Positions 1 through 64,000 of a stretch of 64,000 nt of DNA are shown here, piece by piece (within the stretch, counting starts at the first letter, position 1; each line of letters starts with the position of its first letter). Position numbers and translations under genes: made by a program. The stretch is taken from NCBI GenBank assembly GCA_947495295.1, contig CANLYJ010000002.1, positions 682,001 to 746,000 on the forward strand, read 5' to 3'. The notes under the pieces were generated by a model. That model saw only the letters and a list, made by a program, of their open reading frames with translations, was not told the origin of the DNA and ran no database searches. The stretch is from an uncultured Paracoccaceae bacterium. GTDB taxonomy: Bacteria > Pseudomonadota > Alphaproteobacteria > Rhodobacterales > Rhodobacteraceae.

Positions 1-97
1 GGATGCTGCTGATGCATTGGCCATTGCCATCTGTCATTCCTTTCATTTGCAGTCGTCGGGCACATTGGCTGCCGCCTTGGCGAGGGCGGGTGCATGA
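1..97 (+). CDS. ruvC: RuvC C-terminus, Holliday junction resolvase (partial)
   Basis: The reading frame starting at base 2 gives [14 protein letters not shown] followed by about 18 residues and a TGA stop. DAADALA.AICH is the conserved C-terminal helix of RuvC, which carries catalytic aspartates. The gene enters from outside the window, so only about 31 codons are visible. Its stop overlaps the ruvA start as ATGA, the usual coupled ruvC-ruvA-ruvB order. RuvC cleaves Holliday junctions bound by RuvAB. The call rests on this short motif plus the neighbours. Confidence 0.85.
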
Positions 98-753
98 TTG
101 GCAAGATCGCGGGCCGGTTGGAGTATCGCAGCACCGATCATGTGCTGATCGATGTGCGCGGCGTGGGGTATGTTGTGTATGTGTCCAATCGCGTGCTGGC
201 CGGGTTGCCCGGCAATGGTGAACAGGTGGCGTTATATACTGACCTGCTGGTCCGAGAGGATAATTTGCAGCTGTTTGGCTTTACCACCTTGGTCGAAAAG
301 GAATGGCATCGCCTGTTGATGTCCGTTCAGGGCATCGGAGCGAAGGCGTCGATGGCCATTCTGGGCACGCTGGGCGATGACGGTGTTAGCCGTGCCATTG
401 CCCTTGGCGATTGGAACGCCGTGGCCAAGGCCAAGGGCGTTGGCCCCAAGACCGCGCAGCGCGTCATCATTGAGCTGAAGGACAAGGCCCCTGCCGTGAT
501 GGCCATGGGCGGCACTGTCGCCGAAGCCTTGGGCGATGAGGTGATCGAGGTGGAGACGCCGGATCAGGTCCGGCGTGCCCCTGCGCGCCAGGCAAACCCG
601 GCGCAGGCAGAGGCGTTATCTGCCTTGGGCAATCTGGGCTATGCCCCAGGTGATGCCGCTGGTGCGGTGGCAGAGGCGGTTGGTGCTGATCCGGAGGCGG
701 ATACGCCCAGCCTGATCCGCGCGGCCTTGAAGCTGTTGGCCCCAAAGGGGTAG
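94..753 (+). CDS. ruvA: Holliday junction branch migration protein RuvA
   Basis: The 219-residue product has the family's usual length. It begins [11 protein letters not shown], the start of the N-terminal OB-fold (about residues 1-62) that holds DNA. Two helix-hairpin-helix segments follow, seen as [13 protein letters not shown] and [19 protein letters not shown] (about residues 75-132). After an Ala/Pro-rich flexible linker comes the C-terminal domain (about 168-219, [10 protein letters not shown]) that contacts RuvB. RuvA tetramers bind four-way junctions and load RuvB hexamers for branch migration. The start overlaps the ruvC stop by 4 nt, and ruvB follows 42 nt after the stop. Confidence 0.97.
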
Positions 754-795
754 GGGTGGTGTTGCGTGGGTTTCACCCGCCCTACGGAGTTTGGC

Positions 796-1815
796 ATGAG
801 TGATATTGATCCGACATTGCGCCCTGACCCGCAGCCAGAAGATGCGGATCGTGCCCTACGTCCGCAGACATTGGATGAATTCATTGGGCAGCGGGATGCA
901 CGCGCCAATCTGAAAGTGTTCATCGAAAGCGCCCGCCGCCGTGGCGAGGCGATGGATCATGCGCTGTTTCATGGCCCCCCCGGTTTGGGCAAGACGACGC
1001 TGGCGCAGATCATGGCCCGCGAGTTGGGGGTGAATTTCCGCATGACCTCTGGTCCGGTTCTGGCCAAGGCGGGTGATCTGGCGGCGATCCTGACCAATCT
1101 GGAAGCCCGTGATGTGTTGTTCATTGATGAAATCCATCGCCTGAACCCCGCCGTCGAAGAGGTGCTTTATCCTGCGTTGGAGGATTTTGAGCTGGATCTG
1201 GTGATTGGTGAGGGCCCTGCTGCGCGTACAGTACGCATCGAATTGCAGCCCTTTACCTTGGTCGGTGCCACGACCCGAATGGGGTTGCTGACGACCCCGT
1301 TGCGGGATCGGTTCGGGATTCCCACCCGGCTGGAGTTTTATACAGAAGCCGAGTTGCACCAGATCGTGACCCGCGGTGCCCGGCTGATGGGCGCGCCTGC
1401 CTCTGATGATGGGGCGGCCGAGATTGCCAAGCGCGCACGCGGCACCCCGCGCATTGCGGGCCGTTTGCTGCGCCGTGTGGTGGATTTCGCGATTGTGGAG
1501 GGCGATGGCACCGTCACGCAGGCGATTGCGGATCGTGCCTTGACCCGGTTGGGGGTGGATCATTTGGGGTTGGACAATGCCGACCGCCGTTACCTGCGCC
1601 TGATTGCCGAAAGCTATGGCGGTGGCCCGGTGGGGGTTGAGACGATGTCGGCCGCCTTGTCAGAAAGTCGCGATAGTCTGGAAGATGTGATTGAACCCTA
1701 TCTGTTGCAGAAAGGCCTGATCCAGCGTACCCCGCGTGGTCGGATGCTGGCGCAGGCGGCATGGGCGCATCTGGGGCTGAAAGCGCCCAAATCGCAGACG
1801 GATTTGTTTGAGTGA
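796..1815 (+). CDS. ruvB: Holliday junction branch migration helicase RuvB
   Basis: The product is a 339-residue AAA+ motor that pulls DNA through the RuvA-bound junction. The Walker A motif GPPGLGKTT is at about residues 60-68, Walker B FIDEIHRL at about 112, and sensor 1 GATTR at about 160. A C-terminal winged-helix region ends in the [17 protein letters not shown] type motif. The ORF track starts at GTG 766, but the ATG at 796 has GGAG seven bases upstream and gives the normal RuvB N-terminus. The 766-795 stretch is better read as intergenic. It lies directly downstream of ruvA in the ruvCAB operon. Confidence 0.97.
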
Positions 1816-1851
1816 TAGGTGGGGACGCGGTCGTCATTGTCGCTCGGACCA

Positions 1852-2511
1852 ATGGCGCGAAAATTACGACCGGGGGAGTATTTTGGCAAAATGATGGATG
1901 ATGTCGCACCTTTGTTCACCCGGTCGGACGGGGCTTATGTTTTTGCCCGCTGGGGCCGCCCGATTGTGCCGGTGGTGTTTGGTGTCGATGACGCGTCATT
2001 GGCCGTGTTCAAAGGCGCGATTGAGGCGGTTGTCACCCTGGCAGGCCATCAGATGGCCGAAACCGATCCGGAGCTGGGTGCCAATTTCATGATTTTCTTT
2101 TGCAAGGATTGGGATGAGTTGGCAGAGGTTCCGCATCTGGACCAGCTGGTGCCCGATCTTGCCCCGCCGCTGGTTCGGCTGAAGGCGGCGGATGCCAATC
2201 AGTATCGGATTTTCCGTTTTGATGAGGCGGGGGCCATTCGCGCGGCTTTTGTGTTTTTGCGGATGGATGAACACATGGCGGCGGTGGCTGCGGATACGCT
2301 GGCCTTGTCGCAGGCGGTCCAGACGATCCTGCTATGGTCCGACACCGCATTTGATGAGACGCCCCCGCTGGCTGTTATCGAAGACAAGGCGGTGCTGCGC
2401 CCGGAGGTCGCGGATGTGATCCGGGCCGCCTATGATCCGGTGATGCCGGGGGCGGCGCAGGATGCGAGCCATGCGTTGCGATTGGCGGCGCGGATTGGTG
2501 TTATACAATAA
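1852..2511 (+). CDS. Conserved protein of unknown function between ruvB and ybgC
   Basis: A 219-residue soluble protein, counted from ATG 1852 (MARKLRPGEYF); the track's 1819 start adds an unconvincing tail. No signal peptide, membrane segment or catalytic motif is evident. The sequence is rich in acidic residues, with short conserved-looking blocks such as DDVAPLFTRSDGAYVFARWGRP and RIFRFDEAGAIRAAFVFLRM. The gene follows ruvB by about 36 nt on the same strand and its TAA stop overlaps the next ATG, so it is probably co-transcribed with ruv and tol genes. I do not recognise the family and assign no function. Confidence 0.8.
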   Translation: MARKLRPGEYFGKMMDDVAPLFTRSDGAYVFARWGRPIVPVVFGVDDASLAVFKGAIEAVVTLAGHQMAETDPELGANFMIFFCKDWDELAEVPHLDQLVPDLAPPLVRLKAADANQYRIFRFDEAGAIRAAFVFLRMDEHMAAVAADTLALSQAVQTILLWSDTAFDETPPLAVIEDKAVLRPEVADVIRAAYDPVMPGAAQDASHALRLAARIGVIQ

Positions 2512-2921
2512 TGTGGGTTTCGGCGTTATTCTCTACTGCAGTGTTCATTGTGCTGGCCGTGCCGATCCTTGCCTTTCAGGCTTATGGTTTTGCTTGGTGG
2601 TTCAATATACCCCGTCATGCGAAAAGAGGCGCGATGGAGCGCATTATGATTTCGGCCATGCGCCGGTCAGTCTTGCCGACTGTCGTGGCTATTACGTCAA
2701 TTGGACTGGCCCAGCTTGTTCGTGCGATTGGACCACTTGCGGCGGTGACCTCGGTCATTTGCGTTGCTGTCGTTATCGGAACGGTTCCGATCGCTTTTCG
2801 ACAGGAACTTATTTCTCTCGACCATCCAATCGCCGGGACGGATAGTGCTGCCCGGATTTGGATGTTTATCAATACTATTTTGATTATTGGATTTATGCTG
2901 TTGATTAGAGTGAGCGCCTGA
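2511..2921 (+). CDS. Small membrane protein, unknown function
   Basis: A 136-residue protein with about four hydrophobic segments, near residues 3-26, 50-66, 72-95 and 115-134, separated by a basic loop (HAKRGAMERIM). It is probably an inner-membrane protein. It overlaps both neighbours by one base (TAATG upstream, TGATG downstream into ybgC), so translation is likely coupled. Its codons are visibly more A/T-rich than those of the flanking genes, suggesting a later arrival in the ruv-tol operon. No family was recognised. The tight coupling to ybgC hints at an envelope role, but that is only inference. Confidence 0.72.
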   Translation: MWVSALFSTAVFIVLAVPILAFQAYGFAWWFNIPRHAKRGAMERIMISAMRRSVLPTVVAITSIGLAQLVRAIGPLAAVTSVICVAVVIGTVPIAFRQELISLDHPIAGTDSAARIWMFINTILIIGFMLLIRVSA

Positions 2922-3307
2922 TGACCCACACATTCCCCATCCGCGTCTATTATGAAGACACCGACCTTGCTGGTTTGGTCTATTACGCCAATTACCTGAA
3001 ATTCATCGAACGCGCTCGCAGTGAAATGGTCCGCGAGATGGGGATCGATCAGGTGGAGATGAAGGCGGAGGGTTTTGTCTTTGCTGTTCGCCGGGTGGAG
3101 GCGGATTACATTGCCCCGGCCCGGTATGATGATCAGTTGGTGGTTGAAACAAGCATGGATCAGCCATCCGGCGTGCGGGTGGTGTTTCATCAGCATGTGA
3201 AGCGTGCTGATGTGACCTTGTTTTCGGCTGTGGTCACGGTTGTTTGCCTGAGTAGCAGCGGTGCAGTTGCCCGCCTTCCGGCGGCGATCCGCCGTTCTGT
3301 GCATTAA
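2921..3307 (+). CDS. ybgC: Tol-Pal-associated acyl-CoA thioesterase YbgC
   Basis: A 128-residue hot-dog-fold thioesterase, the expected family length. The active-site region YYEDTDLAGLVYYANYLKFIERAR at residues 10-33 holds the catalytic Asp of the 4-hydroxybenzoyl-CoA thioesterase family and the conserved Y-N-Y-F-E-R block. YbgC hydrolyses short acyl-CoA thioesters and is almost always the first gene of the tol-pal operon. Here it precedes tolQ by 115 nt. Its start overlaps the preceding membrane protein gene by one base. Confidence 0.93.
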   Translation: MTHTFPIRVYYEDTDLAGLVYYANYLKFIERARSEMVREMGIDQVEMKAEGFVFAVRRVEADYIAPARYDDQLVVETSMDQPSGVRVVFHQHVKRADVTLFSAVVTVVCLSSSGAVARLPAAIRRSVH

Positions 3308-3422
3308 GTTTCAGCCTGTTTCATCAGTTGTGATGTGGGATTGGTTGGATTTCCCCGTGCCGATGCGCTAATGATTGCTGTAATCAGAGCCCAAAACAGG
3401 GCCAACAGGCAGAGCAGGTATC

Positions 3423-4097
3423 ATGGAAGCAGCAACCGACTTCACCATGTGGGCGCTATTCGCGCGCGCCACGATTACCGTCAAAATCGTCATGATCATG
3501 CTGATTGCAGCCTCTGTCTGGTGCTGGGCGGTGATCATCGACAAGATCATTCAGTATCGCAAAGCCCGTGCTGAGGCCGATGTGTTTGACCGCGCCTTCT
3601 GGTCGGGTGAGCCGTTGGATGCCCTGTTTGACAAGATCGGCACCGACCCGGATGGCCCAAGCCAAAAGATTTTCGCCGCTGGCATGCTGGAATGGCGTCG
3701 TTCGCATACCCAGGAAGGTGAGTTGATCGCCAATGCCACCGCCCGGATCGACCGGTCCATGGATGTCGCCATCGCCAAGGAGGCCGCCCGTTTGCAACGC
3801 GGTTTGCCTGTGCTGGCCACGGTTGGGTCGACCGCCCCCTTCGTTGGTCTGTTCGGGACCGTCTGGGGCATCATGAATGCCTTTATCGAAATTGCAGAGG
3901 CGCAGAATACCAACCTCGCCGTCGTCGCCCCTGGTATTGCCGAGGCTTTGCTGGCTACGGGGCTGGGCCTGCTGGCCGCCATTCCGGCGGTGATATTCTA
4001 TAACAAGCTGTCGGCGGATAGTGATCGTATCGTGGGTGGCTACGAGGCCTTTGCCGATGAGTTTGCCACGATCCTGAGCCGGCAGTTGGATAGCTGA
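3423..4097 (+). CDS. tolQ: Tol-Pal proton channel subunit TolQ
   Basis: A 224-residue inner-membrane protein of the MotA/TolQ/ExbB family. An N-terminal membrane helix at about 18-40 is followed by a long cytoplasmic loop. Two helices then contain the signature VGSTAPFVGLFGTVWGIMNAF (about 133-153) and GIAEALLATGLGLLAAIPAVIFYN (about 170-193). With TolR it forms the proton-driven stator that energises TolA during outer-membrane constriction at division. The ATG start follows GCAGGTATC, a modest ribosome-binding site. A 113-nt spacer containing a complete small ORF separates it from tolR. Confidence 0.96.
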   Translation: MEAATDFTMWALFARATITVKIVMIMLIAASVWCWAVIIDKIIQYRKARAEADVFDRAFWSGEPLDALFDKIGTDPDGPSQKIFAAGMLEWRRSHTQEGELIANATARIDRSMDVAIAKEAARLQRGLPVLATVGSTAPFVGLFGTVWGIMNAFIEIAEAQNTNLAVVAPGIAEALLATGLGLLAAIPAVIFYNKLSADSDRIVGGYEAFADEFATILSRQLDS

Positions 4098-4099
4098 TC

Positions 4100-4210
4100 A
4101 TGCCGCGCAAAAATGTATCCCACCCGCGCCCCGAACGCATTTGCGTCGCAAACGCTGCCTCGGGTCGCGTGCGTGATCCACGATCTTTGATGCAGCGGGG
4201 CATGATCTAA
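4100..4210 (+). CDS. Possible 36-residue ORF filling the tolQ-tolR gap
   Basis: An ORF of 37 codons begins ATG two bases after the tolQ stop and ends TAA immediately before the tolR ATG, so it fills the spacer exactly. The predicted peptide, beginning MPRKNVSHPRPERIC, is basic and has no membrane segment or recognised domain. A weak GGATAG lies about 10 nt upstream. The sequence also contains the 13-bp inverted repeat TTTGCGTCGCAAA. It may be a translated coupling peptide, or a non-coding spacer that happens to be open. Codon bias over so few codons cannot decide. Confidence 0.3.
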   Translation: MPRKNVSHPRPERICVANAASGRVRDPRSLMQRGMI

Positions 4211-4678
4211 ATGGGCGCGAGTGTAATGAAATCGGGAGGTGGTGGCGGCAGACGGGGTCGCCGTCGTGGTGGCCGTACCCAGCCGATGTCAGAGATTAAC
4301 GTGACCCCTTTCGTGGATGTCATGCTGGTTTTGCTGATCATCTTTATGGTCGCCGCCCCGCTGCTGACTGTGGGTGTGCCGGTGGAGTTGCCGCAAACGG
4401 CTGCCACTGCTTTGCCAACGGATGATGAAGAGCCCCTGACCGTGACGATCAAGGCCGACGGTGCCGTGACCATTCAGGAAACCGAAACGCCGCGTACTGA
4501 CCTGGTCGCGCGTTTGACCGCGATTTCGGGCGAACGTGATAGCGACCGCATCTATCTGCGCGCAGATGGGGCCAATAGCTGGAATGTCGTGGCCGAGATC
4601 ATGGGTGATCTGAACGCCGCCGGTTTCACCAATATCGGTCTGGTCACCGATATCGCCAATCCGGAGACGGACGGGTAG
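4211..4678 (+). CDS. tolR: Tol-Pal proton channel subunit TolR
   Basis: A 155-residue ExbD/TolR family protein. A glycine/arginine-rich cytoplasmic N-terminus (GGGGGRRGRRRGGR) is followed by the signature MSEINVTPFVDVMLVLLIIFMVAAPLL at about 26-52. The Asp of FVDVMLVLL is the essential proton-path residue. The periplasmic domain begins after GVPVELP. TolR partners TolQ in the stator. It begins directly after the small upstream ORF and is followed after 4 nt by tolA. Confidence 0.95.
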   Translation: MGASVMKSGGGGGRRGRRRGGRTQPMSEINVTPFVDVMLVLLIIFMVAAPLLTVGVPVELPQTAATALPTDDEEPLTVTIKADGAVTIQETETPRTDLVARLTAISGERDSDRIYLRADGANSWNVVAEIMGDLNAAGFTNIGLVTDIANPETDG

Positions 4679-4682
4679 GGCG

Positions 4683-5816
4683 ATGCAGACCCCGGGCACC
4701 TATATCTCTGCGATTGGCCATGTGGGCCTGATTGGCTGGCTATTGCTGGGCTGGGGATTGAGCAGTGACCCGCTGGAATTTGACACGATGACGGTGACCA
4801 CTGTCAGTGGCGAGGAATTTGCCGCACTGACCAATGCTGCAAGCACCCCTGATCCGGGCACCGCAGAACCGACCGCGCCGGTCCAGCCTGCCACCGACAC
4901 GGCCCCGCCCGCCCCGGCGGAAGAGCAACCGACCGAGATTGCCCCGCCCCCTGATCCGGTTGAGTCGCCGGTGTCTGAGACCCCGCCGCCCCCACCGCCA
5001 GAGGCCCCGCCGGTCACTGATGTGACGGATGTTGCCCCGGCTGATCCGAACCCGCCCGCACCCGCGCCTGCCGCCCCGGATTTGCCGCCTTCGGATGATC
5101 CAACGCCGCGCCCGTCTGATGTGGTCACATCGACCCCAAACGCCCCGCCCCCACCTGATGCTGTACCTGATGATATTGCGCGCGAAGAGGTGGTGCAGGA
5201 CCCGGAGGCCACGCCTGAAGTGGTGACAGAAGAACAGGAACCAACGGCCCCAGAGGAAAGCACGTCAGAGATCGTGATCGCCGATGAAACCCCATCAGGC
5301 GCGGTTGAGACGTCGATCCGCCCCTCAGCACGGCCCAGCCGTCCGACCCCGCCGGAACCTGTCGAAGAGCCAGAGGAAGAGACGCAGACTGCTGAGGCAG
5401 AACAACCAACCCCGGCAGAACCGGAAACGGATGATGCTGTTGCTGCCGCACTGGAGGCCGCGCTTGCGGCCTCAGAGGAGCCTGCGGTTGCCGCTGGCCC
5501 CCCGATGACGGGTTCCGAGCGCGAGGCGTTTCGTGTGGCGGTCAATCGGTGCTGGAACGTGGACCCCGGCTCGGTCGCGGCGCGGGTCACGGTTGAGATC
5601 GGTTTCAGCCTTGATCGGTCGGGCAAAGTCGTCGGCAATCAGGTCAATCTTTTGGGGTCAGATGGCGATCAGGGTGCAACGAACACGGCATTCGAGGCGG
5701 CACGTCGTGCCATTTTGCGGTGCCAGTCGAACGGATACCAACTGCCTGCCGACAAGTTTGATCAATGGAAAGATGTGGTGATCACGTTTGATCCCAGTGG
5801 GATGCGGCTAAGGTAG
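4683..5816 (+). CDS. tolA: Cell envelope protein TolA (TonB/TolA family)
   Basis: A 377-residue protein with one N-terminal membrane helix (about 8-26). A long Pro/Ala/Glu/Thr-rich periplasmic arm (about 50-275) has dense PPPP, APAP and PEE runs. The C-terminal TonB/TolA-type domain is about 278-377 (EREAFRVAVNRCWNVDPGS...VEIGFSLDRSGKV). In E. coli the TolA arm is an alanine-rich helix; here it is proline-rich, as in many alphaproteobacteria. TolA links the TolQR stator to TolB/Pal at the outer membrane. A 312-codon antisense ORF is a by-product of the biased codons. Confidence 0.93.
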   Translation: MQTPGTYISAIGHVGLIGWLLLGWGLSSDPLEFDTMTVTTVSGEEFAALTNAASTPDPGTAEPTAPVQPATDTAPPAPAEEQPTEIAPPPDPVESPVSETPPPPPPEAPPVTDVTDVAPADPNPPAPAPAAPDLPPSDDPTPRPSDVVTSTPNAPPPPDAVPDDIAREEVVQDPEATPEVVTEEQEPTAPEESTSEIVIADETPSGAVETSIRPSARPSRPTPPEPVEEPEEETQTAEAEQPTPAEPETDDAVAAALEAALAASEEPAVAAGPPMTGSEREAFRVAVNRCWNVDPGSVAARVTVEIGFSLDRSGKVVGNQVNLLGSDGDQGATNTAFEAARRAILRCQSNGYQLPADKFDQWKDVVITFDPSGMRLR

Positions 5817-5919
5817 GCGAAGACACGCGCAGGTGAGGTGAAATGCAATCATCCCCCTGCTAACAAGGAACGATGGGTACGTTTCGGGGTTGAACCCGAA
5901 CCTGCGGAGTGAGGCGAAT

Positions 5920-7236
5920 ATGATGAAACGACTTCTGACATTGTTGCTGGCATTGATGCTGGCCGGTCCGGCATTGGCGCAGAGCGGTCCGCTGCGGCTG
6001 ACCATCACCGACGGTGTGATTGAACCGATCACCTTTGCGGTCCCGACATTTCAGGCCGAAAATGGTGCTGCAGGTCAGGTAGCGGCCGATATCTCGCGCC
6101 TTGTGGCGCAGGATCTGGCAGGCACCGGGTTGTTCCGTGAAGTGCCTGCAACTGCCTTTATCTCGCAAGTCAGTTCTTTTACCCAGCCGGTGGCCTATGC
6201 CGATTGGCGCGCGATCAATTCCCAAGGTCTGATCACCGGGGCCGTAACCGTCAATGGCAACCAGTTGGTTGTGAAGTTCCGTCTATATGACGTCTTCTCG
6301 GGCCAGGAATTGGGCCAGGGCCAGCAGTTGGTTGGCACTGTCGATGGCTGGCGTCGTATGGCCCATAAGGTGGCGGATGCTACTTATTCGCGCATCACAG
6401 GCGAGGGCGGTTACTTTGACAGCCGCGTTGTCTTTGTTTCGGAAAGTGGTCCCAAGGATAACCGCCAGAAACGTCTGGCGATCATGGATTATGACGGGGC
6501 GAACTTGCAGTTTCTAACTGATAGCAGTGCTATCGTGCTTGCCCCCCGCTTTTCTCCTAATGGTGACCGGGTGCTATACACCAGCTTTGAATCCGGTTTT
6601 CCCCGCATCAACGTGTTGAACGTGGGCAATGTCAGCCGTCAGCAATTGGGCACCGCGCAGGGTGAGATGGCGTTCAGTCCCCGGTTTTCCCGTGATGGGC
6701 GGCAGGTGATCTATAGCCTGTCCAATGGTGGCAATACGGATATCTATCGCACCGATCTGGGCACCGGCCAGCATGTCCGGCTGACATCGGCCCCGTCGAT
6801 TGAAACCGCGCCAAGCCTGTCGCCTGATGGCAGCCAGATTGTGTTTGAAAGCGACCGGTCGGGCACCCAACAGCTTTATATCATGCCCGCAAATGGCGGT
6901 GAGGCGCGGCGCATTTCATTTGGTGATGGCCGTTATGGCACGCCGGTCTGGTCGCCGCGTGGCGATCTGGTCGCCTTTACCAAGCAGAATGCCGGCCGGT
7001 TCCATATTGGTGTGATGCGCACAGATGGGTCCGAGGAACGTTTGCTGACCTCGTCCTTTCTCGACGAAGGCCCGACATGGTCCCCCAATGGTCGGGTCAT
7101 CATGTTCAGCCGCGAAACCCAAGGGGCGGGTGGCACATCGTCGATGTATTCGGTCGATATCTCGGGCCGTAACCTGAAGGCTGTGCCGGTGCAGGGTGGT
7201 GCATCTGACCCGTCATGGGGGCCGTTACAGCCGTAA
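5920..7236 (+). CDS. tolB: Tol-Pal periplasmic beta-propeller protein TolB
   Basis: A 438-residue exported protein. The signal peptide [21 protein letters not shown] ends at about residue 21. It is followed by the TolB N-terminal domain and WD40-like repeats of the form [44 protein letters not shown] and [14 protein letters not shown]. The track's TTG at 5890 would place charged residues before the signal peptide, so ATG 5920 (or 5923) is chosen, preceded by GAGG. TolB binds Pal and the TolA C-terminus. It precedes pal by 76 nt. Confidence 0.96.
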
Positions 7237-7312
7237 CGAAGTGTGATTCCCACGCGGCTGAACCCGTGCTATGCTGGGAAAAAATGAGCAGATAACAACA
7301 GGAACCAATTCG

Positions 7313-7846
7313 ATGAAAATGATGACACGCGCGACTGTGCTGCTATTGGCGCTGGCCACGGCGGCCTGTACCAACCCTGACCGTTTTGGCGGCGCAGGCG
7401 GTGCCGATGGGGCCAACGGTGCGAACGGTGCCAATGGTGCAAATGGCGGCCTTGCAGGATCGGCCAATGATCCGGCCAGCCCCCAATTCTTTAACCAGAC
7501 GATTGGTGATCGGGTCCTGTTTGCGGTTGATACATCGACCATCACCCCAACCGGCAAGACCATTCTGGACGGACAAGCCCAGTGGTTGCAAACCAATGCC
7601 GATTACCGCGCTGTCATCGAAGGCCATGCCGACGAACAGGGCACCCGCGAATATAACCTTGCCCTTGGCCAGCGTCGTGCCAATGCTGTGCGCGAATATC
7701 TGGTGTCCCGCGGTGTTCCTTCATCCCGTTTGCAGGTCACCAGCTTTGGCAAAGAGCGCCCGATTGAGGTTTGCAGCGAAGAAAGTTGCTATGCGAAAAA
7801 CCGTCGCGCGGTTACGGTATTGTCATTCTCGTCAATCACCAGCTGA
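7313..7846 (+). CDS. pal: Peptidoglycan-associated lipoprotein Pal
   Basis: A 177-residue outer-membrane lipoprotein. The signal peptide ends in the lipobox LATAAC (Cys about 19). A Gly/Asn/Ala stretch with four GAN repeats follows. The OmpA-like peptidoglycan-binding domain then includes VLFAVDTSTITP, EGHADEQGTREYNLALGQRRA and VTSFGKERP. Pal anchors the outer membrane to peptidoglycan and is recruited to the septum by Tol. The start at 7313 is preceded by ACAGGAACC and gives a proper lipoprotein signal; the track start at 7271 does not. cpoB follows 20 nt later. Confidence 0.96.
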   Translation: MKMMTRATVLLLALATAACTNPDRFGGAGGADGANGANGANGANGGLAGSANDPASPQFFNQTIGDRVLFAVDTSTITPTGKTILDGQAQWLQTNADYRAVIEGHADEQGTREYNLALGQRRANAVREYLVSRGVPSSRLQVTSFGKERPIEVCSEESCYAKNRRAVTVLSFSSITS

Positions 7847-7866
7847 TTGTGACCAAAGGAAACCCC

Positions 7867-8688
7867 ATGTTACACCGTGCCGTTGTTCTTTGTACCTTGT
7901 TGCTGGCCCCTGTGTCTGGCATCGCCCAGCAAGACGAAACGCTTGCCGATATCCGGCAGCAACTGACCGGCCTTTATGTTGATGTGCAGCGCCTGAAACG
8001 TGAATTGTCGACCACGGGTGGGTTAAATTCCGGTGTGGCCGGGGCGACCCCGCTGGACCGGCTGAACGCGATCGAGGCCGAGTTGCAGCGCCTGACCTCT
8101 AAAACCGAGGAGCTCGAATTCAGGGTTAACCGGATTACGGTGGATGGCACCAATCGCATTGGTGATCTGGAGTTCCGCTTATGTGAGCTTGAGACAGGCT
8201 GCGACATTGCCCAATTGGGCGATACCCCCAGCTTGGGCGGTGTCGATAACGGGTCGGATGTGCCGACAGCAACCCCCGCCCCATCAACAGGTGGTCCGGC
8301 TTTGGCCGTGGGCGAACAGAATGATATCGAGCGGGCGCAGGAGGCGCTCGCCTCCGGTGACTTTCGCGGCGCCGCTGACCAGCTTGCGGCCTTTGGCACG
8401 ACCTACCCGGGTAGTCCGTTAGCCGCCCAAGCCGATTATCTGCGCGGTGAAGCATTGGAAGGTCTGGGTGATATGACCGAGGCTGCCCGTGCTTACCTTG
8501 CCTCATTTTCCGGTGATCCGACGGGTGAAAAGGCCCCTGATGCCTTGTTCAAGCTGGGTGCGTCTTTGGGGGCGATTGGGCAGACGCAGGATGCCTGCCT
8601 GACCTTGGCAGAGGTTGATGTACGCTTTCCGGGTAATCCCGCTGTGACCGACGCCCAGGCCGCGATGCAATCGCTTGGATGCCAGTAG
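7867..8688 (+). CDS. cpoB: Tol-Pal coordinator CpoB (YbgF)
   Basis: A 273-residue periplasmic protein. A signal peptide (about 1-20, cleaving after GIAQ) is followed by a coiled-coil trimerisation region (about 24-115, with leucine-spaced AELQRLTSKTEELEFRV). A short acidic/proline linker leads to TPR repeats at about 155-270 (AQEALASGDFRGAADQLAAFGTTYP). CpoB coordinates peptidoglycan synthesis with Tol-driven constriction. ATG 7867 has AAAGGA eight bases upstream; the track start at 7771 lies inside pal. The end overlaps tilS by 10 nt. Confidence 0.93.
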   Translation: MLHRAVVLCTLLLAPVSGIAQQDETLADIRQQLTGLYVDVQRLKRELSTTGGLNSGVAGATPLDRLNAIEAELQRLTSKTEELEFRVNRITVDGTNRIGDLEFRLCELETGCDIAQLGDTPSLGGVDNGSDVPTATPAPSTGGPALAVGEQNDIERAQEALASGDFRGAADQLAAFGTTYPGSPLAAQADYLRGEALEGLGDMTEAARAYLASFSGDPTGEKAPDALFKLGASLGAIGQTQDACLTLAEVDVRFPGNPAVTDAQAAMQSLGCQ

Positions 8689-9941
8689 AGCCCGACCCGG
8701 CCAGTCTTGCTGCCCGATTTGCCCGCGCTGTCGCAGGTCTGTCTGGGCAGGGTAACATCGCCCTTGCCGTGTCGGGCGGTGGCGATTCCATTGCGATGAT
8801 GCATCTGGCCGCGCGGGCCGTGCCGCCCGCCCGGTTGCATGTTCTGACTGTGGATCATGGGTTGCGCGATGATGCGGCGACAGAGATTGAGACTGTTCGG
8901 AAACAGGCCGCCGCACTGCACCTGCCCCATGATGTGCTGACATGGGCCTGGGACGGGCAGGGCAATTTGCAGGCCGCTGCCCGCGTTGGCCGCTGGGCGG
9001 CGATGGCCGATTGGGCTGCGGCCCATGATGTCACCAGTATCCTGCTGGGCCATACAGAGGATGATCAGGTCGAAACACTGTTGATGCGGTTGGCCCGCGG
9101 GTCTGGCATTGACGGTCTGACCGCGATGGCCCGGTCTGATTATCGCGATGGGCTGCGTGTGCTGCGCCCACTGCTTGATGTATCGCGCACCGATTTGCGC
9201 GACTGGCTTCGTGCCGAGGCGATCAGCTGGTGCGATGATCCCAGCAATGACGACCCCCGCTTTGACCGGGTCCGCGCCCGCCAGATGTTTACGCAACTGG
9301 AAACGCTGGGCCTGACGCGCAAACGCCTTTTGCAGACCATTGACCATATGCAGGCGGCCCACCGGTCCTTGCAACAGGCAGCCCAAGGGTTTGCCCGCGC
9401 CCATATCCGTCAGGATGCTGGCGACTTGATCTTTGCCCCCGAAGCCTTGCAGCTTGACGCAGAGGACGCCCCCCGCCGGGTCATGTCCGCCGGGTTCATG
9501 TGGATCAGTGGCAATGTCTATCGCCCCCGGTTTGAACGCATGATGGATGTCATCGCACAGGCGCGGGATGGTCGGACGGTGACATTGGGGGGCTGTCTGC
9601 TGACCCCTTTGTCCGATGGCGGGCTGCGCATGACCAGAGAGGCCGCAGCGACCCCCAGCGTGACCCGCAGCGCAGATCAGTTAGAGGCATCCGGCGTCAT
9701 GTGGGATCGGCGCTGGTTCATCGAAGGGTCGTTGACACCGGGCCTGACATTCCGCGCCTTGGGCGATGGTTTGCGTGATTGCCCGGACTGGCGGGCCGTT
9801 GATCTGCCGCGCATGTCCTTGCTGGCCTCGCCTGCGGTCTGGTCGGGCGACCGACTGATTGCGGCGCCCGTGGCCGGTTATTTCAACGGGTGGACGGCAC
9901 AGATTGTCGCGGATTTTCACGAACACGCGTTTGCGCATTGA
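8679..9941 (+). CDS. tilS: tRNA(Ile)-lysidine synthase TilS
   Basis: A 420-residue N-type ATP pyrophosphatase that converts C34 of the tRNA-Ile CAU anticodon to lysidine. The PP-loop SGGGDS is at about residues 32-37. DHGLRDDA and LLGHTEDDQVETLLMRLARGSG are the next family motifs, followed by SWCDDPSNDDPRFDRVR. The C-terminal region is less conserved. The start lies inside the last codons of cpoB, implying coupled translation. The tol-tilS-ftsH order is common in Rhodobacterales. Confidence 0.95.
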   Translation: MPVEPDPASLAARFARAVAGLSGQGNIALAVSGGGDSIAMMHLAARAVPPARLHVLTVDHGLRDDAATEIETVRKQAAALHLPHDVLTWAWDGQGNLQAAARVGRWAAMADWAAAHDVTSILLGHTEDDQVETLLMRLARGSGIDGLTAMARSDYRDGLRVLRPLLDVSRTDLRDWLRAEAISWCDDPSNDDPRFDRVRARQMFTQLETLGLTRKRLLQTIDHMQAAHRSLQQAAQGFARAHIRQDAGDLIFAPEALQLDAEDAPRRVMSAGFMWISGNVYRPRFERMMDVIAQARDGRTVTLGGCLLTPLSDGGLRMTREAAATPSVTRSADQLEASGVMWDRRWFIEGSLTPGLTFRALGDGLRDCPDWRAVDLPRMSLLASPAVWSGDRLIAAPVAGYFNGWTAQIVADFHEHAFAH

Positions 9942-10013
9942 AGATTAAGGTTTTGCCTCTATTTTAGAGAAAATGCTTAATGACGCGACTCTCTCGTGTC
10001 CTTTCCCGATTTC

Positions 10014-10027
10014 AAAGGAGTCCCCCC

Positions 10028-10030
<3 letters not shown>
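10014..10030 (+). promoter_or_regulatory. Shine-Dalgarno site fixing a TTG start for ftsH
   Basis: AAAGGAG at 10014-10020 sits seven bases before TTG at 10028. The alternative ATG at 9980, reported by the ORF track, has no comparable site and adds a basic leader before the first membrane helix. Confidence 0.75.
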
Positions 10031-11941
<1,911 letters not shown>

Positions 11942-11950
11942 TGACACAGA

Positions 11951-11978
11951 AAACGCCGCCCCTTGGGGCGGCGTTTTT
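11951..11978 (+). terminator. Rho-independent terminator after ftsH
   Basis: AAACGCCGCCCC, a TT loop and GGGGCGGCGTTT form a perfect 12-bp stem ending in a T-run, 10 nt after the ftsH stop. It closes the tol-tilS-ftsH transcription unit and can also end the convergent kinase gene. Confidence 0.92.
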
Positions 11979-11994
11979 CATTCATGCTGCATCA

Positions 11995-12570
11995 TCACCT
12001 GTTGGCCGCGATAAAGGACGTTTGATATGCGTTCAGGCTGTCGGGTTTTGTGACGTCAATGCAGGGAATGTTGTTGGCGCCGGCCTCAGCGTGATGTGCT
12101 GCGTTATCTTGCAGGGATCGGTTGATGAACTTGTCGATCGCGTTGCGCAATTCCGGGGTATGTTCGTCATGTTTACTGCATGCCTTTATCCGTTGCCGCA
12201 GGACATCGGGATCCGCGACAAGGCATACGGTATTGGCCGCATGGCGACCCAGCGTTTCGGGGCGTAGTGCCGACCCTTCCAGAATGAAGGATTGCCCGTC
12301 ACGCAGTCGATCCTTGATGAAAGGGTCGATGCCCGGCCACATGTTCTGGTGGTGATGACGCAATAGGGTGTAGATCGTTTGGTCCGAGAGTCGCGCGTAA
12401 AACTCCAACACATGCGGTTTGGTATTCTCCCACGGTCGCCCCGGATGGCGCGCCATTTTGTCTGTCGAGAACACGGGCCAGCCCAGAGCGCTGCCGAGGC
12501 TTGCAGCCAAGGTGGATTTCCCGACATGTGACGTGCCGCAGATAAGAAGAAAGGGCGGATCGTTGGGCAT
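11995..12570 (-). CDS. P-loop kinase-like ATPase
   Basis: A 191-residue protein with an N-terminal Walker A motif ICGTSHVGKSTLA at about residues 10-22, like small-molecule kinases of the 2-phosphoglycerate kinase/AAA_33 type. FSTDKMARHPGRPW and FILEGSALRPE resemble the substrate and Walker B regions, and LVADPDVLRQRI a lid. ATG 12570 is chosen because GAGG lies six bases upstream; the track start at 12582 is a TTG. It is convergent with ftsH and divergent from the MOSC gene. The substrate is unknown. Confidence 0.75.
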   Translation of the reverse strand: MPNDPPFLLICGTSHVGKSTLAASLGSALGWPVFSTDKMARHPGRPWENTKPHVLEFYARLSDQTIYTLLRHHHQNMWPGIDPFIKDRLRDGQSFILEGSALRPETLGRHAANTVCLVADPDVLRQRIKACSKHDEHTPELRNAIDKFINRSLQDNAAHHAEAGANNIPCIDVTKPDSLNAYQTSFIAANR

Positions 12571-12711
12571 CAACGGCCTCAATTCATGAACGGGTCCCGA
12601 CCGCTCGATCAGGACGGATCCGTATTTGCAAACGCCGTCCAGGCGGTTCGGTTTGAACCTCTGATAGTGATGGGATAGCCGTTGGCGGAACAGATAAAAA
12701 GGAGATGCGTG

Positions 12712-13290
12712 ATGCCAGCACTGATGCCAACCGAGATTACCGGTGAAGTGGTCTGGATCGGCGCTGTGCCGGATCGGGATGCGTCGCTCCGCTCTGCCCG
12801 TATGGACGCGGCTAAACTAACCTATGCTGGCATTCCAGGCGAGGCGCATGGGGGTTTGACCCGGCCTGCTTGTGTGCGTGTTCGCAGCCAATATCCAGTG
12901 GGCACAGAGATTCGGAATGTCCGGCAATTGTCGGTGATGTCTGCCGAGGAACTGGCCGAGGTCGCGGCGGATTGCGGTATGGATGCCTTTGACCCGGCCC
13001 ATGTCGGGGCGTCACTGATTATCAGTGGGATCCCCGATTTTACCCATCTGCCGCCATCGTCCCGGCTGCAATTTCCCGATGGGTCATCGATTGTGATTGA
13101 TATGGAAAACCGCCCCTGTCACCTGCCTGCAAAGGTCATCAATGCGGATATTCCGGGTGCCGGTGACAAATTCAAAGCAGCGGCCAAGGGCAAGCGCGGG
13201 GTCACCGCCTGGGTCGAGCGCGAGGGGCGGATCAGTATCGGCGATGCCGTGCGCCTGCATGTCCCGGACCAGCGCGCATGGCAGCCTTAG
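12712..13290 (+). CDS. MOSC-domain protein
   Basis: A 192-residue protein with the pattern of MOSC (molybdenum-cofactor sulfurase C-terminal) proteins: a short beta-rich N-terminus, YAGIPGEAHGGLTRPACVRV, RNVRQLSVMSAEELAEVA, then VGASLIISGIPDFTHLPPSSRLQF and an IGDAVRLH C-terminal strand. ATG 12712 has AAAAAGGAG seven bases upstream; the track's TTG 12682 does not. Relatives include proteins handling sulfur carried on a cysteine or the molybdenum cofactor. One cysteine is in RPACVRV. Family-level call only. Confidence 0.72.
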   Translation: MPALMPTEITGEVVWIGAVPDRDASLRSARMDAAKLTYAGIPGEAHGGLTRPACVRVRSQYPVGTEIRNVRQLSVMSAEELAEVAADCGMDAFDPAHVGASLIISGIPDFTHLPPSSRLQFPDGSSIVIDMENRPCHLPAKVINADIPGAGDKFKAAAKGKRGVTAWVEREGRISIGDAVRLHVPDQRAWQP

Positions 13291-13300
13291 GTTTCCCATC

Positions 13301-13323
13301 CGAAACGGTTTTGCCGCGTTTCG
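13301..13323. repeat. Stem-loop downstream of the MOSC gene
   Basis: CGAAACG and CGTTTCG form a 7-bp stem with a 9-nt loop, 10 nt after the MOSC stop. There is no T-run, so it is not a typical intrinsic terminator. It lies in the 143-nt leader upstream of fhs. Confidence 0.4.
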
Positions 13324-13433
13324 ACGATTCCGGCGGCGAAAATGTCGTAATCCAAGTGCATACCATGGGGTGCGGCGTCTAGGCTCGCCAAAGAAACACT
13401 ATCGGCCTCACAGCCGGGCACAGGGAAAATGTC

Positions 13434-15110
13434 ATGGAATACAAATCTGATATCGAGATCGCGCGTGCAGCCAAGAAGCGCCCTATTCAGGAAATTGGCG
13501 CAAAACTGAATATCGACAGCGATGATTTGCTGCCCTATGGCCATGACAAGGCGAAGATCAGCCAGCGCCTGATCGATAGTGTGCAGGACCGTGCCGATGG
13601 CAAGCTGATCCTGGTCACCGCGATCAACCCGACCCCGGCGGGTGAAGGCAAGACCACAACAACCGTGGGTCTGGGTGACGGGCTGAACGCGATTGGCAAG
13701 AAAGCTGCGGTATGTATCCGTGAGGCATCGCTGGGCCCGTGTTTCGGGATGAAAGGTGGCGCTGCGGGTGGGGGTTATGCCCAGGTCGTGCCAATGGAGG
13801 ATATGAACCTGCATTTCACCGGTGATTTCCATGCGATCACGTCGGCCCATAACCTGCTTTCAGCGATGATCGACAACCATGTGTATTGGGGCAACGCGCT
13901 GGAGATTGATATTCGTCGTATCGTGTGGCGCCGTGTTCTGGACATGAATGACCGTGCGCTGCGTCAGATCACAACCAGCCTTGGCGGTGTGGCCAATGGT
14001 TTCCCGCGTGAGGCCGGTTTTGACATCACCGTCGCATCCGAGGTGATGGCGATCCTGTGTCTGGCCCGCAACCTGGAGGATTTGCAGAAACGTCTGGGTG
14101 ACATCATCGTGGCCTACCGTCGTGACCGTAGCCCGGTTTATTGCCGCGATATCAAGGCTGATGGCGCGATGACGGTGCTGTTGAAAGATGCAATGCAGCC
14201 CAATCTGGTGCAGACGCTGGAAAACAACCCGGCCTTTGTGCATGGCGGTCCGTTCGCCAATATCGCGCATGGCTGCAACTCAGTCACGGCGACCACAACG
14301 GCGCTGAAACTTGCCGATTACGTGGTGACCGAGGCCGGGTTTGGTGCCGATCTGGGTGCTGAAAAGTTCCTGAACATCAAGTGCCGTAAGGCCGGTCTGG
14401 CCCCGTCCTGTGTGGTGGTGGTTGCCACAGTTCGCGCCATGAAGATGAATGGCGGCGTGGCCAAGGCGGATCTGGGTGCCGAGAATGTCGATGCGGTGAA
14501 TGCCGGTTGCGCCAATCTGGGCCGTCACATCGAGAATGTGAAAAGCTTTGGTGTCCCGGTCGTGGTGGCGATTAACCATTTTGTCACGGATACTGATGCC
14601 GAAGTGGCTGTGGTGCAGGCCTATGTCGCCACCCAAGGCGCCGAGGCGATCCTGTGCAAACACTGGGCGATGGGATCAGAAGGGACCAAGGAACTGGCGA
14701 CCCGCGTGGCCGAAATTGCCGATAAGGACGAGGCAAATTTTGCCCCGATCTATCCTGATGACATGGGTCTTTTTGACAAGATCGACACAATTGCCAAGCG
14801 TATTTACCGTGCTGATGAGGTGATTGCCGATGCCAAAATCCGCGATCAGTTGAAACAGTGGGAAGAGCAGGGCTATGGCAATCTGCCCGTCTGCATGGCC
14901 AAGACGCAATACAGCTTTACCACTGACCCAACCCGCCGTGGTGCGCCAACGGGCCATTCGGTGCCCGTGCGTGAGGTTCGTTTGAGTGCTGGTGCTGGTT
15001 TCATCGTTGCGATCTGCGGTGAGATCATGACCATGCCCGGTTTGCCCCGTGTGCCGTCAGCTGAGCAGATCATGCTCAATAGCGATGGCGAAATCGAAGG
15101 CTTGTTCTAA
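13434..15110 (+). CDS. fhs: Formate-tetrahydrofolate ligase
   Basis: A 558-residue enzyme making 10-formyl-THF from formate, THF and ATP. The phosphate-binding loop [18 protein letters not shown] is at about residues 63-80, and the conserved block [23 protein letters not shown] lies near residue 101. [14 protein letters not shown] and [11 protein letters not shown] are further family signatures. Length and spacing are complete. It lies upstream of folD, so the two form a C1-oxidation/reduction unit often used in roseobacters for C1 and DMSP methyl carbon. A GC-rich stem-loop sits between them. Confidence 0.97.
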
Positions 15111-15117
15111 AGCGGTT

Positions 15118-15165
15118 GGGCGGGGCGACGCTCGTGCTGGATTACATCCGCACATCGCCCCGCCC
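15118..15165 (+). repeat. Stem-loop between fhs and folD
   Basis: GGGCGGGGCGA (15118-15128) pairs perfectly with TCGCCCCGCCC (15155-15165) around a 26-nt loop. There is no T-run after it. It may be an mRNA processing or stability element that sets the fhs:folD ratio. Confidence 0.65.
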
Positions 15166-15192
15166 GCCCTCCCACAACTGGAAAGACGACAG

Positions 15193-16086
15193 ATGACAGC
15201 GACAGTGATTGATGGCAAAGCCTTTGCCGCGAAGGTCCGCGCCCAGGTGGCCACCCATGTAGACCGGTTGAAAGCTGACCATGGCATCACCCCCGGTCTG
15301 GCGGTTGTGCTGGTGGGTGAAGACCCGGCAAGCCAGGTTTACGTTCGGTCCAAGGGCAAGATGACGGTTGAGGTTGGTATGGCCTCTTTCGAGCATAAGC
15401 TGGATGTGGATACGTCCGAGGCGGATTTGCTGGCGCTGATCGATCAACTGAATAATGATCCCACCGTGCATGGTATTCTGGTGCAGTTGCCGTTGCCTGA
15501 TCATCTGGACAGTGATCTGGTGATCAATAGCATCGATCCGGCCAAGGATGTGGACGGCTTTCATATCTCTAATGTTGGTCTATTGGGTACCGGTCAGAAA
15601 AGCATGGTGCCGTGTACCCCGCTGGGCTGTTTGATGATGCTGCGCGATCATCACGGGTCGCTGTCGGGCATGAATGCTGTTGTTGTCGGCCGCTCAAACA
15701 TTGTTGGTAAGCCGATGGCCCAATTGCTGCTGGGCGATAGCTGCACCGTGACGATTGCGCATTCCCGGACCAAGGATTTGCCCGCAGTTGTACGTCAGGC
15801 GGATATCGTTGTGGCTGCTGTAGGTCGCCCCCAGATGGTGCCGGGTGACTGGATCAAACCGGGCGCGACGGTGATTGATGTGGGCATCAACCGGATCGAC
15901 AAACCCGAAGGCGGCACCCGTTTGGTTGGTGATGCTGATTATGACAGCTGTGCTGCTGTGGCTGGCGCGATTACCCCGGTTCCGGGTGGGGTGGGGCCGA
16001 TGACGATTGCTTGTCTGCTGGCCAATACCGTGACCGCCTGTTGCCGCGCCAATGGGTTGGATGAGCCCGAAGGACTGACCGCCTAA
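15193..16086 (+). CDS. folD: Methylene-THF dehydrogenase/methenyl-THF cyclohydrolase FolD
   Basis: A 297-residue bifunctional enzyme interconverting methylene-, methenyl- and formyl-THF with NADP. The substrate region [19 protein letters not shown] holds the catalytic lysine. Further motifs are [16 protein letters not shown], the NADP-binding [15 protein letters not shown] (about 166-180) and the C-terminal [11 protein letters not shown]. The track start at 15049 lies within fhs; ATG 15193 gives the standard N-terminus ([12 protein letters not shown]) after GAAAGACGAC. It ends in a 4-nt overlap with the convergent pdeM. Confidence 0.97.
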
Positions 16087-16760
16087 AAGGGTCGGAACCG
16101 GGTTTTGCGTTGTGGTGCCGTAAGCGGCACTGCGATTGCTTTGGTACCGGTCAGCACGGCAATGGCCTGCGTTTTGAAGAATTTGCGCAGGTCGGGTGCG
16201 TTGCTGTCCAGCCCGCCGGTATATGTGCCGTAAGCGGGCAGGATCAGCCTGTCACGATCATAGATGAAGGCAGGTCTGCTGCGGCCCGCCACCCGATGTT
16301 TGGGGTGGTAATGGCCTGAAACCTCAGCATGTTTGGTCGTGGCGATATGCCGGAACGTCAATGTGCCGATCCTGATATCGGCAAGGTGCGTTCCGCCCAG
16401 ATCAACTGGGCCCGGATCATGATTACCTTCGATCCAGATCCATTGCCGCCCGGCTTGTAGCCGCCGGAGCCAGATTTGCATATCGTCGGACAGGTTCATC
16501 GCGGCGGTCAGATCGTCGAAGCTGTCGCCAAGGCAGATCAGCGTGCCGGGGCTGGTAGCGTCAATGTCGCGTTCCAGTTTTTCCAGTGTTGCCTGCACCT
16601 CGTAAGGGGGCAGCATTGTACCACTGCGTCGCGCGATCCGGTCGGATTTGCCCAGATGCAGGTCTGAAACGCAAAGCGTGTCATGATCGGGCAGATATAG
16701 CGCGCCGGAAGGCAGGGCCTGACAGCGTGTGTCGCATAGGGTGAATGCATGGCTGCCCAT
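16083..16760 (-). CDS. pdeM: Ligase-associated DNA-damage-response phosphoesterase PdeM
   Basis: A 225-residue calcineurin-like metallophosphoesterase. Metal-binding motifs are [13 protein letters not shown] (about 33-45), [14 protein letters not shown] and SGHYHPKH, in the standard order. This subgroup occurs with an Lhr-type helicase, an exonuclease and an ATP-dependent ligase in a DNA repair set. Here only the helicase is adjacent, its stop two bases upstream of the pdeM start. The ligase and exonuclease are not in the window. Confidence 0.88.
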
Positions 16761-16762
16761 GG

Positions 16763-19168
16763 TTAGAGTTCCGTCAATCCGGCGGTGGCCATCATGCCTG
16801 CGGCGACGTCCTCCATCAACCGATCTTGTGCTGCCCCTTTGATCGGAATCCGTCCGACTTCCAGAAACAGCGGCGCGGCCAGTGGTGTGACATGATCGGG
16901 CTTGACGTGATCCACCCGGCCAGCAGTGCGGGCGAGCATTTCTTCGATACGTCCGAAATCCACGAGCCCGCGCATCGCTTCTTCCCTTGTGATTTGCAGC
17001 ATCAGGTGGTCGGGATCGTATTTCGATAGGGTGTCATAGAGGATATCACTGGAGAAAGTGGCCTGTCGCCCGGATTTGCGGGCCTGCGGCAGGTTGCGTT
17101 CGATCAACCCTGCGATGGTGGCGGAGCCCCGAAAGGTTTTTTTCATCACCGCATTCCCGCCGAGCCAGTTTTCAAAACCGTCGCGCAGATCAGGCGCGCG
17201 GAACAGCGGGGTCGGGTCAGGCACCGGGTCTAACCCCCAGATCAGCGAGGCATAATCGGTTGCCACGAACCCCATCGGGTGCAGGTGCAATTCCTCCATC
17301 CGTTGGGTCAGAAGCATCCCCAAGGTTTGCATCGCGTTGCGCCCGGCAAACCCATAGATGCAGGTGTATTCACGGGCGTCATAGGCAAAGCTTTCGACCA
17401 GAATGCGGTCGGCTTCGGGCAATTTTGACACCTCCCGTTGCAGGGCCAGCCAATCGGCAGTGTGCCCCGGCAGTTGTGGCCAATCGGGCTGTTGGAACAT
17501 GCGCAGGATGCGCTGTGACAGCTGCGTGGAATTGGCGAATTTGGTGCCCATGAAGGTGGCAATCTTAGGCGTCTTGTCAGCGCGGCGCGACACCTCGACC
17601 GTCATTTCGCGCAGCCCTTCGTAGCGCACGATCTGCCCGCCGATCAGGAAGGTGTCACCGGGGGTGAGTGTTGCGGCGAAGGCTTCTTCCACCTCGCCCA
17701 AGGTTTTGAAATTGCCCCGCATCCGGACCTTGAGCGTGTCGGTATCCTGGATCGTGCCGATATTCATCCGGATCCGTTGCGCTGCGCGCGGGTCGCGTAA
17801 TTGCCATGTCCCGTCGGGGTTTTGCAGCAGCCGTTTCCATTTGTCATAGGCGCGTAGCGCATAGCCGCCCGTTGCGCAGAAATCGAGGCAATCATCAAAT
17901 TCGGCACGGGTCAGGGTGGCGTAGGCGCCGACGGTTGTGACCTCGTCAAAAAGATCATTGGCCTCGAATGGACCCGCCGCCGCCCGGATCAGGATATGCT
18001 GGCACAGCACATCGCGTGGCCCAGGACCTTTGGGTTCACCGTCAAGGTCATGTTCCTTTACCGCTTCAAGTGCGGCGACGCATTCGACGACCTCAAACCG
18101 GTTGGCGGGGACCAGTAGTGCCTTTGACGGCGCGTTATAGCGATGATTGGCCCGCCCGATCCGCTGAACCAGTCGTTTGACGTTTTTGGGTGCGCCGATC
18201 TGGATCACCAGATCAACATCGCCCCAGTCGATGCCCAGATCGAGCGACCCGGTGCAAACGATGGCCCGCAGAGCGCCCGCTACCATCGCCGCCTCGACCC
18301 GTTCACGTTGTTCCCGGGCGAGGCTGCCATGGTGGATGCCGATGGGTAAGTCATCGGTATTGGCGAGCCAGAGATTGTGAAAGAAAATCTCGGCCTGGGC
18401 GCGGGTGTTGTGAAAGATCAGCGTGGTTTTATGGTGTCTGACCTGTTCCAAAACCTCTGTGATCGCGTATTTGGCCCCGCCGCCGGACCATGGTGGTTTT
18501 TGTCGGGTCACCAACATGCGGATATCGGGGTCTGGCCCAGGATCGGCCAGCAGGATCGGGCAGGGGTCGGGGTTGCGGGCCAGTTCGCGTGCGATGGCTT
18601 GCGGATCTTCGACCGTGGCCGAAAGCCCGACGCGGCGCAGCCCGGGGGCCATGGATTGCAACCGGCTGACAGCGAGCATCAGTTGATCGCCTCGCTTGCT
18701 TTCGCTGAGCGCGTGGATTTCGTCGATGATCACCCGTTGCAGACCAGCAAACATGCGCGGTGCGTCTTCGTAGCTGGTCAGCAGGGCCAGCGATTCCGGG
18801 GTGGTCAGCAGGATATGCGGCGGGTCGGCCCGTTGCCTGCGTTTTTGGGTATAGGATGTGTCGCCGGTCCGATCCTCAATCCGGATCGGTAGGTCCATTT
18901 CGGCGACAGGGCTGCGCAGGTTGCGTTTGATATCTGCCGCCAGCGCCTTGAGCGGCGAGACATAGAGCGTGTGCAACCCGTCATGTTGGCCATCCGCCAA
19001 CTCCGCCAATGTCGGCAGGAAACCAGCCAGCGTCTTGCCGCCCCCGGTGGGTGCGATCAACAACAGGGCAGGCGCATCGGCCCGGTCCAGCATATCCTGC
19101 TGATGCGGGTGGATTTGCCAGCCGCGGCTGTCGAACCATTGGGTGAAACTGGGGGGCAGGGCCGTCAT
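16763..19168 (-). CDS. Ligase-associated Lhr-type DEXH helicase
   Basis: An 801-residue superfamily 2 helicase. It contains Walker A APTGGGKTLAG (about 39-49), motif Ia YVSPLKALAADI, TTPESLALL, DEXH motif IIDEIHAL, motif III GLSATVEDP, and motif VI QRIGRANHR. The long C-terminal region matches the Lhr core layout (winged helix and DUF4145-like part). Proteins of this length with a downstream PdeM belong to the ligase-associated DNA-damage-response family. It reads into pdeM as an operon. A palindromic repeat lies just upstream of its start. Confidence 0.9.
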   Translation of the reverse strand: MTALPPSFTQWFDSRGWQIHPHQQDMLDRADAPALLLIAPTGGGKTLAGFLPTLAELADGQHDGLHTLYVSPLKALAADIKRNLRSPVAEMDLPIRIEDRTGDTSYTQKRRQRADPPHILLTTPESLALLTSYEDAPRMFAGLQRVIIDEIHALSESKRGDQLMLAVSRLQSMAPGLRRVGLSATVEDPQAIARELARNPDPCPILLADPGPDPDIRMLVTRQKPPWSGGGAKYAITEVLEQVRHHKTTLIFHNTRAQAEIFFHNLWLANTDDLPIGIHHGSLAREQRERVEAAMVAGALRAIVCTGSLDLGIDWGDVDLVIQIGAPKNVKRLVQRIGRANHRYNAPSKALLVPANRFEVVECVAALEAVKEHDLDGEPKGPGPRDVLCQHILIRAAAGPFEANDLFDEVTTVGAYATLTRAEFDDCLDFCATGGYALRAYDKWKRLLQNPDGTWQLRDPRAAQRIRMNIGTIQDTDTLKVRMRGNFKTLGEVEEAFAATLTPGDTFLIGGQIVRYEGLREMTVEVSRRADKTPKIATFMGTKFANSTQLSQRILRMFQQPDWPQLPGHTADWLALQREVSKLPEADRILVESFAYDAREYTCIYGFAGRNAMQTLGMLLTQRMEELHLHPMGFVATDYASLIWGLDPVPDPTPLFRAPDLRDGFENWLGGNAVMKKTFRGSATIAGLIERNLPQARKSGRQATFSSDILYDTLSKYDPDHLMLQITREEAMRGLVDFGRIEEMLARTAGRVDHVKPDHVTPLAAPLFLEVGRIPIKGAAQDRLMEDVAAGMMATAGLTEL

Positions 19169-19192
19169 GCGGCTAATTTGACCTTGCCGGGG

Positions 19193-19215
19193 GATGGGTC
19201 AAGACCCATCTTACG
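19193..19215. repeat. GTAAGATGGGT palindromic repeat, copy 1
   Basis: GATGGGTCAAGACCCATCTTACG contains an 8-bp inverted repeat (GATGGGTC/GACCCATC). The TTA within CTTACG is the complement of the TAA stop of the adjacent minus-strand dehydrogenase gene. An identical 23-mer occurs at 43568-43590. Confidence 0.85.
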
Positions 19216-19996
19216 GGCGGGTCCGTTGCATGAGTGAACGCAGGTGGTCTTGGATCGCCCGCGGGAGTGTGAGCTTGTCATCAGGGGCGAGGTCAAGGGC
19301 CGCCGCGACATCCTTGACCAGAATGCCGATTGTGTTGTCGGGGGCGTAACCATCACGCGCAAATTCGATGTCTTCGAACCCTGAGGCGAGCCAGTTTTGC
19401 CCGGATGCGCTGTCGATCAGCGCCAACAACCGGGTTTCGTCCACCCCAGCCGCATCGGCCCAGTCCAGCACCAGCCGTGTCATGGCGGTATTGCTTGCCG
19501 CAAGCAGGTTGTTGAGCACTTTTGCGATCATCCCCGCCCCATAGGTACCCATGTGATGGATCGTGTCCCCCATGGCCTGCAAGAGCGGCATGACAGTGGC
19601 GGCTTTGCCACCGGTCATGAAGGTGAGCGTACCTGCCTCGGCCTTGATCTGTGCGCCAGACATGGGGGCGTCGATCAGGGTGATATGTGCTGGGATGCGT
19701 TGCCGGAGTGCTTTGACATAGATGGGCGAAAGCGTTGAGCTGATGATGATCGTGTCGAGTGATCTGGCCTGCGCGATGATTTTTTGGGTGTCGAAAAGGA
19801 GCGCGTCGGTGTCATGGCTATCGCGGACGACGCTGATCAGGATGTTGAGCCCCTCGCAGAAGGTGGTGATATTCGTACCGATACCGGGCAGGGGGCGGAT
19901 ATCAAAACCGCGCGCATCAAATCCAGCCGATTGGAGGTTGGCCAGCATGCCTGCGCCCATGCGGCCGCAGCCTGCAACACCGATTTTCTGATCCAT
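19211..19996 (-). CDS. NAD(P)-dependent beta-hydroxyacid dehydrogenase-like protein
   Basis: A 261-residue protein of the 6-phosphogluconate/3-hydroxyisobutyrate dehydrogenase superfamily. The N-terminal Rossmann fold begins IGVAGCGRMGAGMLANLQ (dinucleotide motif GxGxMG). IDAPMSGAQIKAEAGTLTFMTGG matches the substrate-binding signature DAPVSGG. KVLNNLLAASN carries the catalytic lysine region. The start at 19996 has AGGGG at proper spacing; the track start at 20107 has a Cys/Lys-rich tail overlapping the next gene. It is shorter than the usual 290 residues. Substrate unknown. Confidence 0.82.
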   Translation of the reverse strand: MDQKIGVAGCGRMGAGMLANLQSAGFDARGFDIRPLPGIGTNITTFCEGLNILISVVRDSHDTDALLFDTQKIIAQARSLDTIIISSTLSPIYVKALRQRIPAHITLIDAPMSGAQIKAEAGTLTFMTGGKAATVMPLLQAMGDTIHHMGTYGAGMIAKVLNNLLAASNTAMTRLVLDWADAAGVDETRLLALIDSASGQNWLASGFEDIEFARDGYAPDNTIGILVKDVAAALDLAPDDKLTLPRAIQDHLRSLMQRTRP

Positions 19997-20054
19997 TGAC
20001 ATACCCCTATCACCGTTGTCACAGCGTAGAGGCAGGCCCGCGCATTGGGAATGT

Positions 20055-21365
20055 TTACCGCACGATATCTTCTTCTTTGACGAACATGTTCGCCCAGGCC
20101 CGGTCAATCAGTTCCGGCGTCATCTGGTAGGGGATGCCTTCGAATTCGCAGATCGAAATCATCTGGTCGATCAGGAAGATCGGCTGATAGTTCGCGTAGA
20201 TATTGTCAATCTCGGGGTAGCGGACGTTCAGCAGGTGAACCAGCGTATCCTCGTCCAGCGGCATTTTGCGTTTACGCGCGACCATGGCAAAGATTTTCAA
20301 GAAATCTTCCTGCTCTGGCCCGTCGATCTTGATCTTGTAGAAGATACGGCGCAAGGCCGCCTTATCGAAGATCGCGTTGGGGTGGAAGTTGGTCGAGAAG
20401 ATAACCAGCGTGTCAAACGGCACTTCGAATTTTTCACCCGATTGCAGGGCAAGGATATCCTTGTTTTCTTCAAGTGGAACAATCCAACGGTTCACAAGGG
20501 TCTGCGGCGGTTCGGCCTGACGGCCAAGGTCGTCCACAATGAAGATGCCGCCGGTTGATTTCAGCTGCAGCGGCGCCTGATAGGTCCGCGCCGTCGGGTT
20601 ATAGACAAGGTCGAGCATCGACAGCGACAATTCACCGCCGGTAATGACGGTTGGCCGTTCGCAGCGCACGTAACGTGTGTCAAAACGCCCGGAAGTACGG
20701 CGCAGGCTGTTGGGATCGTCGACGTCATCTTCTGCCGCGCTATGCACGATTGGGTCATAAACGGTGATCACCTGCCCGGAATATTCAATAGCACGCGGCA
20801 CATAGATCTTGTCACCCAGCGCGTCCCTGATCCCATTGGAGATTGAGGATTTCCCGTTGCCCGGCGGGCCATACATCAGAATCGACCGGCCCGCACTGAC
20901 GGCGGGGCCAAGATTGGACAACAGATCCTCTGGCAGGATCAGGTGACCCATGGCGGTCGCCAGTTGATCGCGGGTGATCTGGATATTGCGGATGGACTGC
21001 CGCGCAATCTGTTCGCGGTAGATGTCCAACGGCACCGGCATCGCGCCGTAATACTCGGATTGCGCCAACGCATCGAGCGCGCGTGCGCGTCCGGCATCGG
21101 TCAGCTGATACCCCATTTCATTGCCGTTATTGGCGTTCAGCGTGCCTGTCGCCTCGACCAGCAACTGGCCACGGGCCATATCAACCAGTTCCTGGGTCAC
21201 CGGGATTGGCAGGCAAACCGCCTTGCTGAGCATTGAGACAAGATCGAGGTTCATGCGGAACATCGTCTTGATCAGGATATCGCGCATCATTGACAAAGGC
21301 AGTTGCATGCCTTCGACACTGCGCGGCGCGGGCGGTGCTAACACATTTGAATTTTGCACGTTCAT
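20055..21365 (-). CDS. AAA-type ATPase adjoining the tad locus
   Basis: A 436-residue protein. A basic/hydrophobic N-terminal segment is followed by a central AAA domain with Walker A GPPGNGKSSI (about 172-181) and Walker B-like GIFIVDDLGRQ, then sensor-like IFSTNFHPNAIFDKAALRRIFYKI. No signal peptide. It lies at the far end of the tad cluster, same strand, 123 nt downstream of cpaA. Homologous ATPases are, to my knowledge, commonly found next to tad genes in roseobacters, but a role in pilus assembly is inference. It may act as a chaperone-like remodeler. Confidence 0.78.
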   Translation of the reverse strand: MNVQNSNVLAPPAPRSVEGMQLPLSMMRDILIKTMFRMNLDLVSMLSKAVCLPIPVTQELVDMARGQLLVEATGTLNANNGNEMGYQLTDAGRARALDALAQSEYYGAMPVPLDIYREQIARQSIRNIQITRDQLATAMGHLILPEDLLSNLGPAVSAGRSILMYGPPGNGKSSISNGIRDALGDKIYVPRAIEYSGQVITVYDPIVHSAAEDDVDDPNSLRRTSGRFDTRYVRCERPTVITGGELSLSMLDLVYNPTARTYQAPLQLKSTGGIFIVDDLGRQAEPPQTLVNRWIVPLEENKDILALQSGEKFEVPFDTLVIFSTNFHPNAIFDKAALRRIFYKIKIDGPEQEDFLKIFAMVARKRKMPLDEDTLVHLLNVRYPEIDNIYANYQPIFLIDQMISICEFEGIPYQMTPELIDRAWANMFVKEEDIVR

Positions 21366-21488
21366 GACAATCCAGCCCCTTTTGACAACGCAGTGTCTGC
21401 GCCCCGCGCAGCAACCCTCGTAGAATTACAGCCTATTATGGCGAAATCGTGAACAAACAGGTGCCTGTAAGAGGCATTCACCATTTCA

Positions 21489-21980
21489 TTAACGATAAAT
21501 CGCCACCAACAGAAGATAGAAAAGCAAGGTCATACTGAGCGGAAACCCCATCGGAAACCGCTTGCCCGCCTCCCAACTGGCCCAATGCGGAACCTGTTTG
21601 CGCAGCGGGCTGCGTTTGGCCAGCCGATGTGTTGCAAAGCCACCCAAGAGTGATGCGGCAAGCAGGATGATAATCAGCCGCAGGTCTGCCAAGGCCACCA
21701 TGGGGGATGCCGCCGCGATGAATTTGGCGTCCCCCGCCCCCATCACACCGGCCGCATTCAACAGGATACCGATCAGCAACATGACTGCCAGATGGGTCCA
21801 GTGCCACAGGTAGGTTTCAAACGGCAAGGCAAACAGGCCGAGTACCGCATAGGCGATGATCAGCGCCAAAACGGCCTTATTGGTGATTTTCATCCGGCTC
21901 AGATCCGTCCATGAGACGTAGAGCGCGATGGGGATAACGGCGGGCAAGAACCACCAGGCTGCCTGTGCCGTCATCCCCAT
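21489..21980 (-). CDS. cpaA: Prepilin peptidase CpaA/TadV (A24 family)
   Basis: A 163-residue membrane aspartic protease with about four to five hydrophobic helices. The two catalytic aspartates are in YVSWTDLSRMKI (about residue 26) and MGAGDAKFIAA (the GxGD motif, about residue 86). It cleaves the leader of Flp pilins, here probably after the Gly of GAVTVDF. The first ATG (21980) and an in-frame one two codons later are both possible. It follows a TPR lipoprotein gene by 3 nt. Confidence 0.9.
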   Translation of the reverse strand: MGMTAQAAWWFLPAVIPIALYVSWTDLSRMKITNKAVLALIIAYAVLGLFALPFETYLWHWTHLAVMLLIGILLNAAGVMGAGDAKFIAAASPMVALADLRLIIILLAASLLGGFATHRLAKRSPLRKQVPHWASWEAGKRFPMGFPLSMTLLFYLLLVAIYR

Positions 21981-21983
21981 TGG

Positions 21984-22835
21984 TCAGTTGGACACGTTGT
22001 TTTCAAGCGCGGCAAGGGCGCGCACCGCCTCTTCGAAATAGCGCGGATGCGTTTCGATCGCTTCGCTGAGCATGGCTTTGCCAATGGTGACGTCGTTTTG
22101 TTTTATCGCTGTCAGGGCCATGGTGTGCAACAATTGTGCCCGCTCAACCTGGGTCATCTGCACGACGGGCAGGGTGTAATCGCGCTGTGCCCCACGTGCC
22201 AGCACCAGATTATTCTTGGCTGTGAACATGGTCCGGTCATGGCGCAGGGCATCGCCGAACAGACGCTCTGCACCGCTATATTCACCGCGTGTCAGTTTGG
22301 AATAGCCCCAGTTATTATAGACAGAGGCCGGGCGTGTTGTCAGGCCAGCGGCGGTTTCATAAAAACTGTCGGCCTTGTCCCATTGCTGTTTGCTATCGGC
22401 GACCATTGCTTCGAGCCGGTACCGCTTGAATGTCTCAAAGGTTGGCGGCACGGTGTTGAGCGTCGTTGCGGCCTCGTCCCACTTATTGGCCCGGATATAG
22501 GCATCTGCCAGGTCAACCCGGTCAACGCTTTCAGATTCTTCATGTGATACGACCTGTTCCCAGGCACCGATTGCATCAACCGGGCGGCGGGCCCGGATCA
22601 ATGATTTTGCCAGGCCCCGTTGCAGGTCGATCCTGCCGGGGTCATTGGCATTTGCCTTGGCAAAATAGCTGACCGCCTCGTCGGGGTCGCCGACCGTCAG
22701 AAAGACATCGTTAAGATTGGTTTCATCGACGACGTTAAGATCTTCCAACGCGCGTTCGACTTCTGCTTCGCCTGACCGGTCGCATGCCGCGAGTCCTGCC
22801 ACAGCGCATAGCGCGATAATAATTGAATGGCGCAT
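21984..22835 (-). CDS. TPR-repeat lipoprotein of the tad locus (TadD-like)
   Basis: A 283-residue protein with a lipoprotein signal, lipobox AGLAAC (Cys about 19). Tandem TPR helices follow, e.g. DEAVSYFAKANANDPGRIDLQRGLAKSL, PVDAIGAWEQVVS and PASVYNNWGYSKLTRGEYSGAERLFGDALRHD. TadD-type TPR lipoproteins help assemble the outer-membrane secretin and pilus machine. It is one of two such genes in tandem. It reads directly into cpaA. Confidence 0.84.
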   Translation of the reverse strand: MRHSIIIALCAVAGLAACDRSGEAEVERALEDLNVVDETNLNDVFLTVGDPDEAVSYFAKANANDPGRIDLQRGLAKSLIRARRPVDAIGAWEQVVSHEESESVDRVDLADAYIRANKWDEAATTLNTVPPTFETFKRYRLEAMVADSKQQWDKADSFYETAAGLTTRPASVYNNWGYSKLTRGEYSGAERLFGDALRHDRTMFTAKNNLVLARGAQRDYTLPVVQMTQVERAQLLHTMALTAIKQNDVTIGKAMLSEAIETHPRYFEEAVRALAALENNVSN

Positions 22836-22862
22836 GTTCCTGCGTCCTTTTGCTGCTCTACC

Positions 22863-23414
22863 CTATAGTGCCGTCAGAAGTTCAAAGTCGCCTCTGCCCC
22901 GACGGATCAGATTATAATTCTGATTGTCCTGTAGCACATTATCATCCGGATTTGCCAAATTTGCGAGCGCTAAGCGCAAATTGTCACGAATTTCGTCCGA
23001 ATTTCCGTTATCTGCGGCGAATGCGCGTCGGAAAACCTCGCTCGCCTCGGCCACTTTGTCCCTTTCCATCAGGATCACGCCCAGATTGTTCCAGGCGGGT
23101 GGAAAACCCGGATCCTCTTTGGTGGCGCGTCTGAGCAGGCTTTCGGCCTGCCCAAGCCGGCCAAGTGCCAAATTCGCAGAGCCGAGCGCCGAGAGCGTGT
23201 CGACGTTCAGCCCCTGTTGTCCGGCCGCCCTGGTATAGGCCTTGAGCGCCAGTTCGAATTCATTTGAGGCCATCAGCCGGTGACCCACGATCAGCCCATC
23301 GACGTCTGACCGACCGGCAACACCCGGAGCAAAAAGACCATCAGACTCGCCAAGGCCGCCCGATGTACAGGCGGCCAACATAATCAGGGCCAGAGCATTG
23401 AAGACCCGTTTCAT
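22863..23414 (-). CDS. tadD: TadD-type TPR lipoprotein
   Basis: A 183-residue lipoprotein with lipobox LAAC (LALIMLAACTSGG, Cys about 16). TPR units cover about 45-155, e.g. FELALKAYTRAAGQQGLNVDTLSALGSANLALGRLGQAESLLRRATKEDPGFPPAWNNLG. This fits TadD, the outer-membrane-associated assembly lipoprotein. It lies directly downstream of tadC (20 nt). The following 283-residue TPR lipoprotein looks like a second, longer relative rather than a duplicate. Confidence 0.83.
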   Translation of the reverse strand: MKRVFNALALIMLAACTSGGLGESDGLFAPGVAGRSDVDGLIVGHRLMASNEFELALKAYTRAAGQQGLNVDTLSALGSANLALGRLGQAESLLRRATKEDPGFPPAWNNLGVILMERDKVAEASEVFRRAFAADNGNSDEIRDNLRLALANLANPDDNVLQDNQNYNLIRRGRGDFELLTAL

Positions 23415-23434
23415 ATGCCTTCTTTCGTTGATGA

Positions 23435-24394
23435 TCAGCCTAGGTTTTCCATGATCGCATAGATCGAGGGTCCAATCAGAATGGCCATCAACGGCGGCAC
23501 CGTCAACATCATCGTCGCCAGCGTCATCTTTGTCGGCAATTTGTTGGCGGCCTCTTCGGCGCGCATCACGCGTTTATCCCGCATTTCAGAAGCATAGACA
23601 CGCAGCGCATCCGCAATTGATGTACCAAATTGCTGCGACTGCACCAGCACGGTGACAAAGCTTGAGATGTCTGGCGTGCCGGATCGTTCGGCCATGTCTT
23701 TCAGCACGGATGTTTTGTCTTTACCGGCTTTCATTTCCTGGCTGACGGTTTCGTATTCTTCGGCCAATTCGGGGAAACCCGCCTGCAATTCGCGCGCCAC
23801 CCGGATGATGGACTGATCCAGCGATTGGCCCGCCTCGACACAGACCAGCATCATGTCCAGACTGTCAGGAAAGCCGTTCTGGATCGCCTCTCTTCGCATC
23901 TGCTGGCGCCGGGTAACCCAGTAACGCGGCAATAGATACATTGCGATGGCTGGTCCAAGGATCATCAATGCGAGGTTTTGTGTGGTTACAGTCGACTGTG
24001 AACTGGCGAAGATCGCATAGACCAAACCGGCAATAAGCCCGCAGATCGAAAAGGCCAGCTGTATGAAATGATAGATGCGGACGGCGTTTTTGCTGCGATA
24101 CCCGGCTTGCAGCAGCTTGAGTTTGACTGCTGAATACTCTTCCGCGTTTTGCGGTTCCAGAAAGTTTGAATATTTCTCAAGCTTGTCTTTGTCGTTGCCG
24201 GTCCGCAGCTTTTCGCCCTTGGCCGTCTTCTGGTCCTGCCGTGCGTTTGCCTTTAGCCGGTCAAGCGGGTCGACCTCTTTCTTGAGCAGAACAGGCAATG
24301 TGATCAGGATCAGGAAAACACCCAGCAAGCCAACAAGCATGAGCGCCCCATAAGGCCCGAGATATTCGTTAATCATGTTCTGTAAAGCTTCCAT
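23435..24394 (-). CDS. tadC: Tad secretion inner-membrane platform TadC
   Basis: A 319-residue type II secretion F-domain protein. An N-terminal membrane helix (about 15-35) is followed by a charged cytoplasmic loop, a paired helix segment (about 105-150) and the F-domain with VCVEAGQSLDQSIIRVARELQAGFPELAEE (about 190-219). A C-terminal membrane helix ends MLTVPPLMAILIGPSIYAIMENLG. With TadB it forms the pilus assembly platform driven by CpaF. It overlaps nothing; tadB lies 10 nt upstream. Confidence 0.92.
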   Translation of the reverse strand: MEALQNMINEYLGPYGALMLVGLLGVFLILITLPVLLKKEVDPLDRLKANARQDQKTAKGEKLRTGNDKDKLEKYSNFLEPQNAEEYSAVKLKLLQAGYRSKNAVRIYHFIQLAFSICGLIAGLVYAIFASSQSTVTTQNLALMILGPAIAMYLLPRYWVTRRQQMRREAIQNGFPDSLDMMLVCVEAGQSLDQSIIRVARELQAGFPELAEEYETVSQEMKAGKDKTSVLKDMAERSGTPDISSFVTVLVQSQQFGTSIADALRVYASEMRDKRVMRAEEAANKLPTKMTLATMMLTVPPLMAILIGPSIYAIMENLG

Positions 24395-24404
24395 AGATCA
24401 GACC

Positions 24405-25370
24405 TCAGACTTTGATATTCACAAGCGCGCGCATCACGATCAGGTTCAGCACAAGGAATCCTGCCACAACCAGACAGGCAGGGATAAAATAGGGGCTTTC
24501 CATCACATCATCAAAATAGTCGGGCTTGACCACATTGATCATGAACAAGGCCACAATCGGGAAGAATGACAACAGATTTCCGGACCATTTCGCCTCCGCC
24601 GTGATCGCATCAACGCGGCGGAACAGACGGAACCGGGCCCGGATCACCTTGGCCAGACCGTCCAGGATTTCGGCCAGGTTACCACCAGATGTCTGCTGGA
24701 TTGTCACCGCCACGGCAAGGAACCGCAAATCCTGCACATCCAGCCGTTCGGCCATCGCTTTGAGCGTTTCGCCCATATCACGACCATATGCGGCCTCATC
24801 GGAAATCATGCCCATTTCGGTGCCCAGCGGGTCAGGAACTTCGCGGGCGACGATGGCTACGGCAGAGGAAAAAGGATGGCCAACCCGCAAGGACCGCACC
24901 ATCAACTCCACGGCTTCGGGCAGCTGTTCGCCAATCATGTTCATACGTTTATTGGCCCGGCTATTGACCCAGGTGTAGACGCCGCCAACACCCATTGCGA
25001 CCGCAATCAAAGCCCGCACAGCCAGGCCAACTTGGGTCATGACCGTCAGCAACCCAAAGGCCGCAATGCTGACCACGACCATCACAAGGATCAGTTGCGT
25101 CGGGGTGAAGGCGATGTTTGCTTTTTGTGCCTTTTGCGCCAGCACCGAATAGATCGGGATGCTTTGCGATTTCATATGCTGCGTCATTTCCTTACGCAGC
25201 TGGTCGAGAACCTGTTCGCGGTTCCCACCCTTGTCAAGCATCTCAAGCCGGCGGTTGACCTTGCCGTCCATGCTGATTGATTTGCCAAATATGACAAGAT
25301 AGACGCCCTGGACCAGGGCCAGGACGGCAATAAAGATGATGATATAGATGACCGGTTCGGCAGAAATCAT
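24405..25370 (-). CDS. tadB: Tad secretion inner-membrane platform TadB
   Basis: A 321-residue type II secretion F-domain protein. An N-terminal helix (about 6-25), two hydrophobic segments near 90-125 and the F domain LPEAVELMVRSLRVGHPFSSAVAIVAREVPDPLGTE (about 153-188) with GGNLAEILDGLAKVIRAR are followed by two C-terminal helices. It is the partner of TadC in the pilus assembly platform. It begins 5 nt after cpaF in the same operon. Confidence 0.92.
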   Translation of the reverse strand: MISAEPVIYIIIFIAVLALVQGVYLVIFGKSISMDGKVNRRLEMLDKGGNREQVLDQLRKEMTQHMKSQSIPIYSVLAQKAQKANIAFTPTQLILVMVVVSIAAFGLLTVMTQVGLAVRALIAVAMGVGGVYTWVNSRANKRMNMIGEQLPEAVELMVRSLRVGHPFSSAVAIVAREVPDPLGTEMGMISDEAAYGRDMGETLKAMAERLDVQDLRFLAVAVTIQQTSGGNLAEILDGLAKVIRARFRLFRRVDAITAEAKWSGNLLSFFPIVALFMINVVKPDYFDDVMESPYFIPACLVVAGFLVLNLIVMRALVNIKV

Positions 25371-25375
25371 TGCAG

Positions 25376-26839
25376 TTACTCCGCTACCATCGGTTCAAAG
25401 ATTGCAGGTGGCAGATCGTAACCCCAAAGCTTGAACCGCTCTGAGAAGTTGCTGCGCACGCCTGTGGCCGTGAAATGGCCGATGATCTTGTTGTCTGGTG
25501 TAAGCCCCACACGTTGATACCGGAAAATCTCTTGCATGGAGATAACATCGCCTTCCATGCCCGTGATCTCGGTGATTGATGTCATCCGGCGCGAGCCATC
25601 CTGCAAACGCGAGGCCTGCACGACAAGGTTCACAGCGGATGAGATTTGGCTGCGCATCGCCTTGATCGGCATCTCGATCCCGGCCATGGCGATCATGTTT
25701 TCCAGACGGCTGACCGCGTCGCGCGACGAGTTGGCGTGGATCGTGGTCATTGACCCGTCGTGGCCGGTGTTCATCGCCTGCAACATGTCGATCACTTCTT
25801 CGCCACGCGTTTCCCCCACAATGATCCGGTCCGGGCGCATCCGCAGGGCGTTTTTCAGACAGTCGCGCTGCGAAACCCCACCTTTACCTTCCACGTTGGG
25901 TGGGCGGCTTTCCATCCGGCCCACATGGGTCTGTTGCAGCTGAAGTTCCGCTGTATCCTCAATCGTCAGGATGCGTTCGGCATCGTCGATGAAGCCGGAT
26001 AGGGCGTTCAGCGTGGTCGTTTTACCAGAACCTGTACCGCCCGACACGATGATATTCAGACGCGTGGACACAGCAGCCTGTAGATAGGCAGCCATTTCTT
26101 CGGTAAAGGCGCCGAATTTGACCAGTTCTTCAATGCCAAGCTTGTCCTTTTTGAACTTACGAATGGACACCAGCGACCCGTCAACCGCGATGGGCGGGAC
26201 CATGGCGTTGAAACGTGATCCATCGGCCAGACGGGCATCAACCGCAGGGTTACTTTCATCGACCCGGCGACCAACGGCGGAAACGATCTTGTCGATGATC
26301 CGCAGGAGGTGCTTTTCGTCCTTGAAGGTGATGTCCGTCAATTCCAGCTTGCCGGAACGTTCCACAAAAATCTGTTGCGGGCCGTTCACCAAGATATCGT
26401 TGACAGTGTCGTCCTTTAGCAGGGTTTCCAGTGGGCCAAGGCCTGTCACCTCGAAAAACAGATCCTGGCTCAGGGTCTGCCGTTCCTCGCGGTTCAGAAC
26501 GATCCCCATGTCTTCCAAAGACTCAGAGGCGATTGCGTTGATCTCTGTACGCAATTCCTGTTCGGTCGCCGTTTCAAGGGCCGCCAGGTTCAGGTTGTCC
26601 AGCAGCGCTTTGTGCAACTCCAGCTTGATTTCCTGTAACCGTTCCTTGCGCCGTTTTTCCTTGTCCGCTGGTCCAACCTCGCCGGGACGTTTTGATGGCA
26701 TGGTTTTCATCAAGGACTGACGGGGTTCCTCCGCAGGGGCCGCGGCGACAGGTGCCACATTTACCTTTGGTGTGTTGGCTGGCGCAGGTTTCGCAGCGCC
26801 GTCCTTAGGTGCATTTGGCTTTTTATATTTTGAAAACAT
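25376..26839 (-). CDS. cpaF: Tad pilus assembly ATPase CpaF/TadA
   Basis: A 487-residue secretion ATPase of the VirB11/PilT superfamily. An Ala/Pro/Lys-rich N-terminus is followed by an N-terminal domain and the RecA-like core with Walker [19 protein letters not shown] (about 262-279), Asp box [10 protein letters not shown], and Walker B/His-box region [30 protein letters not shown]. TadA hexamers power pilus extension and, in Caulobacter, retraction. It follows cpaE by 11 nt. No motif residue is missing. Confidence 0.96.
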
Positions 26840-26850
26840 AGAGTTGACTC

Positions 26851-28095
26851 CTAAGCTCTGGCTTCGGTCGCTTCAGCCTGGTTGACTTCGTCAACTGATT
26901 TGGCAAGTTTCACAATTTCTTTTCTCAGCGGGTTCTTCCCAATGGTTTCTGCCATCGGCGCGCCATGATCGGCGCTTTGCGCAACCGGCTTGCCGCCATC
27001 GGGCAGCAGCACTTCGATCGAAATCCCTAGGCTTTCGGACAGTCTTTTGACCCTGCTTTTACCATTAAGATCGGTAAAGCCCGGAGCCCTGTTCAGCACA
27101 AACCGCAGTTTTTCAAACGGCAGATCCTCGGATTGCAGCGCCCGTTTGAGGCGCAGCGTGTTCTGGGCGGAGCGCATATCAAGTTCGATCAGTGCGAAAT
27201 AGACATGCGCCATCTCAAGCACGGTTTGTGACCATTCCACCATCGTCGATGGCATATCAATGATCACGTAGTCGAAATTGACACGCGCCATTTCGACCAC
27301 CCGCTCAATATCTTCGGGGGTAATCATGTCCAATGGGATCATGTCGGTGGGCGAGGTCAGAACATGGAGTTTTTCGCCATAGGTCAGCAGCGCCTGCATG
27401 AAGGCCTCGCTATCCATCGATTCTGTATCGGTCAGCATTTCAAGCACAGCTTCGCGGCGTGGCAGATCAAGATAGGTGGAGGCTGTGCCAAACTGGAAAT
27501 CCAGGTCGATCAGGCAGACTTTGGTATCGCTGTTCTTGTCCAGCGTGGCGAGTTCCCAAGCCAGGTTGACGGCCAGCATTGTCGCGCCGACGCCCCCGGC
27601 GAGGCCATGCACGGGGATAACGACGCCGGACCGGTCGCCGACAGCCTTGAATTTTCCTTCACCTTCGGTTGGCGCGACGGGGTCTTCAGCGGTCAGAACA
27701 CGTTCAATCGCGCGGGCCAGTTCGTTTTCGGGCAGGGGGTAAGGAACGAATTCGTCGCCGCCTTCGCGCAGCAATTGGTGCAGGGCGGATGGGCTGACGT
27801 CTTCGGCGATCAGGATAACCTTGATCTTGGCTTCCTTTGCCGCGGCAATCACAGCTGAAACCGTTGCCAGATTGTCTTCATCATCTGCGTCCATCGCGAT
27901 GGTGACAAATTGCAGTGACTGCGCCTCTGGCTGGCCCAGGAAAGAGGCCGCGTCTTCAAAGCTGAGGTCGCCCCAGGAATCACCCAGCGCGGATTCCATA
28001 TCCTCGATCAGCAGGTCAAAAATCTGGACATCGCGGCTGATGGTGCAAGCGACGATCGACGGGGAGTCATGTTGAACGACCGGGCTCGTGCTCAT
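26851..28095 (-). CDS. cpaE: Tad pilus polar localisation ATPase-like protein CpaE/TadZ
   Basis: A 414-residue protein with an N-terminal receiver-like domain (about 10-130; no clear full phosphorylation site) and a C-terminal ParA/MinD-type domain (about 150-385). The nucleotide loop reads VHGLAGGVGATMLAVNLAWEL: the two lysines of KGGxGKT are absent, a deviation known for TadZ. YVIIDMPSTMVEWSQTVLE is the Walker B-like segment. TadZ localises the Tad machine in the cell. It is the first gene after a 244-nt gap following ompA, and likely carries its own promoter. Confidence 0.9.
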   Translation of the reverse strand: MSTSPVVQHDSPSIVACTISRDVQIFDLLIEDMESALGDSWGDLSFEDAASFLGQPEAQSLQFVTIAMDADDEDNLATVSAVIAAAKEAKIKVILIAEDVSPSALHQLLREGGDEFVPYPLPENELARAIERVLTAEDPVAPTEGEGKFKAVGDRSGVVIPVHGLAGGVGATMLAVNLAWELATLDKNSDTKVCLIDLDFQFGTASTYLDLPRREAVLEMLTDTESMDSEAFMQALLTYGEKLHVLTSPTDMIPLDMITPEDIERVVEMARVNFDYVIIDMPSTMVEWSQTVLEMAHVYFALIELDMRSAQNTLRLKRALQSEDLPFEKLRFVLNRAPGFTDLNGKSRVKRLSESLGISIEVLLPDGGKPVAQSADHGAPMAETIGKNPLRKEIVKLAKSVDEVNQAEATEARA

Positions 28096-28296
28096 TGTAT
28101 TCTCGTCCTCATCATTTCAATGCGAAAAGCCTAGATGATTTGGCTGCAAGCAACCAGACGTCCAGGCGTTCACGCATGCCATCGTGATGGCTTTGGATCC
28201 ATGATGACGTGTATTGGTTACAATCTTGTCGAGATTTGGACCAAAAGATCGTAATTGTGCGAAATATTGCGACGATCTTGGAAAAAAGTGGGGAGT

Positions 28297-28326
28297 GTTT
28301 ACGCCGGACCCGCGCCCGGCGTAAAC
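28297..28326 (-). terminator. Stem-loop between the ompA-type gene and cpaE (possible terminator)
   Basis: GTTTACGCCGG and CCGGCGTAAAC form a perfect 11-bp stem with an 8-nt loop, 14 nt past the OmpA stop on the minus strand. The T-run comes only after a C-rich stretch, so the hairpin may attenuate or protect the mRNA rather than fully terminate. Confidence 0.55.
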
Positions 28327-28339
28327 AAATTGTCAGCAG

Positions 28340-28993
28340 TTAACCGCCAGTGGCGATCCGTGTGGTCGTACGCGCCGTCTGCGGAACAGCGGATGCGACG
28401 TATTCGCGGAAGATCACTTGCGCGTATTTGCCGTTCAGAACCAATGGGTCCGTCTGCACAAAACCTGACACTTCGGTCACGGTCCGGCGGTTACGCCGTT
28501 CGCGGTTTTGCGTCTGGACCACTGGCCGTGTCTCACCAAAGGATGCGACGGCTTCCAGTCTGCTGCGGCTGATGCCTTGCGATGACAGGAAGGCCACGAC
28601 AGCCTGTGCCCGGCGCAGACCAAGACGACGGTTGTAGGCGTTGCTACCCACAAGGTCGGTATGGCCATAGACCCGGAAGCGGACCTCTGGGAACTGACGG
28701 ATCCAGTCTGCCTGACGCATCAGTGTCGCACGCGCATCGGCGTCCAACGTGGCCTGATTGAAGGCGAAGTTCACCGTGGAGTTGACCTCTGATGCAAAGC
28801 GGCGGGCAAGATTGATTGCATAATCCTGCTGCGACCCCTGCATTGCCATCATGTTGTTCATGGTGGCGTTGCCAAAGGAACCAGAGTCCACGCGTGATCC
28901 GGCCTCAACTTCAAGAACGTCGAAGGATGGATCGTCGGCCGAGCACGCGGCAAGGAGTGCGGCGGCCATTGCTGTTGTCATAAGTTTTTTCAT
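28340..28993 (-). CDS. OmpA-family lipoprotein of the tad locus
   Basis: A 217-residue protein. The lipoprotein signal has lipobox LLAAC (MAAALLAACSADDP, Cys about 17). A short region is followed by the OmpA-like peptidoglycan-binding domain with NFAFNQATLDADARATL, RVYGHTDLVGSNAYNRRLGLRRA and VASFGETRPV. Such an OmpA protein typically lies between cpaC and cpaE in Rhodobacterales tad loci and may anchor the secretin. Start 28993 is preceded by TTGGAG and gives a clean signal; the track start at 29008 adds five residues. Confidence 0.86.
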   Translation of the reverse strand: MKKLMTTAMAAALLAACSADDPSFDVLEVEAGSRVDSGSFGNATMNNMMAMQGSQQDYAINLARRFASEVNSTVNFAFNQATLDADARATLMRQADWIRQFPEVRFRVYGHTDLVGSNAYNRRLGLRRAQAVVAFLSSQGISRSRLEAVASFGETRPVVQTQNRERRNRRTVTEVSGFVQTDPLVLNGKYAQVIFREYVASAVPQTARTTTRIATGG

Positions 28994-29008
28994 TGACCTG
29001 TACTCCAA

Positions 29009-30439
29009 TCATTCATCCAGGACATAGCCGTAGGACCCGCTAAAGTCCTGGCGTGCGACTTCGCCCGCGCCACCGCTTGTCGGTCCGTTCGAGGCAGCAA
29101 CGCGGCCAAACAGGAACAGGTCCCGCTCGGAAGGTGGCCGTACCCGATCAGTTGGCAAGGCAAGTGCCGCGCCGCGTGTTGGGGTGACAAGATGCGGCGT
29201 CACGATGACAACCAGTTCAGTTTGGCTGCGCTGATAGTCCGCACTGCGGAACAGTGCGCCAAGTACCGGCACATCGCCGATCCACGGCACCTGACCGCTG
29301 AGGTCAACGAAGTTGTCCTGCAACAATCCGGCAATCGCGATGCTTTCACCGTCACGCATTTCGACCGTTGTGGAGGTTTCGCGGCGTGTGAAGGCGGCGA
29401 TTGTCAGGCCGTTTGCGGTAAAGCTGTTGGCCGGGTCGATGGCTGACACAGCGGCCAGCATTTCCAGATTGATGATGTCCTCATCAACAACGGTTGGCAC
29501 AAACTCCAGTTCGACACCGAAGGGCTTGAACTCAACAGTGATCGTACCTTCTTCGTTGGACACAGGGATTGGATATTCCCCGCCTGCAAGGAAGGTCGCG
29601 TTCTGCCCACTCAGCGCTGTCAGGTTCGGTTCTGCGAGTGTCCGCACAACCCCACGCGATTCCAGCGCTTCGAGCAAAATGCCTACTTCCAGCCCGCCGG
29701 CGTCAAAGCCGAACAGGAAGGCACCGTTGTTTTCGTTGGATGCTGGAATGTTGCCATTCAGGCTGTTAGCGGCAGCACCGGCGTTGTTTGTGGTGTTGGT
29801 CCCGATGTTCAGCCCCAGGTCATCACCCAATGCTGTGCCACGAATGCCAATTGATGATGACAATGCCTTGCTGACGGAACGCTGCATCTCTGCAAAACGC
29901 ACTTTCAGCATGACCTGTTGGGTCCCACCAACATTCATCAGGTTCGATACCCGCTCTGGCGCGTACCGTTCAGCCAGTGACAATGCCCGGTCAAGTTTTG
30001 CGATCGAACTGACCACACCGGACAGAACGATGCCGTCATTGGCTGTGCGAACTTCGATTTTCTCATTTGGCAAAATTTGCGTCAGACGCTCTTTGAATTC
30101 TGCCATGTCAGGGGTGACATGCACCTCGACATTGGTGATCAACCGCCCGTCCGTACCCAGAAGGGTCAGTGTTGTGCGCCCGGGCTCTTTGCCCAGCACA
30201 TAAATTGTCCGCTCTGACAAAGACGAAATGTCAGCGATGCCGGGGTTTGCGATTGATAGTTCTGTAAATGGTACATCACTCTCTACAACAACGGCCCGGT
30301 TCATCGGAACGTTAAGTGCACTGGACGCCGCGCCGCGCAAGACGCGCAACGTTTCGGCCGGTGCCATAGTCGGTGCTGCCGCGGAAAGCGACAACGCCAA
30401 GCCAGCTACTGCGGCTTTGATAAATCTGTCATACTTCAT
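29009..30439 (-). CDS. cpaC: Tad pilus outer-membrane secretin CpaC/RcpA
   Basis: A 476-residue secretin. The signal peptide at about 1-28 ends TMAPAE. A pilus-assembly N domain (about 30-100, LRVLRGAASSALNVPMNRAVVVESD) is followed by a BON-like segment around the INVEVHVTP region. The secretin domain (about 210-440) ends with VPWIGDVPVLGALFRSADYQRSQTELVVIVTPHLV. The track start at 30676 would add 79 non-matching residues; ATG 30439 has AGG six bases upstream and begins the signal peptide. It multimerises to form the pilus pore. Confidence 0.94.
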   Translation of the reverse strand: MKYDRFIKAAVAGLALSLSAAAPTMAPAETLRVLRGAASSALNVPMNRAVVVESDVPFTELSIANPGIADISSLSERTIYVLGKEPGRTTLTLLGTDGRLITNVEVHVTPDMAEFKERLTQILPNEKIEVRTANDGIVLSGVVSSIAKLDRALSLAERYAPERVSNLMNVGGTQQVMLKVRFAEMQRSVSKALSSSIGIRGTALGDDLGLNIGTNTTNNAGAAANSLNGNIPASNENNGAFLFGFDAGGLEVGILLEALESRGVVRTLAEPNLTALSGQNATFLAGGEYPIPVSNEEGTITVEFKPFGVELEFVPTVVDEDIINLEMLAAVSAIDPANSFTANGLTIAAFTRRETSTTVEMRDGESIAIAGLLQDNFVDLSGQVPWIGDVPVLGALFRSADYQRSQTELVVIVTPHLVTPTRGAALALPTDRVRPPSERDLFLFGRVAASNGPTSGGAGEVARQDFSGSYGYVLDE

Positions 30440-30781
30440 AAGTGACCTGCCTCTCCGATCACGCCTCGTTATTCGGGTCTTAATTGCCCATGATGTCGTG
30501 GACCATGGGACAGTTGCGCATTTATTGCAATAATCAACGCGTTGGCGGGCAAACCGAATGTGGATAACGCGCAACACTTCAATCGAAAGATGTAATACGC
30601 GCCGCGATTTCGCATCATATTTGGGAAGGGTCTTTCGTGAACTCCGACCCGGATGTTGGGCCACAAGGCAGCCCAACCGCTATGGGTCGTGAGCGTTGCA
30701 AAAAGCTGATCGTGTCTGAAGCTTTTGCAGCGCGTTCAGAAAAAGACAGGAAGAGGTGATACGACAACAGCGCATGACGCG
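30440..30781. other. 342-nt intergenic region between cpaB and cpaC
   Basis: No convincing gene was found. The minus strand should hold the ribosome-binding site and any promoter of cpaC. An imperfect inverted repeat GCAAAAAGCT/AGCTTTTGC (about 30697-30728) lies near the cpaB end. The 79-residue extension of cpaC into this region lacks family similarity. Confidence 0.5.
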
Positions 30782-31624
30782 CTATTGCTGCACCTCGGGG
30801 CAGGGCACGGTCCGGGTGATCGTTTCGACACCACGACGTTCTGTTCGGGTGCAGACTTTCGGCGCGGCGACCGGCTCTGGTGCTTCGACGACAACAGGTG
30901 CCTCGATCCCCAAGACATCATTGATGTTTGTCTGGATGTCACTGACGACTGTGTCGTCGCCGGTTCCAACGGGGGTCAATGACAAGTTCCCGGCGTTTTG
31001 CGCCGCGGCCAGTGCAGCGAATTCTTCGGGTGTCACCTGTAGCACAACACCGATACCGCGACGGCCAGTGGCTTCTTGATCAACCGAAATGATTTCGACA
31101 CCTGTCATGATGATACTTGTGGTCTCCTCTCGGCCAAGCCGGCCGCTCCAATAAATGTCAACACGGTCGGTGGGGCGCAATTCCTCTGCGAACGCCTGTG
31201 TAAGGTTGGCTGGCAACGGATACGCGCGCATGCCGGGTTCAAGTAGGGCTGTGATGCCGCGGGGCGCGCCAGGTTCTGTCACCTTGTTGCTGGTGATTGG
31301 TTCGTTGATGTCCATGGGCAAGGTGACAACGCGGGGCACCTCAAGACCATCTGGAAAAATCTCTTCCTCGGTTTGAAAAATCCCCGCGGGCAGATAATCT
31401 TTTGCGTATTTGATCAACTGCACGTCTTCAGAGGTTAGCAAATCACCGTAGGTTAGCGCCCGTGTCGGCGAATAAACATCGACAGTTTCGACTGCTTGGG
31501 CGGCGCGGGCACGTTCTTGCGCAATACGTCGCTCTTGCGAGTCAAAATATCCTTTGACGGTATAGACGGCAAAACCAGCCAAGCCCATTCCGATCAAAAG
31601 AACCAAGCCAAATACTGCGCGCAT
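30782..31624 (-). CDS. cpaB: Tad pilus assembly protein CpaB/RcpC
   Basis: A 280-residue protein. A single N-terminal membrane helix or uncleaved signal (about 4-22) is followed by a coiled-coil-like basic region. An SAF/ChapFlgA-like domain (about 45-120, SPTRALTYGDLLTSEDVQLIKY) precedes the RcpC domain with RPTDRVDIYWSGRLGREETTSIIMTGVEIISVDQ. CpaB is periplasmic and associates with the secretin. The last 50 residues form a Val/Pro-rich tail ending with a CTRTERRGVE...TVPCPE cysteine pair. It precedes cpaC in the operon. Confidence 0.9.
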   Translation of the reverse strand: MRAVFGLVLLIGMGLAGFAVYTVKGYFDSQERRIAQERARAAQAVETVDVYSPTRALTYGDLLTSEDVQLIKYAKDYLPAGIFQTEEEIFPDGLEVPRVVTLPMDINEPITSNKVTEPGAPRGITALLEPGMRAYPLPANLTQAFAEELRPTDRVDIYWSGRLGREETTSIIMTGVEIISVDQEATGRRGIGVVLQVTPEEFAALAAAQNAGNLSLTPVGTGDDTVVSDIQTNINDVLGIEAPVVVEAPEPVAAPKVCTRTERRGVETITRTVPCPEVQQ

Positions 31625-31888
31625 TTTTCAACCTTCGTTTTTTGCTTCGTAACGTCATTCGGGGACTGCGCGAACCTGACTGCAACAGGGTTTCCTGTGC
31701 GCCCAGCCATCCGAGCAAATTTCCGTAACACGGACTTAACGCCGATGAAACAAAAAACTGGTTAACGTCGGTCGCTCAAACCCCCTGAGCTTCGTATTTT
31801 GTAGTTGGTCTCCCGGAACTGGTCAAAGAATCTGACAGCGACAAGCTGTTCAATACGCCGATATGCGGCAATCGCCGCTTATCTAAGT

Positions 31889-32077
31889 TTACCAGTTCGT
31901 CCCGAGAGGACGATCCGCCAAGGAACGTCCTTGGCTTTCGGCGGCAGCACCGGTCGATTCGACGACAACACCACCAACCAGAATTCCAAGTCCGACAATC
32001 GCAGCGGTCAGCACCACGAAATCGACGGTTACTGCACCATCTTGATCGCGGAGAAAGTTTCTAAAAAGCGTGCGCAT
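31889..32077 (-). CDS. Flp-type pilin-like protein 1
   Basis: A 62-residue protein. A short basic leader (MRTLFRNFLRDQDG) is followed by AVTVDFVVLTAAIVGLGILVGGVVVE, a type IVb pilin hydrophobic helix, then a polar tail. CpaA would cut after Gly14. The fifth mature residue is Asp rather than the classic Glu, and Phe replaces Tyr. It lies upstream of cpaB in the same direction and downstream of the second pilin. The C-terminal tail differs from pilin 2, so it may be a minor subunit. Symbol left blank because flp paralogues are hard to rank. Confidence 0.85.
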   Translation of the reverse strand: MRTLFRNFLRDQDGAVTVDFVVLTAAIVGLGILVGGVVVESTGAAAESQGRSLADRPLGTNW

Positions 32078-32203
32078 GGTACATTCCTTGGGTCGTTTCA
32101 GTTATGGGTTGTTAGCGTTGCCAATGACACTAACTGTCTACCCTTAACGAGTTGCTAATTTGCCATTCAACAGTTTGTTTCCAAAGGAAAATTTTGTTAG
32201 GGC

Positions 32204-32234
32204 AAAAAAAACTGCGCCACTTGCGAGGCGCAGT
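32204..32234 (-). terminator. Rho-independent terminator after flp pilin 2
   Basis: On the minus strand ACTGCGCC, an 8-nt loop and GGCGCAGT are followed by a T7 run (AAAAAAA at 32204-32210 on the plus strand). It is 35 nt past the pilin 2 stop and separates abundant pilin mRNA from downstream assembly genes. Confidence 0.9.
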
Positions 32235-32268
32235 CCTGATCCTCAAGCCATATTGGCTGAACCTCAAC

Positions 32269-32454
32269 TTAGAGATCTGGGATTGTGATAGTTGTCATGG
32301 TGTCGCGGATGTCGCCAGCCAGATCGCTTGCACCAGTTGTCAGTGCTGAGCCGACGATGATGCCCAGAATAACGATGGCAGCTGTCAGAACAACGAAGTC
32401 AACAGTTACGGCGCCGTCTTCGTCGTTGCGGAAGTTCTTGATAAAGTTAAGCAT
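32269..32454 (-). CDS. flp: Flp-type major pilin candidate
   Basis: A 61-residue type IVb pilin precursor. The leader is MLNFIKNFRNDEDG, cut after Gly14 by CpaA; the mature N-terminus is AVTVDFVVLTAAIVILGIIVGSALTTG. It has the same Asp at mature position 5 as pilin 1. It has an exceptional ribosome-binding site (GAGGAGGG, six nt upstream) and its own strong terminator, consistent with the abundant major pilin. A small upstream ORF overlaps its start. The divergent region to the transglycosylase holds its promoter. Confidence 0.9.
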   Translation of the reverse strand: MLNFIKNFRNDEDGAVTVDFVVLTAAIVILGIIVGSALTTGASDLAGDIRDTMTTITIPDL

Positions 32455-32488
32455 TGTGGTCCCTCCTCAGGGTGTCGCTAGAGTTCAT
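32447..32488 (-). other. Possible 13-codon upstream ORF overlapping the flp start
   Basis: ATG at 32488 (minus) follows GAGGTAAAC, a good Shine-Dalgarno site, and codes MNSSDTLRRDHNA before a TAA that lies 8 nt inside flp. The AGGAGG of flp lies within it. It could couple translation or tune pilin synthesis. It could also be chance. Confidence 0.3.
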
Positions 32489-32805
32489 GTTTACCTCGCC
32501 AGGTCTCGCTCACCGCCTCATGTCTGGCTCGCTCCCCGTCTTGGATGAACATATATAGCCAGTGGAATGGGGCGGGAGTTTGGCACCTTTGGAGTTTTTT
32601 TTGACGGCCTGCATATTTTGCACCAAAAAGCTGTAACTGTCTGAAATTTATGAGAATCTTTTTTACACACAAATTTAGCGATTAACCAAAGCGTTGCGAA
32701 AAAGTCCGTAATAGGCTCAAAAAATCGCAATTGTTCGTCTGTTTATGGCTTTTGGGCGGATTTGTGCCATGAATGATTCAAGAACAATAACAGGCAGTAT
32801 ACGAA
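32455..32805. other. 351-nt divergent promoter region between flp and the transglycosylase
   Basis: It is AT-rich in the middle (around 32590-32720, with several T- and A-runs), as expected of promoters. It holds the flp ribosome-binding site and the small upstream ORF. No -35/-10 pair could be assigned with confidence, and no further gene was found. Confidence 0.5.
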
Positions 32806-33645
32806 ATGAGTCGTCAAATCATCGCATTGGCGTTGTTTAGCGCTGTATTGGGGGCCGGATCGGCCTTGGCCGAGGTCGAACGACTGCAACCAGACTTCAC
32901 ATTCAAGCGTGTCGGCGTGCCCTCGGGCAGCGCTGGTGGTAGAATAAATGTGCAGATTGATCCAACAGCGCCGCGCATTGAACCTGTCTATGCAGATCCC
33001 CCCCCCGAAGAGCCGACACCTGTTGCTGGGGGTGTCGCTGTGCCGCGCGCCTCGGGGGCTGAATGGTTCTGGGCCAACATTTCGCCTGAACTGGCGGGCG
33101 CAAACCCTGGCCGGGTCGCGGCAGCCCTGCAACAGATCAGCAATCCCCCCACCGGCAAGGGCGTATATACCCCCCGTTTGCAAAGCCTGCAGGATATCGC
33201 AAGCGAGCATGGTCTGGATATCTTGCGCGAAACGGTTGGCACCAATGTCTCGCCCGCTTTGGTCCTGGCTGTGATCTCGGTGGAAAGTGCGGGCCGTGTG
33301 AATGCCACCAGCAGCGCTGGTGCGCAGGGTCTGATGCAACTGATGCCGGATACTGCGACCCGTTTTGGTGTGACGGACAGTATGGATGCCAGTCAGAATA
33401 TCAAAGGTGGGGTTGCTTATCTGGTGTGGCTGTTGGACCATTTCGACAATGATCCATTGATGGCACTGGCTGGCTACAATTCAGGTGAAGGTAACGTGCG
33501 CAAACATAACGGCGTGCCGCCTTTCGCGGAAACCCGGGCCTATGTGCCCAAGGTGCTTGCTGCGTGGCAAGTGGCCAGCGGCCTTTGCAAGACAAGACCG
33601 CAGCTGATCAGCGATGCCTGCGTCTTTAACGTCAACGGAATCTGA
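32806..33645 (+). CDS. Lytic transglycosylase (SLT domain)
   Basis: A 279-residue exported protein. The signal peptide at about 1-22 ends ALAE. A Pro-rich segment (PPPEEPTP) follows. The SLT domain is at about 150-265, with catalytic Glu in LAVISVESAGR and GAQGLMQLMPDTATRFG and the AGYNSGEGNV motif. It cleaves peptidoglycan glycan chains. It is divergent from the pilin genes and next to the tad locus, so it may open the wall for pilus assembly, but that is inference. Confidence 0.9.
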   Translation: MSRQIIALALFSAVLGAGSALAEVERLQPDFTFKRVGVPSGSAGGRINVQIDPTAPRIEPVYADPPPEEPTPVAGGVAVPRASGAEWFWANISPELAGANPGRVAAALQQISNPPTGKGVYTPRLQSLQDIASEHGLDILRETVGTNVSPALVLAVISVESAGRVNATSSAGAQGLMQLMPDTATRFGVTDSMDASQNIKGGVAYLVWLLDHFDNDPLMALAGYNSGEGNVRKHNGVPPFAETRAYVPKVLAAWQVASGLCKTRPQLISDACVFNVNGI

Positions 33646-33654
33646 CATCACCTA

Positions 33655-33963
33655 TCAGACAGAAAACAGATCGTCCCATTCGGGGTGACGGCGGCGCTGC
33701 GCATTCACAAATGGGCAAAGGGGCATGATTTTGAACCCCTCATCGCGTGCCGCCACCAGCAGCTGTTCCAGCAAAATCAGCCCGATGCCCTGACCATTAT
33801 GGCCGTCGGCCACAACCGTATGATCAGCAATGACCAGTTTGGGCGACGCGACAGAATAGCCAAGCTCACTGACACCGCTGTCATGTTCAATGAAGTAGCG
33901 GCCCTTGCTGCCCGCAACTTCCTTTTTGATCACATGCTCAGACAAGTGTGGCCTGCGTTGCAT
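33655..33963 (-). CDS. GNAT-type N-acetyltransferase (YjdJ-like)
   Basis: A short protein, about 102 residues from ATG 33963. It has [58 protein letters not shown] and RHPEWDDLF, the layout of the small GNAT/YjdJ-like family that acts with acetyl-CoA bound at QGIG. The start overlaps the end of scoB by 26 nt. A GTG at 33933 that would follow the scoB stop is an alternative. Translation is probably coupled to scoB. Substrate unknown. Confidence 0.72.
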
Positions 33964-34561
33964 CACGCAGCTCTTGTTCGGTGACGCCTTCTGCCGTCTC
34001 AACGATCTTTAAACCGCCGTCGACAACATCAAGCACACCAAGATTGGTGATGATCCGGTCCACAACACCTTTTCCCGTCAACGGTAGGGTGCATTCCTTC
34101 AACAGCTTGCTGTCGCCATGTTTGTTCGTGTGGTCCATCACAACGATGACCCGGCCAACACCGGCAACAAGGTCCATCGCACCGCCCATGCCCTTGACCA
34201 GCTTGCCGGGGATCATCCAGTTGGCCAGATCCCCGTTTTCGGCCACTTCCATGGCGCCCAGAATGGCGGCGGCGATCTTGCCGCCCCGGATCATGCCAAA
34301 GGATGTGGCACTGTCAAAATAGGCTGTGCGGTTCAACTCCGTGATCGTCTGCTTGCCGGCATTGATCAGGTCGGGGTCCTCCTCACCTTCATACGGGAAA
34401 GGACCCATGCCCAGCATACCGTTTTCCGATTGCAGGGTGATGTCCTTGTCACCCACATAGTTGGCAACCAGCGTCGGGATGCCGATGCCAAGGTTCACAT
34501 ACATGCCGTCTTCAAGTTCCTGCGCGGCCCGCGCGGCCATCTGATTGCGATCCCAAGGCAT
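33938..34561 (-). CDS. scoB: 3-oxoacid CoA-transferase subunit B
   Basis: A 207-residue beta subunit. [17 protein letters not shown] and the active-site region [28 protein letters not shown] carry the glutamate that forms the CoA-thioester intermediate. [22 protein letters not shown] is a later family block. With ScoA it moves CoA between succinyl-CoA and acetoacetate or a related 3-oxoacid. The start overlaps the scoA stop by one base. A GNAT gene overlaps its end. Confidence 0.93.
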
Positions 34562-35265
34562 TATGCGTCCTCCCGCTTGCGCGTCGTGCGCTGTTCGATC
34601 CGTTTTTCATGTTCGCCCTGAATGATGCGGTGCACATAGATGCCGGGCAGGTGGATATTGTCGGGGTCTAACTCGCCCTTGGCCACGATCTCTTCCACCT
34701 CAACCACGCAGGTCTTGCCACACATGGCGGCGGGCGGGTTGAAGTTGCGGGCGGTCTTGCGGAAGATCAGGTTGCCAGTTTCATCCGCTTTCCAGGCTTT
34801 GACAATGGCCAGATCGGCAAAAATGCCTTCTTCCATTATATATGTCTCGCCGTTGAAATCCTTATGTTCCTTACCATCTGCGATAACGGTGCCGACGCCG
34901 GTTTTGGTGTAAAAGCCGGGGATGCCGCAGCCACCGGCGCGCATCCGTTCGGCCAGCGTGCCTTGGGGGTTGAATTCAAGCTCCAACTCGCCCGACAGAT
35001 ACTGGCGCATGAACTCGGCATTCTCGCCCACGTAAGAGCTGATCATCTTTTTGACCTGACGGGTCTGCAACAGGATGCCGATGCCAAAATCATCAACACC
35101 CGCGTTGTTGGATGCAAAGGTCAGATCCTTGGTGCCCGCATCCTTGATCGCGTCCAACAGAAGTTCCGGAATGCCGCACAGGCCGAAACCACCAGCGGCA
35201 ATAAACATGCCGTCAAAAAGGAGGCCATCAAGTGCCTCTGCCGCGGATCCATAGATTTTCTTCAT
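34561..35265 (-). CDS. scoA: 3-oxoacid CoA-transferase subunit A
   Basis: A 234-residue alpha subunit. The CoA-binding glycine motif [18 protein letters not shown] is at about 22-40, followed by [35 protein letters not shown] and [17 protein letters not shown]. Start 35265 is set by AGGGGA; the track start at 35304 is an upstream extension. That ribosome-binding site lies in the arm of a hairpin (see separate entry), so its access may be controlled. Gene order: VOC protein, scoA, scoB, GNAT on one strand. Confidence 0.93.
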
Positions 35266-35273
35266 CACGTTGT

Positions 35274-35316
35274 TCCCCTGCCTTGCTTGAAAAGGTTCTG
35301 GCAAGCGGGCAGGGGA
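35274..35316 (-). promoter_or_regulatory. Hairpin covering the scoA ribosome-binding site
   Basis: On the minus-strand transcript TCCCCTGCC pairs with GGCAGGGGA (9 bp), and inside it CTTGC pairs with GCAAG (5 bp), around a short loop. The downstream arm contains the AGGGGA that serves scoA. The paired form would hide the ribosome-binding site. It could be a translational switch or stabilise the mRNA. Confidence 0.65.
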
Positions 35317-35341
35317 GAGTCAATCGCCGCAGTGCGGCAAG

Positions 35342-35767
35342 TCAGGTGGGCACGGCGTCTTCACGATACTGGGCCAGGAATTCCGCGGATGGCGGGATCG
35401 GCGTGATCACGTCCAGCATGATGCCATTGGGATCGATGCCGATGAAATGCCGTTGGCCATGGGGTTCGTCGCGCAGGGGCTGTACGATTTCCATACCATT
35501 AGCGATGCATTTTGCATGGACATTATCCACATTATCGACTTCGAAACTGATCATCATACCCTTGGTCACGCCCTGACCAGCCGTTGGGATAGTATCGTGC
35601 CACGCGTCCAGAACGGCCAGATTGGTGGTTGGCGTCCCTTTTGATTGCAGGTGGACATACCAGTCGCTGTCAAAGGCAGGTTCGAAGTCAAAGTGCTTGC
35701 AATAGAAATCGGCGGTCGCACTGACATCAGTGACCTGGATCAGCGGATAGAATTGCGTGATTTTCAT
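35342..35767 (-). CDS. VOC-family protein (glyoxalase/bleomycin-resistance fold)
   Basis: A 141-residue protein with the beta-alpha-beta-beta-beta repeats of VOC proteins: FYPLIQVTDVSATADFYCKHFDFEPAFDSDWYVHL at the N-terminus and GMMISFEVDNVDNVHAKCIANGMEIVQPLRDEPHGQRHFIGIDPNGIMLDVI in the second half. The latter ends with the usual GHRHF-DPNG metal-edge motif. It is divergent from tetR with 71 nt and two operator-like palindromes between. It is a likely target of that regulator. Activity unknown. Confidence 0.82.
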   Translation of the reverse strand: MKITQFYPLIQVTDVSATADFYCKHFDFEPAFDSDWYVHLQSKGTPTTNLAVLDAWHDTIPTAGQGVTKGMMISFEVDNVDNVHAKCIANGMEIVQPLRDEPHGQRHFIGIDPNGIMLDVITPIPPSAEFLAQYREDAVPT

Positions 35768-35791
35768 GGCTTGTCTTTCCTTCCATTAAAA

Positions 35792-35808
35792 ACATACAGT
35801 GTGTTTGT
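35792..35808. promoter_or_regulatory. TetR operator candidate, distal imperfect site
   Basis: ACATACAG-T-GTGTTTGT matches the proximal palindrome at 15 of 17 positions. It lies 25 nt upstream of the VOC start codon, between the divergent genes. Confidence 0.55.
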
Positions 35809-35821
35809 AGGTTACCTATAA

Positions 35822-35838
35822 ACATACAGGCTGTATGT
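35822..35838. promoter_or_regulatory. TetR operator candidate, perfect 17-bp palindrome
   Basis: ACATACAG-G-CTGTATGT is a perfect 8-bp inverted repeat with a 1-bp centre. It ends one base before the tetR ATG at 35839. A TetR dimer bound here would repress both divergent promoters and could block translation initiation. Centres of the two sites are 30 bp apart. Confidence 0.75.
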
Positions 35839-36414
35839 ATGCAAGAAAAAAGACAAACCAATGCCGCCCGAAGCGAAGCCATGCGCGCCCGGCTTTTGGC
35901 TGCGGCGCGGAAACTCTTTGCAGATCAGGGGTTTGCTGAAACGGGCACGCCGCAGATCGTGAAAGAGGCCGATGTCACACGCGGCGCGCTTTATCATCAC
36001 TTTGCAGATAAGACGGCGCTGTTCCGCACCGTGGTTGAAGCTGAAGCACAGAGCGTGTCGCAAGAAATTCAGGCTGCCGCCGGATCATCCTCGACCGACC
36101 TGGACGATGGCGCGCGTGCATTTTTTAAGGCGATGTCGGTGCCGGGCCGGGTCAGAATACTGTTGCGGGACGGTCCCGCGGTGCTTGGTCATACCGAAAT
36201 GAACCGGATTGATGCGGGCGCTGGCGGCAGTACGTTGCTGGCGGCGCTGGAAATCTGGCGCGCCGATCTTGCAGAACCGGTACGGCAACGACTTGCCGCA
36301 CTACTCTCCGCAGCTTTCGATCGCGCCGCACTTGCCATTGCCGAAGGTGATGACGTTGCACCATGGCTGGACGCAATCAGCGCCTTGTCAGAAGGAACGA
36401 TTGAGCCGCGCTAG
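35839..36414 (+). CDS. TetR/AcrR-family transcriptional regulator
   Basis: A 191-residue regulator. The N-terminal HTH reads RLLAAARKLFADQGFAETGTPQIVKEADVTRGALYHHFADKTALFRTVVEAE, the classic TetR layout. The C-terminal ligand domain starts near residue 65. ATG 35839 has no Shine-Dalgarno site, only the palindrome; the next in-frame ATG at 35881 would cut into the HTH region. It is probably autoregulated through the palindromes and controls the divergent VOC gene. It is convergent with topA, stop codons two bases apart. Confidence 0.87.
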   Translation: MQEKRQTNAARSEAMRARLLAAARKLFADQGFAETGTPQIVKEADVTRGALYHHFADKTALFRTVVEAEAQSVSQEIQAAAGSSSTDLDDGARAFFKAMSVPGRVRILLRDGPAVLGHTEMNRIDAGAGGSTLLAALEIWRADLAEPVRQRLAALLSAAFDRAALAIAEGDDVAPWLDAISALSEGTIEPR

Positions 36415-36416
36415 GC

Positions 36417-39008
36417 TTACTTCTTGGCCGCGGCTTTTTTCTTGGGTGCGGCTTTCTTTTTCGCGGCTGGCTTCTTTTTGGTTACCTTCTTGCCGGATTT
36501 TGCGGCCCGCGCATCGATCAGGTCTACCGCCTGCGCCATGGTCAGGTCAGCCGGTTCAATCGTGTCGGGGATCGTCGCGTTGATCTTTTCCCATTTCACA
36601 TAAGGCCCATATTTGCCGTCATATATATTGACGGGGCCGCCCGCCTCGGGATGTTCGCCCAATTCGTGGATTGGCACGGCCGCCTTGCCCCGGTTGCCGC
36701 GCGCGGCCTTCTTTTCTGCCAAAAGCTGGACCGCGTGGTTCATGCCGACGGTCCACACGTCTTCTATCGTAGGCAGATTGGCATTTGTGCCACCCTTGAA
36801 CGATGTGTTCTCGGCATGCTTGAGGTAGGGGCCATAGCGCCCCAGATTGGCCCAGACATTCACCCCATCCTCGGGATGTTCGCCAATCAGGCGGGGCAGT
36901 TCCAGCAGGCGCAGGGCTTCTGGCAACCCGATCTCTTCGGGGTTCCAGCCTTCGGGAACGCCCGTGCGGGGCGGCTTTTTGTTATCTTCAGTCACCTGAC
37001 CACGCTGGACGTAGGGGCCAAACCGGCCCTTGAACACGCGGATCTCATCCCCCTGATCCTCGCCCAGCAATTTGCCATCGGGTGGAATGGCGGACGCCTC
37101 TGCCTCCGGGTCGGGCGGGCCGAACGGGCGGGTGTAGCGGCATTCGGGATAGTTCGAACAACCGATGAAGGCACCACCAGATCGCGCAGTGCGCATCGAC
37201 AACCGGCCCGCCCCGCAATTGGGGCAAAGGCGGGGGTCGCCGCCATCTTCCAGTGGCGGAAACAGATGCGGCTCCAGCACCTCGTTGATTTTTTCCAGCA
37301 CCTCGGTGATGCGCAGATCGGCGGTTTCGGCAATGGCGGCTGAAAAATCGCGCCAGAACTGGCCCAACACCTGTTTATAGTCGGCATCGCCTGCGCTGAC
37401 CTCATCCAACTGGTTTTCCAGATCGGCAGTGAAATCATAACCGATATATTTGCGGAAATAATTGGTCAGGAAGGCCGTGACCAACCGCCCCTTATCCTGC
37501 GGGATCAGGCGGTTCTTGTCCTTTTCCACATACCCGCGATCCTGAATTGTTGTCACGATAGACGCATAGGTGGATGGGCGGCCGATCCCCAACTCTTCCA
37601 TCCGTTTGACCAGCGTCGCCTCGGTATAGCGGGGCGGGGGCTGGGTGAAATGTTGTTCAGGATCGACGGATTTTTTCTCGGCTTTTTCGCCCTCGGCCAA
37701 TTGGGGCAGGCGCTTGTCGTCATCATCAACGACGCTGTCATCCTTGCCTTCCTCGTAGACGGCGATGAACCCGTCAAAGACCATGACCTGCCCATTGGCG
37801 CGCAGGATGACCTGTTCGTCCGCGCTGGCCACATCCACGACCGTGCGTTCCAGGCGGGCCGCTGCCATCTGGCTGGCCATGGTGCGTTTATAGATCAGAT
37901 CATACAGCTTGCGCTGATCGCTATCGGCGATTTTCGCGGCACCCGTATCAACCGACATTTCTGTCGGGCGGATACATTCATGGGCTTCCTGCGCGTTCTT
38001 GGCCTTGTTTTTATAGATGCGCGGCTGGTCGGGGACATATTTGTCGCCGAATTTCGCCTTGATGGCATCGCGCGCGCCGGTCACGGCCTCGGGTGCCATA
38101 TCAATGCCATCGGTCCGCATATAGGTGATCAGCCCGGCCTCATAAAGCCGCTGGGCCACTGACATGGTCTGCCGCGCGCCCATGCCGAACTTGCGGCTCG
38201 CCTCTTGCTGCAGGGTCGATGTCATGAAGGGCGGAGAGGGGTTGCGGGTGGCGGGTTTCGCTTCAACTGATTTGATGGTCAGATCGCGGGAATTGATCGC
38301 CTGCACGGCCATTTCGGCCTGGGTCGCATTCTCCAGATCGAATTTATCCAGCTTCTTGCCCGCCAGCGTGGTCAGGCGCGCCTCAAACGTCTGACCGCGT
38401 GGGTTTTGCAGCAAGGCTTTGACGGACCAGTATTCGCGGGCGCGGAAGGCTTCGATCTCCATCTCGCGCTCAACGATGATACGCAGGCAGACAGATTGGA
38501 CACGGCCCGCGGATTTGGCACCGGGCAGCTTGCGCCACAGCACGGGCGACAGGTTGAAGCCGACCAGATAATCCAGCGCACGGCGGGCCAGATAAGCCTC
38601 GACCAGTGGCTGGTCGACCTGGCGCGGGTTGGCCATCGCGTCGGTAACAGCGGTTTTGGTGATCGCGTTAAAAACAACGCGGCTGATGGGTGTGTCTTTC
38701 TTGATCGCTTTCTTGGCGACAAGCGCCTCTGTCAGGTGCCAGCTGATCGCCTCGCCCTCGCGGTCGGGGTCAGTGGCAAGGATCAGTTCGTTGTCGCCTT
38801 TAAGCGCATCAACGATGGCCTTGATGTGCTTTTTGCTGTCCGACGCGATTTCCCATTTCATGTCGAAATCGTCGTCTGGCAGCACGGATCCGTCTTTTGG
38901 CGGCAGGTCACGCACATGGCCATAGGACGCCAATACCGTGTAATCGTTGCCGAGATATCCGTTTATTTTCTTGGCCTTAGCAGGGGACTCGACGACGACG
39001 ACTGGCAT
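36417..39008 (-). CDS. topA: DNA topoisomerase I
   Basis: An 863-residue type IA topoisomerase. The Toprim domain begins VVVESPAKAKKINGYLGNDY at residue 4. The active-site tyrosine is in LITYMRTDGIDM. A zinc-ribbon LCPNCGAGRLSM...FIGCSNYPECRYTRP precedes further C-terminal repeats (FGPYVQRGQ, RYGPYLKH, KYGPYVKWEK). A lysine/alanine tail of about 25 residues, KKKPAAKKKAAPKKKAAAKK, likely binds DNA non-specifically. It relaxes negative supercoils. dprA lies 105 nt upstream, the standard order. Confidence 0.97.
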   Translation of the reverse strand: MPVVVVESPAKAKKINGYLGNDYTVLASYGHVRDLPPKDGSVLPDDDFDMKWEIASDSKKHIKAIVDALKGDNELILATDPDREGEAISWHLTEALVAKKAIKKDTPISRVVFNAITKTAVTDAMANPRQVDQPLVEAYLARRALDYLVGFNLSPVLWRKLPGAKSAGRVQSVCLRIIVEREMEIEAFRAREYWSVKALLQNPRGQTFEARLTTLAGKKLDKFDLENATQAEMAVQAINSRDLTIKSVEAKPATRNPSPPFMTSTLQQEASRKFGMGARQTMSVAQRLYEAGLITYMRTDGIDMAPEAVTGARDAIKAKFGDKYVPDQPRIYKNKAKNAQEAHECIRPTEMSVDTGAAKIADSDQRKLYDLIYKRTMASQMAAARLERTVVDVASADEQVILRANGQVMVFDGFIAVYEEGKDDSVVDDDDKRLPQLAEGEKAEKKSVDPEQHFTQPPPRYTEATLVKRMEELGIGRPSTYASIVTTIQDRGYVEKDKNRLIPQDKGRLVTAFLTNYFRKYIGYDFTADLENQLDEVSAGDADYKQVLGQFWRDFSAAIAETADLRITEVLEKINEVLEPHLFPPLEDGGDPRLCPNCGAGRLSMRTARSGGAFIGCSNYPECRYTRPFGPPDPEAEASAIPPDGKLLGEDQGDEIRVFKGRFGPYVQRGQVTEDNKKPPRTGVPEGWNPEEIGLPEALRLLELPRLIGEHPEDGVNVWANLGRYGPYLKHAENTSFKGGTNANLPTIEDVWTVGMNHAVQLLAEKKAARGNRGKAAVPIHELGEHPEAGGPVNIYDGKYGPYVKWEKINATIPDTIEPADLTMAQAVDLIDARAAKSGKKVTKKKPAAKKKAAPKKKAAAKK

Positions 39009-39113
39009 GGGAATCCTTTTAAACGACGCGGGCGTTGTGAACGCGCAAGATGTGGCGTCTGTTTAGGAAATGTCAATGCGGCGAAGTTCTTTTCAGGTTT
39101 GGCTGGCGCAAAG

Positions 39114-40253
39114 TCACACAACGCGCGACAGCAGACCACCCGCCTGACGTGCAATTTTGCCTTCCAGTTCAAGGTCGACCAAGGCGGGTGAAACCGCCGT
39201 GGCGGATGCCGCCATATCCCGCAGCAACTGATCCTCTGCAACTGGTGTGGGTCCCAGCCGCGACAGGATTTGATCATGCAACGCGGCAGTATCGCGCAAG
39301 CTGCGTTCAGGCGGCTTTGCTTCTGGTAGTGGCAATTCAGGTGCGATGTCGTCCTGTAACGGTTGCCCCACAGCTTCGATCACGTCGCTGGCGTTGCGCA
39401 CCAATGTGGCCCCGTCGCGCAGCAGCATGTTGCAACCTGACGCGCGGGCGTCAAACGGGTGCCCGGGCACCGCCAGCACATCGCGGGCCTGGTCCAGCGC
39501 GTTGCGCGCAGTGATCAGGCTGCCGGATTTTGCTGCCGCCTCTACCACGACAACGGCTTCCGACAGGCCCGAGATGATCCTGTTACGCGCAGGAAAGTGC
39601 CGGGCCTGCGGTTGCATGCCCATGGGCATTTCCGACACGCGTAGCCCATTTTTGGCAATGTCATGTGTTAATTGTGTGTTTTCAACGGGATAGATAACGT
39701 CAACGCCCCCGGCCTGCACCGCAATTGTCCCACCCGCCAACGATCCGTGATGGGCGGCGGTATCAATGCCGCGCGCCAGCCCCGAGACAACGGCAAAACC
39801 TTCATTGGTCAGTTCCTCGGCCAATCGTTTGGCCATACGGGTGCCCAATGATGAGGCGTTGCGCGCACCAACGATTGCGATCATCCGTCGCGTCAACAAA
39901 GCCACATCACCGATGGCCCATAAAAGAGGGGGCGCATCGGCAATGTCGGTGAGTGACCTTGGGTAGAATGCCTGCCCTTCGATCAGCAGTTGCGCACCTG
40001 CGGTCTTGCCTGCCTTCATCTCTGCCAGAACCACATTTTCGGGACAGGTCTGATAGTCATCAACCCCGGCTGCCCGCGCGATTTCCGGCAATATTTGCAA
40101 TGCGTTAGCAGCGCTGCCGTGTTCTGCCAGCAGCCTGCGATATGTCGCTACGCCAACCCGGCGAGAGCGCAATAGGCGGAGCCGGTTGACCGTATCCTCT
40201 TCCGTGGTGGGTAGGAGTGGGGGGTGAGTGGAAGATTGGTGTTTTCCGGTCAT
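39114..40253 (-). CDS. dprA: DNA-processing protein DprA
   Basis: A 379-residue protein that loads RecA onto incoming single-stranded DNA during transformation. An N-terminal SAM-like part (about 20-85) precedes the Rossmann core: AIVGARNASSLGTRMAKRLAEEL, GFAVVSGLARGIDTAAHHGSL, AVQAGGVDVIYPVENTQL and PLGMQPQARHFPARNRIISGLSEAVVVVEA. A C-terminal winged helix follows. ATG 40253 has GGAG eight bases upstream; the track start at 40418 is an extension. It precedes topA. Confidence 0.94.
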   Translation of the reverse strand: MTGKHQSSTHPPLLPTTEEDTVNRLRLLRSRRVGVATYRRLLAEHGSAANALQILPEIARAAGVDDYQTCPENVVLAEMKAGKTAGAQLLIEGQAFYPRSLTDIADAPPLLWAIGDVALLTRRMIAIVGARNASSLGTRMAKRLAEELTNEGFAVVSGLARGIDTAAHHGSLAGGTIAVQAGGVDVIYPVENTQLTHDIAKNGLRVSEMPMGMQPQARHFPARNRIISGLSEAVVVVEAAAKSGSLITARNALDQARDVLAVPGHPFDARASGCNMLLRDGATLVRNASDVIEAVGQPLQDDIAPELPLPEAKPPERSLRDTAALHDQILSRLGPTPVAEDQLLRDMAASATAVSPALVDLELEGKIARQAGGLLSRVV

Positions 40254-40634
40254 CCCGTAAGCTCCGCCGTATTGCCTCATCAGGTCTAGATCGACAGAGT
40301 TAATGAGGTATGAACAGTGCAGGCATGGATGCGAATAAAAACCCGATAAAAGTCTTAATATACTGATCTCATTGATAATTGCGCGGTGCATCGGAGACCG
40401 GGAATATGTGACGATCATGGCCGATCCAGTCCGCCGCGTGCGTCAACCTCCCCATAAATAGTGGGGTCATGCGGCCAAACTGACGGGGCCGGTCGGTCGG
40501 ACCCCGCAATGCCAATATGTAAACGATTCGTCCGTGGCGGTTTTGACCGGTCTGCAAAGCGTCGGCCACACGTCGGCAAAACGTCGGACCCCACCGAACG
40601 GTCCCCCCGCATGAACAGGGCGCCCGGTCCTGGA
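40254..40634. other. 381-nt region between dprA and a GNAT gene
   Basis: It holds no supported gene. A small stem CCCCA/TGGGG (40450-40466) and three CGTCGG direct repeats (about 40558-40590) were noted. The minus strand should contain the dprA promoter and leader. A 137-codon antisense-frame ORF crossing into the GNAT gene has no family pattern. Confidence 0.5.
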
Positions 40635-41090
40635 TCAAAGTGTAAACTTCTTGCACAGGGCTGTTTCGGTCTCGCGGTAGGTTCGAAACCCCATCGCCTC
40701 GTAATAGGCCAGGCCGCCGGAATTGCTGCGCCCGATCGTGGCGTCGATATGGGCCAGCCCGGCATCGGTGGCGGCCTGACATGTGACGGAGAACAGCGCC
40801 TTGCCGACCCCCTGTCTTGCCGCATCGGGGTGAATATGGGTGCCAATGATCCCCCAGCCTGGCGTCACGTCATAGATATTGCCCGGCCCGGCAAGCTTGA
40901 GCGATTGCAACCCCATGATGGTGCCGTCGATCTCGACCACCGAGCATCGGATGCCATCGGCGCCGGCGATGTAGTGGTTCAGGGCATAATCGACATCATC
41001 GGGGGATGTACGCAGACCGGCGGCAGTCAGTGTGGTCAACACATTGCTGATGCCGGTGGCATCGTCAGGTACTGCGGGGCGAATATTCAT
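40635..41090 (-). CDS. GNAT-family N-acetyltransferase
   Basis: A 151-residue GNAT protein. MNIRPAVPDDATGISNVLTTLTAAGL is the N-terminal strand-helix, GWGIIGTHIHPDAARQGVGKALFSVTCQAATDAG carries the acetyl-CoA loop (ARQGVGK), and NSGGLAYYEAMGFRTYRETET is the terminal motif. It is downstream of tldD on the same strand with a 50-nt gap. Substrate unknown. Confidence 0.85.
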   Translation of the reverse strand: MNIRPAVPDDATGISNVLTTLTAAGLRTSPDDVDYALNHYIAGADGIRCSVVEIDGTIMGLQSLKLAGPGNIYDVTPGWGIIGTHIHPDAARQGVGKALFSVTCQAATDAGLAHIDATIGRSNSGGLAYYEAMGFRTYRETETALCKKFTL

Positions 41091-41140
41091 GGGGTGTCTC
41101 CTTGGTGTGCGCGTCGGTGGGCACAGGTTTCACGGCCATC

Positions 41141-42562
41141 TTACGCCGCCGCCCCGCCAACGGTCAGCCCGCCGATCATCAGGCTTGGCTGGCCGACGCC
41201 GACAGGCACCCATTGGCCTGCTTTGCCGCAATTCCCAATGCCCGGATCAAGGGCCAGATCATTCCCGATGCCCCGGATCTGTTTCAGGGCCGTTGCCCCG
41301 TCACCGATCAGGGTCGCCCCTTTGACCGGGGCGCCGACAACGCCGTTTTTGACGCGGTAAGCCTCTGTGCAGCTGAACACGAATTTGCCATTGGTGATAT
41401 CGACCTGACCGCCACCAAAGCCCACCGCATAGATCCCGTCTTTCAGATCAGCGACCAGTGCTTCGGGCGGAGTATCCCCGGCCAGCATATAGGTGTTGGT
41501 CATCCGTGGCATTGGCGCATGGGCATAGCTTTCGCGCCGTCCATTCCCCGTGGGGGCAACCCCCATCAGACGCGCATTCTGCCGGTCTTGCATATAGCCG
41601 ACCAGCACCCCGTCTTCGATCAGGGTATTCTTGGCGCTGGGGGTCCCTTCGTCATCGACAGTGATCGACCCGCGCCGATTAGGGATCGTGCCGTCATCCA
41701 ACACGGTGACCCCTTTGGCCGCGATCTGCTGACCCATCAGCCCGGCAAAGGCGGATGATCCCTTGCGGTTGAAATCACCTTCCAACCCATGTCCGATGGC
41801 CTCGTGCAGCAGGATACCGGGCCAGCCGGGGCCAAGGACAACGTCCATCACACCCGCAGGGGCGGGTTCGGCATCAAGGTTCACCAGGGCGATGCGCAAA
41901 GCCTCGCGCGCGACGGGTTCCCAATGGTCACGCCCGATCAGCCCGATCAGGCCCGCACGCCCGCCGCCGCCCATGGAGCCACTTTCGCGTTTGCCGTTCT
42001 CTTCGACGATCACGCTGATGTTCAGTCGCGACATGGGGCGGGTATCGGTGACAAGCGTGCCTTCGGGGCGCAGAATCAGTACCTCCTGATGCGATGCGGC
42101 GATTGTCGCACTGACCTGCACGACGCGGGGGTCGAGCCCGCGGGCAAAGGCATCAATGTCGCGCAACACATCAATCTTGGCGGGAAATGTCGCCTGCAAC
42201 ATCGGGTCATCATCGCTGTAAAGCTTGCGATTGGTGCCTGCGGGGGCGGCGGCCATTGTGCCCCCACCGTCGCCTACGGCCAGGCGGGCGGTGGACACGG
42301 CCCGTTTCAGCGCATGTTCGTCGATGGTTGTGGAATGGGCATAACCGGCAGTTTCACCTTTCACAGCGCGCAAACCAAACCCTTCAGAGGCATCAAAACT
42401 GGCGTTTTTGACCCGGCCATCATCGAAAGACAGGACCTCGGATTTGCGGCGTTCGAGGAAGAGTTCGCCATCATCGGCGCCTTGCGTCGCCTCCCGTAGC
42501 AGGGCCAGAGCGGTGTCCTGATCGAGATTGGTCTCAAAGGGCAGAAAGGGGTCAGCAGACAT
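41141..42562 (-). CDS. tldD: Metalloprotease TldD
   Basis: A 473-residue subunit of the TldD/TldE zinc protease that trims unfolded peptides and some microcin precursors. The active-site motif is LLHEAIGHGLEGDFNRKG (HExxxH). GIYAVGFGGGQVDITNGKFVF is the conserved C-terminal block. Start 42562 has AAGGATTTCCC upstream; the track start at 42619 adds an unsupported tail. TldE is not in the window. It is divergent from ctaC, a frequent roseobacter arrangement. Confidence 0.94.
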   Translation of the reverse strand: MSADPFLPFETNLDQDTALALLREATQGADDGELFLERRKSEVLSFDDGRVKNASFDASEGFGLRAVKGETAGYAHSTTIDEHALKRAVSTARLAVGDGGGTMAAAPAGTNRKLYSDDDPMLQATFPAKIDVLRDIDAFARGLDPRVVQVSATIAASHQEVLILRPEGTLVTDTRPMSRLNISVIVEENGKRESGSMGGGGRAGLIGLIGRDHWEPVAREALRIALVNLDAEPAPAGVMDVVLGPGWPGILLHEAIGHGLEGDFNRKGSSAFAGLMGQQIAAKGVTVLDDGTIPNRRGSITVDDEGTPSAKNTLIEDGVLVGYMQDRQNARLMGVAPTGNGRRESYAHAPMPRMTNTYMLAGDTPPEALVADLKDGIYAVGFGGGQVDITNGKFVFSCTEAYRVKNGVVGAPVKGATLIGDGATALKQIRGIGNDLALDPGIGNCGKAGQWVPVGVGQPSLMIGGLTVGGAAA

Positions 42563-42742
42563 GGGAAATCCTTTGGTCCGGGCAACAGGGGCGGAAAAAG
42601 CGTCTGTTTGCCGCAACACGGGTTCTTGAGTTGTGAGACAGGATATGGGACATGGGGCGCGATATACAATGGGAATCCGTCGGTTTGCTCGGCGGGTCCG
42701 CCAGGGAGCCGCGCGTCACGCGCCACGATGTTAGGGTAAAAT

Positions 42743-43561
42743 ATGCGACTGAAAACCTTTGCAACTTCACTGTGGACCACGGCTGGTCTGATCATCGCCG
42801 GATCATCGGCCATGGCGCAGGATGTGAATCAGGAACTGGAGATTGTGGGCGTTCCACAGCCCGGCGGCACGGGGTTTCAGCCTGCGGCAACAGAACTGGC
42901 CCGCGATGTGCAATGGCTGGATGGGATGTTGCTGGTCGTGATTACCGCGATTTCGCTGTTTGTGACCGGCCTGCTGGTCTGGGTCGCTGTGCGCTATAAC
43001 GAGAAACGGAACCCGAACCCAGCCGGTTTCACCCATAACTCGCCGCTTGAGGTCGCATGGACTGTCGTGCCGATTGTTATTCTGGTCTTTATCGGGGCGT
43101 TCTCGCTGCCGGTTTTGTTCAAGCAGCAGGAAATACCGGAGGCGGATATCACGATTAAGGTGACCGGGTATCAGTGGTACTGGGGCTATGAATACGAAGA
43201 TGAAGGTGTTCAGTTCGAAAGCTTCATGCTGGCACGCGATGAACTGGAAGAATTCGGCTACAGCCAGGACGAATATCTGCTGGCGACGGATACGGCGGTT
43301 GTCGTTCCGGTTGGTGCGACGATTGTGATGAATGTTACCGGTGCGGATGTGATCCACTCCTGGACGATCCCGGCCTTTGGGGTCAAGCAGGATGCAGTCC
43401 CCGGCCGTCTGGCGCAGCTATGGTTTGCCGCAGAGCGTGAAGGCATCTATTTCGGCCAATGCTCAGAGCTTTGCGGTAAGGACCACGCCTATATGCCGAT
43501 CACCGTCAAAGTTGTCAGTCAGGAATCCTATGACGCATGGCTGGCGGAAGCCACATCCTAA
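42743..43561 (+). CDS. ctaC: Cytochrome c oxidase subunit II
   Basis: A 272-residue CuA-bearing subunit. A signal-like N-terminus (about 1-28) is followed by two membrane helices (about 55-78 and 100-120), then the periplasmic cupredoxin domain. [21 protein letters not shown] and the CuA ligand motif [14 protein letters not shown] (about 236-249) are complete. [11 protein letters not shown] is the aromatic electron-entry segment. It accepts electrons from cytochrome c. Palindromic repeats and ctaB follow. Subunit I is not in the window. Confidence 0.97.
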
Positions 43562-43567
43562 AGCGGC

Positions 43568-43625
43568 GATGGGTCAAGACCCATCTTACGACAGATCAAC
43601 CCCGTAAGATGGGTTTCAACCCATC
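43568..43625. repeat. GTAAGATGGGT palindromic repeat, inverted pair (copies 2 and 3)
   Basis: GATGGGTCAAGACCCATCTTACG (43568-43590) and CGTAAGATGGGTTTCAACCCATC (43603-43625) are inverted to each other across a 12-bp spacer, and each is itself palindromic. They lie in the 83-nt gap between ctaC and ctaB, six bases after the ctaC stop. Confidence 0.85.
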
Positions 43626-43644
43626 CTGATTTTCCAGGTACTGC

Positions 43645-44577
43645 ATGAGCGATATCAGCATCCAAGACACACAATACGAGGCTAATATGGGCGATTATTT
43701 TGCCCTGTTAAAGCCGCGTGTGATGTCGCTTGTTGTCTTTACCGCACTTGTTGGATTGCTGGTGGCCCCGATGCCGGTGCATCCGTTTATCGGCTTTGTC
43801 GGCATCTTATGTATCGCTGTCGGTGCAGGCGCTTCGGGTGCGCTGAACATGTGGTGGGATGCCGATATCGATGCGCGGATGAAGCGGACAGCCGGCAGAC
43901 CTGTCCCGTCTGGCCGGGTCGCTGCGGGTGAAGCACTTGGCATTGGCCTTGGCCTGTCCGGTTTTGCCATCGTCTTGCTGGCGCTGGCCACAAATTTCCT
44001 CGCCGCATTCCTTCTGGCCTTCACCATCTTTTTTTACGCGGTCGTCTATTCGATGTGGCTGAAACGGGCGACGCCGCAGAATATCGTGATTGGCGGAGCG
44101 GCGGGGGCCTTTCCGCCGATGATCGGGTGGGCTGTGGCCACAGGTGGGGTCAGCATTGAAAGTGTGCTGATGTTCGCCCTGATCTTCATGTGGACCCCTC
44201 CGCATTTCTGGGCATTGGCCCTGTTTGTGAAATCCGATTACGGCAATGCGGGCGTGCCGATGCTGACTGAAACACATGGGCGCGACGCGACCCGCAAACA
44301 TGTTATCATCTATACGTTGCTGCTGGTGCCGGTGGCGCTGGGTCTCGGCCTGACCTCCATCGGTGGGCCGGTCTACATGGCAGTGGCCGTGGTGATGAAT
44401 GGCTGGTTCCTTAAAGGGGCCTATGACATCTATCGCCGTGATGACGCGGCCTGCGAAGCCGATAAACACGCGGTTGAAATCAGTGTTTTCAAAGTCTCGC
44501 TTTACTACCTTTTTGCCCATTTCGGTGCGCTGTTGATCGAGGCAGCGCTGCGCCAATACGGGCTTGGGGGCTGGTGA
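43645..44577 (+). CDS. ctaB: Protoheme IX farnesyltransferase
   Basis: A 310-residue polytopic UbiA-family prenyltransferase with about nine helices. The Mg-pyrophosphate motif NMWWDADIDARMKRTAGRPVPSG is at about residues 71-93. TPPHFWALALFVKSDYGNAGVPML is the second conserved cytoplasmic motif. It makes heme O, the precursor of heme A for aa3 oxidase. Its stop overlaps the next small gene by one base. Confidence 0.95.
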   Translation: MSDISIQDTQYEANMGDYFALLKPRVMSLVVFTALVGLLVAPMPVHPFIGFVGILCIAVGAGASGALNMWWDADIDARMKRTAGRPVPSGRVAAGEALGIGLGLSGFAIVLLALATNFLAAFLLAFTIFFYAVVYSMWLKRATPQNIVIGGAAGAFPPMIGWAVATGGVSIESVLMFALIFMWTPPHFWALALFVKSDYGNAGVPMLTETHGRDATRKHVIIYTLLLVPVALGLGLTSIGGPVYMAVAVVMNGWFLKGAYDIYRRDDAACEADKHAVEISVFKVSLYYLFAHFGALLIEAALRQYGLGGW

Positions 44578-44777
44578 TGGCGATCAAGGTCGAACATGAG
44601 ATGCATGAACGGCGGCGCGGGCGCAATATGGGCGTCGGGCTCCTGCTGATCGGGTTCATCGGGATCATCTTCGGCCTGACGGTTGTCAAGGTTTTGCAAC
44701 TTGGCGATGCGGCGCAGTTCGAAAAATTCGACCATGTGGCGCGGCCGCAGATCGTGCCGGAAGGGGGCAACAACTGA
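44577..44777 (+). CDS. Small single-helix protein of the cta operon (CoxF-like)
   Basis: A 66-residue protein. A charged N-terminus (KVEHEMHERRRGRN) precedes one membrane helix (about 20-40, MGVGLLLIGFIGIIFGLTVVKVLQ) and a short polar tail. It overlaps ctaB by one base (TGATG), and the ctaG ATG begins at its last stop base. Similar tiny genes sit between ctaB and ctaG in other alphaproteobacteria and have been called CoxF. An assembly role is inferred from position. Confidence 0.8.
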   Translation: MAIKVEHEMHERRRGRNMGVGLLLIGFIGIIFGLTVVKVLQLGDAAQFEKFDHVARPQIVPEGGNN

Positions 44778-45391
44778 TGGCGTTGTTTCCAAACCTCGAA
44801 GGGCCGCAGCGGACGGTTGTGCAGACAACATCTGTCGTTGTGATCATGGGTGCGCTGGCTTGGGCGTCAGTGCCGTTTTACGACTGGTTCTGCCGGGTGA
44901 CCGGCTTTGGCGGGGCGACGAACGTGGCCGAGACGGGCAGCGATGTCATCCTTGATCAGACGATCAAGGTGCGGTTTGACGCGTCACTGGAACGCGACAT
45001 GCCATGGACGTTTCAGCCGGAAATCCGCGAGATGGAAATTCGCATCGGTGAGACCGGACTGGCCTTTTACGAGGCGCATAACCCGCTGGATGTGCCTGTG
45101 GCAGGGCAGGCGGCCTATAACGTGACCCCTTACGAGGCCGGCGCGTTTTTCGACAAGATCGAATGTTTCTGCTTTACCGAACAGGTGCTGCAACCGGGTG
45201 AAACCGTGATGATGCCGGTCAGCTTTTTCGTGGACCCTGCCATCGTGAATGACCGCGAAGGGCAATATGTGCATACCATTACGTTAAGCTATACGTTCTA
45301 CCAGATCGATCTGCCCGAGACTGAAATTCAGGCCGCACTGGCCGCTGAAACTTTGACAACGGCGCCGCAAGACGCCATAGAAACGAACTGA
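44777..45391 (+). CDS. ctaG: Cytochrome oxidase copper chaperone CtaG (Cox11)
   Basis: A 204-residue Cox11-family protein. A single N-terminal helix (about 15-38) anchors a periplasmic immunoglobulin-like domain. [18 protein letters not shown] and the copper-binding pair [15 protein letters not shown] (about 130-145) with MPVSFFVDP are all present. It delivers copper to the CuB site of subunit I. It lies between the small CoxF-like gene and ctaE, as expected. Confidence 0.95.
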
Positions 45392-45416
45392 AGACAAGCC
45401 GATAGGAACCGACCGC

Positions 45417-46217
45417 ATGGCGCACGCAAAGAACCACGATTATCACATTCTGCCACCGTCGATCTGGCCGCTGATTGGCGGCGTGGGTGGTTTCACCATG
45501 CTGTTCGGGGCGACCCTGTGGATGCACGGGTCAGGACCATACCTGTTCCTGATCGGTCTGGCGGCGGTGCTTTATGTTATGTACGCATGGTGGGCTGAAG
45601 TGGTCGTAGAAAGCCGGGTGGGCGACCACACACCGGTTGTACGCATCGGTCTGCGCTACGGCTTTATCATGTTTATCATGTCTGAGGTCATGTTCTTTGC
45701 AGCATGGTTCTGGTCGTTTTTCAAACACGCCATGTATCCAATGGGGCCGCAAAGCCCCGCGGTTGATGGGGTCTGGCCACCTGTGGGGATCGAAACATTC
45801 GACCCATGGCATCTGCCACTGATCAACACGCTGATCCTGCTCTGTTCGGGTGCTGCGGCCACATGGGCGCACCACGCGCTGGTTCACGAGAATAATCGCG
45901 AAGACATGAAATGGGGCCTGATCCTGGCCGTTGCACTCGGCGCGCTTTTTACGGTGTTTCAGGTCTATGAATACAGCCATGCCGCTTTTGGCTTCTCGGG
46001 TAATATCTACGGCGCAAACTTCTTCATGGCGACCGGCTTTCACGGGGCGCATGTTCTGATCGGCACTATCTTTCTGCTGGTCTGCCTGATCCGGCTACAG
46101 CGCGGGGATTTTACTCCGGAGAAGCATATCGGGTTCGAAGCCGCCGCATGGTACTGGCATTTCGTTGACGTCGTCTGGCTGTTCTTGTTTGCAGCTGTCT
46201 ATGTCTGGGGCGGCTAA
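45417..46217 (+). CDS. ctaE: Cytochrome c oxidase subunit III
   Basis: A 266-residue membrane protein with seven helices. Motifs include [65 protein letters not shown] and the C-terminal [25 protein letters not shown]. It contributes to stability and proton uptake of the aa3 oxidase. The repeat palindrome 46234-46259 follows, then surf1. Confidence 0.97.
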
Positions 46218-46233
46218 CAACAGAAGCCACAGC

Positions 46234-46259
46234 GTAAGATGGGTTTAAACCCATCTTAC
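46234..46259. repeat. GTAAGATGGGT palindromic repeat, copy 4 (perfect 26-bp palindrome)
   Basis: GTAAGATGGGTTT and AAACCCATCTTAC form an uninterrupted 26-bp palindrome, 17 nt after the ctaE stop. It belongs to the same family as 19193 and 43568. Confidence 0.9.
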
Positions 46260-46311
46260 ATTCATCAAACGCGCGAGCCATCTCGCGCGTTTCGCAGTTT
46301 GAAGGCCTGGA

Positions 46312-46989
46312 ATGCTGCGTAAGATTCTTTTCCCTCTGATCCTTGGTATCGCCGGATGTGGCGTGTTGGTCAGCCTTGGCCTGTGGCAGGTTGACCGGCT
46401 GGCCTGGAAGGAAGCCATCCTGACGGATATCAACGTCCGGCTCGCGGCTACCCCCAAACAGCTGTCATTTGATGTCACAGAAGCTGCGGATGAATATAGC
46501 CGTGTCACCCTGACCGGCACGCCCACAGGTGCGGAGCTGCATGTGCTTGTGTCCGGCACGGCGGCGGGCACGGGCTATCGGGTGATCTCGGCGTTTGACA
46601 CGCCTGAGGGGCTGATCCTGCTGGATCAGGGTCTCTTGGCCCTGGACAATAAGGACGCTCCGCCCGTGACTGTACCGATGCAGATCACGGGCACCTTGCT
46701 TTGGCCGGATGATGTCAACAGCAACACGCCCGACCCGGATCTGGGCAAGAATATCTGGTTTGCCCGCGATATCGATGCCATGGCTGATGCTTTGCAGACG
46801 GCGCCCCTGCTGGTTGTGGCCAGTACCACAATTCCGCCAGACCCACGCCTGACCCCCCTGCCTGTCACCACCGCAAATATCAAGAATGACCATCTGGAAT
46901 ATGCCATCACATGGTTCTTGCTGGCCGTGGTCTGGGCGATTATGACCCTGTACCTGATTATCCGGACAACCCGGCCAAAGGACGCCTGA
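46312..46989 (+). CDS. SURF1-family cytochrome oxidase assembly factor
   Basis: A 225-residue protein. One membrane helix lies near the N-terminus (about 4-25, with GLWQVDRLAWKE after it) and a second near 200-218 (YAITWFLLAVVWAIMTLYLI). In between is the SURF1 intermembrane/periplasmic domain with RVTLTGTPTG, LILLDQGLL and ARDIDAMADAL. SURF1 assists heme A insertion into subunit I. Gene order ctaE-surf1-thrC is conserved in roseobacters. Confidence 0.9.
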   Translation: MLRKILFPLILGIAGCGVLVSLGLWQVDRLAWKEAILTDINVRLAATPKQLSFDVTEAADEYSRVTLTGTPTGAELHVLVSGTAAGTGYRVISAFDTPEGLILLDQGLLALDNKDAPPVTVPMQITGTLLWPDDVNSNTPDPDLGKNIWFARDIDAMADALQTAPLLVVASTTIPPDPRLTPLPVTTANIKNDHLEYAITWFLLAVVWAIMTLYLIIRTTRPKDA

Positions 46990-46993
46990 ACCG

Positions 46994-48376
46994 ATGCGCT
47001 ATATTTCGACCCGTGGCACAGCCCCCATATTGAGTTTTGAGGAAGCCATGTTGACCGGGCTCGCCCGTGACGGCGGGCTTTACGTGCCCGAAGATATCCC
47101 CACCCTGACCAATACGCAGATCGCCGCGATGGCGGGTAAATCCTATGAGGATATCGCCTATGACGTCATGCGCCCGTTTATTGGCGACACGTTCAGCGAT
47201 GGGCAGTTTCGCGAATTGATTGCCCGGGCTTATACCGGTTTCGGCCACGCCGCCCGTGCCCCATTGGTGCAGCTGGACAGCAACCATTTCCTGCTGGAAC
47301 TGTTCCACGGCCCCACATTGGCCTTCAAAGACTTTGCCATGCAATTGATCGGCCAGATGTTTCAGGCTGCGCTTAGCCGTTCTGGTGATCGGGTGACGAT
47401 TGTGGGGGCCACATCCGGCGACACGGGCTCTGCCGCGATCGAGGCGTTTCGGGGGCTGGATGCGGTGGATGTGTTTATCCTTTACCCGCATGGCCGGGTC
47501 AGCGAGGTGCAGCGCCGCCAGATGACCACCCCGACGGAAACGAACGTGCATGCGTTGGCTGTGGATGGTGATTTCGATGATTGCCAGGCGATGGTCAAAG
47601 ACATGTTCAACGATTTCACCTTCCGCGAAGAGGTGAAACTGGCCGGGGTGAATTCAATCAACTGGGGCAGGGTACTGGCGCAGGTGGTTTATTATTTTAC
47701 AGCCGCCGTGTCGCTGGGCGCGCCGCATCGGCAGGTCAGCTTTACCGTGCCAACCGGCAATTTCGGCGATATCTTTGCCGGCTATGTTGCCAAACAGATG
47801 GGCCTGCCGATTGCTGACCTGGTGGTTGCCACCAACCGCAATGACATTCTGCATCGCACATTGGAAACCGGTGCCTATACCAAGGAAGGGGTCACCCCAA
47901 CGATCAGCCCGTCCATGGATATCCAAGTCAGTTCCAATTTCGAACGCGCCTTGTTTGACGCTTACGGGCGGGACGGGGCGGCGGTGACCGGGCAGATGGA
48001 TGACCTGAAACAGGGTGGTTTTCAGATCAGTCAGGGCGCCTATCAGATGCTGAAGGACGCGTTCAAATCGGGCCGCGCATCCGAGGAAGAGACGCAGGCC
48101 GCGATCAAATCCTACCGCGCCAAACATGGTGAGCTGTTATGCCCGCACACGGCCGTAGGGGTGCATGTGGCCGAGGCGCATCTGGGCACGACCCCTATGG
48201 TCACGCTCGCCACGGCCCACCCCGCGAAATTCCCCGATGCCGTGAAAGCGGCTTCTGGCGTCGCGGCCCCCCTTCCCCCGCGCATGGCGGACCTGTATGA
48301 CCGACCAGAGCGCGTGACGCGCGTAGCAGGGGAATTGGCTGCCATTCAGGCTGTCATCAGGGAACGGATCACATAA
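46994..48376 (+). CDS. thrC: Threonine synthase
   Basis: A 460-residue PLP enzyme converting O-phosphohomoserine to threonine. The PLP lysine is in FHGPTLAFKDFAMQLIG (about residues 98-114). GATSGDTGSAAIEAF binds the cofactor phosphate. VPTGNFGDIFAGYVAKQMGLP is a further family motif. Length fits the long, proteobacterial type. It begins 5 nt after surf1, and the M16 peptidase TTG start follows its stop directly. Confidence 0.96.
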   Translation: MRYISTRGTAPILSFEEAMLTGLARDGGLYVPEDIPTLTNTQIAAMAGKSYEDIAYDVMRPFIGDTFSDGQFRELIARAYTGFGHAARAPLVQLDSNHFLLELFHGPTLAFKDFAMQLIGQMFQAALSRSGDRVTIVGATSGDTGSAAIEAFRGLDAVDVFILYPHGRVSEVQRRQMTTPTETNVHALAVDGDFDDCQAMVKDMFNDFTFREEVKLAGVNSINWGRVLAQVVYYFTAAVSLGAPHRQVSFTVPTGNFGDIFAGYVAKQMGLPIADLVVATNRNDILHRTLETGAYTKEGVTPTISPSMDIQVSSNFERALFDAYGRDGAAVTGQMDDLKQGGFQISQGAYQMLKDAFKSGRASEEETQAAIKSYRAKHGELLCPHTAVGVHVAEAHLGTTPMVTLATAHPAKFPDAVKAASGVAAPLPPRMADLYDRPERVTRVAGELAAIQAVIRERIT

Positions 48377-49645
48377 TTGACGATTGAACTACACACGCTG
48401 TCCAACGGGTTTCGGATTGTTACCGAACATATGCCCGGGCTGAAATCATCCAGTATCGGGATCTGGGTACAGGCCGGCGGGCGGCACGAACGGGTTGAAC
48501 AGAACGGGATCGCCCATTTCCTGGAACATATGGCGTTCAAGGGGACCAAGACGCGGTCAGCCTTGCAAATCGCCGAAAGCATCGAAGATGTGGGCGGCTA
48601 TATCAACGCCTATACCAGCCGCGAAATGACCGCTTATTACGCCCGCGTGCTGGAAGACGACGTCGCATTGGGCCTTGATGTGATCGCGGATATCCTGCTG
48701 AACCCGGTTTTTGACCCTGCCGAGATTGAGGTCGAACGCGGCGTGATCCTGCAGGAGATCGGTCAGGCGCTGGATACGCCCGACGATATCATCTTCGATT
48801 GGCTGCAAGAGGTGGCTTATCCCGATCAGGCGCTGGGCCGCACGATCCTTGGCCCGACAGAGCGGGTCAGCGCGTTTTCCCGCGATGATCTGCAAGGCTT
48901 TGTGGGGGAGCATTATGGCCCCAACCAGATGATCCTTGCCGCCGCCGGTGCGGTGGATCACGCCGAGATTGTGAAACAGGCAGAGGCGTTGTTCGGCCAT
49001 TTGCCCGCCGTCGCCCGCGCGCCCGAACTGATGCAAGTGGCCAGTTTTGGCGGTGGCGAACGGCGCGAGAACAAGGCGCTGGAGCAGGTGCATTTTGCAC
49101 TGGCGCTGGAAGGGCCGACTTATCGTGATCCCGCGATCTATACGGCCCAGATCTATGCCAGCGTCATGGGCGGGGGCATGTCGTCGCGCCTGTTTCAGGA
49201 AGTGCGCGAAAACCGTGGGCTGTGCTATGCGATCTTTGCGCAGGCCGGGGCCTATGAAGATACCGGGCTGACCACGATCTATGCAGGTACCAGTGCTGAA
49301 CAGATCGGACAATTGGCCAATATCACCATCGATGAGATGAAGCGGGCAGGCGATGATATGACCGCCGAAGAAGTCGCCCGTGCGCGTGCCCAGATGAAGG
49401 CGGGTCTGCTGATGGGGCTGGAAAGCCCGTCAAACCGCGCCGAGCGTCTGGCGCGGCTTTTGTCGATCTGGGACCGGATTCCAACCATTGACGAAACGGT
49501 TGAACGTATCGACGCGGTGACCACGGGTGATGTCAAAGCCTTTGCCAGACAAATGGCCGGGCAGGCGGGGACGGCCATGGCGCTTTATGGTCCGGCAGAG
49601 GCGGCACCGACGCTGGATGCGTTAAAGGCCCGGCTTGCTGCCTGA
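48377..49645 (+). CDS. M16-family zinc peptidase
   Basis: A 422-residue insulinase/mitochondrial-processing-peptidase relative. The inverted zinc motif HFLEHMAFKGT (HxxEH) is at about residues 51-61. ENRGLCYAIFAQAGAYEDTG is the family's C-terminal substrate region. The start codon is TTG immediately after the thrC TAA, preceded by CAGGGAACGG about 12 bases upstream; no better in-frame ATG exists before the zinc motif. Roles in processing exported peptides are only inferred. It is coupled to the next GNAT gene by a TGATG overlap. Confidence 0.93.
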   Translation: MTIELHTLSNGFRIVTEHMPGLKSSSIGIWVQAGGRHERVEQNGIAHFLEHMAFKGTKTRSALQIAESIEDVGGYINAYTSREMTAYYARVLEDDVALGLDVIADILLNPVFDPAEIEVERGVILQEIGQALDTPDDIIFDWLQEVAYPDQALGRTILGPTERVSAFSRDDLQGFVGEHYGPNQMILAAAGAVDHAEIVKQAEALFGHLPAVARAPELMQVASFGGGERRENKALEQVHFALALEGPTYRDPAIYTAQIYASVMGGGMSSRLFQEVRENRGLCYAIFAQAGAYEDTGLTTIYAGTSAEQIGQLANITIDEMKRAGDDMTAEEVARARAQMKAGLLMGLESPSNRAERLARLLSIWDRIPTIDETVERIDAVTTGDVKAFARQMAGQAGTAMALYGPAEAAPTLDALKARLAA

Positions 49646-50229
49646 TGCTGGGGACCAAAAAGAAGGTCCGCATCGAAACCGAGCGGTTGACGCTGCGCCC
49701 GCCGATCCATGGGGATTTCCGGGCCTGGACAGCGTTGCGCCGTGACAGCGAAAGCTTTCTCAAACAATGGGAGCCGACCTGGGCCTCTGATCATCTGACC
49801 CGCAAGGCCTTTACCAACCGGGTCTATTGGGCGCAGCGGTCCATCGCCAATGGGACGGCGGTGCCGCTCTTCTTGTTGCGGCGGTCCGATGACACGCTGC
49901 TTGGTGCCATCACGCTGGACAATATCCGGCGTGGCCCGGCGCAGGCGGGCACAACAGGCTATTGGATCGGCGCACCCTTTGCCCGGCAAGGCTACATGAA
50001 AGAGGCGATAGAGGCCGTCGTCCATCATGCCTTTACCGTGCTGGATATCAGCCGGATGGAAGCCGGGTGCCTGCCGGAAAACGATGCCTCGCGCCGCTTG
50101 CTGGAGAAATGCGGCTATAAATACGAGGGCGTTGCGCAAAGCTATCTGCAGATCAACGGGCGTTGGCGGAACCATGTGCTTTATGCCAATCTGCGCCATG
50201 ACCGGCGTGGCAAAACGGATGTGGGGTAG
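49645..50229 (+). CDS. RimJ/RimL-type GNAT acetyltransferase
   Basis: A 194-residue GNAT protein with RIETERLTLRPPIHGDFRAWTALRRDS at the start, GTTGYWIGAPFARQGYMKEAIEAVVHHAF (acetyl-CoA loop RQGYMKEA) and ENDASRRLLEKCGYKYEGVAQSYL. This is the RimJ/RimL subfamily that acetylates ribosomal protein N-termini or antibiotics. It overlaps the M16 peptidase stop by one base. Target unknown. Confidence 0.88.
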   Translation: MLGTKKKVRIETERLTLRPPIHGDFRAWTALRRDSESFLKQWEPTWASDHLTRKAFTNRVYWAQRSIANGTAVPLFLLRRSDDTLLGAITLDNIRRGPAQAGTTGYWIGAPFARQGYMKEAIEAVVHHAFTVLDISRMEAGCLPENDASRRLLEKCGYKYEGVAQSYLQINGRWRNHVLYANLRHDRRGKTDVG

Positions 50230-50233
50230 CGGA

Positions 50234-50923
50234 ATGATCCGCATGGCGGGCCTGCCATGGGTCTGTCTGATCTTTCCGCATGCCCTGTGGGCCGACAATC
50301 CAATACTGCGCCTTGGTGTCGAAAGGTCTGACGCCCAAGACGCGGCACTGGCCTATCCAGATGAAGCCACTTGGCGCTGCGACCCACCTTTCACGCCAGC
50401 AACACTGTCGGCCCGCCAGCCGCTGATCGCCAATTGGGTCGACGAACGGTTTTTCCCTGATGCTGCAGCGCAGGCCAGAAATATCGTCGTCCGCCGTGCA
50501 AATCAGGCGGAGACTCAAACACAGAGACGTCAGTTTGAGCGCGAAGCCTTGCATCGATCTGAGGTCGACTTGCAATTGAATGTGTTTTTTCAACTCTGCG
50601 ATTACGAAGGCTTTATCGATATCATCGCGGTTGATTATGAATTGCTTGGACAGATTGGTGATTTGCCCGTCGCACTGTCCGGCACCAGAACACCTGAAGA
50701 TGCAAATGATCTTCAAATCACCTATGTCGGGCAAAAGTGGGATCGGCAGGACGACACGTTTTCGGCGCGCTATTCCTATTTGGGAAACACGGTTGGCCAA
50801 ATGAATATATCATTGGGTTTGCATGAGAATGGGTTTGTCGAAACCATTGATGGTGGTTTGTTGGATGCTGATATCACCATGTTCGATATGACAATCAATG
50901 TTCAAAAAGGGGCTTATGATTGA
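50234..50923 (+). CDS. Exported protein of unknown function, member 1 of a pair
   Basis: A 229-residue protein counted from ATG 50234. The signal peptide at about 1-19 ends HALWADN. The mature part contains a Cys in WRCDPPF and one in FFQLCDYEGFIDII, repeated acidic/aromatic blocks and no recognised catalytic motif. The track's 50027 start runs through the GNAT gene. Its DNA is markedly more A/T-rich than the flanking genes. Its stop overlaps the next gene as TGATG, so the pair is co-translated. I do not recognise the family. Confidence 0.68.
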   Translation: MIRMAGLPWVCLIFPHALWADNPILRLGVERSDAQDAALAYPDEATWRCDPPFTPATLSARQPLIANWVDERFFPDAAAQARNIVVRRANQAETQTQRRQFEREALHRSEVDLQLNVFFQLCDYEGFIDIIAVDYELLGQIGDLPVALSGTRTPEDANDLQITYVGQKWDRQDDTFSARYSYLGNTVGQMNISLGLHENGFVETIDGGLLDADITMFDMTINVQKGAYD

Positions 50924-51585
50924 TGGGTGCCCGCCATGCCATCTTTGCCCGTGTGCTAGGCGCTGCATTGCTGCTTCATCCCACTGACGTTCTTGCGCAA
51001 GAACCCAGTGGGATGTTGAACATTTCCTTTGATGCAGAAGCGACGATGCGACCAGCAACGGGCAATGACATAACCTGCCCTGCAAGTTTCGCACCCGCCT
51101 TGATCCAGGTGATTACGACTCCAGAAACTGACATGCGTGGTACGGTTCATCAAACCGGCCCGGTGGTCCGTCGTGGTGTTATGACGGAAAGAACGGCCAC
51201 CACACCCGCGTTTCAAAGCCGGGTTGCGATTGAAGTTACCGGATGCAGTCTGAAACGTCATTTTCTGCCGGTGTCCGGGCAGATCACCGTTGAAATTGAT
51301 AAAGGCGGGTCCGCAGCCTATCGTCAGGTCTTTATGACTGAAACTATCCCAACCACACGGAGCTTTAGGACTGATTATCATGCTGTCCTGATGGGGCCGG
51401 AACGGGCCTTCGGCGTCACTTATTACGCCGATCCGCTGCTATCAGCGACGCAGAACGCGGTGGGTGTGTTGCGCATTTGGCTATCGCAAAGCTGCGACAC
51501 GGGCGATATATGCATAGATGTCGGAACCTGTGAATATGGCGTTGGAACTGTGGCGGCCCGGCTTGTCATTGCGGATGCGGGGTAG
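50923..51585 (+). CDS. Exported protein of unknown function, member 2 of a pair
   Basis: A 220-residue protein with a signal peptide ending DVLAQ (about residue 26). Four or more cysteines are visible (ITCPASF, VTGCSLK, SQSCDTGDICIDVGTCEYG), suggesting disulfides in the periplasm or outside the cell. Its start overlaps the end of the upstream exported protein. It is followed by two strong palindromes. No family was recognised; together they resemble a small acquired secreted-protein module. Confidence 0.68.
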   Translation: MGARHAIFARVLGAALLLHPTDVLAQEPSGMLNISFDAEATMRPATGNDITCPASFAPALIQVITTPETDMRGTVHQTGPVVRRGVMTERTATTPAFQSRVAIEVTGCSLKRHFLPVSGQITVEIDKGGSAAYRQVFMTETIPTTRSFRTDYHAVLMGPERAFGVTYYADPLLSATQNAVGVLRIWLSQSCDTGDICIDVGTCEYGVGTVAARLVIADAG

Positions 51586-51610
51586 AAAAATCTTCGTTAC
51601 GAAGATTTTT
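51586..51610. terminator. Bidirectional terminator after the exported-protein pair
   Basis: AAAAATCTTCG, TTA and CGAAGATTTTT form a perfect 11-bp stem directly after the TAG stop. It ends in T5 on one strand and, read on the other strand, also ends in T5, so it can stop transcription from both sides. Confidence 0.8.
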
Positions 51611-51618
51611 CCCGTCAC

Positions 51619-51640
51619 CAGATTTTTAGCTAAAAATCTG
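51619..51640. repeat. 22-bp perfect palindrome between convergent genes
   Basis: CAGATTTTTAGCTAAAAATCTG is uninterrupted. It lies between the terminator and the end of the minus-strand DUF gene and may be a second terminator for that gene or a binding site. Confidence 0.6.
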
Positions 51641-51641
51641 T

Positions 51642-52058
51642 CTACTTCGCGCGCAGCCGATTGTTGCGCGCATTGTGTTCCAACTCTACCAGCCCCAGCA
51701 TTTCCAGCACGGGCGAGACGTAGTTGGCGAACCGACCCCGATAGCCTTTGCGCAGCCCGTAATAACCGCCGACCGGGTTATCGTCGCTGCGCGCCCAATG
51801 TTCCAGCGTGCCTTCCTTGACCGGTTTGCCTTCGTCCGCGTTGCCCAGTGGCATCCAGTCGCCATGGGCTTTCAGCATGGCATGGGCATCCTCAATGGCG
51901 CGCAGTTGGTAGGATAGTCGCGTCTTGCCCACCTGTACGACCAGTGCAGGCGGGTCAGCTGCCTCATCCTTCCAGACCTCAAAATCAGAGCTTTGTGGCG
52001 GTGTTTTCAGGATCCACGGGTCGCCTGCGACCCCCATCCCAAATGTGACGCGGTTCAT
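51642..52058 (-). CDS. Conserved protein of unknown function paired with SRPBCC protein
   Basis: A 138-residue protein. Visible blocks are FGMGVAGDPWILKTPP, VQVGKTRLSYQLRAIEDAHAMLKAHGDWMPLGNADE and NPVGGYYGLRKGYRGRFANYVSPVLEMLGLVELEHNARNNR. There is no signal peptide or membrane segment. The ATGA overlap with the SRPBCC gene indicates one operon. I do not assign a family beyond conserved hypothetical. Confidence 0.72.
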   Translation of the reverse strand: MNRVTFGMGVAGDPWILKTPPQSSDFEVWKDEAADPPALVVQVGKTRLSYQLRAIEDAHAMLKAHGDWMPLGNADEGKPVKEGTLEHWARSDDNPVGGYYGLRKGYRGRFANYVSPVLEMLGLVELEHNARNNRLRAK

Positions 52059-52477
52059 GCTGTGCCCTCCGCCGCTGCTTTCAGCGCGTCTGCAAATTTC
52101 TCATAGCTTGGTTGCAGGTCCGGAATGAACCGCGTGATCAGACCTTTGAGCGGGCCGGTATATGTTTCCTGCATCTGGAACCGCGTGCCGCTCCCCGCCG
52201 CTGTCAGGATGAATTGCCGGTTGCCCAGAAACAACCCAAGCGGCATGCCGCCATGCCATTCCATGCGCTTTTCAGGGTCAAACACAGCCACTTTGATCGG
52301 AAAAGACCTATTGGGGTCCACCTCGGACCACAGTTTGAAGGACTGGCCGGGCGCGATTTGCCCGTCGATCTTGATGATGCTGAACGTCCCGTCTGACAGT
52401 TTTTCTGCGTTGGTCAGAATAGACCAGACTTTACCGGGCGCAGCCGCGATATCGCGGGTGACGTGATAGGGTGTCAT
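52055..52477 (-). CDS. SRPBCC (START-like) family protein
   Basis: A 140-residue protein. YHVTRDIAAAPGKVWSILTNAEKLSDGTF is the typical strand-helix opening of the polyketide-cyclase/AHSA1-like fold. The remainder (FKLWSEVDPNRSFPIKVAVFDPEKRMEWHG, LTAAGSGTRFQMQETYTGPL) builds the ligand-binding cup. ATG 52477 has AAGGAGC upstream; the track start at 52513 lies in the operator region. It is divergent from a TTG-started HTH regulator with a palindrome between. Ligand unknown. Confidence 0.82.
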   Translation of the reverse strand: MTPYHVTRDIAAAPGKVWSILTNAEKLSDGTFSIIKIDGQIAPGQSFKLWSEVDPNRSFPIKVAVFDPEKRMEWHGGMPLGLFLGNRQFILTAAGSGTRFQMQETYTGPLKGLITRFIPDLQPSYEKFADALKAAAEGTA

Positions 52478-52520
52478 GAAAGCTCCTTGTCTTGACACGG
52501 CCCGGCTTAGCAACCTTTAT

Positions 52521-52537
52521 ATGACATCTTATGTCAT
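52521..52537. promoter_or_regulatory. 17-bp palindromic operator candidate
   Basis: ATGACAT-CTT-ATGTCAT is a perfect 7-bp inverted repeat with a 3-bp centre. It lies between the divergent SRPBCC gene (start at 52477) and the HTH/WYL-type regulator (start at 52553). This is the expected site of an autoregulating dimer. Confidence 0.7.
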
Positions 52538-52552
52538 GTTTGAGAGAGTGTT

Positions 52553-53164
52553 TTGCGCGCATCCCGTCTTTTGCAAATTTTGCTATTGCTCCAGAACCGC
52601 GGCCGGTTGACCTCTGCCCAGTTGGCGGCAGAGCTAGAGGTGACCCCCCGCACCATTCTGCGTGATGTGGATGCGATGACAGAGGCGGGTTTGCCGATCA
52701 TCGTGTTTCAAGGCAATCAAGGCGGGATCGAGCTGGGTTTCAATTACCGCACCCGGCTGACCGGTCTGGATCAGGACGAGGCAGAGGCCTTGGGTGTCAT
52801 CCTTGCCACACGCAATCCGGCACTCGCGGCTTTGGGGATGGGCCCGGCGGCGCGGCGGGCGCAGGCCAAGCTGGTTGAGAGCTTTCCCGATGAGGTGCGT
52901 GCCACTGTGCAGCATGCAATGGATCAGTTTGCGGTTGAGATGCCAGAACCTGCCGATGACCCGCGTGTGCCTGCTTTTGCCGATGCGGTGCGCGGGGGCC
53001 GGATTGTGCGGATCAATGCCAGCAGGCCGGATGCGCGGGTGGTGCATCCGGTGGCGATGCGCTTGGCGGGGGACCGTTGGTTTGTGACGGATGCGCGGAG
53101 CGGGCAGGAGTTCGCGCTGGCAGAGAGCGGCGATATCAATATCTCAGCGCATCGGTTTGCGTGA
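52553..53164 (+). CDS. YafY-type HTH transcriptional regulator
   Basis: A 203-residue regulator. The N-terminal winged HTH reads RASRLLQILLLLQNRGRLTSAQLAAELEVTPRTILRDVDAMTEAGLPI (HTH_11/DeoR-like). The middle region (about 72-110) resembles the WYL-family lead. The protein is shorter than full-length YafY (about 310 residues) and lacks a clear WYL core, so it may use another ligand domain. The start is TTG 52553; no ATG gives an intact HTH. It is likely self-regulated through the ATGACAT palindrome. Confidence 0.8.
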   Translation: MRASRLLQILLLLQNRGRLTSAQLAAELEVTPRTILRDVDAMTEAGLPIIVFQGNQGGIELGFNYRTRLTGLDQDEAEALGVILATRNPALAALGMGPAARRAQAKLVESFPDEVRATVQHAMDQFAVEMPEPADDPRVPAFADAVRGGRIVRINASRPDARVVHPVAMRLAGDRWFVTDARSGQEFALAESGDINISAHRFA

Positions 53165-53173
53165 TGTCCCGCC

Positions 53174-53226
53174 CCCGGCGGCAACGCCGGGCAGCGCCTG
53201 ACCTTCCCGCCGGGAAGGCGCTGCCC
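53174..53226. terminator. Nested hairpins between convergent genes
   Basis: CCCGGCG/CGCCGGG (53174-53191) overlaps an 11-bp-class stem GGGCAGCGCC/GGCGCTGCCC (53189-53226), which contains CCTTCCCG-C-CGGGAAGG. The forms are partly exclusive. They lie between the regulator stop (53164) and the SnoaL stop (53227), with no T-run. They may act as a bidirectional transcription barrier. Confidence 0.6.
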
Positions 53227-54213
53227 TCAGCCTTTTAACCGTTCCAGCACATCCAGCCCCTGCATCGCCAGAAAATGCAGGATGTCGATGAAAATCCAGT
53301 TCTCGGCCAGCTTGTCACCATCCCGGCGGTACATATCAACCACCCGCATCTCTGCCGGTTCCCCGGCGGGCATGCCCAGATAGCCACCGGCATTGGTGAC
53401 CGTCAGATTGGCCCAGCCAAAGAAGCCCCCGAAATTACCTTCGGCCATCCGGCAGATATGGCCATTATAAACCCGGTCCTTGATCTGGGTGCGGAACGGC
53501 CCCTGATGCTGTGCGATGTAACGGTCGATCGTGTAGGTCGCCCCGATCCCCTCTGGCCCCCACCAGATCATGTCGTCATGCCAACACTGCGCCAGTTCCT
53601 CTTGCGGGGTGCTGTATTTCTGATGGGCGTTGATATCGCCGATCATGGTGTTGATCAGGGCGAGCGTCTTGTCACCCATCGCCGGGTCCGCATCATCAAA
53701 CAGCAACCCGTCATGGGTGGCAGGGCCGGGCTGGACCAGATGCATGCCGGTTTGCGGGGGCAGGGGGTATTGGCCCGCCTGCCGCATCAGGTGGATCAGA
53801 TCGCAGAACAGGGCGGTTTCGACAATCTTGCCATCCACGACCTTGTTGAATTCGGCATAGCGCAGCATCGCGATGCGGCGGTTCGGTTTGATCCCAAGGA
53901 ATTGCGCATCAAACAGGCCCATCAGATGGCCCATGGAGATCACCCAGACTGACTGAAATCCGTCGATTTCATTCTTGCCTGCGATAAAGATATCCTGCCG
54001 CCGCTGCACCGGCGACATGGCGGACAAGAAGGGTGACCAAAAACTGTCGGCCACCGCCTGCGCGCCGTGTTGTTCGTAAAACGGGTGCATGCCGCGCCAG
54101 TGCCAGTCGGGGCTGGTGCGTTCGGCCAGAACCGCCGCCACATTATCAGGCGTGGCCTTGGCCAGCGCATCGTAATGGGCGCGCACCAGCGCCTTTTCAG
54201 CTTGGAAACTCAT
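53227..54213 (-). CDS. Double SnoaL/NTF2-fold protein (paralogue A)
   Basis: A 328-residue protein with two NTF2-like halves. The first half (about 1-150) contains YEQHGAQAVADSFWSPFL and FCDLIHLMRQAGQYPLP. The second (about 160-328) contains ECWHDDMIWWGPEGIGATYTIDRYIAQHQGPFR and ENWIFIDILHFLAMQGLDVLERLKG. It resembles the protein at 60739 across both halves (WHDDMIWWGP versus [18 protein letters not shown] versus ENWVFVDI). SnoaL folds catalyse isomerisation, cyclisation or aldol steps, but no activity is shown. It is the last gene of the transporter operon. Confidence 0.85.
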   Translation of the reverse strand: MSFQAEKALVRAHYDALAKATPDNVAAVLAERTSPDWHWRGMHPFYEQHGAQAVADSFWSPFLSAMSPVQRRQDIFIAGKNEIDGFQSVWVISMGHLMGLFDAQFLGIKPNRRIAMLRYAEFNKVVDGKIVETALFCDLIHLMRQAGQYPLPPQTGMHLVQPGPATHDGLLFDDADPAMGDKTLALINTMIGDINAHQKYSTPQEELAQCWHDDMIWWGPEGIGATYTIDRYIAQHQGPFRTQIKDRVYNGHICRMAEGNFGGFFGWANLTVTNAGGYLGMPAGEPAEMRVVDMYRRDGDKLAENWIFIDILHFLAMQGLDVLERLKG

Positions 54214-54215
54214 GC

Positions 54216-55094
54216 TTATCCCTTAACGGCCCCTGCGGTCAGGCCGGATACAATCTGGCGCTGGAAGAACAGGATCATCACGAAAAGCGGTGCGGTCACG
54301 GATACAACCGCTGCCACTGCAAACATGACGTTGCCCTTGGTCTGGGTGGTGCCAAGGAAGCTAAAGATCTTGGGGATCATTGTGTGGTTTTCCTTGGACA
54401 AGAGCATCGTGGTTGTGGCGAAATCATTGAAGGCCAGCAGGAAGGAAAACAGGCCTGTGGTGATCACGCCGGGCCACATGACCGGGATGATCACATGGCG
54501 AAAGGCCTGAAAACGGGTGCAGCCATCAACCATGGCACTTTCGTCCAGATCCTTGGGGATGTTCTTGAAAAAGGAATGCAGCATCCACAGCGTGAAGGGC
54601 TGGTTGATCGCGACCAGCACGATGATGGTGGTCGAGAGATGCCCCCAGAGGTTCCATTCGAAAAACGGTAGCAGATAGCCAGAGACCAGCGTGATCGGGG
54701 GCATGGCCCGAAAGATCAGGGCGAAGAGCAAGAGCCAAAACGCGTAGCGATAGGTGGAGCGGGACAGGGCGTAACCCGCCAGTGTCCCGCAGGTGAGTGA
54801 GATGGTCACGACGAAAAAGCAAACGATCACGGTGTTGAGTGCAGCGCGCCAGAATTCTTCCTGAATCCAGGCACCATAATAACCGTCCCCGGTAAACGCG
54901 CCGCCTGTTTCAACACGGGTCAATGTGCCAAACAGCGAATTAGCCCAATCCGCCTTGGAAAAGAAATCACCTTCGACCTTGAACGACCCCCACAGCGTCC
55001 AGAGGAACGGGAAGGCGGCCATGATCAGCCAAAGCACCAGAAAACTGGTGGCGAGGAAACGGACGTTCAGCGGGCGGCGTGTGGCGACTGACAT
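54216..55094 (-). CDS. Sugar-type ABC transporter permease (MalG-like)
   Basis: A 292-residue inner-membrane permease with six helices. The EAA motif DLDESAMVDGCTRFQAFRHVIIPVMWPG (about 187-214) contacts the ATPase. The first helix is about 13-30. Start 55094 has AAGGGATCACCC upstream; the track start at 55169 is an extension. It is the CUT1-type partner of the upstream permease. The operon is binding protein, permease 1, permease 2, SnoaL on the minus strand, opposite the ATPase operon. Confidence 0.9.
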   Translation of the reverse strand: MSVATRRPLNVRFLATSFLVLWLIMAAFPFLWTLWGSFKVEGDFFSKADWANSLFGTLTRVETGGAFTGDGYYGAWIQEEFWRAALNTVIVCFFVVTISLTCGTLAGYALSRSTYRYAFWLLLFALIFRAMPPITLVSGYLLPFFEWNLWGHLSTTIIVLVAINQPFTLWMLHSFFKNIPKDLDESAMVDGCTRFQAFRHVIIPVMWPGVITTGLFSFLLAFNDFATTTMLLSKENHTMIPKIFSFLGTTQTKGNVMFAVAAVVSVTAPLFVMILFFQRQIVSGLTAGAVKG

Positions 55095-55104
55095 GGGTGA
55101 TCCC

Positions 55105-56130
55105 TTACTTTTGCGTGCCGAAATCGCGCCAGGTGCGCACAAGGACGGGTGAAAGAAGCATGGCGACAAAGATGATCGTCAGAACCGATGTGGCCGCAGC
55201 GGATGATAGCAACCGCGTCTCGCCCCCCAGATCATTGAAGATCGCATAGGACAGGGACGTGGCATGGGCTGCCGCACTGAAACTGATGATCGGTTCAAAG
55301 ACACGGAAGTTATCCATCAACTGGATCAAGGCGATAAAGGTGGTCAGGGGTGCCAGATGCGGCACCACGACATAGCGGATGCGTTCCCAGCGGCTGGCGC
55401 CATCGATCATTGCGGCTTCCAGCGTGTCCTGGTTCACGGTTTGCAGCCCGGCATAGTAAACGATGAAGGCGAACGGGGCCGAATGCCAGACCCCATAGAA
55501 CATCAACATCGCCCACATCAGCGGGGTTGATGCCTTGACTGACAGGGACGGATCGCTGGCCAACCATTGCAGCCCTGTGCCCAGAATGCCCCGCGCGTCC
55601 ACCATCCAGAAGATGATCAGCGACCCCACCAAAGGCGTCACAATCATCGGCAGAAGCGAGAAAAAGATTGTCGGCCCGCGCATCGCCCGCGCAACCGAAT
55701 TGACCGCAATAGCGATAAAGAAGCCAAGGATGATGGTCAGTGGGGTGACAATGGCGGTGTAGGTGATGGTGAACCCCAGAGCCTTGTAAAACGGCAGGTT
55801 CATCAGGGTGCGCCCGAAATCGGGCAAGCCATCAGAATTGATCCAGGCCTGCCCCACCTCGCTGATGGCAAGGTGATTGCGGTCTTTATAGATATCAAGG
55901 CCCGCCCATTTGCCAAGCGGTTCCGCCTCTTCCAATGCGGCGGTGGCTTCCTGGTCGACGGTCGTGGCCTTTGTGCAGCCAAAGGGGCCGCAGTTTTCAA
56001 CCTCGACAATCACCTGTTCATGTTTGGAATAAAGCGACTGGGTCACCACGGACACCAAGGGCAAGGCGATGAATAGGATCATCAGCAGCACGGATGGAAA
56101 AACAAACCAAAAGAATGTCTTATGCTTCAT
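55105..56130 (-). CDS. Sugar-type ABC transporter permease (MalF-like)
   Basis: A 341-residue CUT1 permease. The first helix is about 8-28, followed by a periplasmic insertion (about 35-110, with paired cysteines in CGPFGCTKAT), then five more helices. The EAA loop is TLEAAMIDGASRWERIRYVVVPHLAP. It is 72 nt downstream of the binding protein gene and 10 nt upstream of the second permease. The insertion with its Cys pair is larger than in most CUT1 permeases. Confidence 0.9.
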   Translation of the reverse strand: MKHKTFFWFVFPSVLLMILFIALPLVSVVTQSLYSKHEQVIVEVENCGPFGCTKATTVDQEATAALEEAEPLGKWAGLDIYKDRNHLAISEVGQAWINSDGLPDFGRTLMNLPFYKALGFTITYTAIVTPLTIILGFFIAIAVNSVARAMRGPTIFFSLLPMIVTPLVGSLIIFWMVDARGILGTGLQWLASDPSLSVKASTPLMWAMLMFYGVWHSAPFAFIVYYAGLQTVNQDTLEAAMIDGASRWERIRYVVVPHLAPLTTFIALIQLMDNFRVFEPIISFSAAAHATSLSYAIFNDLGGETRLLSSAAATSVLTIIFVAMLLSPVLVRTWRDFGTQK

Positions 56131-56202
56131 GACATGCGCCCCAGCTGTCGCGGAATTGGGAAAAAGTCCGAGGGGCGGGCGGCCCCTCGGAGAATGGCAA
56201 CC

Positions 56203-57444
56203 TTACTGCAGGAAGCCGTTTTCTTTGGCCGCTGCTGTATAGGCGGCTTCGATATCGGCCAGCGTCTGTTCGGCGCTTTCGCTGCCTTGCAGGAAGTCGG
56301 CGATGTTGTCACCCAATGCGGTGTGCAGCAGGCCCTGATATGGCACCATCGGATAAGGGGTGGAGCCTGCAGCAACCGCAGCCAGAACGCCTTCATTCAC
56401 CGGGGCAGGCTGGAAGCCTTCCATCAGCCAGACCGCCTGCGACATGGTTTCGTCATTCAGGATGTCAGGGGATACGCCAGCTTTCATCGCGGTAAAGGTT
56501 GCTGCGGCGTCTTCGTCGCTGACATTCTTGGCCACGGTCCAGCCATCCCACCACAATGTGGTGGCCGGTGTGCCGCTGTCACCCACCGTCAGCGGGCCGC
56601 CGACCTTGGTGTTTTCATAGACCTGCGGTTCTGATCCTTCGTCATCCATCAAAACGCCGCTCCGGCTGCCCCACATGTTCATCAGGGCCACATTGCCTGC
56701 TTCCCATTCCGCAGATGTCGCGTTGCTGTCATGGGTCAGGTAGTCGGGGTTCATGTATTCCGACAGCGCCTTCATCATTTCCAGCGCTTCGACGCCCTGG
56801 GCGTTGTTAATGCTGACCTCGGCTGTGCCGGGGTTAAAGAACTGCCCGCCGGTGCCGATATACATATTGGTGAATTCCTGGGCCAGGTTCCAGCCGGCGG
56901 CATAGGCGCCACCAACGGGGTTTTCCATAATACCTTCGGCGCGGATTTTCTCGGCTGCGGCAAGAACTTCCTCATAAGATGTCGGCACCTCGGCACCGAT
57001 CTGTTCCAGCACGTCAGCCCGGTACACAAGGTGCTGCGCGTTGGCCATGAAAGCAACCGCCATGATCTTGCCATCCACGGTGATCAATTGCTGCTTTGGG
57101 ATGTCCTGACCATGGGCCGCGACCAGATCATCCAGCGGCTGAATGACATCTTCGTTGATCAGCGCCACGATGGATGAATTGGCCACAATCGCGGTAGTGT
57201 ATTCTGCCGGATTGCCGGTCATGCCGGCCACGTTGATCTTCTGGTGATCGGCGGTCAGGTTCGCCTCTGCATCGTCACCGGCACAGGCTACAGCTGCGGC
57301 AGCGACGGTCTGAATCGCGGGGAATTCATTGCCCACGATGTTCAAGCGGCCATCTGTGCAGCCCCCGTGACCATCTGCTAGTGCGGCCGTGGTGCCAAGC
57401 GCGGCAAAAGCCGTGCTTAGGGTCAATTTCTTCATAAGTGTCAT
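56203..57444 (-). CDS. Sugar-type ABC transporter periplasmic binding protein
   Basis: A 413-residue family 1 solute-binding protein. The signal peptide is MTLMKKLTLSTAFAALGTTAALA (cut about residue 23). Conserved blocks are VPTSYEEVLAAAEKIRAEGIM and GNVALMNMWGSRSGVLMDD, with many aromatic residues typical of sugar or polyol pockets. Paired cysteines (HGGCTDG, AVACAGD) lie near the mature N-terminus. ATG 57444 is set by GGGAGAGACC; the track start at 57699 runs through the regulatory region. First gene of the minus-strand operon. Ligand unknown. Confidence 0.9.
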   Translation of the reverse strand: MTLMKKLTLSTAFAALGTTAALADGHGGCTDGRLNIVGNEFPAIQTVAAAAVACAGDDAEANLTADHQKINVAGMTGNPAEYTTAIVANSSIVALINEDVIQPLDDLVAAHGQDIPKQQLITVDGKIMAVAFMANAQHLVYRADVLEQIGAEVPTSYEEVLAAAEKIRAEGIMENPVGGAYAAGWNLAQEFTNMYIGTGGQFFNPGTAEVSINNAQGVEALEMMKALSEYMNPDYLTHDSNATSAEWEAGNVALMNMWGSRSGVLMDDEGSEPQVYENTKVGGPLTVGDSGTPATTLWWDGWTVAKNVSDEDAAATFTAMKAGVSPDILNDETMSQAVWLMEGFQPAPVNEGVLAAVAAGSTPYPMVPYQGLLHTALGDNIADFLQGSESAEQTLADIEAAYTAAAKENGFLQ

Positions 57445-57546
57445 ATGCTTGGTCTCTCCCAGTTGTATTTCCCACCCCCGGTTCGGGGGCCGTATTGTGA
57501 CGTTTCCCGCCACATGAATTTCAGCCGCGACCGAATCGCGACAGTT

Positions 57547-57562
57547 TTGCATACGTTTGCAA
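57547..57562. promoter_or_regulatory. LacI-type operator candidate O1
   Basis: TTGCATACGTTTGCAA has the central-CG near-palindrome of LacI-family operators (TTGCA..CG..TGCAA). It is the exact reverse complement of the site at 57671-57686. It is about 103 nt upstream of the binding-protein start. Confidence 0.8.
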
Positions 57563-57670
57563 TTTAATCCGCAAACCGCCACCCCGCGCAAGAAACTTTT
57601 CGAAAAATCCGCATTTGGTAAAGACAGAAAATTAGGGGTTGCTTGATTTGTGGAATCAGGCGAATGTTTT

Positions 57671-57687
57671 TTGCAAACGTATGCAAA
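57671..57687. promoter_or_regulatory. LacI-type operator candidate O2
   Basis: TTGCAAACGTATGCAAA mirrors O1 exactly over 17 bp in inverted orientation, with centres 124 bp apart. It ends at the AAAGGGG ribosome-binding site of the ATPase, so a bound repressor could block elongation or initiation there. Confidence 0.8.
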
Positions 57688-57697
57688 GGGGACGCGC

Positions 57698-58744
57698 ATG
57701 GCCGAAATTCAACTGCGCAACGTGACAAAACGGTGGGGATCCTTCGTCGGCGTCAAGGAATTTGACCTGACGATTGCCGATCAGGAGTTTCTTGTGCTGC
57801 TTGGCCCCTCGGGCTGTGGCAAGACCACAACCATGCGGATGATCGCAGGGCTGGAGGATGCATCCGGCGGCGATATCCTTGTCGACGGCAAGCGCATCAA
57901 CGATCTGGACCCCAAGGATCGCGATGTGGCAATGGTGTTCCAGTCTTACGCGCTTTACCCAAACATGAATGTCTACGACAATATCCGCTTTCCGCTGAAG
58001 GTCCGGGGCATTCCGCAATCGGAACATGACGACCGGGTCAAACGCGCCTCTGCCATGGTGGAACTGGATGAATTCCTGCATCGCAAACCCGCCGAACTGT
58101 CAGGTGGTCAGCGTCAGCGCGTGGCCCTTGCCCGCGCGGTTGTGCGTGAACCCAATGTGTTCCTGATGGATGAACCGCTGTCCAATCTGGATGCAAAGCT
58201 GCGGGTGTCGACCCGTGCGCAGATCAAGAATCTGAGCCATGAACTCAAAACCACAACCATCTACGTCACCCATGACCAGATCGAGGCGATGACCCTCGCC
58301 GACCGGGTCGTCGTGATGAACAAGGGGGTGGTCCAGCAGGTCGGCACCCCGACCGATATCTATGACAGCCCGGCGAATACATTTGTGGCCGGTTTCATCG
58401 GCTCCCCCGCCATGAACCTGATGGAAGGGGTGCTGGAAAATGGCACCTTCACAGCGCAAAATGTCACGATCCCGGGCCTGCCCACCAGCCATAACGGCCC
58501 GGTGACACTGGGCTTCCGGGCCGAGGATGCCAGTGTCGCCGAAAGCCAGGCAGAGGCGAATTCCAAGGTCTATTCGCTGGAACTGCTGGGCGAGGCGACG
58601 ATGGTCACGATGCGGGCCGGTGGCACGATCCTGTCGGTCAAATCGGGCAAGGATTACCGGGTCGAAATCGATGATCCGGTCAGCGCCAACATCCCGGCCG
58701 ACATTTGCCATCTGTTTGATGCTGAAACAGGTGAGCGTATCTAA
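57698..58744 (+). CDS. Sugar-type ABC transporter ATPase (MsmK/UgpC-like)
   Basis: A 348-residue ATPase. Walker A LGPSGCGKTTTMRM is at about 35-48, the Q-loop VFQSYALYPNMNVYDNI follows, then signature LSGGQRQRVALARA and FLMDEPLSNLDAKLR, and H-loop YVTHDQIEAMTLADR. A C-terminal TOBE region (about 245-348) is typical of CUT1 ATPases. ATG 57698 has AAAGGGG six bases upstream; the track start at 57650 is in the operator. It drives the two permeases encoded on the other strand. Confidence 0.95.
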   Translation: MAEIQLRNVTKRWGSFVGVKEFDLTIADQEFLVLLGPSGCGKTTTMRMIAGLEDASGGDILVDGKRINDLDPKDRDVAMVFQSYALYPNMNVYDNIRFPLKVRGIPQSEHDDRVKRASAMVELDEFLHRKPAELSGGQRQRVALARAVVREPNVFLMDEPLSNLDAKLRVSTRAQIKNLSHELKTTTIYVTHDQIEAMTLADRVVVMNKGVVQQVGTPTDIYDSPANTFVAGFIGSPAMNLMEGVLENGTFTAQNVTIPGLPTSHNGPVTLGFRAEDASVAESQAEANSKVYSLELLGEATMVTMRAGGTILSVKSGKDYRVEIDDPVSANIPADICHLFDAETGERI

Positions 58745-58748
58745 GCTG

Positions 58749-60251
58749 ATGCCGCAGAACCGTGCATATGATTTCATCGTTGTCGGTGCGGGATCGGCTG
58801 GTTGCGCGGTTGCCGCCAGCCTGGCTGATGCGCAGGCCGGTTCCATTGCGGTGATCGAGGCCGGGCCATCGGATGCCCATCCTTTTGTGAAAATCCCCTT
58901 TGCGCTGATCTGGCTGATGGGGTCGCGGCGCGACTGGCAATTCACATCCGCCCCGCAAAAGGCATTGGGCGGGCGGCAGATCAAGATCCCCCGCGGCAAG
59001 ATGCTGGGCGGGTCCGGGTCGATCAATTCGATGGTCTGGTTTCGCGGGCGCGCGGATGATTTTGACGGCTGGCAGGTCCCCGGTTGGGCATGGTCCGATG
59101 TGGCCCCGGCCTTTGATGCGATAGAGGCGCTTTTGACCCCTGCGTCCTTTGACGCAGCCCACCCATTGGTGCGTCGCTTGGGGCCGCTTTTTGGGGCGAA
59201 TACCGACACAAACCCGACCCCCGAACGCGAAAGCGGCGGGGTGTTCCGGTTCAACATGCGCCGCAACCGGCGCTGGTCGCCAGCCGATGCCTTTCTGCGC
59301 CCGGCGCAGGCCAAGGGCGTTACCGTTATCACGGGCAAAGAGGTCGCGCGGCTTGGCTTTGATGGCAAAACCGCGCGTGACGTTGTTTTCAAGGACGGCA
59401 GCACGATCCACGCCCGCCGGGGAATTGTGCTTAGCGCCGGAGCGATCGGGTCGCCGACGATATTGTTGCAGTCCGGCGTTGGACCGGCGCAAGATCTAAC
59501 CGCGCAGAATATCCCGGTGATCATGGATGCCCCCGGCGTGGGCGCCAACCTGCATGATCACCCCGGCGCGGGACTGCACTTTACAGGCAAAGGCACAGGC
59601 TATGGCGTATCGCTGGGGCAGGCGGCGGGCTGGCTGGCCGCCCCGCTGCAATACCTGCTGCGGCGCAAGGGCAGGCTGGCCTCGCCCACCGTCGAAGGCG
59701 GCATGTTTTTCAATGCCACCGGGCAGGGCACGGTTCCTGATGTGCAGACCCATTTCATCCCGTTTTTCCTGAACTGGAAAGGCAGCCGTTACGCGCCCGG
59801 TGAAGGATATTTCGCCGATATCTGCGTCTGCCGCCCCAAATCGCGGGGGCAAATGCGGCTGACCGATGACGGGATCAGCATTGATTTCAACCTGCTGTCT
59901 GACCCGGCCGATCTTGACCTGATGGTTGCGGGGCTGAAACGGCTGCGGGTCTTGCTGGCTGAGGCGGGATTGCCCGGTCACGAAGGCTATCCCGGCGCTG
60001 ATTGCCAAAGTGACGCGGCATTGCGCGCCTATATCAAGGCGCATTGCGGCACTGCCTATCACCCCGTTGGCACGCTGCGCATGGGAACGGGCGACGCGCC
60101 TGTGACGCCGCGCCTTGCCTTGCGCGGGTTGGAAAACCTTTGGGTCGCTGACGCCTCTGTCATGCCCAATATCACCTCTGCCAATACCAACGCCCCGTCG
60201 ATGATGATCGGTCATCGGGCGGGGCAGATCATCGCAAAGGATGCCGCATGA
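58749..60251 (+). CDS. GMC-family FAD oxidoreductase
   Basis: A 500-residue flavoenzyme of the choline dehydrogenase/alcohol oxidase family. The FAD loop DFIVVGAGSAGCAVAASL is at about 8-25. PRGKMLGGSGSINSMVWFRG is GMC signature 1, SAGAIGSPTILLQSGVGP signature 2. The C-terminal catalytic His is in HCGTAYHPVGTLRMG, the paired Asn in NTNAPSMMIGHRAG. No signal peptide, so it likely acts in the cytoplasm on an alcohol. ATG 58749 is four bases after the ATPase stop. It ends in an ATGA overlap with a SnoaL gene. Confidence 0.93.
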   Translation: MPQNRAYDFIVVGAGSAGCAVAASLADAQAGSIAVIEAGPSDAHPFVKIPFALIWLMGSRRDWQFTSAPQKALGGRQIKIPRGKMLGGSGSINSMVWFRGRADDFDGWQVPGWAWSDVAPAFDAIEALLTPASFDAAHPLVRRLGPLFGANTDTNPTPERESGGVFRFNMRRNRRWSPADAFLRPAQAKGVTVITGKEVARLGFDGKTARDVVFKDGSTIHARRGIVLSAGAIGSPTILLQSGVGPAQDLTAQNIPVIMDAPGVGANLHDHPGAGLHFTGKGTGYGVSLGQAAGWLAAPLQYLLRRKGRLASPTVEGGMFFNATGQGTVPDVQTHFIPFFLNWKGSRYAPGEGYFADICVCRPKSRGQMRLTDDGISIDFNLLSDPADLDLMVAGLKRLRVLLAEAGLPGHEGYPGADCQSDAALRAYIKAHCGTAYHPVGTLRMGTGDAPVTPRLALRGLENLWVADASVMPNITSANTNAPSMMIGHRAGQIIAKDAA

Positions 60252-60739
60252 GCCACGATCCGAAATCAGCCGCGTCACTGGCCGTCGTCAAGGCGATGGA
60301 GGCCGGGCTGGCCGCCAATGAAATGGACATGACCAAGTATTTCACCGAAGATTTCACATGGCGTGGCAATCAAGGCTGTGGCACAAAAAACGGGGTTGCG
60401 GCGTTCCAGCGCAACTGGCAATGGCCGCTGCGGGCGGCCTTTACCGACCGCGACTATATTACCGAAGAATTCCTAGCAGATGGCGAATGGGCCGCCTGTT
60501 TTGGCCATATCGAAGGCACGCATTCCGGCACGTTCATGGGCATCCCTGCCACGGGGAAACGGGTGAAAATCCCCTATATGGATTTCTGGCGGATCGAAGA
60601 TGGACGGATCGCCGATAACCCGGTTTCTGTCGATTTCGCCTCTGTCATGCAGCAACTGGGCGTCGATGTTTTTGGCGGCCACGGTTGGGAAAACTACGAT
60701 CGTGGTGATGCGACACCACCAACACCCCAGGAAATGTGA
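60248..60739 (+). CDS. SnoaL/NTF2-fold protein (single domain)
   Basis: A 163-residue protein with one NTF2-like domain. TKYFTEDFTWRGNQGCGTKNGVAAFQRNWQWPLRAAFTDRDYITEEFL and GTHSGTFMGIPATGKRVKIPYMDFWRIEDGRIADNPVSVDF match the SnoaL/polyketide-cyclase pattern (GxxATGxRVxxxxxDFWRIEDGRI). It overlaps the GMC gene by 4 nt and the next SnoaL gene by 1 nt (TGATG). Cytoplasmic. The chemistry is unknown. Confidence 0.88.
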   Translation: MSHDPKSAASLAVVKAMEAGLAANEMDMTKYFTEDFTWRGNQGCGTKNGVAAFQRNWQWPLRAAFTDRDYITEEFLADGEWAACFGHIEGTHSGTFMGIPATGKRVKIPYMDFWRIEDGRIADNPVSVDFASVMQQLGVDVFGGHGWENYDRGDATPPTPQEM

Positions 60740-61749
60740 TGTCACATCTGGCCAATAAACGACGTCTGAAAACCTATCTTGATACTTTTGCCCATCCGGG
60801 CGGGCATGATGACGCCGTACGCGATTTCTTTGCGCCCGGCGCAGTGATCCATCACAGCCATCCCATCAATGACCTGTCAGGGCCTGACGACTATATCACC
60901 CGGTTCCTGTCACCGCTCCAGACTGCGTTTCAGGGGCTTTACCGGCGCGACTACATCCTGACCGGCGGCGCGTTTGAAGAGGCCAACTGGGTCACTGCCA
61001 CCGGTTATTACGTCGGACATTTCGCCAATGACTGGCTGGGCATCAAGGCGACCGGCGCGTTGGCTTATCTACGCGTTGGCGAATTTCACCGGATGGAAAA
61101 CGGGCAGGCCGTTGAAAGCTGGATTTATCTGGACATCCCCGAATTGATGATCGCCGCCGGGCAATGGCCGATCGCCGACAGTCCGGGGCGCGATCGGGGC
61201 TATACCGGCCCGCATCGCGGTCCGGCGACCCAGGATGGGCTGCAACTGCATGAAAACGATCTGGCGCATGGCGAAAGCTCTGCCGCGCTCGTCACGGATA
61301 TGCTGGGGCAGCTGGCCACGCCCGATGAGGGCTGGCGCCCCTATTGGCACGACAACATGGTCTGGTACGGGCCGGCCGCCTTTGGCTCTTTTATTGGTCT
61401 TGAGAATTTCGCGGGTTTTCAGGTGCCGTTTGAACGGGCCTTTTCGCACTGGTCCGGCGGGTCCGCAGGCAATGGCGTCACCCGGCATCTGACCCGTCAG
61501 GGCGACGGCGACTATGTCTGGAGCGCGGGCTGGCCGTCGCTTATGGCCGTGCGCAAAGACGTGTTTCTGGGTCAGCCGCCCAGCACAGATACGCTGCTAA
61601 TGCGGGTGTGTGACTGGTGGCGGCGCGAAGGCGACCTGCTCGTCGAAAACTGGGTTTTCGTTGATATTCCCGATGTCCTTTTGCAAATGGGCGTCGATTT
61701 GTTTCCCGGGCTGCATGACGTTGCACCCGGTCCACGCATGGCAGCCTAG
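60739..61749 (+). CDS. Double SnoaL/NTF2-fold protein (paralogue B)
   Basis: A 336-residue protein of two SnoaL-like halves, similar in order to the 53227 gene. The N-half contains [32 protein letters not shown] and [42 protein letters not shown]. The C-half has [35 protein letters not shown] and [32 protein letters not shown] 60739 (TGATG overlap) is used rather than GTG 60736. It is probably a cytoplasmic enzyme in the catabolic pathway. Confidence 0.87.
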
Positions 61750-61762
61750 GAGAGTTCCGGCA

Positions 61763-63073
61763 ATGGCAATCACTTACCTCAAATCCGGTAAACCCGAAGC
61801 CGAACGGGCCGAGGATGATGCAAAAGTCCGCAAGATCGTTGAGGATACGCTGGCCGATATCGGCGCCCGCGGTGATGCGGCGGTGCGCGACCTGTCGGAG
61901 AAGTTCGACAAGTATTCACCGCCCAGCTTTCGCCTGTCGCAATCGGAGATTGATGCCGCCATGGCCAAGGTCTCTGCCCGCGATATGGAGGACATCAAAT
62001 TCGCACAGGACCAGATCCGCAATTTCGCGCAGGCACAGCGCGCTTCGATGACGGATGTAGAGGTTGAAACCATCCCCGGTGTGATCCTGGGCCACAAGAA
62101 TATCCCGGTCCAATCGGTTGGCTGCTATGTGCCCGGCGGCAAGTTCCCCATGGTCGCCTCCGCGCATATGTCGGTCCTGACGGCATCGGTTGCCGGGGTG
62201 CCGCGCATCGTGGCCTCTGCCCCGCCGCAAAATGGCGAACCGCATCCGGCCATTGTGGCTGCGATGCATCTGGGTGGTGCGCATGAGATTTACGTGCTGG
62301 GTGGGATGCAGGCCGTGGGCGCCATGGCGCTGGGCACTGAAACCATTGACCCGGTGCATATGATTGTCGGCCCCGGCAATGCCTTTGTGGCCGAAGCCAA
62401 GCGGCAATTATTCGGGCGTGTGGGCATCGACCTGTTCGCAGGCCCGACAGAAACCATGGTGATTGCTGATGACACGGTTGATGCAGAACTTTGCGCCACA
62501 GATCTGCTCGGGCAGGCCGAACATGGCTATAACTCTCCTGCCGTGCTGCTGACCAATTCCGAAAAACTGGCCCGCGACACGCTGAATGAAATCGACCGCA
62601 TTCTCGACATCCTGCCCACGGCGGAAACCGCGCGCACCAGTTGGGAGGATTATGGCGAGGTGATCCTTTGCGACACTTACGATGAAATGCTGCGCGTGGC
62701 CGATGACATTGCCTCTGAACATGTGCAGGTGATGACGGATCGCGACGATTGGTTCCTTGAAAACATGACCTGCTACGGGGCGCTGTTTCTGGGTGCCCGC
62801 ACCAATGTAGCCAACGGTGACAAGGTCATCGGCACCAACCACACGCTGCCGACTAAAAAGGCGGGTCGCTATACCGGCGGGCTTTGGGTTGGCAAGTTCC
62901 TGAAAACCCATAGCTACCAAAAGATCCTGACGGATGAGGCGGCGACGCTGGTCGGTGAATACGGATCACGGCTTTGCATGCTGGAAGGGTTCGTAGGCCA
63001 TGCCGAACAATGCAATATCCGCGTGCGCCGCTATGGTGGTAAAAACGTGGCATATGGAACGGCGGCGGAATAG
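61763..63073 (+). CDS. Histidinol-dehydrogenase-like enzyme
   Basis: A 436-residue HisD-fold protein. [39 protein letters not shown] is the NAD/active-site block, [12 protein letters not shown] the zinc region, and [33 protein letters not shown] the C-terminal HisD motif. Its catabolic context, not a his operon, suggests a secondary alcohol dehydrogenase similar to the sulfopropanediol 3-dehydrogenase HpsN. AGGAGAG eight bases before ATG 61763 fixes the start; the track start at 61610 lies inside the SnoaL gene. Substrate unknown. Confidence 0.9.
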
Positions 63074-63124
63074 AACAAAGACCATGTTATCATTTTGCCA
63101 AATGTGCTCCGCCCGTTCGTGGCT

Positions 63125-63147
63125 GAAACGATCCCCCGGATCGTTTC
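63125..63147 (+). repeat. Stem-loop between the HisD-like and SDR genes
   Basis: GAAACGATCC, a CCC loop and GGATCGTTTC form a perfect 10-bp stem with no T-run after it. It lies in the 132-nt gap and could be an mRNA processing or attenuation element. Confidence 0.6.
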
Positions 63148-63205
63148 TCAAACGCCACTCACCCCACCGCCGGAGGCGTCTGACATCGCGGCTTGGAACA
63201 GCCCT

Positions 63206-63970
63206 ATGACGTTACCAAGCACACCGAGCTTCAAACTCAATGGGAAGCGCGCGTTGGTTGCGGGTGCGTCATCCGGCATCGGGCTGGGCTGCGCCGTGGC
63301 GCTGGGCGAGGCGGGGGCAGCAGTGACGCTGGCGGCCCGCAACATCGACAAATTGCAAGGTGCTGTCGATCAGATGACCGATGCGGGCATGCAGGCAGAG
63401 GCGCTGCAATTGGATGTGGCCAACGTCGCCGCGACAGAGGCGGCGGTCGCTGCCGCTGGCCCGTTCGACATCCTTGTCAATTCTGCCGGTCTGGCCATCC
63501 ACAGCCCCGCGACCGAAACAACCGAAGCAGATTTCGACGCGGTTGCCGATCTGAATATCAAAGGTGCCTATTTCCTGACCCGCAGCGTTGCCAAAGGGCT
63601 GATCGCCGCAGACAAACCCGGCAGCCTGATCAACATCTCAAGCCAGATGGCTTTTGTGGGCGGCATCGACAGGGGCGTCTATTGCGCCACAAAACACGCG
63701 GTTGAGGGGTTCACCAAGGCCATGGCCATCGAATGGGCGCAGCACAATATCCGGGTCAACACGATCTGCCCGACCTTTATCCGCACGCCGCTGACCGAAC
63801 AGACATTCAGCAACCCCGACCGCGTCAAATGGATCACTGAAAAGATCAAACTGGGCCGGGTGGGCGAGGTCAGCGATATCATGGGGCCGGTTGTCTATCT
63901 TGCCTCTGACGCATCGGCGCTCATGACCGGGACCCATATGCTGATCGATGGCGGCTGGACGGCGGATTGA
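63206..63970 (+). CDS. Short-chain dehydrogenase/reductase
   Basis: A 254-residue SDR. The NAD(P) motif GASSGIGLG is at about 18-26. ILVNSAGLAIHS is the NAG-like motif. The catalytic set is in INISSQMAFVGGIDRGVYCATKHA (Ser, Tyr, Lys). The C-terminus ends MLIDGGWTAD. ATG 63206 with GGAAC seven bases before is used; the track start at 63095 lies in the hairpin region. The cluster context suggests reduction or oxidation of the same substrate family. It ends in a TGATG overlap with the next gene. Confidence 0.93.
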   Translation: MTLPSTPSFKLNGKRALVAGASSGIGLGCAVALGEAGAAVTLAARNIDKLQGAVDQMTDAGMQAEALQLDVANVAATEAAVAAAGPFDILVNSAGLAIHSPATETTEADFDAVADLNIKGAYFLTRSVAKGLIAADKPGSLINISSQMAFVGGIDRGVYCATKHAVEGFTKAMAIEWAQHNIRVNTICPTFIRTPLTEQTFSNPDRVKWITEKIKLGRVGEVSDIMGPVVYLASDASALMTGTHMLIDGGWTAD

Positions 63971-64000
63971 TGGAAAAGGTGACGTCCCTGCAAGTGGCCG
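63970..64000 (+). CDS. Start of a probable LacI-family regulator (partial)
   Basis: Ten codons, MEKVTSLQVA, are visible before the window ends. They follow the SDR gene with a one-base TGATG overlap. VTSLQVA is the opening of the HTH in many roseobacter LacI regulators (typically followed by AGVSQSAVSRVF). This fits the LacI-type operator pair at 57547 and 57671. The identity cannot be proven from so few residues. Confidence 0.5.
   Translation, partial: MEKVTSLQVA

Follow-up and report, generated by a model that had tools for sequence, protein, structure and literature searches.

Chaperone-usher pilins and the spore coat U proteins (SCPU, CsuA-B) are exported, beta-rich and carry a pair of cysteines. 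Periplasmic effector-immunity pairs consist of two small coupled genes with a patchy distribution. The two adjoining genes described here, g1 and g2, recall both of these systems. They share with SCPU and CsuA-B the export signals, a cysteine pair and, according to a low-confidence model, a richness in beta strands, but none of the nine g1 or nine g2 proteins matches a Pfam domain, and at none of the four sites where the pair occurs did we recognise a neighbouring chaperone or usher gene. They are small, coupled and patchily distributed like effector-immunity genes; unlike these, both products carry export signals, the two may be homologous to each other and no secretion system or toxin domain lies nearby.

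Taxonomically restricted (orphan) genes have been studied in Bacillus (PMC10003748). Such genes resemble g1 and g2 in having no recognised relatives outside a small species group and no assigned function. Compared with the genes covered there, g1 and g2 differ in being kept as a unit over two genera and four sites, both with export signals. We found no published description of such a gene pair in the literature searched.

Results

g1 and g2 overlap and encode proteins with signal peptides

A first-pass annotation of the window (the whole stretch of DNA that was analysed, 64,000 nucleotides) had reported two adjoining reading frames with signal peptides and of no recognised family. Both frames are present (Table 1), and the stop codon of g1 and the start codon of g2 have one nucleotide in common (TGATG). 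The signal peptides, assessed by eye and by hydropathy (hydrophobic core, small residue before the cut site), cover about residues 1-20 of g1, with the cut between LWA and DN, and about residues 1-25 of g2, with the cut between VLA and QE. By this assessment both proteins carry the N-terminal signal peptide of Sec-exported proteins, and hydropathy showed no transmembrane stretch past it in either of them.

Table 1. Features of the g1-g2 locus, in window coordinates
Feature	Position	Strand	Remarks
thrC	46994-48376	+	Named by reading of translation
M16 peptidase	48377-49645	+	Named by reading of translation
GNAT acetyltransferase	49645-50229	+	Pfam PF13302; directly upstream of g1
g1, predicted secreted protein, 229 aa	50234-50923	+	ATG 50234 to TGA 50921-50923
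g2, predicted secreted protein, 220 aa	50923-51585	+	ATG 50923 to TAG 51583-51585
Hairpin	51585-51611	+	13-bp arms, 1-nt loop, T5 end; likely g2 terminator
22-bp palindrome	51619-51640	-	Likely terminator of the DUF6855 gene, not part of the pair
DUF6855 gene, convergent neighbour	51642-52058	-	Pfam PF21619, 224.9 bits

Searches of the curated families of Pfam, NCBIfam, PADLOC and PHROGs gave no match above cut-off for g1 or g2, and a sequence-profile search of the PDB returned nothing significant (best E 0.26 with five-row and 0.59 with nine-row profiles), in agreement with the lack of a recognised family reported earlier. We modelled both structures from five-sequence alignments. The g1 model consists mostly of strands at low confidence (mean pLDDT 55), the g2 model is unusable (mean pLDDT 33), and a fold search with the g1 model yielded nothing significant (best E 0.12); these models are too poor to name a fold.

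g1 contains cysteines C11 (within the signal peptide), C49 and C122, and g2 contains C52, C108, C191, C197 and C203. The cysteines that had been proposed to form disulfides are thus present, and two in each protein (C49 and C122 in g1, C52 and C108 in g2) are invariant among the nine copies; each protein is probably held by one disulfide.

The two genes had also been described as A/T-rich relative to their neighbours, and this is borne out by their composition. The GC content is 0.51 for g1 and 0.55 for g2. At third codon positions (GC3) it is 0.53 for g1 and 0.54 for g2, the two lowest values among the 54 open reading frames of the window, which have a median of 0.67.

The pair follows a conserved block of genes

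thrC, the M16 peptidase gene, the GNAT gene and g1 follow each other unbroken. g1 begins 4 bases past the GNAT stop codon, and in the relative G027 the GNAT stop and the g1 start overlap as ATGA. Because of this spacing, the simplest view of the pair is as the final part of a thrC-M16-GNAT operon and not as a free-standing module; GNAT and g1-g2 probably belong to one operon. The earlier description of the pair as bounded by palindromic terminators does not hold, since no terminator lies upstream, where the operon continues, and only the first of the two downstream hairpins belongs to the pair.

The GNAT gene is present in all 57 genomes of the genus. thrC, M16 and GNAT were contiguous in the 30 loci that we examined, while the gene after GNAT varies by species. 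Across the genus, the 3' end of the operon is therefore a variable position (L027-L052), and it is here, after the conserved genes, that the pair sits. In G012, the genome without the pair whose GNAT is the most similar, GNAT is followed directly by a hairpin, and this by an ankyrin-repeat gene, an HxlR-type regulator and the same DUF6855 gene (the ankyrin-repeat and HxlR names come from reading of the translations, not from library matches).

Two hairpins lie between g2 and its convergent neighbour

We found both the hairpin and the 22-bp palindrome that the first-pass annotation had placed after the pair. The first base of the hairpin is the final base of the g2 stop codon, and the palindrome ends one base short of the convergent DUF6855 stop codon. 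The A/T-rich arms of both give a U tract in the transcript. Perfect inverted repeats of this kind number 8 in the window, compared with 0-5 in composition-shuffled copies. Folding is much better than for shuffled sequence: taken together, the 71 nt give z = -4.0 on the + strand and -4.7 on the - strand, and the g2 hairpin by itself gives z -3.3 on the + strand.

Both hairpins are kept in the four orthologous loci. All 13 pairs of the g2 hairpin are retained in the four orthologues, two of which carry one two-sided change from A-U to G-C, although with four sequences this conservation is not significant against a shuffle control. A consensus terminator scan did not list the g2 hairpin, whose A/T-rich 3' arm doubles as the T run. 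From their sequence and placement, the two hairpins are best read as transcription terminators of g2 and of the DUF6855 gene. They resemble intrinsic terminators between convergent genes in that a hairpin with an A/T-rich stem stands directly behind each stop, and nothing about them is unusual in this respect.

The core of the g2 hairpin was found at one other site of the genome (L060; G000:C2, around 124277), between two genes that we take to be bchY and bchZ. A doublet of like kind, with the g2-type hairpin core, lies there at L060 1469-1525. In the window, two perfect hairpins 7 nt apart stand at 46234-46292; they separate cox3 from SURF1, which run in the same direction, and are kept in G015. 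It may be that such small doublets recur between genes throughout the genus, which would slightly weaken the reading of the g2-DUF6855 doublet as two independent terminators. Bacteriochlorophyll synthesis genes (bchY- and bchZ-like by reading) are apparently present in the source genome, and on account of these an aerobic anoxygenic phototroph is the probable source of the DNA.

Nine linked copies occur in two genera

A search for the pair across genomes recovered nine linked copies, distributed over two genera and four genomic sites. It took in 57 genomes of the source genus, 54 of the second genus and a single genome from each of about 400 genera of the family. g1 was detected in five of the 57 genomes of the source genus and g2 in the same five, the other 52 being without the pair. 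Four of the five (G000, G015, G024 and G027; loci: the window, L011, L012 and L013) carry it at the window site; in a tree built from M16 plus GNAT they group as a single clade, supported at 100/100. In the fifth (G052, locus L014), whose g1 is 26% identical, the pair lies at another site, between a GGDEF-EAL gene and a gene that we read as lipB, with a tRNA-Leu gene about 0.9 kb away.

In the second genus of the family, four of the 54 genomes carry the pair (G499, G628, G632 and G609; loci L065, L070, L071 and L072), and in all four the gene after g1 is a relative of g2. Three of these have similar neighbours (gatB, pepT and a DnaJ gene), and G609 has the pair at another site. The g2 of G632 (L071 4962-5735) lacks the stop position of its close relative G628 and has a C-terminus about 29 residues longer. 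No genome in the search had a confirmed g1 without g2.

Family-wide searches with the five-row g1 profile (396 genera) and the nine-row g1 profile (186 genera) brought up no third genus. The family-wide draw had passed over the second genus, which surfaced through G499 in a later, order-wide one. Given this miss, more carriers beyond the nine copies likely exist. Plasmid and phage collections contained no relative of g1 or g2, and viral contigs no confirmed one. Weak matches in G092 (L015), in G141 (L016) and in the IMG/VR contig L059 were dropped as spurious, each lying antisense to a normal gene.

The pair had been likened to an acquired accessory module. Much of this description fits: g1 and g2 form an accessory, patchily distributed two-gene unit with predicted export and a distinct codon composition, and they have neither orthologues in all relatives, nor normal composition, nor a known domain. 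Marks of a mobile element are absent at the window pair (no flanking direct repeats, integrase or tRNA), and the acquisition is not very recent, the pair having already been in the ancestor of the four-species clade.

We also considered a self-moving cargo unit with the palindromes as its ends. Four different sites, a low GC3, palindromes on one side and the tRNA-Leu gene near the G052 pair would agree with such a unit. Against it, there is no integrase, the pair occupies one site in all four sister species, and three species of the second genus share a similar neighbourhood. We rejected the idea that the palindromes delimit a mobile element because they follow the stops of two convergent genes, no second copy or other hairpin stands upstream and no convincing direct repeats flank the unit. 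A mobile unit of this kind is very unlikely.

g1 and g2 are conserved in their motifs and evolve fast

In all nine copies g2 comes directly after g1, the two overlap by 1 or 4 nt and both proteins have signal peptides. The residues invariant across the nine g1 proteins include C49, P52, R87, R88, C122, Y124, Y135, G139 and G142; R87 and R88 belong to a VRR motif (residues 86-88) and those from C122 onward to a segment of the form C-x-Y...Y...G..-G. The nine g2 proteins have in common C52, P53, G107, C108, L115 and G119, among others (CP and GC...L...G). These motifs are conserved down to 15-25% identity in the second genus.

Among the four sister species, dN/dS of g1 and g2 ranges from 0.19 to 0.48, and in most comparisons their dN exceeds that of thrC, M16, GNAT and DUF6855 by a factor of about 5-10. 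At the level of coding sequence, these values show that both genes are under purifying selection while evolving fast. A chance or decaying pair of reading frames without function, which the missing domain and the narrow distribution could suggest, is refuted by these patterns: dN/dS stays well below 1 in the four species and the motifs persist in the other genus. We find this reading scarcely credible.

dS between G000 and G015 varies from gene to gene, from 0.04 to 0.59 (SURF1 0.04, g2 0.08, g1 0.16, GNAT 0.54; window 45417-51585 versus L011). Such jumps suggest recombination between close relatives across this region.

g1 and g2 may be diverged paralogues

Aligned as single sequences, g1 and g2 resemble each other at or near the level of chance. 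With signal peptides included, their nine-row profiles align over 177 columns (P 3.7e-4, 36% probability); this alignment matches the two cysteine positions, the VRR segment and, near the C-terminus, a segment of VGxL type. After removal of the signal peptides, the alignment covers 57 columns with a probability of 5.6% and a score of 25.0, compared with a maximum of 23.4 in 200 column shuffles; the second cysteine is matched in the 177-column alignment but not in this shorter one. This similarity is suggestive, and not proof, of an old duplication from which g1 and g2 would have diverged.

The weakness of the profile similarity leaves room for another reading, in which the two proteins are unrelated, periplasmic or extracellular, and serve an envelope function that evolves fast; their genes would be co-transcribed, and the proteins would not belong to one complex. 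It would also agree with the absence of structural evidence for contact, the models being poor. The strict linkage speaks against it, as order, adjacency and overlap are kept in nine of nine copies over two genera and four sites. We consider two unrelated proteins unlikely.

Discussion

According to our analysis, g1 and g2 are an undescribed, taxonomically restricted accessory pair. On the explanation that we favour, their products form an exported heterodimer, encoded at the end of an operon and derived from an old tandem duplication. We regard this explanation as evenly balanced between right and wrong.

As we picture it, the thrC-M16-GNAT operon would end with g1 and g2, and translational coupling of these two cistrons would keep the synthesis of their products in step. 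The hairpin behind g2 would terminate this operon and the adjoining palindrome the convergent DUF6855 gene. Both proteins would be exported by Sec, as the signals in their sequences strongly indicate, and each would fold as a beta-rich domain closed by one disulfide. Outside the cytoplasm, the two presumably bind each other as a heterodimer that stems from the tandem duplication. The complex might, quite tentatively, serve as a periplasmic or surface binding complex that faces a changing partner; such a role would fit the fast evolution and the patchy distribution. As the neighbours differ between sites, the genome context points to no pathway.

A different role for two exported proteins is that of an effector and its immunity protein: one would harm competitors or modify the envelope, and the partner would neutralise it in the periplasm, with the coupling of the genes protecting the producer. 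Obligate pairing, overlapping genes, signal peptides in both proteins, a patchy presence at several sites and fast evolution are in line with this. On the other hand, neither protein has a toxin or immunity domain or a PADLOC match, the recognised neighbours at the four sites include no secretion-system gene, g1 and g2 evolve at similar speed, and their possible homology would be unusual for an effector and its inhibitor. We judge an effector-immunity pair to be improbable.

Returning to the exported heterodimer, we also considered a more specific form of it. g1 and g2 would then found a new family of secreted heterodimers in Rhodobacteraceae. Its two halves would derive by duplication from one new, disulfide-locked beta domain, and the pair, here encoded at the end of a housekeeping operon, would serve as an exchangeable module for surface functions or antagonism. 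In this full form the proposal is doubtful.

Through the analysis, what had been two separate hypothetical proteins become a defined family of two genes, with nine members, invariant residues and four sites. Species-restricted secreted proteins are a modest and ordinary kind of accessory find, and the interest is raised slightly by how strictly the two genes stay paired in both genera and at all four sites. If g1 and g2 form a fast-evolving surface or antagonism complex, they would extend what is understood of species-level differences among these bacteria.

Follow-up and report, generated by a model that had tools for sequence, protein, structure and literature searches.

Two putative LacI-family operators with conserved spacing between the divergent transporter and ATPase operons of an uncultured Paracoccaceae bacterium

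The closest described systems are the lac and gal operons of Escherichia coli and the local LacI-family regulons compiled in RegPrecise. In lac, LacI tetramers form loops between paired operators around the promoter, and residues 17-18 of the LacI recognition helix are YQ. GalR, the repressor of gal, also lacks the LacI tetramerisation helix; the gal promoters are co-directional, and the gal operators do not stand on both start sites. The two gal operators are 113 bp apart and GalR forms a repression loop that depends on HU (PMC4693257). In the RegPrecise analysis (Ravcheev et al. 2014, PMC4052901), LacI-family sites are even palindromes with a central CG, and tandem sites precede approximately 20% of operons.

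The locus described in this work shares with the RegPrecise local regulons an even palindrome with a central CG, a local regulator of uptake and catabolism, apparent autoregulation and two sites per divergon; intersite distances peak there at 13, 22 and 32 bp, whereas the preferred distances here were 54-56 and 121-126 bp. With gal it has in common two operators at a similar distance, enclosing DNA with two promoters, and a LacI/GalR protein without the LacI C-terminal helix, but its promoters are divergent and the system is known from sequence alone, the HU loop being a feature of gal. With lac it shares paired operators around a promoter and a regulator homologous along residues 1-332, but LacI residues 333-360 have no counterpart here, the operator is different, and helix residues 17-18 are QS. 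A literature search for the operator string gave, among the matches listed, partial-string matches on unrelated subjects, and searches on the combination of genes yielded no relevant result. The locus is an ordinary kind of LacI-family regulon, local, well conserved and apparently undescribed, with unusually good comparative support.

The window (the whole stretch of 64,000 nucleotides that was analysed) contained the flanking genes given in a preliminary description of this DNA: a transporter operon on the minus strand to the left of the sites and an ATPase operon on the plus strand to their right. The left operon corresponds to a CUT1-type transporter, with genes for an ABC solute-binding protein (SBP_bac_1, 56203-57435, second ATG 9 bp upstream), a MalF/UgpA-like permease (55105-56130), a MalG-like permease (54216-55094) and, as last gene, a double SnoaL-like domain protein (53227-54213). 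The right operon encodes a UgpC/MalK-like ABC transporter ATPase (57698-58744; 454.9 bits to NF008653, cut-off 432), a GMC oxidoreductase (58737-60251), a SnoaL-like protein (60248-60739), a double SnoaL-like protein (60736-61749), an enzyme of the histidinol-dehydrogenase fold (61763-63073) and a short-chain dehydrogenase (63206-63970), and ends in the LacI-family gene. The start of this gene at 63970 was confirmed and overlaps the stop of the short-chain dehydrogenase gene; its first codons (63970-64000, plus strand) are in the window, and the gene, encoding 334 amino acids, runs to G000:C2:746974, beyond the window. Further genes past the window end encode what we take, from reading their sequences, to be SnoaL-like, double-cupin, MetE-like and glycolate-oxidase-like proteins. 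Four SnoaL-like proteins, several of them double-domain, are present in this one catabolic cluster: the three located above and L006:1972-2952.

Two exact 17-mers were confirmed between the operons: TTTGCATACGTTTGCAA at 57546-57562 (plus strand) and its exact reverse complement at 57671-57687 (minus strand). Position 57547, previously given as the start of the first copy, is the first base of a 16-bp palindrome and not of the 17-mer. The copies are inverted and exact, as described, but their orientation means little because a single T:T or A:A pair keeps each from being a perfect palindrome. The reported separation of 124 bp was correct when measured from centre to centre (57554.5 and 57678.5), and so was the central CG, the functional unit being the 16-mer TTGCA-W-ACGT-W-TGCAA. 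According to a weight matrix and a core tally, the repeated unit, TTGCAWACGTWTGCAA, a 16-bp near-palindrome with a central CG, has the form of LacI-family operators, which PMC4052901 describes as even palindromes 16-22 bp long and centred on CG. The first operator, O1 (TTGCATACGTTTGCAA, 57547-57562, in the 17-mer from 57546), lies at the predicted start site of the minus-strand transporter promoter, and the equivalent position is occupied in 43 distinct transporter/ATPase divergons; the second, O2 (TTGCAAACGTATGCAA, 57671-57686, in the 17-mer to 57687), lies at the predicted start site of the ATPase-operon promoter, with its centre 19.5 bp before the ATG. Neither was assigned to a strand. A chance inverted repeat, for which the shortness of the repeat is the sole point, has a negligible probability: allowing up to 3 mismatches, 4 matches were found in the window (the 2 sites on both strands) against 0.22 expected in shuffled sequences, and the repeat is kept in dozens of genera, a phylogenetic footprint that refutes chance. 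In the matrix scan the two sites scored 32-34 bits, and no other position in the window scored above 6.9.

The predicted ATPase-operon promoter (57639-57667, plus strand) consists of a -35 element TTGCTT (57639-57644), a 17-bp spacer and a weak -10 element GAATGT (57662-57667), with O2 following at once. The predicted transporter-operon promoter (57563-57591, minus strand) has a -35 element TTGCGC (57591-57586), a 17-bp spacer and a -10 element ATTAAA (57568-57563), at once followed by O1. Both -10 readings are weak, and a strict E. coli sigma-70 scan of the divergon found no promoter match. On the ATPase side, most relatives have a TTGN/TTGC-type element 38-40 bp ahead of the centre of O2; on the transporter side (17 relatives counted) such an element stands 36-37 bp ahead of the centre of O1, in conserved columns. 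The AT-rich gammaproteobacterial relatives L185, L188 and L192 show a like arrangement with a perfect TATAAT. Because the -35 and -10 readings directly precede the operators, we infer that each operator covers the transcription start of the promoter that precedes it. A terminator-like match at 57639-57663 was rejected; it overlaps the predicted promoter and is within shuffle expectation.

O1 and O2 are very probably the operators of the LacI-family repressor encoded from 63970, one over the start site of each of the two back-to-back promoters. When inducer is absent, a dimer of the repressor would occupy each site and block its promoter, silencing the transporter, the catabolic enzymes and the repressor's own gene together; the substrate of the pathway, or an intermediate, would release the repressor. 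The exact start sites and the autoregulation are predictions, and repression (not activation) and release by an inducer are deduced from the family to which the protein belongs. The protein carries an N-terminal LacI helix-turn-helix domain (PF00356, 48.4 bits, cut-off 27) and matches LacI over residues 1-332; the helix-turn-helix and the sugar-binding-like core are those of LacI/GalR transcription factors.

The pairing of this protein with the sites was examined in a family sample of 249 genomes, one per genus, and in a genus sample of 57 genomes, in both of which species share ancestry and the counts are not phylogenetically independent. The exact 16-mer was present in 27 of the 249 family genomes (reversed-pattern control in none), and the LacI orthologue in 107, including all 27 with the exact motif (Fisher p 1.5e-11). 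Outside the source genome, 25 of 26 motif loci found by the DNA pattern alone adjoin clear homologues of the cluster, and the 26th (L040) adjoins an ABC ATPase of 46% identity. In the genus sample 31 genomes have the LacI gene, 23 of them together with the exact motif; the motif occurred in 0 of the 26 genomes that lack the gene. The sites stand in promoter regions adjoining or linked with a LacI-family gene: 38 of 40 orthologue neighbourhoods had a site in a promoter of the cluster and, when the operon was split, the site went with the HisD-like or short-chain dehydrogenase gene.

Twelve LacI-family genes are present in the source genome, and the sites might belong to another of their products. 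This is highly improbable, although the paralogue of the inositol-type cluster resembles the adjacent protein in its helix (GVSRSAVSRT) and in its site (TTGCAACCGGTTGCAA): the exact motif is always accompanied by the orthologue of the adjacent gene, usually in physical linkage, residue 17 covaries with the operator, and the inositol paralogue has a site of its own. In a pattern search of the 4.27-Mb genome with up to 2 mismatches, O1 and O2 were the sole sites within one mismatch, and one further site was found within 2 mismatches (TTTGCAACCGGTTGCAA at C2:269541, L007:7542). It stands between divergent inositol-type genes, whose cluster has its own LacI gene (C2:263606), and is likely to be the operator of that paralogue. 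This IolR-type LacI is similar to the regulator at 63970 in its near-identical outer half-site TTGCA and its sister helix (VSRSAVSR), but the centre of its site is CCGG, as opposed to ACGT here, and its target is a different cluster. L133 contains a second such pairing of a site (18711) with a LacI gene (18813). Frequent copies of the 17-mer at unrelated sites, which would have refuted the preliminary description, were looked for and not found, the pair being unique in the genome.

The recognition helix, AGVSQSAVSRVF, is present in 129 of 141 orthologues. In all 107 loci with Gln17, one or both half-sites carried T at operator position 6, compared with 0 of 5 loci with Arg17, and the site covaries with the recognition helix in this respect, over few independent events: the five Arg17 loci may represent only two or three, L107 and L155 being one genome. 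The inositol paralogue of the source genome also has Arg17, and an A at the corresponding position of its site. Three other Arg17 orthologues (L167, L169 and L191) had no recognisable site in the fetched loci and may have a changed operator or a different gene order. The proposal that the two sites are operators of the LacI family, recognised by the protein encoded from 63970, thus finds strong support in genome uniqueness, co-occurrence with the orthologue and residue-operator covariation, and sequence comparison could hardly make the pairing more secure; the predicted control of both divergent operons is likewise supported, by an operator on each of the two promoters.

The spacing of the two operators was 121-126 bp in 34 of the 43 distinct transporter/ATPase divergons, the DNA inside the pair having a median identity of approximately 38% in the 124-bp group and the middle of the gap 33%, which is the background; the leader of the transporter gene for the solute-binding protein varied from 82 to 130 bp among divergons. 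The remaining divergons had spacings of 103, 145-146, 157-158 and 173 bp, plus one with three sites (L077:5918-6145, spacings of 117 and 95 bp). In divergons between SnoaL and ATPase genes the spacing was 54-56 bp in 41 of 41. These divergons (e.g. L084:4845-4914) contain between the operators a conserved CTTGCCA...GTCTA promoter pointing to the ATPase gene. The distance of 124 bp corresponds to 11.8 turns at 10.5 bp; a helical-phase test of the spacing classes gave p values of 0.08-0.38, with steps of about 21, 22 and 11 bp and the 173-bp class (L249) out of phase. A series of whole-turn spacings is not claimed, given these p values and the break at 173 bp.

The preliminary description had noted that the spacing permits looping that would repress both operons together. 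A coupled complex is plausible, since the spacing has been kept while the sequence diverged; a LacI-style tetramer loop was rejected, its defining C-terminal tetramerisation helix being absent from the 334-aa protein (the alignment ends at LacI residue 332) and from 12 orthologues. Both preferred spacings favour a coupled, GalR-like complex. The occupied operators may be linked through a loop or through cooperative contacts, as the length of the interval is conserved but its sequence is not; we give this reading a little under an even chance. The same repressor and operators might instead act as two independent dimers by steric block, without loop or contact, a reading that we consider possible and place somewhat below even probability. 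Each operator alone covers the predicted start site of its own promoter, and independent block would suffice for both operons; the repressor lacks the tetramerisation helix, and several relatives (L079, L082, L085 and L090) have a single site. Independent block leaves unexplained the 121-126 bp kept over diverged inner DNA, and the pairs of the 54-56 bp class that bracket single unidirectional promoters in the gammaproteobacterial L185, L188 and L192 (54 bp), where the upstream site would otherwise be without evident role. Alternatively, the spacing may reflect not coupling of the repressor but a constraint on the DNA that separates the two -35 elements, imposed by contacts of RNA polymerase alpha or by an activator: approximately 47 bp between the -35 elements is kept in most divergons, and a gap of constant length could seat an activator. 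This is unlikely; identity in the middle of the gap does not rise above background and no block is conserved there, which leaves no visible fixed-position site for a second factor.

Coupling of the repressor could be part of a wider pattern, which we put forward tentatively, as rather less probable than its opposite: a LacI lineage without the tetramerisation helix would use paired operators in two fixed geometries, one of 54-56 bp bracketing a single promoter and one of approximately 124 bp locking two divergent promoters in a GalR-like loop, with selection acting on the spacing while the looped DNA drifts. Its members are widespread in marine Rhodobacterales and occur in Roseibium, Microvirga and SUP05-type gammaproteobacteria as well. 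If the constraint on spacing reflects looping, the spacings of 54, 103, 124, 146 and 157 bp would be a natural series for the study of operator coupling without a tetramerisation helix.

With this putative assignment, a LacI regulator found in approximately 40% of the sampled family genera (107 of 249) acquires a DNA site and target genes, and the operator gives a searchable signature for the catabolic pathway. The closest protein in PDB to the HisD-like enzyme (61763-63073) was HpsN, the DHPS dehydrogenase, in which His126 binds the sulfonate (PMC11382572). In the enzyme encoded here and in those close orthologues that were checked, this position is Met (GKFPM); in the two 44%-identical HisD-like copies, from L093 and L113, it is Leu. 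DHPS, considered as substrate from the resemblance to HpsN, is not supported because the sulfonate-reading His is replaced by Met, and the HisD-like enzyme probably represents a distinct subfamily that acts on a different substrate.

Horizontal transfer of the cluster plus its regulation is suggested by contigs from gammaproteobacteria (Candidatus Thioglobus and related), in which the cluster occurs with 54-bp operator pairs around a TATAAT promoter (L188:16567-16636, L192:16567-16636 and L185:10220-10289).
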